From NCBI RefSeq assembly GCF_016097555.1, contig NC_054702.1, forward strand, positions 71,888,856 through 71,952,855: a stretch of DNA of 64,000 nucleotides. Reading direction: 5' to 3'. Shown here one piece after another: positions 1 through 64,000 of this stretch. The position numbers and the translations under genes were made by a program. The stretch comes from Gigantopelta aegis. Its lineage: Eukaryota > Mollusca > Gastropoda > Neomphalida > Peltospiridae. How positions within the stretch are numbered: the stretch's first letter is position 1; every line of letters begins with the position of its first letter. Under the pieces are notes generated by a model. That model had not been told where the DNA came from. It saw only the letters and a list, made by a program, of their open reading frames with translations, and made no database searches.

Positions 1-739
1 GACAATGTTATACAATATCACTACTCATTGTCATGGATACAAGTGCTTGTTGTCGACTGAAATCCAACTTTGGAACTCTTCTGAGACAATTACCCACGAC
101 TGCAAACAAAATATAATAATAATAATAATAATAATAAACGTTAAGCAATGTAAATACATATATTATAAGATACCTTATTTAAAAGTACCGTTATTGGAAT
201 TTTGTTTTGTTTTGCATTTACCAATAAGGAAAGATCAGTGCAAACACTTACGAATTACTGTCCCGATATGTGAAAATATATGTTATCGATAGGTTACAAT
301 ACCTGCTATTGACTGATACATTCATTGCTTTCAAAAGCTGAAACTGTAATTCTTGAAACAGAACATTAATATAGACGTAAACTCACCGTAAACAAATCGA
401 AAGTTCATCAAACTCCAATGTCTCCGGAAGCTTGACGGAGAAGAAAAAAACTACCTAGACGATAAGACTTGATTTACAAATATTAGCTAAACGTACTTCT
501 CGATGAATATGTGGCGTGTGAGCTTCAATAAAACTTTGAATAGTTAATGTCAGGGATTACACTTATGGTCCACGTTGTCATTGAATTAAGTGATGGCCAT
601 TAGCAGAGATCAATGCTTCCTAATACGGCAGTTGATTTTAGCAACGCAGAGTAAATGAAGATGAAACCGACTCGATGGCGCCCAGTTGTCGCATCATCGG
701 ACTTCGGGTTTATCGCGGTACCGACTCCACCCCCAAAGT

Positions 740-791
740 CAGTTATATCTCTGTGTGTGTCTCTCTGTCGGTCTGTCTCTCTGTCTCTGTG

Positions 792-870
<79 letters not shown>

Positions 871-885
871 ACACACACACAAATC
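740..885. repeat. CT/TC microsatellite
   Basis: Nearly uninterrupted CT dinucleotides with some GT units, ending in a short CA run. It produces serine/leucine-rich frames on the plus strand and arginine/glutamate-rich frames on the minus strand, which are artefacts. Confidence 0.95.
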
Positions 886-1237
886 AACGTTAAAACACGA
901 TGATGCAACATATTACACAAACATGTAGATTTTGTAAATGGTTGTTCTTAAATCTTATTTCCAAAAAATGTACGTTATGTGTTTTTTCTTTTTCTTTTGT
1001 TGCTTATGTTTTTTGTTTTGTTTTATTTTTTGGTGGGTTTTTTTTGGTTTTGTTTTATTTTGGGGGGGGGGGGGGTGAAGGGGGATTTTTTTCCCTTCTT
1101 CTTCTTCTTTTCTTTACAAGTACAAATGTCAACCATATTCCATCCGACACAAAATGTGCAAAGAGAATCTGCAATGATTGCATTCATGAATACCAATCAA
1201 TCTAGTTCTTTTGCAGTTTTTGGGAAATCAGAATAAC

Positions 1238-1238
<1 letters not shown>

Positions 1239-1279
<41 letters not shown>
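1239..1279. repeat. (TA)n microsatellite
   Basis: About 20 TA dinucleotides in a row. Confidence 0.95.
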
Positions 1280-1286
<7 letters not shown>

Positions 1287-2116
1287 CGTACTTTTATTGG
1301 AGTTCACCATGTCATTAATAGGTGGAAGACACCCGGGTGTTTACATTTGCGTCTGTGACGTATTGCCATTCAAAACATAATTCTTGATTTGACAATAAAT
1401 GACTTGGGCCTAATTGTCTTTGAAACTGATTCGTGCTGTTAATACGCGTACAGAGCTTTTAATACTTACAAATTGTCCAACAGTACATGACATTACACTG
1501 AAGCAGACATACAATGGAAAAGCTTAATTGCTTAAAAACCTTTATCAAATGGAATTTCGTTCTCCAGATAGACGCGAATGTTGTTTTCTTCTGGAATATA
1601 ATAACATCCTGCTGCTCAACAATGTGAAGGACACGGGTGTTTTACAATATCTGTTTTCCTTCTCTAACGAACTACAAATATGATAACAATTTTCCATTGA
1701 TTATCTTCGTGATAGTTTCCTAAGTGTTTAGAAAAGCTATTAGTTAATGAAAAGAAGTAATGGTTCGGGCGGGGCAAATCCACATTTCCGGAACACTATC
1801 GAGTTAAAGAAAATTCGATTCCGGCTATGGCAAGTGAATTGCACTAAATATGCATTAAAGTTTATCGCAGTAACAGATCTAGGGCAGTTTCAAAGGGATG
1901 CAAACTCGATTCCAGGGAGGATCTTCTTCATACTTTGCTAGGAAAGGCGAGTGATCACTCCCGCTCACTTCACACTCTCCTATAAAATATGTAATATATT
2001 TTATGCCAAACTCCATGTGATTACTCGCCTAACACCATTTCAGGAGTGTGATCTTAAGCTCGCCTTGATTTTAAACATGGCGAAGACTGCGTGAAAAAGA
2101 AACCTTCGAAAGGTCA

Positions 2117-2696
2117 TTTTTCTTACACACTCGTTGGTGAGAACACCATGCGTTATTGTTTACACACGTGTGTTAACAATTTCAAGACATACGACTGGCT
2201 GCTCCTGGGTGATGACCAGGAGTCTAATTCACAAAGTTCTCTTAGGCTCTGCTAGACAACAAAGTATCCTCTTTGCAAGTGGTTTAGCACTGCACAGCGA
2301 GATCGCAAAGCTGCGAAAGTTTAGTGAATTAGACCCCTGGTCACCAATGCCATACGTCAAATAAAAAAATAGCACGGCAGAAATCGATTACACTGTGACG
2401 TATAGTTAACTTGGCAATCAAGTGTCTGTGACGCGTAAGACAGCTACACGTGCAAAGGGTTCTAAATATCTTTTAGTCGATAAAGATATTAAAATTTGCT
2501 TAACACCTGGTTTTTGAGAATATGTAAGAAATAGAATAATACATTCGTGTCCGTTAGATACCAATTATCTTACAACTCGTTGTTTAAAAACGTATCAAAC
2601 TCGCTTTCACTCGTTAGATAGATTTTCAAACAACTCGTTGTGAGATAAATGGTATCTAACGGCTACTCATGTATTATTCTCTATTTATTATATACC
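2117..2696 (-). repeat. Interspersed repeat (copy A of a three-copy family)
   Basis: This stretch is the reverse complement, with moderate divergence, of 52450-52880; part of the family also occurs at 4546-4672. Its last 170 bases are a large imperfect palindrome: the motif CCGTTAGATACC followed by ATCTTACAACTCGTTG near 2548 returns inverted near 2630-2665, each flanked by GTATTATTCT-like sequence. Copy A also carries about 120 extra bases at about 2220-2336, bounded by GTCTAATTCAC and its inverse, which copy B lacks; this looks like a nested short TIR element. No coding potential seen. It is probably a non-autonomous element of unknown class. Confidence 0.6.
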
Positions 2697-2722
2697 TGTG
2701 AGAGATAACGGAGTTTAATAAC

Positions 2723-2851
2723 AAAATCGTACGTCACATTGTGAGATACCGGTACAGTTTTCCTTAACAAAGCTGAGATATAAACGCTAACGCGATTGGC
2801 CCACAGCACAATAAGGGAGAATGAGATCAACACAATGTGACGTACGATTTT
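2723..2851. repeat. Short palindromic element (MITE-like)
   Basis: A perfect 21-base inverted repeat, 2723-2743 against 2831-2851, containing TACGTCACATTGTG, encloses about 87 bases. The arms hold a CRE-like ACGTCA core. No target duplication was established. Confidence 0.6.
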
Positions 2852-2931
2852 ATACACCATGTACGATTTTGTACATTTCTTATTGAAAACAGGGCCCGAG
2901 TTGGGCGCGCATACACAGAATAATGTGTAAG

Positions 2932-3000
2932 TTTAAAGCCACTGACCCTAATTTCAGATGTATATTACATCTAGTCAAAAACTAGGGTCAGCGGCTTTAA
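2932..3000. repeat. Short hairpin element
   Basis: Inverted arms of about 19 bases, each containing AGCCACTGACCCTA or its inverse with one mismatch, are separated by about 33 bases. Confidence 0.5.
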
Positions 3001-3444
3001 CGGAATGAAATGGGGGCGAGAGTATGGCGGCCTACCTGAATCTACCACTGAACAGAAAAACCTTGCTTGGCTTCTATTCGTCGATAATATTTGTTTTACT
3101 ATACTGTATAATTATTTTGGATTTCTTTTCATCTGCTAACTATATTGCGTGGGTAGGCAAAACAAAATAATGGGTGGGCATTAAGATATATTAAGTGGAT
3201 ATAAGGAAGAAAATGAATTGAAAATGAAAGAACCGTCTTCTGGCCTTGAAATGCATCAATTGTACAACACTGTTGAGTGGAATAAAGGGTCTATTAAAAA
3301 GGATCGATTTAATCATTACAGACACCGTACATTTGTGTAGGCCTATCTACATTTAGTCGCTCACTATAGTTATTGACCAAAATTATAAACAGGCCTACAT
3401 AGTAATTGCTTTATATAGTATAAAGATTTGTGTCAGTTCGTAAA

Positions 3445-3797
3445 AAAAAAAAAAAAAGAAGTGTTTTATTTAACGACGCACTCAACACATTTTATTTACG
3501 GTTATATGGCATCAGACATATGGTTAAGGACCACACAGATTTTTTTAGAGGAAACCCGCTGTCGCCACATAGGCTACTCTTTTACGACAGGCAGCGAGGG
3601 ATCTTTTATTTGCGCTTCCCACAGGCAGGATAGCACAAACCATGGCCTTTGTTGAACCAGTTATAGATCACTGGTTGGTGCAAGTGGTTTACACCTACCC
3701 ATTGAGCCTTGCGGAGCACTCACTCAGGGTTTGGAGTCGGTATCTGGATTTAAAAATCCATGCCTCGACTGGGATCCGAACCCAGTACCTACCAGCC
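3445..3797 (-). mobile_element. tRNA-headed SINE, family A (inverted)
   Basis: A SINE lying on the minus strand, so its tail (GTTTTATTTAACGACGCAC) is at the left, after a poly-A run. An 11-base target duplication, CAGTTCGTAAA, is seen at 3434-3444 and again at 3798-3808, which fixes the ends. It shares its central and tail parts with the copies at 5091, 5556 and 8698. The head end is slightly truncated. Confidence 0.85.
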
Positions 3798-3808
3798 CAG
3801 TTCGTAAA

Positions 3809-5078
3809 GAGACAACCTGAATAGTCTTCAAAATCATCCCGTGTAAGCAAACATTTATCTGTAGTAAAAACAGTTGTATGAAGTTAAGGCGTGTTTATCA
3901 CGTGTCAAGTTAAAGTACCGTAGAGGTGCTTAAAACTGTCCATTGTCAGAACCCTCTACTTGGCTGCGTTTCACGATCAGCAACTTAAAAGAACAAACTG
4001 GGGGATCGTTTATAAAGGCACTTAGCCCTCTTATAACAATAAGATGTGGTATGGCATTCCCTGCAGTTTCTTGCTCGAGTGATTAAATTTTTACATTCAG
4101 GCATGCGCCTTTTAAGCGTAAGAGACGGAGGGCGGGAGATCGGAGGGGATCAACTCCCCCACCCCACCCCAGAAACAATCGAGACATCTGTGCTATATAA
4201 GTTGGCCTGAAACCTTTTTATGGCCATTTATCAGAATATTGAATGGCAATTAGATATCATTTATCGTAAGTCAACGTGGGTTTGGTTTGTTTTGTTTGGG
4301 GTTTTTTTTTATAAAGTCTAATGAACAAAAGCGAATTGAATATGTTTTAAATGAGCTATATGATAAATGGTATCCAACTGACACGAATGTAGAATTCTAT
4401 TTGTTACACATCATCTTTAAAATCCGAATATCTAGTAAAAATAATAATTTTAAATTGCAACTAAAACTTGGCTTATTCGTCACAATGCAATCAGTTTTAG
4501 GTTAATTTATACCAACAGAACAATAATTTTCATCCTGCTCATTTCACTGGATGGCATCATGGTGCGTGGTGAACGGGTAATCACCTAGGAACAGTCAATC
4601 GCATATCTGTAAATCGCTAACACACGTTACTGTCGCGTTAGATCATAATTAATGTAGTGTTCTCACCAGTGGGTGCATACTAAAGTCAGTTACAATAATA
4701 TATATGAAGTTATGAACTGAAACTATTTAAACTAGGACTCTGCACTTACTGGTAAACAAGGATAGACTACGCATTTTTCAGTTTTACCCCAAATCTTTAT
4801 CAATATGTTCCCATACACATTAAAATAAAATAAAACCTGCAGCTTTTGTATAGAATTCATCATTAAAAATGTCTGAAATAAAAAAAAATAATAATCACAC
4901 ATCAACCACATTTCTTTTGGACTGTAATTCCACATGCAACCATCCACCTCCAATAAATACAAAAAAGTGCCCCTGATATGATTTAGGTGGAGTATATCTT
5001 ATTCAAATGGCAAATATTGTTGTTTTTCTTTTTTTACTTGGCAAAGATTAGAGATTTGGAGAAAGGCAAAATAGAAAA
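3809..5078. other. Intergenic DNA, no gene seen
   Basis: AT-rich sequence without a supported gene. Positions 4546-4672 are a fragment of the repeat family also found at 2117 and 52450 (shared landmarks TCACCTAGGA and GTGTTCTCACCAGTG). The reading frames at 4287-4505 and 4732-4962 lack recognisable similarity and are probably chance. Confidence 0.5.
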
Positions 5079-5090
5079 TTAAACTGATTA

Positions 5091-5479
5091 AAAAAAAAAA
5101 AAAAATGTTTTATTTAACGACGCACTCAACACATTTCATTTACGGTTATATGGCGTCAGACATATGGTTAAGGACCACACAGATTTTGAGAGGAAACCCA
5201 CTGTCGCCACTACATGGGCTACTCTTCCGATTAGCAGCAAGGGATCTTTTATTTGCGCTTCCCACAGGCAGGATAGCACAAACCATGGCCTTTGTTGAAC
5301 CAGTTATGGATCACTGGTCGGTGCAAGTGGTTTACACCTACCCATTGAGCCTTGCGGAGCACTCACTCAGGGTTTGGAGTCAGTATCTGGATTAAAAATC
5401 CCATGCCTTAACTGGGATCCGAACCCAGTACCTACCAGCCTGTAGACCGATAGCCTACCATGACGCCACCGAAGCCAGT
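5091..5479 (-). mobile_element. tRNA-headed SINE, family A (inverted), near full length
   Basis: A minus-strand SINE with a poly-A run at its left (tail) side and the head GTCGTGGTTAGG-like region at its right end. The head resembles tRNA box A, followed by a box-B-like GGTTCGGATCC. Target duplication TTAAACTGAT is at 5079-5088 and 5480-5489. It forms an inverted pair with the copy starting 76 bases to the right. Confidence 0.9.
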
Positions 5480-5555
5480 TTAAACTGATAAAAAGTTTTA
5501 ATTTTTAATAAATTTTAAAATTCACTGCAGGTTTAATCAAACCTATTTACATTAA

Positions 5556-5954
5556 CCGGCCTCGGTGGCGTCGTGGTTAGCTATCGGTCTACAGGCTGGT
5601 AGGTACTGGGTTCGGATCCCAGTCGAGGCATGGGATTTTTAATCCAGATACCGACTCCAAACCCTGAGTGAGTGCTCCGCAAGGCTCAATGGGTAGGTGT
5701 AAACCACTTACACCGACCAGTGATCCATAACTGGTTCAACAAAGGCCATGGTTTGTGCTATCCTGCCTATGGGAAGTGCAAATAAAAGATTCCTTGCTGC
5801 CTGTCGTAAAAAGAGTAGCATATGTGGCGACAGCGGGTTTCCTCTAAAAAACAGTGTCAGAATGACCATATGTTTGACGTCCAATAGCCGATGATAAGAT
5901 AAAAAATCAATGTGCTCTAGTGGCGTCGTTAAATAAAAGAAACTTTACTTTTTT
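5556..5954 (+). mobile_element. tRNA-headed SINE, family A, near full length
   Basis: A plus-strand copy beginning CCGGCCTCGGTGGCGTCG, with box-A-like GTGGTTAGCTATCGG, box-B-like GGTTCGGATCC, a central block around AAAGGCCATGG and the tail GTGGCGTCGTTAAATAAAAG. A 12-base target duplication, TATTTACATTAA, lies at 5544-5555 and 5955-5966. It is the best copy from which to read the family. Its divergence from the neighbour at 5091 is small. Confidence 0.92.
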
Positions 5955-6326
5955 TATTTACATTAATAGTAGTGTAATCGACAAATAAACATCCTTTTTA
6001 ATGTGTTTAAATAGACATATATCTACAACAAACACATTGTAGTTCCTAATAAATTAGTAAACTTTTATTTAAAAAGAATGATATGACATAAATCAAAATG
6101 ATATTTCACAAATACATTTCTTCATGAACACAGATATGAAAATAGTCCCGTAAAACTATTTAAATTGTAAATTATTTCAAAACTAAAGAGTTAATACTGA
6201 CAAAAATACACACCTATATAAATGCAATTATATATACACCATGAGATCAGTTTATTATATGAATTATACATCCTGGAAGACATGACAAAAAAAAAAAAGC
6301 TCACTAAATATCGAAACTAATAATAT

Positions 6327-6435
6327 AGCGCCAAATTTACAAAGCCTGTTTTTATTAAACGCAGGTGTTTAAACATTGTAAATGTATGTAATTACACTCG
6401 TGTAAGACATAAACAGGCTTTGTAAATTCGGCTCT
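6327..6435. mobile_element. Short TIR element (MITE-like), about 109 bp
   Basis: The ends carry inverted copies of AATTTACAAAGCCTGTTT, the left arm near 6333-6350 and the right arm near 6411-6428, flanked by related GCGCC/GGCTC bases. The middle is AT-rich and non-coding. Confidence 0.6.
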
Positions 6436-7135
6436 AAATGTTTAATTCCAAAGCAAACCAGAGAAACCAGCTATTTAATGTCTTGCACCAGAGTATGTGC
6501 AATTGCATGATTTGAACATTTTACAATGCATCACAAATGCATTGTGTAACTGATGCAGACAAACATGTAAAAAAAAAACCCATCTGTTTTACAAAATATG
6601 GTAACAAACATGGAAGTTCAAAAGCAAAAACATTTACAAAACAAATTCATTGTTGTTTGTTTGTTTGTGTCTACAAAATGTCCATTATTCAATGTACTAG
6701 TTATCTTCTCTGTATGTGTTTAATGGTACATTTTCAACTCTTTCAATATTCTTTTCGCCAACTTAGAATTATCAAATGCCTGTAATTTAAAATTCTAAAG
6801 CATTGACAATAGCAGCAGTTTCTCACAGGAACTTGTCACAAACACACCATAATGTTAATACTTGGTTGGATATGTTTCCATGTTGAACCATGAGATTGCA
6901 GACTGTGAAACGTTCAAATCAGTGTAATAGGTTTGAATCCAAACAATATACCCTTTGTTTTTATTAATCCCAAAAGATGTTTAGTGAAGCGATGAATGGA
7001 TAATATATCACAAAAACCTGATGTCAAAATTATTTTTTAATTATCAAAGGATTTTAAAACAAAACCTGACATTCTGAGATTCAGACATGAGATAGCAGCC
7101 AAACCCCAGAAACATCCATTTTAAAAACATTTGTG

Positions 7136-7245
7136 GAATTGGTACCATTTGTGACACCCAATAGCCGATGTGTATTTTTGTGCTGGGGTGTCGTTAAACA
7201 TTTATTCATTCATTCATTCATTCATTCATTCGTTCATTCATTCAT
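7136..7245 (+). mobile_element. SINE tail fragment with (ATTC)n end
   Basis: Carries the SINE landmarks ACCATTTGTGACACCCAATAG and GGTGTCGTTAAACA followed by about ten ATTC units. A reverse-strand relative with (GAAT)n is at 47767-47830. The head half is missing. Confidence 0.7.
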
Positions 7246-8496
7246 GGTACCCAAATAATAGGTAAAAAAAAATGCCATCAAGGTCAAAATGCATTTTGTA
7301 AGTAGTAACTTTAATTAAATTAAATGAACCACATAGCAGTGGTTGGTGTGCTTTTTTTAAAAGCCACTAGCCCATTGGGCTACTGGTTTTGCATTTGTCG
7401 CTAGCCCTGTGTTAAAAAGAACTAGCCCCGGGCATAGGGCTATCGGATTTGTCGAACTCTGCCATACCTTAATAAAGAGAATTTTTCAGCATTTCAGATC
7501 AAATGCAATCTACTTTGTCAAAAATTAATTTTACACAAAAACAAATTGCTGAAAAAGCACAACCTTGCAATGTAATGTAAAAAAAACCTATTGCTATGCT
7601 GTAGTTATGTGTAGACATCCGTAACACTGGTGGTTAACAATGTTACTGAAGCAACATGATCAAAGATATGTCACAAGCAACAATCACTGAAAGGTACATG
7701 TATTTACAGCAATGGACATCCTTACATTTTAACATCAGGGTTCGTAAACATATACCGGTAGAACTAGCCTTGAAGAAATTAACACTGATGGGTTACCACT
7801 GTTTTTTTGCATGTAAGTTTTACATTTTGTGGAGAGAAGTCAATTGTGACTAACATAAAGATTTACAAATTAGTTTTTGTTACAATGCCTTTATAACACT
7901 CGGATTCAAGGGACTGACCAATATACTGAAATATTAATCTTTTTTAAACAATACACTTTTGTTGCTTGTTAGTCATGTGGCCGTACACTATATACAGACA
8001 TATTAAAATGATTTTTTAAACATACTTGCATATACTTTTGTTATATTATAATTAAATGAAGAGTCAAAAATGTTACAACAAACCTTTATATTCCTGAATG
8101 TGGTAACTTCCATTCGTACAAACAAAGCTCACATATAAAATAATAGATCAATACAGATTTATCATACAACCATACTAACACATATAACTAAAATCTGTCC
8201 ATCATTTTACTGTTATCGATTATTTAATTGTCCTAAAATGTAAAAAAATAATTTAAATGATCCAATAATTTATCACAGGTCAGGTGTGCTCTCTACTACT
8301 AAGCTTCAAACCCATTTTCAAATGCTTCAATGTTGCAAAATCTGCACATTAATTTTTGGAGGAGGGGGGCCTGTTTTTCAAAACTCAAAATCTGTTACAC
8401 CAATCTATATAGAACATGCAGGAAAATTTTAACATAGTAAACTGATGGACAGAAAATAAGATTTGCGTGAATCAGGTACAAAATACTGCAGTTGAA

Positions 8497-16932
<8,436 letters not shown>

Positions 16933-17234
16933 ATTTTTGGTCATGTGACTAGCTCAGATTTTATAAAATAATATCGTAAATATATTACGATTTCGAATTT
17001 GATAAAATATCACTAAAAGAAAATAATTGAATAAATAAAATAAAATCGTACTACTAATAATAATATCTAAAATGCAAATTTACTGGAAAATAATTTGTTT
17101 ATCATTTCTTTTCAATGGACTGTTTGGAGTAATTGATTAGTTTCCATTTTTATTTTTCGTCTATTATATTTTCTAGATTACTGACGTCACTACGCGCGAA
17201 GTACTCGCGGTTTTCCTCGTTTTGTGTATTCATT
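16933..17234. promoter_or_regulatory. Putative bidirectional promoter of ZC4H2 and MSH2
   Basis: Only 302 bases separate the two opposed start codons, so both promoters and 5' UTRs must share this stretch, unless non-coding first exons exist. A perfect CRE palindrome TGACGTCA lies at 17182-17189, 46 bases before the MSH2 ATG, beside CpG-rich TACGCGCG and ACTCGCGG. No TATA box is convincing. The function is inferred from arrangement only. Confidence 0.7.
17182..17189. promoter_or_regulatory. CRE palindrome TGACGTCA
   Basis: An exact match to the consensus CREB/ATF site, in the short space between two divergent genes and next to CpG dinucleotides. Binding is not shown. Confidence 0.6.
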
Positions 17235-17268
17235 ATGGCTGTTCAACCAAAACAAGAATTGCAACTTG
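17235..17268 (+). CDS. MSH2: MSH2 exon 1
   Basis: Start ATG and residues 1-11 plus one base; donor CTTG|GTACGA. Much shorter than human exon 1. Confidence 0.95.
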
Positions 17269-20200
17269 GTACGATTAGTTTGTCAGTGAAATGTAAAATG
17301 GTGGCATGAAAGGTGTAAGGTTTATTCCATAGTATCAAATTAGCAAGGGCGGATCTGTAAGTTTTTTTTTAAGACTAAGGAGATGACATCTCTGATCACT
17401 GACCAGGCAAATTCGTGCACTTGCCAACTTCGATGACTTGCTGTGCAGTCACTGTCAGTGTTACATTAAATATGACGAATGCTGGTCAATTCGCCTCAAA
17501 ACCAACTCGCCCCAACGTTTGGACAACTTGCCCCAAAGTTTACTGTCCTAAATAATTGTGAGAAAAGTGAAACTCCGCAATTACGACCACTTATTAAATG
17601 GTGTTATGTTGTGGAGAGCCTAATATCGGATAAATAATCTATTATAATGAACTGTCAAGCCTATACAGGCAAGGCTTTTGGACTTTGGTGTGCATATTCA
17701 ACAACATTTAATGCACACTATTGCTTAAAATATTGGTATATTAATTCATAAAACGGTAATAATACGAGTTGACTAAACTGGCCGTTACTGGGGTGAGTTG
17801 TCCTGGTCCTAATATGACACTGACAGTGACGGCATATTTCACTTTAGTAAATTGGCAGGTGCAGGGTTGGGATTGGGGTTGGAGTTCAAAACCCACCCTA
17901 ATTCAAGCGATTATAATTTTTTTGAATGTATTATTTGAACATTTGATCCAGCTCATGTGTTCTCTAGCTCTGCGCTATTTAAATATGTTGTCAGGGCTGG
18001 AGATGAGTGTAATAGGACAACCAAATGGTTGCCAGCTTCTTGGTAAAAATTTTTTTTTTTTATCCTAAATCTGATGGGCACCACAGACCTTTAGTTTGAT
18101 TATTCTTCAGTCAAATCATGACATTAAATCAGACCGCTGAATATTGTGAGAGCGATAGTTTAGTTTGCGCATCACTCGCACAAGTATACTTTTGCGTAAC
18201 CCATCTTTCATTCGTTCGTTGAATTTTTGACATTTACATGGTCATGACGGGTTTAAGTAAATCTTCAATTCTCAGAGGCCTGTAAATGTACATGTTGTTA
18301 ACCAGTGCTACACGAAGAAACCTGATGCCCCTATTTAAAACAAAGACAAACTATATGTTCTTGTGGTGACGTAGAGGAAATTGTGGACATGATTAACACT
18401 GATCAGCTTCTTGTTGCACCAGTTGAGATCGCCATGTGGCAATATGTGATATATTCAACATTTTCAATCAGTCTGGTCTTGCAAAATCGTAAAAAAAAAC
18501 CCCACAAAAAACATTTATTCCGCATACACTAAACTAGATAACGCCATTCGAGACAGTCGCATAGTTATTTTATACCTACCGTATTGTTCCTATTTGTAGC
18601 GCCCCCTCTAATATAAGTGCCCCCCTATGATCACGAGAAATGTATCATGAAACGGTACCCGTAAAATAGTAAAACTGGCTTACCTGACTGCCGACTTGCA
18701 ATGATTATAATCGGTAAACAAATAAAATCCAAACAGGTGAAGCGCTACGACACTAGTATGGGCGAACAGTATGTCACACATGTCGTTTATCAAATGTATG
18801 TCGCTGTTATCTCCACGCAGAATGAACGCACGACACCCCGTTAACGCTGTTCAAAACCGGAAGTACAAACATACCGGTAGGTATTTACACCGATGCCGTA
18901 ACACCGTTTAAAAAACGGGTAAATGATAACTTTAACTAAACTGGAGTCAAATGTTAACAATTTAACTTTAACTAAACTTAAAACTGGTGGAGTGACTCTG
19001 CGGCAAAGCTTTTGATGTCTCAGCGAGCCAGACGCATTGACAGTTTGATACGAGAATTTTTCACTCGTATTACGAAACGTGTTCTAGTACTCTAATTAGC
19101 ACGCCCCCTTTGTGTTTTGCATCGCGCCCGGGCGCTACAAATAGGAACAATACGGTAGTTTGGTACCATTATAAAAAGTAATTTTGTACCATGATGTAAA
19201 AATTAATATGTCAGATGTGATACTTTTGGACAGACACTGCCAGTATTAAATTTGAGAGTCTAATTAGTTTAAGTTTAACTAAAACCACCCCACCCCATTT
19301 TTATTTTAAAAACTTGATTACAAACTTGTGAAAACTTGTGGCAAATGATGTAACAGTGTTTTATATAGTATGGGACAAAGTATGTCTACGATTAAAAATT
19401 GAACCCCAGACATGTATGTCTTGCTGTACATTGTACAATTTACATATATACCAGATTTATAAACAGGTGGATCTTGTTTTTGTTTTAATACTTTTATGTG
19501 TATCAGCCTACATTTAAGTTATTAAACCCGCGACCAGGGTCCAGGTGTTAAGAGCATAGTTAAATTAACTCTGGGTTAGTCTAATATTTTCCTTTTAATT
19601 ATTTTTTACAAATACAAAATAAACTTTAGATTTTATTATGTAAGGATACCTTTGATTGTTCTAAATCATGTCTCAACGTTATGTCTTCAGTTATTATTTG
19701 TATTGATTCAGTCCTTGGTTTTGAAACTGTCTGTTAACCACTGGTTAAATCAACCAACGTTTGAACAACTGGCTCTAGATCTTTAACTGTCGTCATTTGA
19801 ACTTGTTATCAGGCGGGACGTAGCTCAGTGGTACAGCACTAGCCCGATACATAATCGATCTAGGATCGATTCCCATTGGTGGGCCCATTGGGCTATTTCT
19901 TGTTCCATCCAGTGCTCCACAACTGGTATAACAAAGGCTGTGGTATGTACTATCCTGTCTGGGATGGTGCATATAAAAGATCCCTTGCTGCTGATAGAAA
20001 ATAATAGCCTATGAAGTGGTGACAGCGGGTTTCCTCTCTCCATATCTGTGTGGTCCTTAACCATATGTCAGACGCCATATATAACCATAAAATAAAAATA
20101 TGTTGAGTATGTCATTAAATAAAATATTTTCTTCATTCCTTTAACTTGTTATCTACCATGGAAGTAGCTGTTTGTTATTTTATGTGACTAATCATTAAAA

Positions 20201-23200
20201 CTAATTATCACCTTTTAAAATTTTATTCAACAGACAATGTACAAGAACAGGGCTTTTTGGCATTTTACAAGTCACTTCCTGAGGTTTGTATAGCAAGCTG
20301 TTGTGTCTAAGTTTTGGTTTGTACATGTATTTAAATTTACTTTTTGCTGCATGGCATAGATTATGGAAAAAAAGTCTGATACACAGTATAAATTTTAATA
20401 ATTAAAAATATTTGATTTACAAAATGTTCAAGCAGACACTATTCAAGCTACATGTAAAACTTTTCTCTGGCAAGTAGAAATTGCTAGACATTAGTACTGT
20501 TTATTTAAATTACTCTAGTCATAAATCTAGTTTCTTAATTAAAACTCACTAATAGCCAACTAACTGATTGATAATAGTTTCTTAATTAAAATGAAAATTG
20601 CCAGAACTTTGTAACCTGAAAATCTGGATGCAATGGATATTTGAATAAACCAGGTATTAACATATACTTTTCTATGCGTCGGGGACCAATTTCACCAAAT
20701 ATGATATTATCATAAACCTCATTTTGTGTGTGTGCATAAATCTATAACTAAATCACAATGTGTAGGCCTATTACTACTAACAGTTTAACAGTACAAGTTA
20801 TATATTTATTTCATTTTCTTATGTTCTTACAATTTTTTCATAATATGTTTTCTGGATGAAATGGGTGTCAAACACATGACAGGTATCTCTGTTTGCAAAT
20901 GTAAACTTATGTTTTGTGAAATAAGCTCCAAACCTATGTAGATACACAGGGTATCTAGAATTTTTATAAAATCCACTAGTCATGGGATCAGTGATTTAAA
21001 AAATATACTAGCCACAATTAAAATTTCACAAGCCCTACTTTAAGTTAATACAGTTTTACTAACAGTAAATATAATAAGATATGTCACCTAAAGAGGGATA
21101 TAAAAACACTAAGTTTGGGGGTGAGAGTAAGGACAGGATATTAATATTTACAACATAGACTTAAATGCAACATTTGACCAAAAAAAATTCACTAACGGTT
21201 GGGCATGGCAATAGTGGATATTTCCTAGCCCAACATTGAATATCACTAGCCATGGGAGTGGGGCTACCATAATCTAGAAGCCCTGAGATACAGATTTAAA
21301 TCAGTGAACTGTTATGAAGTTTTAGGCAGTGCTTCTATAGTTAGTAATTTTATAAACATTTAATTCTAATGTGCCTATATCTGTGAAGTGTCAAACAAAA
21401 TGGCAAAATAGGCACTTTCAGGGCTAGCTCAGGGTAAACACAAAGTTTTGCCAAATTATCTATTAAACTTCAAAAATGGCTGAAAACCAGTTATTTTACA
21501 ATAAAGTGTACCAAATTTTTTTTCGCCAACTCAAAATAAAATTCGCCAGTTTTCAAAATTCACAATTGGCGAATTCAGCGACTGTCAGAGCTAGCCCTGA
21601 CTTCATAAAGGCAAGGTATATTTTTTCACATGATATATATATATTGTCATTTGATGATGGTCGTGTGTGCGTGTTACACTGCACTTATTTTTGGTTGTGA
21701 CCCCTAGTATCACTGCTTACTGTTCAAATAAGACCTAATTATTTTTGAATAATCAGCTACATTGTGGTCTTCACATATTTGTAATACATAGATTTTATAT
21801 TTGAAGAGGTGAGCTGTTGTTTATTATTGATGATGATCAATATTTTATCGCCATGTTGCTTAATCAATTTAGTATATATGGATTTTGATGAAGCCATCTG
21901 TTTGCATTGTGTCAAAACAAACTTACCTTGAAACGGCATGTTGTCATAGTAAATAATACAGTATTGGCTAATTACAAGGAGCTGTCCATCTGCTATTTAC
22001 AGGTAATTGCTAAATCAATACTTATCTATATTTTTGTGTATATGTTCTGTGTTGCTGACATCTTTGAAAAAAACAAAAACATATTAGGTGGTGGAAATTA
22101 TAATTAATGGTGCAGTTTGGTAATTATTGTTTGATGATTCATGTATGTAGACAAATTCAAAATGAAGCAGAATAAAATTTGCTAAATTGTAAACTAGTTT
22201 GTTGATTCTCAAAATAGGTTTTAGAGATATTTAACTTTGAGTTTGTGAACAATAGTTTACACCCTGGATGTTTAGAAAGTCTTTGTTGTCTAGTTAAAAT
22301 AACAACAAGTGAATGTCTAGTTTTACATAACTTAGTTTTTGTTTGCATGTTAATTTTTGGACATTATCTAGGGTAATCTGAATCAAATCAGCTCACTAGA
22401 CCATTGTGCAAATTAAATGAAATGGGTTACCTGAATTGTGATTGCATATTTTCAATTATCTAAGCTCTGCATGTTACCTAAGTGTACGTCTTAGGTTAAA
22501 CTTTGTGGTAACTGTTTATCAGCTTATAACTGTTACATACAAAATATTAACAAGTTTAAATCTTGAAGCAGAAAGGTTAATTATAAAAAGGTAGTATAGC
22601 TTAAAATCTTTGTAATCACATGTATTTGTATGGGACAACCTTAAATTGATCATATATTTTTTAATTGCATGTATATTAACTATATCAATTTGTTTTTACA
22701 TTTTCAGAAGCCGAACACAACATGTAGATTTTTTGACAGAAATGTAAGTCCTGGTTTTATATACATATTCAGTTGTTTTAAATTCCTATATTATGTGGCT
22801 TTAATACAATTTTCTTTCCATTTGTATATTTCATTGCATTCCAATCAGCTGAACAGTGATTTTTTTCTTCTTCTTTTTCCCCCAGTCATATCTACATTTC
22901 TGCAAATTCAAGGAAATTCGCATTTATGAGTAGAGTTTAAAAAAATTTTTTAAAAAAAATACCAGAAATGATAAATAACGAAATTATCAATGATATGTAC
23001 CCAAATAATTCAAACATTCAAAACTAAAGAAAATATTAAAAATGTATTTGTGTTAAATTATGCAACCAGCTGTTATTTGGAGTTTTTATTATTATTATTA
23101 TTGTTGTTGTTTGGGTTCTTTCTGTTTCAGTCCCCTAATGGTCCAACTAGGGTGGATTATAAGTTCCGTCTCTGTCCTTCTGTCACACATAGTTTTCCTG

Positions 23201-26200
23201 ACATATTTTTTCACAATGCCTCAATATACTGAGCTGAAATTGGAAGCAGGGGGCAAGTGGTGCATGTGCTGCCCCCCCCCCCCCCCACACACACACACCT
23301 TTCAGATATTTGCTTTATAATAGTGTAAAAGTGTGTAAATATAAAAGTGTACCCCCCACTTTTGGCAATTTCCTACGCCACTGGTTATGGCCCTTGAACC
23401 AAGGAGATATAAAAAGTTATTTTCCTGACTTTTTCCAATGACTGAAGATGGAATTTTGTAAAGAAAATGTATCTTTATCATGTGTTGTTAAAATTTTAAC
23501 TTTTATGGTGATTTACCCATATTTCACAGAGTTATAGCCCTTGAACCTAGGAGATACAAACATTTGTTGGGCCCAGTACAGGAAATGTATTGCTTTAGCG
23601 GTACTCTCAGAATATTCGGGTTTTTATTCGTTTATTTTAAATTATGATATTTGTTGCATGTTGGCTAAATCATTATTACATAATATTTAGGACAAACAAA
23701 GTCATTGGTTAATAATTGCAAAATTGCCTAATAACATGGTGTATTAAATCAGTGAGTGATACTTCCTCGGTGAAAAAAAGAAGAGACAAATATATTCTCC
23801 ATTATGAGTGATTGCTGGAATAATAAGCATAAGAATATTACATGCCTGGGCTCATACTGGAACACATTTTGGTTTAGCCAACTTTGAGATGTGTAGAGTA
23901 TTTCCGTAAACAGTTTTAACAAAATATATGGTTAATTTAAAGAAAATTTTATTAGCCAAAGCCACTTGGTGTAAAACTAATTACTAGTTGGCTAATTTGG
24001 CAATGGACAGGGTAAGCCCTGACATGCAGATGCTGTATGGTACATGTAATTGTACCAATAATTTGTGTTTCAGGAATACTACACGGCTCATGGGCAAGAT
24101 GCTGTGTTTGTGGCTAAAGAAGTCTTTAAAACGTCGGGAGTCATTAAGTACTTGGGTTCAGGTAACAACTTTTGATTCTGCTCATATAAGTTAAACACTT
24201 GCCTCTAGTTGTGACTGTGGATTGATTGTAGACACTGACTAAAACAAGGCGCTGAAATGCACGACTCAAACATAAACAGGTCTTCTAGAATTGTTAATAA
24301 AATCCACTAGCCATGGGATCAGTGATTTAAACAAATTACTAGCCATGATTAAAAATTCACTTGCCTTACTTTAAGTAAATATAATTTTATTGATAAGAAT
24401 AAATCAGATATGTCATCCAAAGAAGGAGCTCTAAAACCTTTAGATTTGAGGGGATAGGGCAGGATATTCATATTTACAAAATAAGACTTAAATGATATAT
24501 TTGACAGCTTTATATTCACTAGCCGTTGGGCAAGGTAATAGTAGTTATTTACTAGCCCAACATTGAATATCAATAGCCATGGGAGTGGGGCTACCATAAT
24601 CTAGAAGTCCTGTTAAGAATTTGTTAGCAACAGCAGGGAACATTTAGAGATCGCTACACAATTTTAAAACATCAAACAGTAATTATTAATCAATTTTTAA
24701 TTGACTAGAAATGTCACCAATCAAGATTTTGAAAACAAAATGTTCCCTGAACAGTAATTTTGAAAGGCTTTGCCATGGGCATATTGCTCACCTACATAAT
24801 TTTTAACCAGTAATGACATAACCAAATGGTAAAGCGCTCTCTTGGTGCACAGTTGGTTTAGGATCAATCCCCATCGGTGGCCCCATTGGGCTATTTCTCA
24901 TTCCAGCCAGTGCTCCACGACTGGTGTAACAAAGGCCATGGTATGTACTATCCTGTCGGTGGGATGGTGCATATAAAAGATCCCTTGCTGTTGATCGAAA
25001 AGAGTAGCCCATGAAGTTGCGACAGCGGGTTTCCTCTCTATATATATCTGTGTGGTCCTTAACCATATGTCTGACACCATATAACAGTAAATAAAATGTG
25101 TTGAGTTAAATAAAACATTTCCTTCCTTCGGTGCCACCATTAAGTTCAGCCCAGGGAATTTTGTACCTTTCTTAAGGTTGGTAGGTACTGGGTTCGCAGC
25201 CTGGTACTGGCTTCCAGCCAGAGCAAGTTTTAATGACTCGATGGGTAGGTGTAAGACCATTACGCCCAGGGAAGTTTGTACCTTCCTTTCAATTAGTTCA
25301 TATTTCTGTTCTTGAATCAGAGTAGAGTGCCTCAGGTGTTTGTGTCGTAGCGTTCATTCAGTGGACCCATTCTCCTGTCCTAACCAGTGCGCCACAACTG
25401 GTATGCGTTGTCCTGTCTGTGGGAAAGTGCATCTAAAATATCTGTTGTTGCTAATGGGGAAAAACAGCCTCAGTGGTATCATGGTTAAGTCATCGGACAT
25501 ACGGTTGGTAGGTACTGGGTTCACAGCCTGGTACTGGCTTCCACCCAGAGCAAATTTTAACGACTCGGTAGGTAGGTGTAGGACAACCACACCCTCTTTT
25601 CTCTCATTGACCACTAACAACTAACCCACTATCCTGGACAAACAGCCCTGATAGCTGAAGTGTGTGTCCAGGATACTCTGCTTGAATCTTAATTGGATAT
25701 AAGCACGGAAAGAAACTGAAATGAATTAATGAATGAATGGGAAAATGTATCAGGGTTTCCTCAAAGGCTTTGTCAAAAACTACCAAGTTAATAAATTAAT
25801 GTACTCTAGTGGTGTGATTGAACAAAACAAACTGTTTGAATTTGATTTGACATTTTTCAGGCAGTCACAAACTGGAATCTGTTGTCCTCAGTAAGATGAA
25901 CTTCGAGTCACTTGTTCGTGATCTGCTGTTGGTGAAACAGTACCGAGTGGAGGTCTATAAAAACAAGGGCGGTGTCAAAAACAATGACTGGACTGTGGCA
26001 TACAGGGTACTACATTCTTACTGAAACCATTCTGTTTTAAACATTTTATAGGTGCTAGGTCTGGCCAGTCATACATGTAGACCTGATTTCTGATTGGTGG
26101 TTCAATTACAACTTCAGGGCTCCTAGAATTTTTACAAAATCCACTAGCCATGGGATCAGTGATTTAAAACATTTACTAGCCACGATTAAAAATTCACTAG

Positions 26201-29200
26201 CCCTACTTTACTTTAAATTAATACAATTTTACTAAATTATAGTAATAATAAGATGTCACCTAAATAGGGAGATAGAGCTTAAAAACACTAATACTGGGAG
26301 TTTGGGGTGAGGGGCAGGATATTCATATTTACAAAATACACTTGACTGCAACATTTGACCAAAAAAATTCACTAGCCATTGGGCATGGCAATAGTAGTTA
26401 TTTACTAGCCCAACATTGAATATCACTAGCCATGGGAGTGAGGCAACCATAATCTAGAAGCCCTGGACTTACATTTTCAAATTTGTTTGAGAAAGATGTA
26501 ACTGAACTTGACATTTTGTGTTAATGATTCACATACATGCAATTGTTAATGACGGATCATTATAAACCAAGTTTATCTAAGATAGTTTAAGGTTTAAATG
26601 TCTCTTGTATAAACCCGATATAAGAAAACGGGCTGTAATGTTTTAACCTGTATTTTATTTTAGAACTTTGGTTTAAATGTTGTATATTACCACAATATAT
26701 GGTAAAGAATCAGTTGACATATATATATAAACCTCTCCATATACAACATGTAGTAATAAAAGTAAAACATCTAAATATTGCTAAAACATGTAAAATAATA
26801 AAAACAAGTTATGTGGTTCAAATTGTTTGAGGTGGGGGTTTTTTCTTTTTCAGGCATCGCCAGGAAATTTGACCCAGTTTGAAGAAATTCTCTTTGGTAA
26901 CAATGACATGGCTGCGTCTGTGGGTGTTATTGCCGTCAAACTGGGATCTGATGGTGGACAGAGGGTAAGAGTGCAGAATTTGAGAGTTTACAAGGAGTAA
27001 TCTCCCCTTCAGTGTTCCACATTAAAATTTTAACTCACCTGCTCAGAATTGGAATATTTTTATCCTTGTGAAAGCAGCACTCTTCTTAAATATGTCATGA
27101 CTTACATTGTAAAACATGACATGACTTACATTGTCAAACATGACATGACTTACATTGTAGGTAGGTGTAAAATGTGGGGATTTTTCATTCAGGTTTTTGA
27201 CATGCAAATAAATTTAACATTTTGAATGTTATGTGTATTTGATCGAGATTAATGTCTGACCAACTTATTTGTATTTCTACAACTTAAAAACAGTACATCA
27301 AAAAGGTATAATCTACTGTGCCTTTTATTTTTTATATCATATTTGTTAGGCATGTACAGGTATTATTAGATAGTATTCTTAACTTCTTTTATGTTTAAAA
27401 TTTATAAACTTTTTGAATTGCTTGTTTAAAATTATTTTTCTCCTCAAAATAATGATTATGATCTACATACATGTTTTGCTTTCAGTTAGTTGGAGTCGCT
27501 TATGCAGATGCCACATTGAGAAAGTTCATGATCAGTGAATTTACAGATAATGACCAATTTTCAAACCTGGAGGTAAATATTTTTGTAATTTGTTATAAAA
27601 TTATATATACACTACAGTCTAGTGTTGGGGAATCAGTTGGAATTTCATAATCAGTTTACACCAATTGTCACGGGGATCCTATAATACCTGTAACTGAATA
27701 AAACACGATTATCCAAATCTCTCTCCAAACTGTATATCTATTAGATCTCTCTGTAACAGGCAGTTATACCCGCTGGCTCGTCTAGGTATGATCAGAGATA
27801 AGATCTTATATAAAGTATATATTATTATAGCACGTTTAGTTCACTAGAAAACACAACAAATACACAATACACTTTGGAATCTGTATTAACCTACGCTAAC
27901 AAATGTACTGCCGCAGTAGTTAATTAACAACAACAATATAATAACAACCCAGAACTGATCACTTAATTAGTTAATCTCTAGGTGTCTAGTTTACACAATA
28001 TTCTAATCACTTCACGGTAATACAACCCACACACGTGTGATANAACTCTATTGAGAAACGCTGCCAGGGGAACTTAATTAATAAAGGAATTACAACTCTA
28101 TTCCTAACTGGTTAATTTTTAATTAACCCTAACTACTCCTTCAATAACCTTGTAAAACAGACTTAATACTGGTACCTATCACAATAAAGACAATAACCTA
28201 CAGTTTACCTAGGTCCTCTAGGATGACTGGATAATCTTTTTATAATTATTTAGGACAGTGAGCCTACAGATTACTGCGTCAGATGACCGGCAGCACCGTC
28301 TAAATAATATTGGTATAATACAGTATTAAAATATTTAAAGTCACATCAATCACATCAAGGTTATACAACAGAGCAGAAATAATATATAATTACCACGTCC
28401 GGGCTGAACTCATATATTTCGTTCAGTGGACGACGTCCGTTTCCCCTGCAGCCTTCCTATGTTTCTCCCCGATATCTCTAAAACCCTAGCTATTTATCAT
28501 AAACCCGAATATTGCCTGGGGGTACAACGCGGTCCTCCCCCTATCAAGTGGTATTTCCACAGCGACCACGCCGGCATTTTTTTCTTAGATCGTCAGACTT
28601 ACTGGCGCCTAGTCGCCAAAATCACGGTCGTCGAAACCGCACTCGCAGAGGTATTACGTAACTACTGGCCACATGACCTCCACAACTGGACTAAGTGCAT
28701 ATTGGGATGCACGGTCGCGCGAAGGTATTATATAACAAGGTGCCCACCTGGACTAAGTGCATATTGGAACTGCACACGGCCCTCTAAAACAATTAATATC
28801 GCCACAGGCGAAAACAAAATTAAGAGCATGTTCCGTCACACCAATCGATCGACTTTCGATTACACAATCGGTTAGAATTTCATAATCAGTTTACACCAGT
28901 CGATCGACTTTCTATTACACAATCGGTTAGAATTAAATGAAAATAAGAAGGGTTTGAATTATAAAAAAAATAAACATTACAAATTATTTTACCTTTAATA
29001 ATAATTTCATATTTTTTTTGTTTATGTGCACACATAAAAACAAACACTAACCTCTACATATTTACATCAATTTCATTATTTTAACTGGAGGGACAATTAC
29101 AGTAGACATTTTCTCAAACATTTTTATAATTGATCATCATATTTGATAGGCTAAAAAGTTGATTGACTTTTTGTGGGAGATGGAAATTTTCAGGATTTTG

Positions 29201-32200
29201 TTTTTTAATTCCATATTTCGGCACTATTTTTGCCCTTATACTGTGATATAGAAAGCTCCCAGGAACACTAGACTAAAGTTTTTGTATGGTTTTGTTTTGT
29301 CCCATGTTATTTTCATCCTCCTTATAACAATAACTTGTCTTTAAAAGCCACATGTTCTGGTTTGACTACTCAGTAAATATAAATGAGAGTGACTGTACAG
29401 CTAAGATCTGCAATCTTTACAGGCATTAATTGTCCAGCTTGGTCCCAAAGAATGTGTTTTGATGGCTGGTGATCTGACAGGTGACGCTGGAAAACTAAAA
29501 CAAGTTATAGAACGAAGTGGTCTCTTGGTCTCGGAAAAGAAACGAAGTAAGTATTGTTTTCGCTGTTTGTGTGTGTCTACTTAGGTTTTTCTTTTGACTA
29601 AACCATTGTTTTTATAACTCTTAATGTTACAAGAATGTGACAGCAGAAAGAAAAGTTAATTTTGTGCACACCAGTTTCAGAACAAATGTGTTTTCTTAAA
29701 AGAATTGATGAATATATAATTTATTCACATACCATTTTGAAATGTTTGATGTAAATCATGAAATATCAGCTACCTAATTTGATTTATTTCTGATCAAAGA
29801 TCTATTAGCAAACTATACATTTGATGAAGCCGGCTAAGTTATTATGTTAGATACTGTTTCTTGTGTATGGATTGTTATGAAATATCAACATTTGGTGTAG
29901 TCTTGCTATTCCTGATTTACAGTATGTATTTAACAGATGTATGAGTTTTGGGAAGTGTCATTTACATGTCATATTAAGTGATACTAAACATCTAAAAATG
30001 GTCATGTAACAAACCTCTAACCAGACAATGAAATATGTTTATTCTGATTTAGTATATACCTCTTATTTTCTCTTTGTTTAGCTGTACATTTTTGCCATTG
30101 ATCATGTCTTGTTTAATTTATGCAGATGACTTCTCCAATAAGGATAATGTTCAGGATTTGAACCGATTACTCAAGTTTAAGAAAGGAGACCAGCCAAACT
30201 GTGCAACAATGCGTAAGACTTTTAGGGTTTCTGTTTATACACAGTTTTTTACATCTGCTCCATGTATACTAAAAACAAATTGTATTGGGGCTACTAGTCA
30301 TATGGGAAAATTGTCCTCAAATCATTTGTTTTCTATAGCCATTACCTGTCCTCAAACAAGTGCACCTCCCCCCACGCAAGTGGTCTGGTCCAAACATCCC
30401 AACAGCCAATGGGATGGCCTAAATTCTTCTACTGCATACTTCTCTCTAGTTCCGGTCACATGACTATAACTTCCATCTTTTTCTCTTCGCTAAAGGGTCT
30501 GGACGTCCTTTTGCTTGGCTCTGTTTGGAGTCGACTTTTATAAGACCTTTGGTTTTGTATTCGTGTTTGGGTGAAATGTTTTTCACCTTCGTTTTCATTA
30601 GCTTTCGTATGTTCTTTTCGCGTATTTCGCTTGACTTTCCAAGCGCTTAATTACATGAAATGTTGTTTATATTGCCGGTTGTCGTGTCGGACGCCATTTG
30701 AAAAATGGTGTCTGTGTTGACTGGCTTTGTGTTTGGGTGAAATGTTTTTCACCTTAATTTTCGTTAGCTTTCGTATGTATTTCGCGTATTTCGCTTGACT
30801 TGCCAAGTGTTAATTACATGAAATGTTGTTATATCGCCGGTTGTCGTGTCGGACGCCATTTGCAAAATGGCGTCTTTATTACCGGCTTTGTATTTGTGTT
30901 ATGGTTGGTTTTTCTTTCTTTTCACAGATTGAAAAATTACTATTATCATATCTGATAATGTTCAGGCGACTAGTTCGAGCGTGTTACGCTGCAAGAAGTT
31001 AGTGCCGGCGGCGACCCACACGACTTATGTCCAGGTTGTCGTGTTCGTGTGGCCTCACTTCTAGATGCGACCTTTGTGCGGGCTTGTCTGATGTCGAGTT
31101 CGCGGCTTACCTGAAGGTGGTGTCAGCGAGGACCAAGAAGGTGGAATCTTCGAGGACCAAGAAGGTGGAATCTTCGCCTTCGATTGCTGACTCCGTGGCA
31201 GAAGTGTTACGTTCAATTCTACCGACCATGCTGGAAGAAACAATGGCGTCAATGGCGACCTTACCCAAACCGGCGGGTTCGGGATCAGGTCCGGTTCCAG
31301 TCCCCTCTTCAGGGGGTGCGGCTTCTTCAGCTCCACCGATACCTAAGACTTCGGATGACAGGCCTGCGGTCTCTACGCAGCCCTCTAAGAAGCCGGCTCA
31401 TTCAGATAGACGCTCCACGGATTCCAAGGCTCACCGATCTTCGGCGGGGAAGTCCTCTTCGGCGTATCGGAGCCAGGACCGTAGCCGTTCCACATGACCT
31501 GTATGGCTCCCTACGGGTTCCACAGATCGTCAGCGCCAACCTTCAGTTGATGTGGCTTCCAAGGCCTCCGAGGGCTAGACGGGACCATCCACGGTCCGGT
31601 TAACCGGCGGCTTCCAGTATGGTACATCGATTGACCTGTGCTCGAGTTCTACGAGACTTGGTGATGAAGCGCCTGCGGCATCTGTCATTGAAGAGCCCGA
31701 CTCTACGGACCATATGACTATGAGGGATTGCTTGGCGGCCGTCTACGACATGTTGCCGTCCTTGCCACATCCAACGACGATGTGGTCATCCGTTCCTTGG
31801 TATCCACACGGAACCGCCCACGGTCCGGTTCTCCGGTATCTCCATCGGGCCATGACCAGAGCGACTGGCTTGTTCACGGGTGCTACGTGACTTTCTGATG
31901 ATGTATCGGTTCTTGCGGTGCTGGAAGATCTGGATGCGGCGGACCACCTGTCACTGAGGGATTGTCTGGCTGTCATATCTGATATGCTACCGCCGCTGGC
32001 TCATCCACCTGTTTCAGCCAAGAAGGGTCCGGTTTCGATGATCGCCACGTAGGTTCCACCGGCAGATGTCACAATTCGATCGTTGGCTGCCACAGGCCCC
32101 TGTCGGTTTACACGGCTACCAGTAACCGGCCCGTGCGGATCGTTGTTCCAGCAAGCAGACGGAGCCCTGTAACGAACTGGAAGATTGCTGCGTCATCGGC

Positions 32201-35200
32201 TCACCGTTCGGTACCGTCGTCCTGTGATCGATCGAAGTGGTCCCGTGATCGATCGAAGTGGTGCAGCGTCCAGGGTTACACCGGCTCCTGACGGGACCGT
32301 CCACGGTCCGTGTTTCCGATTGCAGCCAGTACATTGGATTGAAGTGCTTGTGCCAGGTTACTGACTGATTTTCCAAATGATGCGTCAGCACCTTCCGTTA
32401 CAGAAAATCCGGACGCAGTGACCCACATGGCTGTGACTGATTGTCTCCCGTCTTCAACCTATCCTTCAACGGTGTGGCGCCGGCTTTGGATGACACTGTT
32501 TCCGGCGGGACCAGACGTCTTCCTAGAACTTACAGATTGGCACGTCCTGTCGATGGCTTCAGTTCAGCGTACATGTACATGGAGACCATAACTCCTCATG
32601 TGCAGGATGCCAGAGGATATGCCTTGTTCCAGCCGTCGACTTTGATGTTGGTCTACCTTATATCTTCCGTGACGTAGATGTGCACTACGATTGCACACTA
32701 TCGTCAACCGACTTGCCTGAAGCGATCCATTCTCGACTTTCAGCACAAGCCGGTAATCTTGGCAGACCTATGGTCTACATACGGCTCTTTGCCGTGAAGG
32801 GGTTCGACATTACAAGCGTTCCGGGTTAGTGACGAAGACAGTCTACTGGTCCGGTCACTTGTGTTGAGATCCCGTGCACCGATGTTCGAGGAAGGTTCAG
32901 CGACATTCGGCAGATCTTTCTCTATATCCGGTGGCGATGCAAGACAGTCGCTACTTCCGCTGGTTCCGGAAGATATCCAGTTGCCATCGCATGGTACGGG
33001 GATCATTGCGGCTTATCAACTCACTGACGTTCACTGTTGTTACCGCCAGAGTTCGTGACCGATGCTGTCTAGATGGTCTCTGCTGCTGTTTCGCACCGGG
33101 TGGTGTGACGACCGTGGATTTTAGCCAGTTGCTGTTTTGCGTTGCTTCACTTCCAGGTATATCGGGCATGTAGCGTAGCGAGTTGCTACGCTGTCTTGGC
33201 TCTTGCCTGTATCACGGGGTGGCTGTTTCCGATGTCTTGATTCCTGAATCACTCTATTACTGTTTCATGAAGTATCATTGCAAGAGTAATTTTGACGTCG
33301 GCGCAACATTTGACTCTTAGAGGTCGCAGTATCCAGTTTGTTTCTGAATCCATGCATTCAGTACAATAACGCAGATTTGCTGATCCGGTTACCAGTCGCC
33401 TTGCCGTCCAGTCCCTGTTGGTGGCTGTGGTTTCCAGATGAAGCCGATCTACCCATCAGCCTGTTGGAGATGTTGGCAGTTACGTCATCCTTCATTGGCG
33501 AGAGATGCCGTTAGGCGCCTCTCTCATGGTAGCCACAGACTACCACCGCAGTGGCTTATATCAACTGTCGGGGCGGAACCCACTCCAGCAGTCTGCTGCA
33601 GTTGACTTATCGTCCCTACAAGCTGGTTGACGAGATTCCGTTGCAACTTCGGGCTCGCCATATTCCAGGGGTTTCCAATGTACTAGTCAACACACTGTCT
33701 CGGCCGTTGTCTCCACATCCGACGGAATGGATGCTCCATCCCGAAGCATTTCGATGGGTGTGCGACAGACTTTGCACACCAAACATCGATCCTTTCGCCA
33801 CACGATTCAACCATCAGCTGAGGGTTTACGTGTCTCCGGTGCCGGATCCCGAAGCTCTGGATCTCGACGCATTGGCCATCAGCTGGGAACAGATGGACGC
33901 ATACGCTTTTCCTCCAGCAATCCTCCTTCCATGGGTGCTTCAGAGGTTTCAGCTGTACCATTGTCGCCTGTTACTCATTGCTCCGATGTGGCCATCCAGG
34001 ATGTGGTATTCAGATCTAATACGTCTTGCCGATCCACATCCTTTATCGCTGCCAGACTGGGATCATCTGTTGCTGCATCCCACGTCAAGACTATACCATC
34101 CACATCCGCAGTTGTTCCAACTGCACGCGTGGACTGTATCTCCAAGAGTTTGAGGAAGAAAGGTTTTTCTTCACAGTCTACGGCGGCCATTTTGAAAGCG
34201 CACAGATCATCTACTACTGCGGCTTACAACGTCAGATGGCTTTGTCTTCACCGATGGTGTGTCCGGCAAAAACTCAACCCTCAGACGATTCAAATACCTC
34301 TTCTTGCTGATTTTTTGCTGTATCTGCGGACCACTTTACGATTGAAGGGGTCTACCAACGCTGGGTACGTTTCGGTCATCGCTACTGTTCGTGATGTCAC
34401 TACTGGAACGAAGTTATCAGGTATTCCTGAGATCCATAAGATGATCAAAGGGTTTCGCCTTGAAGATCAAGTACACCGGTTTCGGCCACCAAGATGTTAC
34501 GTGTTACGAGCGTTATTGACCGCACCTTATGAGCCGATCGAATCCTCTTCCCTGCAAGACTTGACGCGGAAGACGGTGTTTTTACTCGGTTTCGCCACAG
34601 ATGCCCGTGTCTCAGAACTCCATGCTCTTGATGTAGACTTGGTACGTTTTCACCGAGATCGGCGTGCAGTCAACTTGGGGTTACTCATGAACTTTGTTGC
34701 AAAGAATCAGTTACCAGACCAAGCGCCTCGTTCGTATGTTGTGCAGGCCCTCTCCTCTATCGTTGGTCCAGCGGACGTTGAGGACTTGGCGTTGTGCCCT
34801 GTTAGAGCCCTGCACCAGTACATCGAGAGGACCAGATCTTTTCGACAACATCGCAAAAGACTTTTCCTCTCCTGTAACCAGAGTCGGTTGAGGGATCTTA
34901 CCAAGAACACGGTGGCCACCTGGATCCGGTCTTCTATCCTGACCGCCTAACAGAAGGAGGGTTTACCTGCTCCGTCTGCTTCTAATCCGCATGAACTCCG
35001 TGCCTTGGCTGCCACGATGTCCCTGCACTGCAACACACCCATTCAGCACATTATCACTGGTTGGTTCTGGGCTACGGACTCCATCTTTGCCAACTATTAT
35101 CTGAGGGATGTCTCCACAGAAGACGTTGAGGGGTTCCATCATCTGGGTCCGGTTGTTGCTGCACAGACTCTGTTGAATACAAGCCGTCCTCGTCGCCGTT

Positions 35201-37533
35201 GATGTCTGTCTGATTCTGGGCTGCATACCGAGATGTCCATCGAATCGACAGATGAGGATTGCTTAGACTTTTGTTCTTTTGCACAGTTCACGTACTGGTG
35301 CCGGAACTTTTGTCTCGATAACCTTTACCCTGCACTGCATGTGGTTATTGGTTGTCATTATTGAACTAACAGATCTTTGGTGTACTAGACAGAAAACACT
35401 CGGGGGTCTTGTTTTGTTCAATGTTCTGACGGATGCACCTCATTAGGTTGTCGCTTGTTATTGAAAAACTATAACACTTCAATACGTGAGGGTTACCTAA
35501 CACCTGCATCCCTGGTGGCTACGTTTTCCCACCCTGTCAGAACCAGCATGAGATGTGGCTTCCGCCTCCTGGTCCATGTGTTCTAGGAGCCGTACCTGCC
35601 ACTGCTGACGGATGCCACCATTCTGGTTGTTGTTACTAACATCACCTGCATTGGTCTGTGACGGGCATCCCTAGGAGGAGAGCTTACCAAGGTTGGCCTT
35701 ATTCTTCCACTAGTCAGCCTCTTTCCGGTTGGGGAGTTATCACAAGCATCTACGGATTTCAGCACCCACCACCATCTGTTGAATGCTGCACTTGTTTGAG
35801 GACAGGTAATGGCTATAGAAATGGAGAAAACTTGGAGTGTTTTCTCTTTTATAGATACATTACCTGTCCTCAAGATTTCATCCCGCCCGGGCCTCCCAGC
35901 TTCCTGTTCTCCGTGCGATGCGCTCAGGGAAAAAGAAGGAAGTTAGTCATGTGACCGGAACTAGAGAGCAGTATGCAGTAGAAGAATTTAGGCCATCCCA
36001 TTGGCTGTTGGGATGTTCGGACCAGACCACTTGCGTGGGGGGAGGTGCACTTGTTTGAGGACAGGTAATGTATCTATAAAAGAGAAAACACTCCAAGTTT
36101 TCTCCAGTTTATAACCAGTGAAATGTTTTGAATCAAATTGGTGCCAAGTTCTATTTGAAATTTGTTATGAAAAAGAGTTACATGTATGTCTTTAAAACCG
36201 TAGATTTCTTAATCATGTGACATTTGTTTTTAATTTTCAGCTGAGCTGGATAAAACACAGGCAACGTGTGCACTGACGGCTGTCATCAAATATTTAGAGG
36301 TGATCTATATTATTATTGCCTCATTCAACAGATTCAATGTTAAACGAACATTATAAATTATTTTATTTGTTGTTGAGTTTATTCATATTGAAATCTGTTG
36401 GGAGGGGAGGGGGGGTGTCTCTGTCTTTTTCTTTTATTTTGTGTTAGCATGAAGATTCTTTTTTTAATTTCTGTGTTAGGTGCAACAGTCACAAAGTGTA
36501 TTAAAATCCCCCCCATGTTATGTCTTTCAATTGCTGTAATTAGCATGCTGATTTTTTTATCAATCTGTGGTGTGTTCAGTCAGAGAAGTTGGCTAAGTAC
36601 AAAACTAGTGCATTGTAAACATGACTTTGATTACTTCATTATGTAATGATGACATTCATTATTTATTTTAATCAACTGTCTCTCAAAGAAATTGAGGGCG
36701 AGTTGTTGCCCAGTGGTAAAGCGTTCGCTTGATGCTCGGTTGGTCTCGAATCGATCCCCAATGGTGGATCCATTGGGTTATTTCTCATTACAGCCAGTGC
36801 TCAATAACCTGTGTAACAAAGGCCATGGTATGTACTAGCCTGTCTGTGGGATAGTGCATATAAAATATCCCTGGCTGCTAATCAAAAAAAGTAGCCCATG
36901 AAGTGGTGACAGCGGGTTTCCACTCAATATCTGTGTGGTCCTTAACCATAAATCCGATGCCAAATAACCACAAATAAAAAGTGTTCAGTGCATCATTAAA
37001 TAAAAACATTTCCTTCCTTCCTCAAAGAACTTGAATACACCAAAAAAATTTAATTTTAAAATATTGTTTCTGATTTTTAAAAATTATTATTATCATTATT
37101 ATTATTATTACAGCTTCTGTCAGATGAAGGGAACTTTGGCCAGTTTTCACTGACTACGTTCGATCTGAGTCAGTACATGAAGCTGGATGCTGCTGCCGTG
37201 AGAGCTCTCAATTTACTGCCGAGTCCAAATGAAGGTGTGGATTATCTCCCCTGCATTTAACAGCAGATTGACTTACAAATTATTTTTTATATTCTTATTT
37301 GCCCTTTTAAAGTTGAATTTTGTTCATAAGCAAATAGTTGTTGCCTATATTAATTCAGAATGTAAATTTCCACCGTCTTTTTTCGAAATGAGTTGTAATT
37401 ACTTCAGCAGATAAAAACTTACTTGAGGTGCTGTAACTTATGCTTGAGTTTTATTGAGTGGAGGCACTAGGTTGTCTCTCCGGCACTAACCTTAGTACTG
37501 GGAAGACTGATGTCTTGTATTCCAAAGCCAGCA

Positions 37534-37566
<33 letters not shown>

Positions 37567-40500
37567 TTTTGTGGGGGGTGGGGTGTAAGCACTCTTTTAA
37601 TTATTATTATTTGTTGAATGTTTTGCAAATTAATGTTGATTGTTACTTTTGTTCAGGTGGAAACAAAAACCAGAGTGTTCTGGGTTTACTTAATAAGTGC
37701 AGAACTGCTCAGGGCCAGAGACTTATGGGACAGTGGGTGAAACAACCCTTAATAGACAAGAACAAAATAGGTAAGAATACAAGATATATTTAGAACATAA
37801 ACAAAGATACAGTCAAAATCTAAAGGAATAGGGGCGGGACATAGTCCTGTGGTAAAGTGCTCGTGTGATGCTTTTTGGTCTAGGATCGATCCAGTTTGTA
37901 GCATCCATTTGAGCTATTTCTCGTTCTAGCCAGTGCATCACAACTGGCATATAAAAGATCCTTTGCTACTAATAGAAAAATATAGTAAATTTCCTCTCCA
38001 AGACTGTTAAAATTACCAAATGTTTGACATCCAATATCCGATGATTAATAAATCAATATGCTCTAGTGGTTTCACTAAACAAAATAAACTTTAAAAATGA
38101 AACATGTTTCTTTTTGTTTATAGTAGCATGAAATATATTTTATGGGGAACAAAAAAGGTACATACCTTTGAAACTAGGGATAGCGGCTTTGAACAAAATA
38201 TCTTTCGGGCTTTTTTGGTGCTAAAATCAAACTGAATTTTTTTTTAATGTATGTATGTGTATATATATATATATATACATGTTTATGCTGGAATATATTG
38301 TTACATTTTTTAATTAAAAGCAATTTAGTATTTAAAGATGAGTTGTGTGTTACAGAGGAGCGGCTGAACATCGTGGAAGCCATGATGGAGGATGCAGAAC
38401 TTCGTCAGACTCTTCAGGACGAACAGCTCCGCAAGATTCCCGATTTCCAAAGACTTGCCAAAAAATTCCAGAGGAAAAAAGCCACATTACAAGTAAGTTA
38501 TTAGTCCCCTACCAGTCTAACCAGAGGGAACTGTTGGTTTAGTCTTCTGTCTGGCCATCCATCTCTCCCACATAGTTTTCAAGATGTTTTTTTCACAGTG
38601 CCTTGACATTCTGAGCTGAAATTTTATGTATAGCTTTATCATGTTCTGTTAAAGATTATGCTTGACTTTCATGGCAATTTAATCATTTTTCACAGCGTTA
38701 TGGCCCTTAAACTTAGGAGATGGGAAACAAAATGTGTTGGACCTGGTATGGGACATGTAAGGATAGCTACAGATATATAAATGCATTGATGCATGACAAC
38801 AGTTAATACAGCAACTGATAGGCTGTCATATTTATTTTTGAATATTAAAAGCATACATTGTGATGTGTTAAACAAATTTTAACTGGTTAGGCATTGAGTT
38901 AGACATAGATGAAAATTGTTACTTTTATTTCTAAAGTTTGTTTAATTATTCAAGTTTGTTTTATTGTATGTTCAGGATTGTTACCGTGTGTACCAGGCTA
39001 TAGACAAAATGCCGTATCTACTGGAAACCCTGGAAAAACATGGTGGAACTCATTTGTCTTTAATCATGGAGATTTTTACAAATCCTTTGAAGGTACCTTA
39101 CATACAAATTTGATAGCATTTGATCTTGGTAATGGTAGTGAAAATTAATCTTAAGTAGAATTGTGTAGTAACCATGTTGGATAGAAGTCGAGAGTATGGT
39201 TTAAATATTTCAAGAAAGCAAATTTTGCTGATTTTGCATTTCATTTCATTGTAAACAAACAAGACAATTCTCTAATGTAAATGGCTCATTGACCACGTAT
39301 TGTTGTAAGAAAATATTATCTACACGGTTGAATGTTTTGTTTTAAGAGTTCTTGTTGGGCTTTAAAAATGAATTATTTTTCGTTATTGTAAATGTCACTT
39401 CTCTCTCATATTTAGAGAGGGCGGAGTTTTTAAAAGCAGGGAGACTTGATTGTTTTTTCATTAAAAACAATAATAAAATACAAATAATTTCGCCATTTTT
39501 ATTTGAATGTTGCCTTTATTTATTATGAGAAAATATATGTAACAACAAATAACGTATAATCAATGAAAGCGTAATACGCATTAAAAATTTAAATAATTAA
39601 TACCCAAATGAATAGGCACTATAGAAAATGTTTTTGTCTACCGTTCGAATGATCGAGCCAAAGGCTTATAGTTTGATGAACAGGTCAGTCTACAAATATC
39701 TTGGTCACAGAATATAAGTATATTTTAATAACAATTTCAACATTCTTATATTTCTGATAGGGATGCCTTAATGTGAGATAGTATTACTCTGTTCTTTTTG
39801 TTTGTCATCCTTGTGTGAAACAGACAAATCACCCCTTCTGATGGTCGATAATGATTTCCATTGTCCAACAGAGTTAAAGTTGTTTTGGTTTAATGTTGAG
39901 AAAAACGGTTCTCTAAGAAAGGTGACAATCATAACAAAATGAACCACTGGTATTTACCCGGTATAATACTTATTAATAACAAAACAAAAAACTAGCATTA
40001 ATAAAATAACACTAATAAATAAAACTTTAACTGAAACAAAAAAATCAAAGCTTGTAACCAGTTATTTATAATGTAGCTATTGGTCACGAAGACTGTACTC
40101 ATGATCAAAGTACAGTATTAAAATTATTAGTGCGAAATAGGCGGTTTATGATTAAGTTTTCACTGAGCAAATTAAATTTTAATTAAAAAAAGATGGATAA
40201 ACCATTATACAAAATTAAACAATAGTTACTAGACGTTATATACGCTTCAAGTCAGTAGCGCATTTTACCGTTAGATACATAACACTTAAACAGTATCTAT
40301 AATATATATTCCTCAAGTCCTTCACCATTCATACGCAACTGTGTACAACGTCAATGGTAACTGTTTTTACACAGTGACACTGATGTCGCTTTAAAGGTAA
40401 TGTCAGGGTGAAGTCGATCAAGGCGAAATTATGGCTCACTTTTGCCCACTGGAGTGAGACCTGAAGTAAGCCTTATTTGCTTAAGCTCTGTATGTTTAGC

Positions 40501-43500
40501 CGGCTTGCTTTAGCTGTTTAATTATTTAAATGTATTTTGATAAAATATTTTTTTTTTTAAACACATTAGGAGTTGCTGATGGATTTTGCAAAGTTTCAAG
40601 AAATGGTGGAATCCACAATGGACTTGAATCAAGTGGAGAACCACGAGTTTGTCATAAAACCGGACTTTGATGAGGCTCTGGCAGGTGAGAACTGAACCAC
40701 GAGTTTGTCATCAAACCAGACTTTGATGAGGCTCTGGCAGGTGAGAACTGAACCACGAGTTTGTCATAAAACCGGACTTTGATGAGGCTCTGGCAGGTGA
40801 GAACTGAATCACGAGTTTGTCATCAAACCAGACTTTGATGAGGCTCTGGCAGGTGAGAACTGAACCAGGAGTTTGTCATAAAATCAGACTTTGATGAGGC
40901 TCTTGCAGGTGAGAACTGAACCACGAATTTGTCATAAAACCGGACTTTGATGAGGCTCTGGCAGGTGAGAACTGAATCACGAGTTTGTCATCAAACCAGA
41001 CTTTGATGAGGCGCTGGCAGGTGAGAACTGAATCACGAGTTTGTCATAAAACCGGACTTTGATGAGGCTCTGGCAGGTGAGAACTGAACCACGAGTTTGT
41101 CATAAAACCGGACTTTGATGAGGCTCTGGCAGGTGAGAACTGAATCACGAGTTTGTCATAAAACCGGACTTTGATGAGGCTCTGGCAGGTGAGAACTGAA
41201 CCACGAGTTTGTCATAAAACCGGACTTTGATGAGGCTCTTGCAGGTGAGAACTGAACCATGAATTTGTCATAAAACCGGACTTTGATGAGGCTCTGGCAG
41301 GTGAGAACTGAACCACGAGTTTGTCATAAAACCGGACTTTGATGAGGCTCTTGCAGGTGAGAACTGAATCACGAGTTTGTCATAAAACCGGACTTTGATG
41401 AGGCTCTGGCAGGTGAGAACTGAACCAGGAGTTTGTCATAAAATCAGACTTTGATGAGGCTCTTGCAGGTGAGAACTGAACCACGAATTTGTCATAAAAC
41501 CGGACTTTGATGAGGCTCTGGCAGGTGAGAACTGAACCACGAGTTTGTCATAAAACCGGACTTTGATGAGGCTCTTGCAGGTGAGAACTGAATCACGAGT
41601 TTGTCATAAAACCGGACTTTGATGAGGCTCTGGCAGGTGAGAACTGAACCACGAGTTTGTCATAAAACCGGACTTTGATGAGGCTCTTGCAGGTGAGAAC
41701 TGAATCACGAGTTTGTCATAAAACCGGACTTTGATGAGGCTCTTGCAGGTGAGAACTGAACCACGAGTTTGTCATAAAACTGGACTTTGATGAGGCTCTT
41801 GCAGGTGAGAACTGAATCACGAGTTTGTCATAAAACCGGACTTTGATGAGGCTCTTGCAGGTGAGAACTGAATCACGAGTTTGTCATAAAACCGGACTTT
41901 GATGAGGCTCTGGCAGGTGAGAACTGAACCACGAGTTTGTCATAAAACCGGACTTTGATGAGGCTCTTGCAGGTGAGAACTGAACCACGAATTTGTCATA
42001 AAACCTGACTGATGAGGCTCTGGCAGGTGAGAACAGACTTACTACGGAGATGATTTCATCAGCATCAACTACCTCAAAATGTCTATAATTTGGTAATTGA
42101 GTAAAATTAGAGCAAGTTGGTTATCATTTTGGAATAATTTCTTTAAATCTCTAATTAATAAATCATGCATCCATGATATCATACCTAATTTTATAATTAT
42201 GTTACAATTATTATTGTGGACTCATTATTTTGACTTTGTCAACTCAGTTCTCATAGGTGTTAAAGAGTATTAAACAAAGTAACAAAGTGCCTAAACATAT
42301 CTACATATATACTCCCTGTAAATCTTGCAGGTTGATTGATGGTCATCCAGGATGATATTTAATTCTAATTTGATTACGTACATATAAAAATCAGCTATGT
42401 AATCTTTTTGCATTTTATCAATTTCATTATATTTTGATTATAGCATTGAGGGAAAAGATGGATGATGTTGAAGCTGGAATCAAAGGCCAATTAAACAGGG
42501 TATGCAAGTATTCATATGGATAGAAAAAAATAATGAATTTTGGAGAGTTCTTTTCTTTTCTTTTAAATTTACAATAAAGAAATTCCAACATGGTTAACAG
42601 ACTGTATATTAAATTATTAAAGTTTACTGTTCATAATTCGTCAGTTGTTCCATGTAGAGAGGTCTTTCTGTATCTACCATTAAAGCTTGGTGGGTTATTG
42701 TCATTATTTGTTCTTGATATGTTTACTTATTTTGTTATAGGTTGCTAGAGACCTTGGTCTGGAAGCCAACAAGACACTCAAACTAGAAAACAATAACCAG
42801 CTAGGCTATTTCTTTCGGGTAACGAGAAAGGTATGTTGATTCATTACATTTAGATGCTGTCTGGGGTAAAATGGTTTGTTCTAATTCAGTACAAAGATAT
42901 TCTGAATATTTCTTCTTGCATAACTTTCATCCACAATAAATCCAAAACAATAATTCTTATATGGCTGTACTTGTCTTGTAATCTTATGTGATCTTTTTGT
43001 GCAGGGAGGCTTTGAATAGCAGAAATATTATTTGTGTGGAAAAAAGTCATTAAAAGTACATGTTAAGATATGACAGTAGAACGTGTTCAGCTATACTTTG
43101 TCAGTGTGGTTAGATGTAAAAGTTCTACATCCTGGTAAAACTGTCACTGACTTCAGTCAAATGCATTGTGGGTTTTTGATAAAAAATTATTGTGAAGTTT
43201 GAATTTCTTACAGGATGAGAAGTGTTTGAGGAACAACAAGAACTACATAACAATAGACACGAAGAACAATGGCGTTCGGTTCCACAACAATGCTCTGAGA
43301 AAGATGAATGAGGAATACATGCAAGCCAAGGAGGATTACAATGAACAGCAGAAAAGTGTTGTAGCAGAGATCATCTCTATTGCAGGTTATTATCGGATAC
43401 CTAGTAAACATAATACAAATAACTTAATTTGTTTATATAGTTAGTGTTTGAGAGTATGAAGTTATGAATTATGTTTCCAGCTTCAAAATGTTCAACAGAG

Positions 43501-46500
43501 CTTATTGTTGTTCCAGATAGAGTGTTCATTCCAGTTATTTACTCTGATGTTCAGTTGTTTTGTTTAAACATTGGAAACGGTTCATTCAGACCTTGACATG
43601 TCTTTGAATTAATTTTAGATGATGCTCGAAACGTGTTTGCATTTTGTAAATGTGGATGCTTTAAATGTGCTAGAATTTTCTGGAAACTTTGAGAAAAGAA
43701 TATAAAAGTTTATTACATTTGGCATATTTCTATATTTTTTTAAAAACTTCAAAAGAAAATTCCCTTTTTTATCATTTTTAATAACGTGTTTAAAAAAATC
43801 GCAGAACTCAAGGTTTGCTACTCATTAATATGTAACATAATCTGCCATTACCATGATTATCCAAAATGTATTTCCCATAAAAAATATAATCTTGGGGCCT
43901 TTATAGCCCATGGCACATAATGTAATAGTTTAAAAATGTCCTTGAATACATCAGAAATGTGCTTAAAATGTTTGGGTTGGGGGGGGTGGTCAAATAAAGA
44001 TTTATTGTCCCCAGTCCATAGGCAGTGAATAGGTTGGGGAGCCATATTCACTGCCCTACAACATATACACCTCCCAGCAAAGAAACCTATAATGTATACA
44101 GTTAAATAATGACATTAATACGGTATAATGTTGTGTATAATATATGATGATAACGAGCACATAAAACAAAGTATATATGTGTCTGAGAGAAAATAGAAGA
44201 AAAACGAGATAGGAGCATAAAACATTCTTATGAATTTGTTTTATTTGCAGCTGGCTATGTGGAGCCCATGCTTCTCATCAATGATATAATCGCCCAGCTC
44301 GATGTGCTCGTCAGCTTCGCCCACGTGTCATCAAGTGCACCGGAGCCATATGTCCGACCAAAACTCCTGGAAATGGGTTTGTCTACATTTCACATTCATT
44401 TTATATTGCAGATACTGTAGACCTGCTGTCAGGTTTACTCAGGCTAAGAACTCTTCCCCCCCCACACACACACACACACACACACATACCCAGTGTTTCT
44501 GTAGTATAAGAACAAATAGCATCAACCCCTTACTAGTTACATTGTGTGGTGATGTTATCAGTTTGATCAAACACAGGCAATAGAGTTTCAAAGCAATCTT
44601 TGCACTACAATATCGTAAAACCATCTTAGGCTGTGACGTCACTACAACATAAACCATAGCCTATGATGGTTTTACAATATTGTAGCACTGAGAGGGCTTC
44701 ATAAATATGGGCCTGATTGTTAGAATGCCAAAATTTGTTGGCATGAAAAGTAATTGGAATGTAATATTGTTTAGTTTCTGTATTAAAGCCAGCATTTGTT
44801 TGATGTAGGTAGTGGGAGTTTGATGTTAAAGGAGGCACGGCATCCGTGCTTGGAGATGCAAGATGATGTTTCGTTCATTCCAAATTCGGTTTCTTTCGAC
44901 AAGAATGGTAAACTCTTTCACATTATAACAGGACCAAATATGGGAGGCAAGTCAACATTCATTCGTTCGGTGAGTATTTTGCTTTTGCATTTTTCTGATC
45001 TATTTGTTTTTAAAAATTGTAACGCTATTGAAAATCATTTTCATATAATAAAAATATTAGAGAATGGCAGTTTTATTTTTTGGGGTGTTAATGAAATAAC
45101 GCATGTTGCAAGATTCCCAATTGACAACAAAAAGCTGAAAGGCATTTCCTTCTTATTGAAACAAAAATTATTAAAATTGCATTTTCAAAAGGTAAGTTGT
45201 GATTTAAATGAGTATACAATTAAATATTTACTAGTTTTCACTGATCCTAAATTTCTGCTTTTTTTTTTTTTTAAAAGCCATTAGTTAATAAAAAATAAAC
45301 ATCCAATCAACACAGAATTCAAGTCATCTGAGCAATTTTTACACCAACAAGTACTTGCATGTGATGTCATTAAATACGTTTTTAAGGCCGAATCTGGCAT
45401 ATTTTTAGTGGACAATGTGGGTCAAATTGATACAGTTTGTTTATGTCCTACAGTGTTTAGCTACATACATTTACATCTGTGTTTAAGAAAAACAGACTTT
45501 AGCCCTATACTTTTAATAATTATGTCCTATGTATTTCAGATTGGGGTGGTTGTCTTGATGACCCAGCTTGGGTGTTTTGTTCCCTGCTCGGAAGCAGAAG
45601 TAACCATTGTCGACTGTATCCTGGCTAGGGTTGGAGCTGGGGACAGCCAACTCAAGGGGGTGTCTACCTTTATGGCGGAAATGTTGGAAACCGCATCCAT
45701 TTTGAGGGTAGGAGTTAAATAAACACTTATAAACATATAGGGCACACTCATTTGGCCATTCTAAAAATTGGAATAATCAGAATCCTAAATTCAGTTCCAA
45801 TTAGATAGTTCCAATGTAGAATTCAGTTCCAACTAGATTTTAACATTTCTCAGCCTTGAGGCGGTGTGAGAAAAATTGGAATTCAGTTCCAACTAGATTT
45901 TGACATTTCTCAGCCTGGAGGCGGTGTGAGAAAAATCAACGATGGCAGACATGTGTATAAGCACATGTAATCATTGCCATTGCAGGGGCGTTGGAAGCAA
46001 ATTAATATTGGGGAGGCGGATGTTGACCAAGTGAAGCAAGGGATTGCTGGGGGGGGGGGGGGGGTCTGCGGGCATGCTCCCCCGAAACAAATTTGAATTC
46101 TAGATGCCATTTCCTGCATTCTACTGCATTTAAGATACAACTTTAGTAGGTATCTCATACATATTTTTGTAGCAAAAGTACTGGTAAAAAAGCATATTTC
46201 ACCGATAATTTTATGACAATGAAAAAGTTTGTCTGATTTGTATGAGGTCTCACCATCTGTACCCTTTTCTTTGACATATTTGGAAGTGTGCAAAATGCAA
46301 ATACCATTTTACATGTGTGTAAACTGTTTTAGAATGTATTACAAAATAATAAACAAACAACACAGTACAGTCAGTTGTTGCTATTATATGAAGCCAGGGT
46401 ATTGAATCACCTTATAAAGTGATGAAAACATGGGCCAAGTGACATAACTCAATTTAGCTTTTAAATTATAACTGTCCTCCTACACATCAATACACATTAC

Positions 46501-49500
46501 TAAATGATAGCCTATATCATTTAGTAGCTTGGCCTGGGCTTTGACTCGTAAAAAGATAGAGTTATGACCCTTGATCCATGTGATTGATTGCAGAACCTGG
46601 AATCTATCCCTTTGTATTTTCAGCCTGGATTTTGATCCACACTATGTCATTTGGTTAGGATCTACATTCTTCACACTACAATTGACAGGGAAACAAATAA
46701 GACTTGTATCCAAGGTTATAAAACATCCTAATCTCAGAATCATTGATATCAATTGGCTGATATACTTATCAACCCATTAAGTAATAAATATCAGTGAGTC
46801 TGACATTGAAATTTTACGTACACAGATAGCCACTGTATCGCCTCCTGCCTATTACATGTACACCTAGAATTTGCCGAAATTTGCCAGTCGAGATACTTTA
46901 CAACTTGTAGACGTGTTTGCAACCTGACATAAATCCATATTGTCAGTGGCGTCTCTGTGTACATGAAGCAACATCACATGGTTTAATCGTTCTTGCGTCA
47001 TGCTGGAACGGAGGTAGGTTTTGACCCTGCGCAAAGCAGAAAATGATCTTTCGCTTGTGGCGTTTGTTGCTGGCATTACTAAAAGTAACTTCAGCACAGT
47101 CACAATATCACAGAACATGGTACGGGATGCTGGCTTCATCTCACGGATGACGTCCACAATCTGCGATATTGTCAGTGTTAACATTGTCTACCGATTGCTT
47201 TATGAGGACCTTAAAAGAGTCCAGTTGAGTGAGAAGAGTTGTCTTGTCAATGTCATCTTTGTAGAAGTCAACTACACAACCTTTTTTTTCCTCCAAATTA
47301 TGGGGCGGCGGCCACCACCCCTGCCACCCCAGTTCCGACGCCACTGCATTGGTACGCAATTTATGCAGTGCACTAAAAACAATGCTGGAAATATTATCAC
47401 CAACCATCATAAGGCTTCTGTTCCAATTTTGATCGATAGATAAAATTTTAAGAATAGTTGTCATTAAATTCCAACCAATCTTATAAAAACCAAGTAAAAT
47501 GCAATTTATTATATGTAATTTCTGCTTTGTCCATGTATGTCTTAAAATTAAAAATAATTAAGTTAATGTCTGAAACATTAAATGATTTTGCATTAAACTA
47601 GGTCATATTTTATCCTGCATTTGTACAGACCCTTAGGATGTTTAATCCAGTCTGTGACTTTAAAAAGTCAGTTTAAAGCCACAGGTCTAAGAGATTTCTA
47701 TTGTTTACAACAATATGTCACTGTACTTTTAGAGTTTTTTCATGTCCTTTCAGTTGTTAGTAGTTTTAGAATGAATGAATGAATGTTTATTGACACCCCA
47801 GCAGAAAAATACACATTAGCTATTGCTTGTTAAATAAGTATTTTCAGAAGGAATTATATGTCTATTTCATTAATGCAGACAGCAACAAGAAATTCTCTGA
47901 TAATTATTGATGAGCTTGGCAGAGGAACTTCAACCTACGATGGTTTTGGTCTGGCTTGGGCAATATCCGAGTAAGTTATTGTTTTTGCTGTCATCTTCTG
48001 CTCTAAAACATTGAGTTCATGGTCTGGAGATGTTTGACTTTTTAGATTTAAAAACCCCCAACTTAAATCAATTGCATGGTTTTGAAAAATCAGATAATTT
48101 TAGTAAACTGCGAAAATGGAAACTTAAATGGTTTGCCCTGAAGGTAATAGGAATTTGTTTTTTTTAAACTGAACTTTTGGTGTTTATCGAGGAATGTTTC
48201 TACTCTGGAAGATTAATAGAGAATACATGGAAATGTAAAATAAAATAGATTTTTAGATATTTGGAAGAAAACACTGTAGGTAGAATAACTGCACTTGTGT
48301 GGGAAGCTTTCTATTTGGTATAGGAACCATGAAAATTAGGGAAATATCAGCACTATTATGTCCTTTGATGAAAATTATTTTATATAGTCAAATTATTGTT
48401 TGACTTAATGTCCCTTTTTTTTAGGTATATTGCTACAAAAATACAATCTTTCTGCCTGTTTGCAACCCATTTTCATGAGCTGACATCACTGGCTGATGTG
48501 GTTCCATCTGTAAATAATCTACACGTGACGGCATTAACAACTAACAACACACTCACTCTTCTGTACAGAGTAAAACCAGGTGAGTTGATAAAGCACCCTT
48601 ACAGCACAGTACAGGTTGGGGTCAATAAAAAAAACTGGAAAAAAACAAGAGGGTTTATTTTTTTAATACACATCTATGAGGATGGATAATTAAAAATATG
48701 GAAGGGTAAAAAAAAAAGTTTATCCAGCTATATTTCTCAGCAATCTGAAGATTTTGTTCAATAATATGTTTAAGTATTATGTTTATTATGTTGCACAGTG
48801 AAATAGTGTTCTATCCCATTCAAAGTAAGACTGTCATTTCATTTACATGGACCTATACCTCTGTGACAAGCCTACAAAATATACTCTTATATTGTTTTTC
48901 TTTACAGGAGTTTGTGATCAGAGTTTTGGTATTCATGTGGCAGAATTGGCTCATTTTCCAAAACATGTTATCGAGGTAATTTGTTGTTAGTGGTAGTGGG
49001 AGGTTTTGAATAAATACTATTGGTATCTTTTTGGTGTTGTATTTAAAATTGCACTCCAAACAGACATACCTTGTGGAAATTTGGGAGTAATTATTTGGAG
49101 CTATCTAAGATTTCTGCACAGTAACCTTTCATATTCTAGAATGAGTATCTAGAACTAATATTTGATATTTCGGATTCTTATTATCTGGTACTTTTGGAAA
49201 TAAGATTTTAAAACTAACCTGGTAATTTTGTTTTATGTATGAATTAAAGGAAGAAAATGTTTTGTTTAATGACGCAATCAACACATTTTATTGACAGTTA
49301 TATGGCGTCAGACATATCGTTAAGGACCACACAGATACTGAGAGGAAACACACTGTCGCCACTTCATGGGCTACTCTCTTGGATTAGCAGCAAGGGATCT
49401 TTTATATGCACCATCCCACAGACAGGGTAGTACATACCACGGCCTTTGTTACACCAGTTGTGGAGCACTGGCTGGAACGAGAAATAGCTCAATGGGTCCA

Positions 49501-50399
49501 CAGACGGGGTTATGTATGAATTGTTCCAAGTTTTGTGTTTTATAATTTTCAGTTTGCCAAACAGAAAGCCAGTGAGCTTGAGGACTATCAGAGCCTCAGC
49601 TTGGCAGGAACTGATCTGGAGGGTGAAGGGGAACCGGCAGTTAAAAAACGCAAGCTTGCCAAACAGGTATTGATAAACAGTCTCTCAATGTTTCATACAA
49701 ACAATTCAAATAAGTCTGGTAAATTAGCAACATTAAAAGTGGAGAATTTAAAATTAATTTTGCACACAATTTTAGATGTAGTAGGCACACATTTACTAAT
49801 TATAGCAGTCCAAAAAATATGTGCCAGCACACATCAGCCAATAAGACATCCTGTTGGGGTTATGACGGTTCTAATCAGGGCAGAACTGCAGATTAGAAGT
49901 GACCTTTGTTTTTGCTTAGCACATACATACTAATTATTGCTAATACAACAGTTTTGTCCATTAGGTGTGTACCGTGCATAACTGGTGTGACAGGAAAGTT
50001 ACCCCTCTGGAAATCTATTTCCTCTCCCCCTACCCCCAGGGGTATATTTCCTACGAAAAATACCCCCACCCTGAAAATCCCACATTAGACATTGAAATAC
50101 ATAATTATTTTTGGACAATAGTTTGCTAATTTAAAAGGGAATGTAACCATTTCGTAAATTGTAAAAGTGTTTAATTTTTATTGTTATTATTACACAAAGA
50201 TGTATCTCATGAGGGGAATAATAATTTTCAGGAAGGTGAAGAGATTATTCAAGATTTTCTAAACAAGGTGAAGGCCATTCCCATATCAACAATGACCGAA
50301 GCAGAGATTCTGGCTGAAGTTGAAATGCTGAAGTCTGAAGTTGAAGTCAAAAACAACCCCTATGTGATGGACATATTAGCTAGAAAGTCAAACACGTAG
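17235..50399 (+). CDS. MSH2: MSH2: DNA mismatch repair protein (26 coding exons)
   Basis: MSH2 pairs with MSH6 or MSH3 in the nucleus to recognise mismatches and small loops and to start repair through its ATPase. The 26 exons join in phase to 931 codons plus TAG (human 934). Start [11 protein letters not shown] matches human MAVQPKETLQL. The N-terminal mismatch-binding domain spans about 12-120, the connector 120-290, the lever and clamp 290-610 and the ATPase 620-860. Walker [10 protein letters not shown] is at 665-673, Walker B LIIIDE at 740-745 followed by [10 protein letters not shown], and FATHFHE is in exon 23. The C-terminal helices used for dimerisation follow at 840-931. I saw no missing key residue. 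Human MSH2 has 16 exons, so this gene is more finely split. Its introns hold a DIRS-type fossil (intron 9), a solo LTR (intron 7), a hAT element (intron 21) and an exon-derived minisatellite (intron 15). It is head to head with ZC4H2. Confidence 0.98.
17448..17830. repeat. Possible TIR element in MSH2 intron 1
   Basis: GTCACTGTCAGTGT at 17448-17461 recurs inverted as ACACTGACAGTGAC at 17817-17830, enclosing about 380 bases. No target duplication was established, so this is only a candidate. Confidence 0.35.
18577..19157. mobile_element. Non-autonomous TIR element, 581 bp, in MSH2 intron 1
   Basis: Perfect 28-base terminal inverted repeats (TACCGTATTGTTCCTATTTG at the left, continuing to 18604, against 19130-19157) bound a stretch with no coding capacity. 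The outermost bases are TA on both sides, compatible with a TA target as in Tc1/mariner MITEs, but the family is not identified. The interior holds a duplicated ACTTTAACTAAACT motif. Confidence 0.8.
19811..20142 (+). mobile_element. tRNA-headed SINE, family B, full length
   Basis: Begins AGGCGGGACGTAGCTCAGTG, a clear tRNA-like box A, followed by a box-B-like GGATCGATTCC, the central CAGTGCTCCACAACTGGT block and the tail GTCATTAAATAAAAT. The 11-base target duplication AACTTGTTATC is at 19800-19810 and 20143-20153. It sits in MSH2 intron 1, about 80 bases before exon 2. Confidence 0.92.
20234..20283 (+). CDS. MSH2: MSH2 exon 2
   Basis: Residues 12-28, [17 protein letters not shown], the start of the mismatch-binding domain (human ESAAEVGFVRFFQGMPE). 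Acceptor TTCAACAG, donor GAG|GTTTGT. Confidence 0.95.
20947..21285 (-). mobile_element. hAT-type MITE, copy 2
   Basis: About 339 bases with ends CAGGGTATCTAGAA and TCTAGAAGCCCTG (inverted). It is flanked by the exact 7-base direct repeat AGATACA at 20940-20946 and 21286-21292, which is the best evidence for a target duplication in this family. CAGGG ends and a 7-8 base duplication fit hAT. Non-coding. Confidence 0.82.
21419..21599. mobile_element. Second hAT-like MITE family, 181 bp
   Basis: Ends CAGGGCTAGCTC and GAGCTAGCCCTG are inverted repeats with one mismatch; the interior is AT-rich with TTTTCGCCAACTC-type motifs. The flanks ACTTT and ACTTC hint at a target duplication only weakly. The reading frame across it is chance. 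Confidence 0.6.
22708..22743 (+). CDS. MSH2: MSH2 exon 3 (36-base microexon)
   Basis: Residues 29-40, [12 protein letters not shown] (human KPTTTVRLFDRG). Acceptor TTTTCAG, donor AAT|GTAAGT. Very short but required to keep frame and domain. Confidence 0.95.
23120..23620 (+). repeat. Interspersed repeat of unknown class
   Basis: Shares a series of landmarks with 38540-38765: CACACATAGTTTTC, a block around TGAGCTGAAATT, TTATCATGT and GGCCCTT/AGCCCTTGAACCTAGGAGAT. The copies are diverged. No domain seen. Confidence 0.5.
24074..24161 (+). CDS. MSH2: MSH2 exon 4
   Basis: Residues 41-69 plus one base. Encodes [20 protein letters not shown] and VIKYLGS, matching human [20 protein letters not shown]. 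Donor G|GTAACA. Confidence 0.96.
24277..24612 (-). mobile_element. hAT-type MITE, copy 3
   Basis: Ends CAGGTCTTCTAGAATTG and CTAGAAGTCCTG; same interior as copies 2 and 4. Target duplication not preserved. Confidence 0.78.
24812..25125 (+). mobile_element. SINE, family B, diverged head
   Basis: The box-A-like part is weak (AAATGGTAAAGCGCTC). GGATCAATCCCC, CCAGTGCTCCACGACTGGTG and the tail with AATAAAACATTTCC identify the family. Confidence 0.8.
25126..25690 (+). mobile_element. SINE fragments of a third family (C)
   Basis: Two partial copies with GGTTGGTAGGTACTGGGTTC, then CCTGGTACTGGCTTCCA, one near 25177-25275 and the other 25466-25690, with a short family-B piece between them (CAGTGCGCCACAACTGGT). 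A related copy is at 60449. GGTTCGCAGCC looks like a box-B remnant. Confidence 0.65.
25861..26006 (+). CDS. MSH2: MSH2 exon 5
   Basis: Residues 70-118. Encodes [20 protein letters not shown] then [12 protein letters not shown], nearly identical to human. Acceptor TTTTTCAG, donor AGG|GTACTA. Confidence 0.97.
26115..26465 (-). mobile_element. hAT-type MITE, copy 4
   Basis: Ends CAGGGCTCCTAGAATTT and ATCTAGAAGCCCTG; about 351 bases, non-coding, just after MSH2 exon 5. Confidence 0.8.
26854..26964 (+). CDS. MSH2: MSH2 exon 6
   Basis: Residues 119-155, [20 protein letters not shown] then [11 protein letters not shown]; start of the connector domain. Donor AGG|GTAAGA. Confidence 0.97.
27077..27163. 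repeat. Short tandem repeat, three units
   Basis: Three units of about 28 bases with ACATGACATGACTTACATTG, in MSH2 intron 6. Confidence 0.8.
27486..27572 (+). CDS. MSH2: MSH2 exon 7
   Basis: Residues 156-184, [20 protein letters not shown] then DNDQFSNLE. Donor GAG|GTAAAT. Confidence 0.97.
27666..28840. mobile_element. Solo LTR of an LTR retrotransposon (fossil)
   Basis: A 1175-base stretch beginning TGTCACGGGG and ending CCGTCACA, flanked on both sides by the exact 5-base target duplication CCAAT (27661-27665 and 28841-28845). TG...CA ends and a 5-base duplication fit the Gypsy/Metaviridae type; the family is otherwise not identified. No internal region is present, so it arose by LTR-LTR recombination. 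It lies in MSH2 intron 7. The reading frame at 28426-28875 is within it and is not called. One unresolved base (n) is at 28043. Confidence 0.85.
29423..29546 (+). CDS. MSH2: MSH2 exon 8
   Basis: Residues 185-225 plus one base. [20 protein letters not shown] matches human [20 protein letters not shown]. Donor GAA|GTAAGT. Confidence 0.97.
30126..30212 (+). CDS. MSH2: MSH2 exon 9
   Basis: Residues 226-254 plus one base. [20 protein letters not shown] matches human [20 protein letters not shown]. Donor GC|GTAAGA. A DIRS-type element follows 119 bases later. Confidence 0.97.
30331..30482 (+). repeat. DIRS element, left inverted terminal repeat
   Basis: Inverted match to 35931-36106 through landmarks TTACCTGTCCTCAAACAAGT, ACGCAAGTGGTCTGGTCC, AGCCAATGGGATGGCC and TAGTTCCGGTCACATGACTA. 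Confidence 0.88.
31027..31497 (+). other. DIRS gag-like region (fossil)
   Basis: A frame rich in Ser, Pro, Lys and Arg after a Cys-containing start, with a duplicated RTKKVESS motif. It lies where the first ORF of DIRS elements lies. No capsid fold can be recognised by eye. Treated as part of the fossil. Confidence 0.5.
31500..34000 (+). other. DIRS reverse transcriptase / RNase H region (fossil)
   Basis: The recognisable part, from about 33540 on, resembles the RNase H and following linker of DIRS polyproteins ([14 protein letters not shown] and [12 protein letters not shown] near its start, then [14 protein letters not shown] and [13 protein letters not shown]). The upstream part is too decayed to read in detail. 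Broken by several interruptions. Confidence 0.6.
34100..35210 (+). other. DIRS tyrosine recombinase region (fossil)
   Basis: Similarity to phage-integrase-type tyrosine recombinases of DIRS elements, including the [12 protein letters not shown] box and, further on, an HELRALAAT box and a tyrosine-containing terminal box. This region, rather than an integrase, separates the element from LTR retrotransposons. Not intact. Confidence 0.75.
35789..35873. repeat. DIRS internal complementary region
   Basis: Contains back to back the complement of the left end (AGGTAATGGCTATAG) and of the right end (GAGAAAACTTGGAGTG), as expected for DIRS-1-like elements. Confidence 0.85.
35931..36106 (-). repeat. 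DIRS element, right inverted terminal repeat
   Basis: Inverse of the left terminal repeat, plus an extra outer part ending CTCCAAGTTTTCTCCA that is mirrored in the internal complementary region. Confidence 0.88.
36241..36299 (+). CDS. MSH2: MSH2 exon 10
   Basis: Residues 255-274, [20 protein letters not shown] (human [20 protein letters not shown]). Acceptor AATTTTCAG, donor GAG|GTGATC. Confidence 0.96.
36696..37020 (+). mobile_element. tRNA-headed SINE, family B, near full length
   Basis: Begins GGGCGAGTTGTTGCCCAGTG, with GCGTTCGCTTGATGCTCGG as box A area and tail TCATTAAATAAAAAC. A 14-base target duplication with one mismatch, CTCAAAGAA(A/C)TTGA, is at 36682-36695 and 37021-37034. In MSH2 intron 10. 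Confidence 0.88.
37114..37234 (+). CDS. MSH2: MSH2 exon 11
   Basis: Residues 275-314 plus one base. [20 protein letters not shown] then [15 protein letters not shown]; start of the lever region. Acceptor ATTATTACAG, donor G|GTGTGG. Confidence 0.97.
37657..37770 (+). CDS. MSH2: MSH2 exon 12
   Basis: Residues 315-352 plus one base. [20 protein letters not shown] then [14 protein letters not shown]. Donor TAG|GTAAGA. A poly-T tract at 37531-37560 and a G-rich run precede it. Confidence 0.97.
37832..38095 (+). mobile_element. SINE, family B, internally shortened
   Basis: Starts GGGCGGGACATAGTCCTGTG, with GGATCGATCC box B, and ends CACTAAACAAAATAAACTTT. Part of the central block is missing. In MSH2 intron 12. 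Confidence 0.82.
38356..38492 (+). CDS. MSH2: MSH2 exon 13
   Basis: Residues 353-398. [20 protein letters not shown] then [20 protein letters not shown]; lever helices. Acceptor GTTACAG, donor CAA|GTAAGT. Confidence 0.97.
38540..38765 (+). repeat. Interspersed repeat, second copy
   Basis: Diverged relative of 23120-23620 (CACATAGTTTTC, TGAGCTGAAATTTTATG, TTATGGCCCTTAAACTTAGG). Class unknown. Confidence 0.5.
38976..39092 (+). CDS. MSH2: MSH2 exon 14
   Basis: Residues 399-437, [20 protein letters not shown] then [10 protein letters not shown]. Acceptor ATGTTCAG, donor AAG|GTACCT. Confidence 0.96.
39093..40569. other. MSH2 intron 14
   Basis: AT-rich intron. I see no repeat family member or second gene in it; the acceptor is TTTTTTTAAACACATTAG. 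Confidence 0.6.
40570..40684 (+). CDS. MSH2: MSH2 exon 15
   Basis: Residues 438-475 plus one base. [20 protein letters not shown] then [18 protein letters not shown]. Donor GCAG|GTGAGA, a strong site. The last 45 exon bases and first 11 intron bases are the founding unit of the adjoining 56-bp tandem array. If a later donor were used, the reading frame would meet a stop (TGA) three codons past the boundary. Confidence 0.97.
40640..42034 (+). repeat. 56-bp minisatellite built from the MSH2 exon 15 end and donor, about 25 units
   Basis: Each unit is 45 bases of exon (from ACCACGAGTTTGTCAT to GCTCTGGCAG) plus the first 11 intron bases GTGAGAACTGA, repeated about 25 times counting the exonic one. 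Unit variants include CATCAAACCAG, CCAGGAG and CTCTTGCAG. The pair of variants at 40861 recurs at 41421, exactly ten units later, so a ten-unit block has been duplicated. The last unit (about 41990-42034) is slightly shortened. All units keep CAG|GTGAG. Confidence 0.96.
42444..42499 (+). CDS. MSH2: MSH2 exon 16
   Basis: Residues 476-494, [19 protein letters not shown] (human ELREIMNDLEKKMQSTLIS). Acceptor GATTATAG, donor AGG|GTATGC. Confidence 0.95.
42741..42830 (+). CDS. MSH2: MSH2 exon 17
   Basis: Residues 495-524. [20 protein letters not shown] then [10 protein letters not shown]; clamp region. Donor AAG|GTATGT. Confidence 0.97.
43214..43385 (+). CDS. MSH2: MSH2 exon 18
   Basis: Residues 525-581 plus one base. 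[20 protein letters not shown] then [15 protein letters not shown]. Acceptor TTACAG, donor GCAG|GTTATT. Confidence 0.97.
44251..44376 (+). CDS. MSH2: MSH2 exon 19
   Basis: Residues 582-623 plus one base. [20 protein letters not shown] then [19 protein letters not shown]. Donor ATGG|GTTTGT. Confidence 0.97.
44460..44486. repeat. (CA)n microsatellite
   Basis: A run of about 12 CA units after a C tract, in MSH2 intron 19. Confidence 0.9.
44602..44688. repeat. Palindromic MITE-like element
   Basis: Inverted arms of 31 bases (44602-44632 against 44658-44688, containing GTAAAACCATC) with a few mismatches enclose about 25 bases that include TGACGTCAC. In MSH2 intron 19. Confidence 0.6.
44809..44969 (+). 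CDS. MSH2: MSH2 exon 20 (Walker A)
   Basis: Residues 624-677. [20 protein letters not shown] then [18 protein letters not shown]; Walker A is residues 665-673. Acceptor TTGATGTAG, donor TCG|GTGAGT. Confidence 0.98.
45540..45707 (+). CDS. MSH2: MSH2 exon 21
   Basis: Residues 678-733. [20 protein letters not shown], then [20 protein letters not shown]; the ABC-type signature region. Acceptor GTATTTCAG, donor AGG|GTAGGA. Confidence 0.98.
45820..45939. repeat. 60-bp tandem duplication
   Basis: AATTCAGTTCCAACTAGATT recurs exactly 60 bases later, with the rest of the unit nearly identical (GAGGCGGTGTGAG). Two units, directly before the hAT element in MSH2 intron 21. Confidence 0.85.
45983..47346 (-). 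mobile_element. hAT DNA transposon, internally deleted
   Basis: Ends CAGGGGCGTTGGAAG (left) and GTTCCGACGCCACTG (right, inverted) are imperfect TIRs of hAT type. A direct repeat CATTG adjoins both ends (45978-45982 and 47347-47351), shorter than the 8 bases usual for hAT. On the minus strand the region codes for the C-terminal hAT dimerisation domain. At 1.36 kb it is too short for a whole element, so most of the transposase is missing. In MSH2 intron 21. Confidence 0.85.
46864..47184 (-). pseudogene. hAT transposase C-terminal dimerisation domain remnant
   Basis: Contains [20 protein letters not shown] then [20 protein letters not shown], the characteristic hATC motif (N-x-x-SERSFS...R-S-M-x-x-E-R-L). 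A further piece in another frame (47141-47330) carries [19 protein letters not shown], so the coding region is frame-shifted and has lost its N-terminal zinc finger and catalytic parts. Confidence 0.9.
47767..47830 (-). mobile_element. SINE tail fragment with (GAAT)n end
   Basis: Reverse-strand relative of 7136-7245: GAATGAATGAATG followed by TTTATTGACACCCC and AGCTATTG. It lies shortly before MSH2 exon 22. Confidence 0.65.
47879..47970 (+). CDS. MSH2: MSH2 exon 22 (Walker B)
   Basis: Residues 734-763 plus two bases. [20 protein letters not shown] then [10 protein letters not shown]; Walker B is 740-745. Acceptor TAATGCAG, donor GA|GTAAGT. Confidence 0.98.
48425..48579 (+). CDS. MSH2: MSH2 exon 23
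   Basis: Residues 764-815 plus one base. [20 protein letters not shown] then [20 protein letters not shown]; includes the catalytic His region of the ATPase. Acceptor TTTTTTTTAG, donor G|GTGAGT. Confidence 0.98.
48908..48975 (+). CDS. MSH2: MSH2 exon 24
   Basis: Residues 816-838, [20 protein letters not shown] then VIE. Acceptor TTTACAG, donor GAG|GTAATT. Confidence 0.98.
49246..49509 (-). mobile_element. SINE, family B, inverted, inserted just before MSH2 exon 25
   Basis: The tail ATGTTTTGTTTAATGACGC is at the left; the copy is head-truncated at GTCCACAGACGGGG. A perfect 13-base target duplication, TTATGTATGAATT, is at 49233-49245 and 49510-49522. It ends 43 bases before the exon 25 acceptor, so the branch-point area lies in or next to the duplicated target. 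Confidence 0.9.
49553..49666 (+). CDS. MSH2: MSH2 exon 25
   Basis: Residues 839-876, [20 protein letters not shown], ending [12 protein letters not shown]. The basic KKRK stretch sits where human MSH2 has EPAAKKCYLERE. Acceptor AATTTTCAG, donor CAG|GTATTG. Confidence 0.96.
50232..50399 (+). CDS. MSH2: MSH2 exon 26 (last)
   Basis: Residues 877-931 and [23 protein letters not shown] then [15 protein letters not shown]; the C-terminal helices used for dimerisation with MSH6/MSH3. Acceptor AATTTTCAG. Confidence 0.97.
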   Translation, partial: EGEEIIQDFLNKVKAIPISTMTEAEILAEVEMLKSEVEVKNNPYVMDILARKSNT

Positions 50400-51589
50400 C
50401 AAGTTTTACCTAGCGTTGTGTCACAAGGGTTTTGAAACCACCTTGTAGTAATGTCAAAGATGATCTAGATGACTAAATTTCTTCAATCTAGATTAAAAAA
50501 AAAAGTATAGAAATTTCAAGAAGGTAGATGTGTTGGTTAAAAGAACAAGCTTGATTTTGCCTTTTTTTACACATCAAGTAATTAATATCTTTGGAAAAAA
50601 AAGGAGTGCAGGGAACATATTCTTTTAAACATTTTGATTAGTGACATTGCTAGTTGACTGAAAATTGATCAGCAAGTACAGATTGTTTTAAAATTATGCG
50701 CCATCTCTGAAACTTGTGTATCGAATTGCAATGCGATATTGAACAAACTGTCTGGAATGGGCATAACATGTTTGGCATGTATGTTGTTTAAAGGTGTACA
50801 TGAGTTAAATAGCTAAATTGTCCAGTGACAATCATTCTGGTGTACCTATTGACCGCAAGGATTTTGTCCTTTGTTTTACCTCACAATTGTAGGTTTTCAT
50901 ATGGACTTTGTCATCTATCATTCTGCTATAACCAAATGACTGGACTGCGATTTCTGTAAACTGTCATTCAAAGGGTTTTTTTGAGTGTATAAATTGAAAT
51001 CATTAAAAGTATTCACATCGAAATCACTTTGTTATAATTGAACATTGATATAGCTTGATACAGTGAAACCTGTTTAAATCAGGTTACGTCAGGGAACTAA
51101 CATTTATCCGATTTAGACAGGATGAAGTTTTAAGGTCACATTTTAGAATTTAGAAAATTCGGAACCATGAAACTTCATCAGTTTTGACAGCACTTCAGTT
51201 TGTTCAGGTTTCACTGTATATACTAAACAACAACTAAAATGCTCATGTCTTTTTAATTTTGATATATAAATTACGACAGCCACTTTGTGAGTGGGAGCTT
51301 GTTGCACACTGCAACTTCATTTAAACATCTTAAGACCATAAAAGACAGAAGCTGGGTTTGGCGAGTCTAGCATTGTCAAAGTATAGCACATGTTCTAGGT
51401 CATCTGCTGCCAGATCTGAAGTTTGTGCCAGCACAAACTGTGTGTGTTTTGTCACGTTCTGTTCAATTGGTACCATTTGCCACACCAAGCCCAGTCTTCT
51501 GGGCAATGTGATGTTTAGTAGCATGTATAAAGAGGGCGGAACCAAATTCCTCCTAGGCCAACAACAGATGCTCCACTGCAGCAGACTAT
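50400..51589. other. MSH2 3' UTR and intergenic DNA
   Basis: Probably the MSH2 3' UTR at first; an ATTAAA at 51002-51007 is a possible poly-A signal, unproven. A 70-codon minus-strand frame at 51330-51545 has no recognised similarity and no compatible splice link to the exon at 51682, so it is not called. Confidence 0.45.
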
Positions 51590-51681
51590 TCCCCAGTCTT
51601 GGGGCATCATACCTCTGGCAGCAGTTGACCAGCTATTGTCCAAACCAAATTGTTAACAACTACGAAAAATTACTCTCCTAC

Positions 51682-51847
51682 CTTTAATTGCCGTTAGATT
51701 TCCTTCAAAGTTTGTCCAGACAGAAATCACACAAAAAAACACTACAAATATACAGATTCCCCACACGAGACTGCAATGATGTCGCCGATATCGTCTTTGC
51801 CGAGATTGCATAGGGAAAAATACATGCAGTTTTCTGCCGTCTGCCAT
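51682..51847 (-). CDS. Candidate first exon of an unrecognised single-pass membrane protein
   Basis: An open frame from ATG at 51847 reads MADGRKLHVFFPMQSRQRRY, then RRHHCS, then a hydrophobic segment LVWGICIFVVFFCVISVW, ending TNFEGNLTAIK at a donor-like G|GTAGGAG. A basic N-terminus followed by one membrane segment suggests a type II membrane protein with the rest encoded in later exons. I could not find them: downstream on this strand is the MSH2 3' region. The inverted copy at 52064-52230 conserves start and donor but is broken. I do not recognise the family. It could equally be part of a repeat. Confidence 0.35.
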
Positions 51848-52063
51848 GTTTGTTTTTTATGGAATGCTTTTAAAGAGGGGTGAAAGCCTCCAAAGTATGT
51901 GACACAATTAATATGAAATCAATGATCTCTAGTGGTATCATAAAAAATAATAATAATAATATGACGTCATCGCGTTTGCTTTTATATCACAACATGTTAT
52001 GACGTTTTTAGATTAAATCCTATCCTTTCACCCCTCTTGAAGAATATTCCATAAAAAGTCAAA

Positions 52064-52230
52064 ATGGCAGCTGATACAAAATTACATGCTTTTTTCCCTA
52101 TGCGCTCTCAGCGAAGTCGATATAGGTGACCTAGTTATCATCTGGTATGTGGAATCTGTGTCATTGTAATGGTTTTTTCAAGATTTCTGTCTGGACAGAC
52201 TTTGGAGGAAACCTAACGGCAATTAAAGGT
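52064..52230 (+). pseudogene. Broken inverted copy of the exon at 51682-51847
   Basis: Starts ATGGCAGCTGATACAAAATT (MAADTKLHAFFPMRSQRSRY), then stops at TGA after about 22 codons. Downstream similarity to the other arm continues as far as GCAATTAAAGGTAGGAGAG, so the donor is conserved. Confidence 0.5.
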
Positions 52231-52449
52231 AGGAGAGTAATTTTTCGTAGTTGTTAACAATTTGGTTCAGACAATAGGCTACCATCACCACTACCGGGGT
52301 CCTACAGCATACTGACCATGCAAATGATGACCGTTGCCATTTCAAATCGTACATGCCAAACATCATTTAATTTGAAACCTTGTCCAAGAGGAATTTTTTA
52401 ACATATAATTAAACTAGAACTGAGAAAATATGTTTTCATGCTCAGTATA

Positions 52450-52880
52450 CATAGAGAATAATACACGAGTGGCCGTTAGATACTATTTATCTCACAATGA
52501 GTCATTTTAAAATGTATCTTAATGAGCAAACGCAAGTTTGATACATTTTTAAACGAGTTGTGAGATAAATGGTATCTTAACGGACACAAATGTATTATTC
52601 TATTTCTTACATATCCTCAAAAACCAGGTTTGCAGCAAATTTTAACATCTTTATCAACTAAAAGATATTTACAACCCTTTGCACTTGTAGCTGACTTACA
52701 TGTCACAGATAAATGATTGCCAGGTTAACTATACATCACAGTAATCAATTTCCACTGTGCTGTTTTTTTTATTAGAGGTATGGCATTGGTGACCTGGTCA
52801 TCACCTAGGAGCAGCCAGTCATGTCTTGAAATTGTTAACTGTGTTACCATGGTGTTCTCACCAGTGCGTGTGTAAAAAAA
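52450..52880 (+). repeat. Interspersed repeat (copy B of the family at 2117)
   Basis: Inverse relative of 2117-2696, without the nested insert. Contains the palindromic CCGTTAGATAC...GGTATCTTAACGG unit and ends GGTGTTCTCACCAGTG. Confidence 0.6.
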
Positions 52881-55800
52881 TAAAATTATACTAGCTGTAA
52901 CCTGTTCTAGGCACGGGATTAAATGATGTGTGGTGGCCTTACACTGTGCTTGCCACGAAAAATATTACCCTTCAATAGCTACAGCTATATATACGGCCAC
53001 CATGTATAAGCCAATTCTGTATTTAGTAACAAAGATGACAACATATATTACTGTTGTATTTATGGAATTCATGTGTGTAAGCAAAATATTTAACTCAATG
53101 TGTGCACAGTAGTTGATTGAGCTTGAGTGCTAAAAGATTCTTGCCAAATGCAGCATCGGCTAAGTACAAAGAAGGTGGTCGACAGAAGCAATCGGAATGA
53201 ATAGAAATGTAAACAGAGTACCAGTGTTCTTATGATATGCCTGTCAAAAGTAGATTGCTGTAAACTAGTTAAGATACGTGATACCACCATGTCAAGTTGT
53301 ACTTTCATGCAAGGTTTGTTAATTGATTATCCTATATGAATTAATAAGAAAGATATAATCCGGAAATAAAACGTTTACGGATGGATAACACTACAATATA
53401 TTACACCCGTAAAAGACTAGTGTATAAAAAGGCCTTGCATATTATATAACAGATATTGTAATTGTCACCTGTAACCATGAACACTTCTTTTAGGAGTGGG
53501 AAACATGTATGTTCATAATAAACAAAAACAAATTTGACTGGGAATCATGGTAAGTATAAATTAATAGTAATAAACGAGTCCGAGGAATAAAAAATAAGGA
53601 CTAGATCTTTGTAATGAAAAATTTAATTTTTTTGTTTTTTTTATAAATAAAAACTTTTCAAAAATGCAGCAAGGAAAGTTTATTTTCATGCATGACAAAT
53701 TCAAAACTCTACTTTCCATCAAATTGTTCTCAACAAACTGTTTCACTCTAGGAAAAAGGAACTCACACCAAGTTACATCCTGCAATTTTACTCACAATAA
53801 CCAGGAAGGATATTTTGTTAGAAAACTGCTAAAACACCGAACTCAATCATATACTGGAAGAGCTATAGATAAACTTGCAATAAATTTTAAATATTTTGAA
53901 ACATGTATACACCAAAAACATATTTGGTTAATGCTATTCAAAGTATTTTATTAGGAAGGAGGCAATTTACAAAACCACAACATACCATTATCAGATTCAA
54001 AATCAAATAGCCATTCCATATTTGAAACATATTTTTTTAAGACTGTACCAAAGTCAAAGTGATAAAACTCTGCCCAAATTAAGTACAAAAATTCTGATCT
54101 TAAAACCACTGAAATGTTGAGCTTTCATTAGATTTAAATAACTTGCTATGTGTTTCCTAATTTCTACAATCCTTCGACAGCTGTTAATAACATTATTGTG
54201 CTACAAATGACCTAAGGTAGCCGTGCTCAGAACAGAAGAAAAAAAACACTTAACAGTCGTTCCCAAATTAGTGAGATTTAAAGCCCTGATAATTTTTCAT
54301 TGAAATTACAATTTGGCACCCTCATAATTCCATCATTCACATGCTATAGGTTTTTTGTATTTTATTACTGGTACATGTAATTCAAAAAGTCCTAATCAAA
54401 TTTTTAGAACACAAATATAATTATAAAATAAAAATTAATGGGACATAACTGATAAAATAGGTTAAGATGTACATAGTGAAATAGTTCAATTCTTATTGTG
54501 GGTGATTAATATATCAAACTATTGATTTTTTTAAACAGCAAACATAGTTTTTAAAATCAATTTGATGAACATACACAGATCATAGAAGCACCATATTTAA
54601 ACAACCCCACTGATTTTTAATTGCCATCTTCCAGCATGCAACTTGCTACATGGTTTGGATAATTTCTCATGTTTGTACTATAAAATAATGACTTCAAGCA
54701 TATTGCACAAGTAATGTAAATATGTATAATATTTACTAAAAACAATAACAAAATATAAATATTAAATGCAGACAACCATGTCAAATGAACATATTACAAG
54801 TGTTCGTTTTTGGTGAAGAGTGTGTATGATATAAATTTTAGTTAATTAGTTTCTAGAGTAGTCTAGCCTAGGACACTGTTCCTTATAGATATATTTATCT
54901 ATGTGATATCATTATCAAAGAAATGGAATTCTTCCTCCCACCTCCCACTCTAGATACAACATGAATTGAGTATACTTTTCAAATTACATTTCACAGAGCA
55001 CCACTGCTTGCATACAGATTTATTATTACCGATAATCTGAATGTGCATAAAGTAGAAATAAAATACTGTTTTTAACTGAACATATTATCCTTCAAACATA
55101 TCTAATACAAAGATCAGTCTTTTCAAGTTGTAATAACCATGTTGGATGTAAAATATTTATTATATGTTCAATGCATACAATTACAGTGCCATCTATTTCT
55201 ATAGGGATAAATAATAATTCACTCTAGTAACCTTATGCTAAATAAAAACTACATCACATAATGAATGTATGGATATTTAACAATATTCCAGCAGGGACAA
55301 CACATCTGCTATAGGTATATCACAAATGACCAAGACTACAGGAAATTGTATAGGCACACACATATAACTGGATAAAAGTAGCTGAAAGCATATGACTAGC
55401 TGACAAATGTAAAAGTGATCTGTTGTAGATTGTAGAATTGTGTGAAAACCTAGTCTTACAGTATTAATTAAGCTCATTAAAATTATTTAACTACCTGGTT
55501 TGAACTTTAGTTTCATGTATGTCAAAATACATTGCCATACATAGTATTGCCAAATTTTAATGTTATACTTGGATGCCATACTTCACGACAAGACACAAAT
55601 TACATTCTAAAAAATTGAGTTGTTTCCCCTTGTATCAAAATATTCCATACCATGTTTGATCCATGATAACAAATTAGATATTATTAGTAAATGTTAGGAA
55701 TCTTTGGAATGTCGACTGCCTATAACAGAAATAACCTTTCAAATACATGTAGGTTATAAAATTAATGTTTCACTTCATGATTAAATGTGAAGACAGTATA

Positions 55801-56504
55801 ACAATGTGACCATGGATCACTTATACTTAAGCCGCAAGTTAAGGCAATGGGAGACTGAACTCTTAAAAACATACACACAACCATAGTTTAGCAAACTAAC
55901 CACCTTAGTTTAAAATGTTTACAGGGAGTGGTTAAAACTGCTGGAAATATGTCAGTGAAATAAAGCCACAGTTGTGGTTATTTCTGAACATCATTTCAGT
56001 CATCTGTGTTGGAAATTGGCAGTGTTAAGCAATTTAACATAACAGATTAAAGAAGAAATGTTATTAATGTATCATTTTAAAACAAAGTACATTATGTATA
56101 AGACATCCTATATAAAATTGACATATTTTCCATGCCCAGTAGCTATTATAATGGACTTCAAACATTTGGTTTTATTATTTATTTTTTGGAAAACTGGCTC
56201 TTAGAAAGATAGTGAATTATAAAAGCTCTAAAACAGAGTCCAGTTTTTCAAAATGAAATGTGCGATTATGTTAACATTCTGGTCAAATCCCTCTTGACAT
56301 ATCTCAAACAAACATGTTTAGTTTGCTTAACTACGCACAGCAGCATTAAATTAATTAACTATCCAGTACACAATATCCAAGTGTAATGAAAATTATTTAA
56401 ATATACATGTAGTCAAGAGCAACAAATCCATGCAATTTTGTTTTGTGCATTAATAACAAACAAATGCCTTATATAAAAAAAAAGGATTCATTTAAATATT
56501 AAGG
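52881..56504. other. AT-rich non-coding DNA, perhaps including the JAGN1 3' UTR
   Basis: I see no SINE, TIR element or recognisable gene here. On the minus strand it lies directly downstream of the JAGN1 stop codon (56505-56507), so part is likely JAGN1 3' UTR. An AATAAA on that strand near 53679-53684 is a possible but unproven end. Short frames here lack similarity. Confidence 0.4.
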
Positions 56505-56985
56505 TTAATTCATTTTCTTCACACCACGGGGCTTCCAAGCTCTGAGCAAAACAATTGCAAAATATAATGCAAAAACATGAAGCTGAACTGCAGCTGCAAG
56601 AAAAAGTGACCATACAACAACTGCAGGATAACCAAACAAAACATAAGTGAATTTCTTTTCATAAACGTAAGCCTTTAAATGGTCACTTAAGTCATAGAAT
56701 CCATACAGAACAGGAAGAATTCCAAATACAACTGTTCCGAGCATGAATTGTTTCAGCAAGAATGAGTTATTCTGAGGTGTTGATTTCCAGCCCATCAAAG
56801 CCACTACCAAGGTGACGAACCAGGCATATTCCCATGGACGCGGAGCAGGCAGATCCCAGCGTCTCAGACTCTGAATGGAAAACCCTAAGAGTGCAGTTAA
56901 GCCAGGCAGCAGACGAATAAACATCATGAAGATCATCAAAAAATGAAGAAAAATGTCCCATCTTAGTCTGTACTTGTTCTCTGAA
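56505..56985 (-). CDS. JAGN1: JAGN1: jagunal homologue, last exon
   Basis: Jagunal is a four-span membrane protein of the endoplasmic reticulum needed for ER organisation and the early secretory pathway (known for the fly and vertebrate proteins). This exon gives about 160 residues to TAA: ENKYRLRWDIFLHFLMIFMM, then the diagnostic RPWEYAWFVTLVVALMGW, FGILPVLYGFYDLSDHLKAY, FGYPAVVVWSLFLAAAVQLH and LYFAIVLLRAWKPRG with a KK-containing tail, VKKMN. Four hydrophobic segments are visible. WEY, ILPxxYxF, the G/Y pair and the AWK end match fly Jagunal closely. The acceptor is TTTTAATTTCAG; a second CAG five bases in makes the exact edge uncertain. The first exon (family start MASRxGPxxxGTDG) was not found up to 64000 and may lie outside the window. 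The gene converges with MSH2. Confidence 0.93.
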
Positions 56986-57213
56986 CTGAAATTAAAACCA
57001 TAATGATAAGAAAATTATCATATTGAATAATGAAACATTGGACATACACTCCCATTCCTTTAAGTTTAAAAATAGGATGCAGGCAACTGATTTGGGGGTT
57101 TAACGATACTTGTGGAACATAAATGTAAATAGTTCCAACGTATATTGTAATATAATAATAATTTAAGAAGTATCAACTACTGGCACTGGCTGGGGTTAAA
57201 CCAGCGTAATGAG

Positions 57214-59331
57214 GGAGCCTGGCGATCTCGCCCCGTGTCGATCTCGCCCTGGTGAACTCGCCCGGGGCGACTTCGCCAGACTTATTTTCATCGTTAGGCG
57301 AAGTTATCATACATATTAGACTTGCTAGAAGACATATATTACAACATATATTATAGTATATATCTACTGTCATTATCAGCATGTTTTTGTGCCAAAACTA
57401 CAGGGTTATACCACTTATACTACTAGTTTTGTGTTGGGACACGCTGTGGCGAGATCGCCATATTTACTTCCGTGTTGCATGTCTGTTTAGCGAAGTCGCC
57501 AGTACATTATAACTCAACAATATTCAAGTTACAAGCTGTTTTATGTTTACTTCATTAAGTAAATACATGTGCAGTAGTCATGTTTTGATTTTCTTGTTGT
57601 AAAATGTAATACATTGGTAGTTTACATTTCTGACGATTTCACTTGCAAGCCGGGGCGAGATCGCCAGGATTTTCCAACATGTGCAGAGCCTGGCGATCTC
57701 GCCCCGTGTCGAGCCTGGCGATTTTGTTTTTTTTGTTTAAGTTTACAGTTTACAGTTTATTATAATAAATACACGTAAAGTACACATTTATGGTTTGTTT
57801 CATCATGTAATGTAACATTTCTTATTATTTCACTTTTTCAGGCTGTGGCGAATTATACCAAATTGAACATCAAAGTGTGCACTTATGACAAATAGTTGCG
57901 TAGTAACGTGTGACAACTTCACCAACATAAATGTTTTATGTTTACTTCATTAAGTAAATACATGTGCAGTAGTCATGTTTTGATTTTCTTGTTGTAAAAT
58001 GTAATACATTGGTAGTTTACATTTCTGACGATTTCACTTGCAAGCCGGGGCGAGATCGCCAGGATTTTCCAACGGAGCCTGGCGATCTCGCCCCGTGTCG
58101 ATTTTGTTTTTTCTTGTTTAAGTTTACAGTTTACAGTTTATTATAATAAATACACGTAAAGTACACATTTATGGTTTGTTTCATCATGTAATGTAACATT
58201 TCTTATTATTTCACTTTTTCAGGCTGTGGCGAATTATACCAAATTGAACATCAAAGTGTGCACTTATGACAAATAGTTGCGTAGTAACGTGTGACAACTT
58301 CACCAACATAAATGTTTTATGTTTACTTCATTAAGTAAATACATGTGCAGTAGTCATGTTTTGATTTTCTTGTTGTAAAATGTAATACATTGGTAGTTTA
58401 CATTTCTGACGATTTCACTTGCAAGCCGGGGCGAGATCGCCAGGATTTTCCAACGGAGCCTGGCGATCTCGCCCCGTGTCGATTTTGTTTTTTCTTGTTT
58501 AAGTTTACAGTTTACAGTTTATTATAATAAATACACGTAAAGTACACATTTATGGTTTGTTTCATCATGTAATGTAACATTTCTTATTATTTCACTTTTT
58601 CAGGCTGTGGCGAATTATACCAAATTGAACATCAAAGTGTGCACTTATGACAAATAGTTGCGTAGTAACGTGTGACAACTTCACCAACATAAAAATGCTA
58701 CACTGAGAAAATCCTGGCGATCTCGCCACAGCCTGAAAAAGTGAAATAATAAGAAATGTTACATTACATGATGAAACAAACCATAAATGTGTACTTTACG
58801 TGTATTTATTATAATAAACTGTAAACTGTAAACTTAAACAAGAAAAAACAAAATCGACACGGGGCGAGATCGCCAGGCTCCGTTGGAAAATCCTGGCGAT
58901 CTCGCCCCGGCTTGCAAGTGAAATCGTCAGAAATGTAAACTACCAATGTATTACATTTTACAACAAGAAAATCAAAACATGACTACTGCACATGTATTTA
59001 CTTAATGAAGTAAACATAAAACAGCTTGTAACTTGAATATTGTTGAGTTATAATGTACTGGCGACTTCGCTAAAGAGACATGCAACACGGAAGTAAATAT
59101 GGCGATCTCGCCACAGCGTGTCCCAACACAAAACTAGTAGTATAAGTGGTATAACCCTGTAGTTTTGGCACAAAAACATGCTGATAATGACAGTAGATAT
59201 ATACTATAATATATGTTGTAATATATGTCTTCTAGCAAGTCTAATATGTATGATAACTTCGCCTAACGATGAAAATAAGTCCTGGCGAACTCGCCCGGGG
59301 CGACTTCACCAGGGCGAGATCGCCATACTCC
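57214..59331. mobile_element. Foldback-type element, 2118 bp, with internal tandem repeats
   Basis: Flanked by the 8-base target duplication GTAATGAG (57206-57213 and 59332-59339). The ends GGAGCCTGGCGATCTCGCCC and, inverted, GGAGTATGGCGATCTCGCCC open long inverted arms: 57214 to about 57670 mirrors about 58890-59331. Between them are about three tandem units of roughly 381-395 bases (unit starts at 57539, 57934 and 58315) and a further inverted unit from about 58705. The near-palindrome GGCGATCTCGCC or its inverse occurs about 13 times. No coding capacity is seen. The 8-base duplication and long structured arms fit a non-autonomous foldback or long-TIR element; which transposase moves it is unknown. 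Confidence 0.88.
57539..58697 (+). repeat. Tandem units inside the foldback element
   Basis: Three successive units beginning TTTTATGTTTACTTCATTAA at 57539, 57934 and 58315, nearly identical. The first is longer by an extra AGCCTGGCGA-containing insert near 57680-57725. Confidence 0.88.
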
Positions 59332-59339
59332 GTAATGAG

Positions 59340-60440
59340 CACTGTTACCATATTTTTGGTGGAGGTTATAAAATGCTACTAAAATAAAATCAAGATGCGA
59401 CGGCACACAAGCACGATCGTGAACCTTTGATATTCAGGGCGCCACTAAGCTATCTTAGCGCTAAAATCGCCTTGAGTGCATTGCTACCGTAACTTAAAGC
59501 CTTAAGGTGATCTTTGGGCTAAGATTGGTTTGGGAAGCGGGGCCCAGGACAGAGGACTGCAAATTTGTGAAAATCCTCAAACTGGGAGTCATCCAGTAGA
59601 AGTCTAGTTAGGAATCTACTGGGACTAATTTATTACATGTACTACATTTAATAGTTAATGAAGTATGATGCTTTGATTGAATTCCGAACAGGCTGGTGCC
59701 CCCGGTGGTATGGCGAACGCGGCAATGTGGCGAATGCCATGGCGATGATGGCGAGACAGGCGCCGATTTACCTGACTTTATATTGCCACGCAATGCTTTC
59801 TCTGTGCCAGTGGTCACTGCCGTCTGATCCTACTGGTCTGCTTCCAAACTTAGAAGCCATTGCTATACGAAATTCCTTGTAATTAACTTATCAAGGCTAT
59901 AAAAAACTTGAACATTCCCAAAATCTGTTGGAAGGTAGTTGTAGGACAAGGCACGCGACCTGCAAAAAGCATATCCGGTTTGCTATAACTTGTATTAAAA
60001 ATTAATGTGGCACTGATTTTATTGCTAATGCCGATACATATAATATATGTTATTATAAATATTAGTTTAATTTGTTGTCCTATTTTATTGGATTGGAAAA
60101 AATAGGTATTTTAATGATGTAAGCGGTTAGAAACAACGGTTGATAGAAATGTATATCAGCATTATTGAACGAATGGAGAATGCGATTTCATTTTATTTTG
60201 TTAATAATTTTTATTTGCACAATCAAAACTTTATTTAATAATGCTTCTAATTTTATATTAACTAATAAAATTTATGCATTGTTTTTGTTGGTTTTTAATA
60301 TTTTAAACAGAATCTCTAGTATTTGATGCTAACTGCTGGTTTTATTACTTTACCAATCACTTTAACATACTATGTGATGCAGTTAAAATGTAGGCCTACC
60401 TGTTATCAAAAATTGTATGACGAAACTGGTTTTATTCCAC
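59340..60440. other. Intergenic DNA, no gene seen
   Basis: Unique-looking sequence. A stretch near 59440-59545 (CTTAGCGCTAAAATCGCCTT, then GGGAAGCGGGGCCCAGG) is GC-richer than its surroundings. Minus- and plus-strand frames at 59608-59882 lack recognisable similarity; none matches the expected JAGN1 first exon. Confidence 0.45.
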
Positions 60441-60448
60441 ATAATGCT

Positions 60449-60810
60449 GATAGGTACAGGGTTTGCAGCCAGGTACCGCCTCCCACCCAGAGCGGGTTTT
60501 AACGACTCAATGGGTAGGTGTAAGACCACTACACCCTCTTCTCTCTCACTAAAAACTACCAATTAACCCACTGTCCTGGACAGAGCCCAGATAACTGAGG
60601 TGTGTGCCCAGGACAGAGTGCTTGAACCTTAATGGGAAAATACGAAAATAAGTATAAATAAATAAATGCTATGCTACTAATAGAAAAATGTAGCGGGTTT
60701 CATCTTTAAAACTACATTGTATATATTAAAATTACTACATGTTTGAAATCCAATAGCTGATTGCTAAATAGCTATAGTGGTCTCGTTAAACAAAACAAAC
60801 TTTGATTTTA
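60449..60810 (+). mobile_element. SINE, family C head with common tail
   Basis: GATAGGTACAGGGTTTGCAG, AACGACTCAATGGGTAGGTG and CCTGGACAGAGCCCAG are family-C landmarks. After an (AAAT)n stretch near 60650-60667 comes a second SINE tail ending GTCTCGTTAAACAAAACAAA. Probably two SINE pieces joined. Confidence 0.7.
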
Positions 60811-61159
60811 TTGAGAATTCAGACTAATGAACAAGAAAATGAAGAAATTCTTAAAACTACTTTGAAATTCATTACTGCTACTATACGTTGTTGGTAAAGT
60901 TAACACATAAATTTTATGCTAGACATTACACAATGCAATCTAAAAGTTCTGCAGTTTTCTACTCGCTATACCAACCCTCACCCCCATCCTTTTTTCCAAC
61001 CCCTTCTCTTTTTCTTCCTCTTTATTCAAGTCTGTGTGTGTATGTTGTATGTTAATATGTATCCCCTTCAAAAATGTAAGGAGATGTTTTAATATAGGCT
61101 AAGCATGTCGACCAATCCCATTTTGTTTTGACAAATAAAGCAACCAAAAAAAAAGGAAC

Positions 61160-61269
61160 CTCAAACATAAATGATTCATTATAGTAAGGGTTGAGTGTGC
61201 ATTTCTTTATGGTAGTTTTCTTCTTGATGCGTTTGCCATTTAACATCAATGAGATCTTAACATAAGTAT
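61160..61269 (-). CDS. Lone synaptotagmin C2B-type exon
   Basis: Behind the acceptor CTTTTTTCTAG, the minus strand reads (D)[17 protein letters not shown], then [19 protein letters not shown], which matches the C2B polybasic strand and following loop of synaptotagmin (fly: DPYVKIAIMQNGKRLKKKKT and [18 protein letters not shown]). The polybasic run has one Lys fewer than usual and DP is DT. After FE the frame goes on VPFF and then leaves the family; GAG|GTTCCT is the only candidate donor and is weak. The exon is 2 + 36 codons if this donor is used. No other synaptotagmin exon is seen in the window. It could be one exon of a long-intron gene or an orphan duplicated exon. Confidence 0.7.
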
Positions 61270-61673
61270 CTAGAAAAAAGTGAAAAAGGCAAGAAAAAAA
61301 ATAACATAAAAAATTGTGTGTTCCACACGTAAGCCATAAACGATGATCAAAAACACATTCAACAAATGGCGTACACCATGCCAGAATGAACTGCGAACAC
61401 AAAAAAGAAAATCGAAACTTTTCAGTTACGGTAATGTGTTTATTGTAGTTAGATGAGTCAGCATATACATGGCCGGCTAAGTGAACGGGATTGAGTAGGA
61501 AACCACCACCACCCCGGTGAATGTTTGTTTTAATTGTTTTTGTTGCTGTTGTTTGTCTGTATGTTGTCGGGGTTTTGTTTTTGTTTTGTTTGGGGGGGGG
61601 GGGGGGGGTGTTGTTGTTGTGTTGTTGTTTTTTTGGGGGGTAGTGTGGGGTTTGTTTTGAGGTTGGGGGTTTC

Positions 61674-61858
61674 TTTGTATGTGCTATCTTGTCTATGGGA
61701 TGGTGCATATAAAAGATCCCTTGCTACTAATGAATAAATGTAGCGGGTTTCCTCTCTAAGACTATTATGTAAAAATTATCAAATGTTTGACATCCAATAG
61801 CCGATGATTAATAATGTGCTCTTGTGGTGTCGTTAAACAAAACAAACTTTTGATCAAG
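61674..61858 (+). mobile_element. SINE tail half, family B
   Basis: From TATGTGCTATCTTGTCTATG through GCATATAAAAGATCCC to GTGGTGTCGTTAAACAAAAC. The head half is missing. Preceded by a long T/G tract (61500-61670) with an 18-19 base G run. Confidence 0.82.
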
Positions 61859-62453
61859 CCTGGAAAAGCTCTTTAAAAATCACCCATATAGCATATCTAG
61901 GCTTAGACCATTTCAACATTCACCGTTAGATAGGCGTACTATATATTTACCTTAAAACCAGCTTTAAAACACATTGAATTCAAACGTCTTTTCCTAGTAA
62001 AGTGTAATTAGGTCGCTTCATAAGCGTATGAGACAAGGTGCGGGCGTGGGTTTGGAACAACTGTCCTCCTAGTGCTGGAGCAGAACCTCAAATTCGTGCA
62101 AAAATTATAGATATAGGGATACAATGTGTTAATAACCTTGTTACCGTGTATTTTCATCATTATATCCTCAAAATTAGTTGTAATTCATATAAAAATACGT
62201 GGTGGTTCGTTTGCAACCCTATATACTATAGCTGAATTAAGTGGTAGTAATGCTAATATGAATATCTGTATAAAAGTATTTAATTTTAAAGTATGTATTT
62301 TGATTTAGTCTAATAGATCTGTTTTAATCTTACTTAGATTTTAATTTAATTTCCCTAGATCTGTTTGTTAACTTAAAGTTACAACTAACCCTGGCATTTT
62401 TTCTACAAACTGCTGATTGAATGGCAATTCAGTGTTTGAGGACTGGAATGGAG
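61859..62453. other. Intergenic DNA, no gene seen
   Basis: AT-rich sequence without a recognised feature; short frames near 62038-62308 have no support. Confidence 0.45.
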
Positions 62454-63305
62454 TATATATACTCAAAGGCAAAAGTTATTGTGACATGGATTGTTTGGAG
62501 TAATACATTTGTGAATGGATTTATGGATGTCAACCAGAGAAAATGTGCATGAAACAGCTCAAAGAAATGCAACCAAGCAATTGTTGCAGCGATTGCATGC
62601 TTTGTGCAAGAAACATGGAATATTCGGAAGAAATCCTGTCCAATGTTCACCATAAAAGGCCAGACATTCAGTCGCAAATCATTGCCACTCTGTGCAGCCT
62701 TCAGAAATCCAGAAGTCAGAAAAACACCATTAGTGCTGTTTGATGCAATTTCGTCATGTCACGCCTCAGTAAAAATGACAGGTGGCGAGTCGTATGGATG
62801 CTTGAATCCGGGACCTCGCAGCGTGACGTTGCACGTCAATTCAACTTCCACAAAAACACCATATGGCACTTATGGCAACGATATCAACAACACAACCAGG
62901 TCAGGGACCGTCCACCCATGACAACCCCTCGCCAAGACACATGGATCCAAACCACGCATCTGCGAAACAGGTTCCAGCCAGCAACCTCAGATCAGGAATG
63001 GCATTCCCAGGAACTTTCTCCAGTGTTCAGTGGCCTCAATGAGACGACGGTGTCAGGCCTGTATCAATGCTCAAGGTGGACACACTTGCTACGGATTGTG
63101 TGAACTTCGCTCTGGACCTCCTCTAGTGATGTGGCTCATCCCTTTGCATATGGCAGGTGCGCCCTTTTCATGGACTATAGGTCGTTTTCATACCTTCAGA
63201 CATTTTTCTTTCCATGTTATAACGTTTCGTACACGGCAGTAAAAACTTATCATCAATTATCTTTCTTTTGTGTGTCACAATAACTTTTGCCTTTGAGTAT
63301 ATATA
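62454..63305 (+). mobile_element. Tc1-type DNA transposon, internally deleted (852 bp)
   Basis: Perfect 33-base terminal inverted repeats (core ACTCAAAGGCAAAAGTTATT; 62454-62486 against 63273-63305) sit in TA-rich flanks, giving TA target sites. The interior keeps the N-terminal transposase part and has lost the catalytic DDE region, so it can only be moved by a related enzyme. A different Tc1 family from the element at 11041. Confidence 0.92.
62756..63103 (+). pseudogene. Tc1 transposase N-terminal fragment
   Basis: Reads MSRLSKNDRWRVVWMLESGT then SQRDVARQFNFHKNTIWHLW, a helix-turn-helix, and QVRDRPPMTTPRQD, a hinge like GRPRxTTxRED. From about residue 70 on the frame decays; no catalytic residues are left. 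Confidence 0.88.
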
Positions 63306-63540
63306 TATATACCGATTCTTTGTTACCTACACTTTTCGTATAATAAAACCGTTTGCCCACATATATATTGGAGGTTTCGTTATTGATTTTTTGTTCATAA
63401 ATATTGTTTCGATGTGACAAGTAGAAAGTCGAGATATAGGCCTAGACCTATATAATTTAACTTTTCAACGGCATCAACGTTCACGTTTAGCTCCATTGTT
63501 ATTATGTTTTCGCGTTTTAATAGGTCAATTTTTCACGAAC
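63306..63540. other. Short intergenic stretch between two Tc1-type elements
   Basis: AT-rich, no feature recognised. Confidence 0.4.
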
Positions 63541-64000
63541 TATACTGTTAAAAATAAGTAGCGGATATTCCATTTCATAAATCAATAATTATAGAATGAA
63601 ATGAGATATAAAACTAAAAATAAGTGCACAATATGCGTTAATGTTCCCACTCTAAAGAGTATGAAAAAACGCACCGATTGTTTTGATCGCGAAGCACGTG
63701 ACGTTATGTTGCACGTGTGAAGGGTGTGATTTGAAATTGAACTTACTTTGTGTACAACTTTTACACATACGTTGTGTGCACACTGTGGTAATATTCTTTT
63801 GTTTGTTACTGGAACACTATTGCATAACCTTGCTGTCACATTCTTCACAACATTGTGTAACTTTTCAACAATGCGACGCCTCCAACGTCAGAAACGTCTC
63901 AGGGCTGTAGGCATGCTCCAAGTCGGCACCACCCAGCGAATTGTGGCCTGTAGACTTAATGTGTCACTATCAGTCATTAGCCGATTGTGGGCCCGATATC
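63541..64000 (+). mobile_element. Tc1-type DNA transposon, 5' part, cut by the window end
   Basis: Begins near TATACTGTTAAAAATAAGTA, similar to the TIR of the element at 11041 (TATACTCTTCAAAAAAAGTA). Its transposase starts at 63870. The right end lies beyond the window, so whether it is whole cannot be told. Confidence 0.7.
63870..64000 (+). CDS. Tc1-type transposase, N-terminal part (runs off the window)
   Basis: Open to the window end: MRRLQRQKRLRAVGMLQVGT then TQRIVACRLNVSLSVISRLW, a helix-turn-helix closely like that at 11364 (MRRMQRDEHLRSIGMLQTG). Start chosen by that match. No break in the 43 codons seen. Confidence 0.85.

Follow-up and report, generated by a model that had tools for sequence, protein, structure and literature searches.

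The minisatellite of the human gene IFI6 (6-16/G1P3), which has a unit of 12 bp, is said in the title of a 1995 report by Turri to provide multiple splice donor sites. Two downstream repeat units serve as donors in this gene, leading to three mRNA species (PMC4526556, in the part cited). In amphioxus, tandem repeats spanning exon-intron boundaries have been described in Adh3 and in the globins BflGb6 and BflGb9 under the name of "mirages", a term adopted from the work on Adh3 (PMC3087553). According to the sections of that report cited here, mirages have unit lengths of 10 to 160 bp, carry AG/GT signals in many copies, show length and somatic instability and evolve in concert with exclusion of the cluster boundaries; on the basis of Adh3 data and globin RT-PCR, the authors suggest that they do not interfere with regular splicing (PMC3087553). 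Related processes have been proposed for the origin of introns. In the Rogers model introns are gained by tandem duplication of AGGT, and in SPOG_01682 of fission yeast, with 24-bp duplicates, the intron stretches across several duplicates (PMC4974935, in the part cited); likewise, human minisatellites located at exon-intron boundaries may form new introns (PMC2812944, same limit). Drosophila ratchet points, as presented in the cited part of the source, have an acceptor directly adjoining a donor, with a second donor further on that delimits a cryptic exon of about 50 nt; they lie mostly in long introns (PMC8605326).

An earlier note on the DNA considered here had stated that it knew of no description of an architecture in which a splice donor is multiplied within a minisatellite; such architectures are on record in the amphioxus mirages (PMC3087553) and the IFI6 donor minisatellite. 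A literature search for an array of this kind in MSH2, judged by titles and the beginnings of abstracts, found none. Repeats of the kind seen in MSH2 are thus known, though they have rarely been described. The array is probably a mirage minisatellite that straddles the boundary between exon 15 and intron 15 of a functioning MSH2 gene, with the first donor in use and the remaining ones removed with the intron.

The MSH2 gene and the array at the end of exon 15

The features of the locus are given below in coordinates of the window, that is, the whole stretch of 64,000 nucleotides analysed; in splice motifs a slash marks the splice site.

17235 to 50396, + strand: MSH2 gene, coding part, 26 exons (spliced protein-to-genome alignment)
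40570 to 40684, + strand: MSH2 exon 15, 115 nt, ending in codon phase 1, CAG/GTGAG (PDB match, tblastn and spliced alignment)
40636 to 40641, + strand: exonic hexamer GAGAAC, which recurs in the donor 51 bp further on, at 40687-40692 (read from the sequence)
40638 to 42034, + strand: 56-bp minisatellite of 25 copies, with exon end and 5' splice site in each (TRF, motif count and unit comparison)
40638 to 40693, + strand: unit 1, last 47 exon bases and first 9 intron bases (sole exonic unit in the gene model)
40685 to 40700, + strand: stretch with an in-frame TGA on use of a later donor, GGT GAG AAC TGA (sequence and translation)
40685 to 42443, + strand: intron 15, 1759 nt as modelled, with 24 extra copies at its start (spliced alignment)
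40889 to 40910, + strand: unit end CTCTTGCAG/GT, example from unit 5
41982 to 42034, + strand: last and most diverged copy, bounding the array on the right (54-bp spacing due to a 2-nt deletion)

The spliced alignment, for which human MSH2 served as the guide, produced a gene model with no internal stop in which 590 of 935 aligned columns are identical to human MSH2. The exon with the array matches the PDB MSH2 chain 8r7c_A over an aligned stretch (435-479) that includes a few residues preceding the exon, and tblastn places exon 15 at residues 442-479. Both the assignment to MSH2 and the exon number proposed in the earlier note are borne out, the former by the agreement between the PDB match and the spliced alignment and the latter by the rank of the array exon (15th of 26) in the gene model. 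A protein search of the genome with exon 21 retrieved the MSH2 locus (100%) and three other loci at 40-52%; as these are probably other MutS homologues, MSH2 is apparently single-copy.

Other features were observed in the window. Intron 9 of MSH2 contains a GC-rich insert (30329-36109): each kb from 31 to 36 kb has 49-57% GC, compared with 30-38% for most kb nearby. Inverted repeats of 138 nt, 96% complementary and with arms 5477 nt apart, border the insert, which encloses a 439-aa open frame at 33631-34947 with no Pfam or PDB match; judging by this structure, it looks like a transposable element. Further tandem arrays are located outside the MSH2 exons at 8967-10097 (51 bp x 22), 13666-14275 (53 bp) and 57537-58693 (381 bp x 3). 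Downstream of MSH2, two open frames of the - strand match Jagunal (56508-57014, E 7.2e-40) and a C2 domain (61055-61723, E 5.5e-9). The + strand of the window also has a DDE_3 endonuclease-like fragment below the Pfam cut-off (11825-12358) and an HTH transposase-like fragment (62744-63100).

TRF describes the array (40638-42034) as 25.0 copies of period 56 with 95% matches and 0% indels, and a + strand count of GCAGGTGAGAAC in the window gives 25, every one inside the array, in agreement with the approximately 25 tandem copies of exon end and donor counted in the earlier note. The 24 spacings between copies comprise 23 of 56 bp and one of 54 bp. GCAG/GTGAGAAC is present in 25 of 25 copies and all 25 carry CAG/GTGAG, so the donor is intact in every copy, as had been stated; the 25 donors have 12 identical bases in common and the sequence upstream of them is nearly alike. 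The unit had been divided into 45 exon and 11 intron bases; this division is correct except for an ambiguity of two bases, a shared "GA", as TRF starts that much earlier (47 and 9). That an exon end was captured together with its donor also holds, since MSH2 exon 15 really ends in the first copy. Intron 15 has its acceptor, TATATTTTGATTATAG/CAT, beyond the array and ends 409 bases past it; this intron ranks 6th longest among the 25 introns of the gene.

The array is far above chance expectation. In the rest of the window CAGGTGAG occurs once per strand, and MSH2 exon 23 has its donor at the plus-strand occurrence (48577). A DNA search of the genome with the exon-plus-donor query, in which one candidate place was scored and very common words were skipped, matched the MSH2 locus only, as 24 rows, and the 56-bp unit gave 0 matches against viral contigs. 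The Pfam family WG_beta_rep was matched in two frames covering the array with 24.2 and 26.7 bits (cut-off 25.6); in the absence of a separate matching stretch this was taken as an effect of the repeat.

The 24 full-length units belong to 11 types with a mean pairwise difference of 2.36 of 56 bases (maximum 6), arranged in the order ABACDEFGAGHIHGDEHGHJKJGH, in which the block DE is found twice (units 5-6 recurring as 15-16). Units 3 and 9 agree with unit 1, the exon copy, at each of the 56 bases, and the last (25th) copy is the most diverged. Compared with the exon copy, 10 distinct substitutions occur among the 24 units. Read in the frame of the exon, 7 of them are synonymous, and third codon positions account for 7 of the 9 variable columns. 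This synonymous bias, in a test that rests on 10 changes, has a P of 0.0008-0.013 depending on the mutation model (0.013 under strong transition and CpG bias). The pattern suggests exchange between the selected exon copy and the array, but variants that the exon had acquired prior to amplification could account for it as well. As to the beginning of the array, the pair of GAGAAC hexamers may have seeded the first duplication.

Exons add up to 2793 of the 33162 bases of the MSH2 gene (sum from the gene model), about a twelfth, and the genome is full of minisatellites; hence, it is not unlikely that by chance an array should start in an exon and cross the donor. It is the toleration of the array that calls for explanation, and this toleration would be explained by the use of the first donor.

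Donor choice and rival explanations

According to the mechanism we propose, a tandem duplication over the exon 15/intron 15 junction would have grown to 25 copies by slippage or unequal exchange. The first copy would still form the end of the exon, its donor serving the functional mRNA, while the other 24, probably devoid of function, would ride as the 5' part of intron 15 and be spliced out whole. Two reasons would account for the persistence of the array: copies past the real donor are harmless provided that the first donor prevails, and minisatellites abound in the genome.

If a later donor is used, the reading becomes GGT GAG AAC TGA, and translation ends after 478 aa. The in-frame TGA within three codons announced by the earlier note is therefore confirmed; it was seen in the translations printed for later donors 2, 3, 4, 7, 24 and 25, and all others give the same stop since they retain the same first 56 bases. 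With 11 exon junctions downstream of this stop in the gene model, decay of such transcripts would be expected from general knowledge. Local signals hardly distinguish the right donor from the 24 wrong ones, and only position, order of transcription or exon definition can do so. Folding of exon 15 and the first units (40570-40910) gave a z of -0.94, with 17 of 100 shuffles folding equally well, so no special RNA structure in this stretch hides the later donors. Given the near-identical surroundings, the choice must rest on exon definition, on the order of synthesis or on the decay of failures; exon 15 measures 115 nt with the first donor versus 171 nt and more with later ones. When SRSF1 binds immediately upstream of two donors, the intron-distal one is suppressed, and according to an earlier report to which the same study refers, tethering of SRSF1 between donors shifts the choice towards the intron-proximal one; in the part cited here, the study's own global analysis gave no distinct corroboration of this intron-proximal effect of SRSF1 located between the sites (PMC5585400). 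In view of these effects, the first, intron-distal donor would have no automatic win.

The statement that the first donor must be chosen needs a qualifier, since recursive removal through later AG/GT sites would yield the same mRNA. The array might act as a ladder of recursive splice sites in which the intron is removed in steps of 56 nt or multiples, the same donor being regenerated each time and the mRNA remaining unchanged. Every unit is indeed a 56-nt GT...AG stretch that ends in AG and opens with GTGAG, with the juxtaposed AG/GT of ratchet points, and the geometry fits the cryptic exon of about 50 nt plus downstream donor of Drosophila (PMC8605326, in the part cited). Ten of the 24 full units have CTT instead of CTG near their end, which makes a better acceptor-like sequence, and these CTT units outscore 7 of the 25 real MSH2 acceptors (5 of 25 with heavier pseudocounts, 11 of 25 when two exon bases are scored); none of the 377 AGGT sites outside the array (both strands) matches them on both acceptor and donor scores, although 4 of the 377 equal or exceed them on summed scores. 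The CTG units, however, are below all 25 real acceptors (above 1 of 25 when two exon bases are scored), the previous AG is just 10 nt upstream in the units versus 13-112 in real introns, and the sole branch-like motif stands 14 nt from the unit end. Moreover, intron 15 is short (1759 nt), unlike the long introns in which ratchet points mostly lie according to the part of the source cited (PMC8605326). Altogether, recursive splicing of this intron is improbable.

About as little chance is given to a length-dependent brake on MSH2, in which the array donors would draw U1, part of the transcripts would end in the TGA and decay, and the copy number would tune the amount of mismatch-repair protein. 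Such an effect would be favoured by the strength of the donor, which is 3rd of 25 in MSH2 both by a leave-one-out PWM and by U1 pairing (-11.1 kcal/mol), with 4 of 1784 other intronic GTs scoring as high by PWM, and by the location of the stop upstream of 11 further exon junctions. On the other hand, similar arrays at the unrelated genes MED12 and myosin indicate that there is nothing special to MSH2, and amphioxus mirages are thought not to disturb splicing (PMC3087553, in the sections cited); the brake is, like recursive splicing, unlikely. An artefact of the assembly, by which the copy number or the whole array would be wrong, deserves the least weight. An aberrant draft assembly is mentioned for one amphioxus mirage (PMC3087553, same sections), but the 11 unit types in irregular order with a diverged edge, the presence of one N in 64 kb (at 28043) and the similar arrays at the independent MED12 and myosin loci argue against it. 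Most likely, then, the MSH2 array is an ordinary product of a minisatellite-rich genome, removed with intron 15 from the first donor.

Arrays at splice junctions of other genes

The assembly that holds the window comprises 1.149 Gb. Tandem arrays with a period of 15 or more and no fewer than 2 copies make up 7.2% of the window, and the 97,548 bases around 30 myosin-head matches are covered to 12.6%. Two further cases in identified genes of the same genome, MED12 and a myosin head exon, are new. The MED12 exon (L049:3973-4102; chain 8tq2_C, residues 1120-1160, E 2.5e-8) ends in an array with a 141-bp unit and 3 donors, in which copies 2 and 3 are without two bases of the exon copy and the first intron bases give an in-frame stop. 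The myosin head exon (locus L055), ending in ...CTCATCGAGAGG/GTGAGT, has an 80-bp unit repeated 8 times, with 8 donors, composed of 23 exon and 57 intron bases; its first 80-base insert contains no in-frame stop, yet it shifts the frame. Just past this array, at L055:2301-2420 (contig C8, about 71.021 Mb), a diverged longer copy of the myosin exon end was observed with its own GTGAGT donor (motif at 2350), which is perhaps an older duplicate or an alternative exon.

Among the 30 myosin loci, 21 of them on contigs C1-C13, six (L052, L055, L060, L061, L071 and L079) show an array no more than 80 bp away from the match; the match ends are not all confirmed exon ends, and the cases are too few for a rule. 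Three of these (L055, L061 and L079) were inspected closely; at L061 and L079 the arrays lie just upstream of the exon and, in the units shown, the acceptor AG is absent from the repeats.

Seven donor-motif arrays were considered among the matches listed at the start of contig C1. One is a proven exon end (MED12) and one a likely exon end (L044), four have no exon by eye in their flanks, and a tRNA-like one at 2.65 Mb was judged from the matched letters only. The likely case, L044:4240-7747 (about 1.174 Mb), is an open frame placed between an upstream AG/GT array (46 bp x 22) and, at its opposite end, a donor array with 99% matches (85 bp x 28). The upstream array of this exon seems to contain a repeated AG; the predicted protein gave no Pfam or PDB hit, and for this reason the locus is not counted as proven. 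A 34-bp array of about 91 copies was also observed on the same contig (719699-722733), with no exon by eye beside it, and the 8-kb stretch fetched around it has 85 CAG/GTRAG motifs on one strand.

Over the whole genome, three tandem occurrences of CAGGTRAG gave 4171 matches versus 853 for the reversed pattern (single sites, 53857 versus 36880, a ratio of 1.46), a normalised ratio of 3.35. For the acceptor-like TTTKCAGG the values were 1257 versus 591 (single sites, 93499 versus 52845; normalised ratio 1.20), and for the stricter CAGGTAAGT in three copies 486 versus 285 (raw ratio 1.7, to be set against the single-site 1.46 of CAGGTRAG). Since these totals count matches, not arrays, and are dominated by large arrays, and since the matches listed in the first 2.65 Mb of C1 include 3 donor arrays versus 2 in the reversed control, a genome-wide donor bias of arrays is possible but not established.

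Based on these cases it may be speculated, with considerable doubt, that splice-junction minisatellites recur in this animal, which is probably not a cephalochordate, tolerated mainly at donors because the first of several identical donors wins, and homogenised with the exon by exchange. MSH2, MED12 and myosin would then be three of many and would form a natural series in which to test how 5' splice sites are chosen; at MSH2 the length of the array might carry a cost. With arrays of differing copy number at conserved genes of one genome, the rule of donor choice would be measurable in vivo. Gene predictors, in turn, may well stumble over mirage arrays.

Comparison with described repeats and splicing systems

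The MSH2 array resembles the IFI6 minisatellite in that a minisatellite supplies multiple splice donors. The two differ in that the alternatives of IFI6 are used and encode isoforms, whereas the 56-bp unit of MSH2 breaks the frame and brings a stop, which argues against stable isoforms of the IFI6 type. With the Rogers type of intron gain the array shares tandem copies of a segment containing AG/GT; introns of that type take both splice sites from the duplicate, and this is not the case in MSH2, where the acceptor of intron 15 is outside the array. The likeness to Drosophila ratchet points consists in the AG/GT juxtaposition, the regenerated donor and the geometry of a cryptic exon of about 50 nt, while MSH2 intron 15 is short and the acceptor context of its units is of uneven quality, fairly good in the scores of the CTT units and poor in those of the CTG units and in the spacing of AG and branch-like motif.

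The correspondence with mirages is closer. The repeats cross an exon-intron boundary, splice signals are present in 25 of 25 copies, and concerted evolution with exclusion of the edge is apparent, within one allele, from the 11 unit types, the repeated two-unit block and the diverged 25th copy. As the three mirage features examined in sequence are all found at this locus, the array is classed as a mirage. The amphioxus genome measures about 0.5 Gb; compared with the mirages of that animal, the MSH2 array has 25 copies at a donor in a genome of 1.149 Gb with a 120.6-Mb contig, sizes out of keeping with amphioxus. It stands out by its copy number, by the gene affected and by its apparent occurrence outside cephalochordates, suggesting that mirages are not confined to that group.
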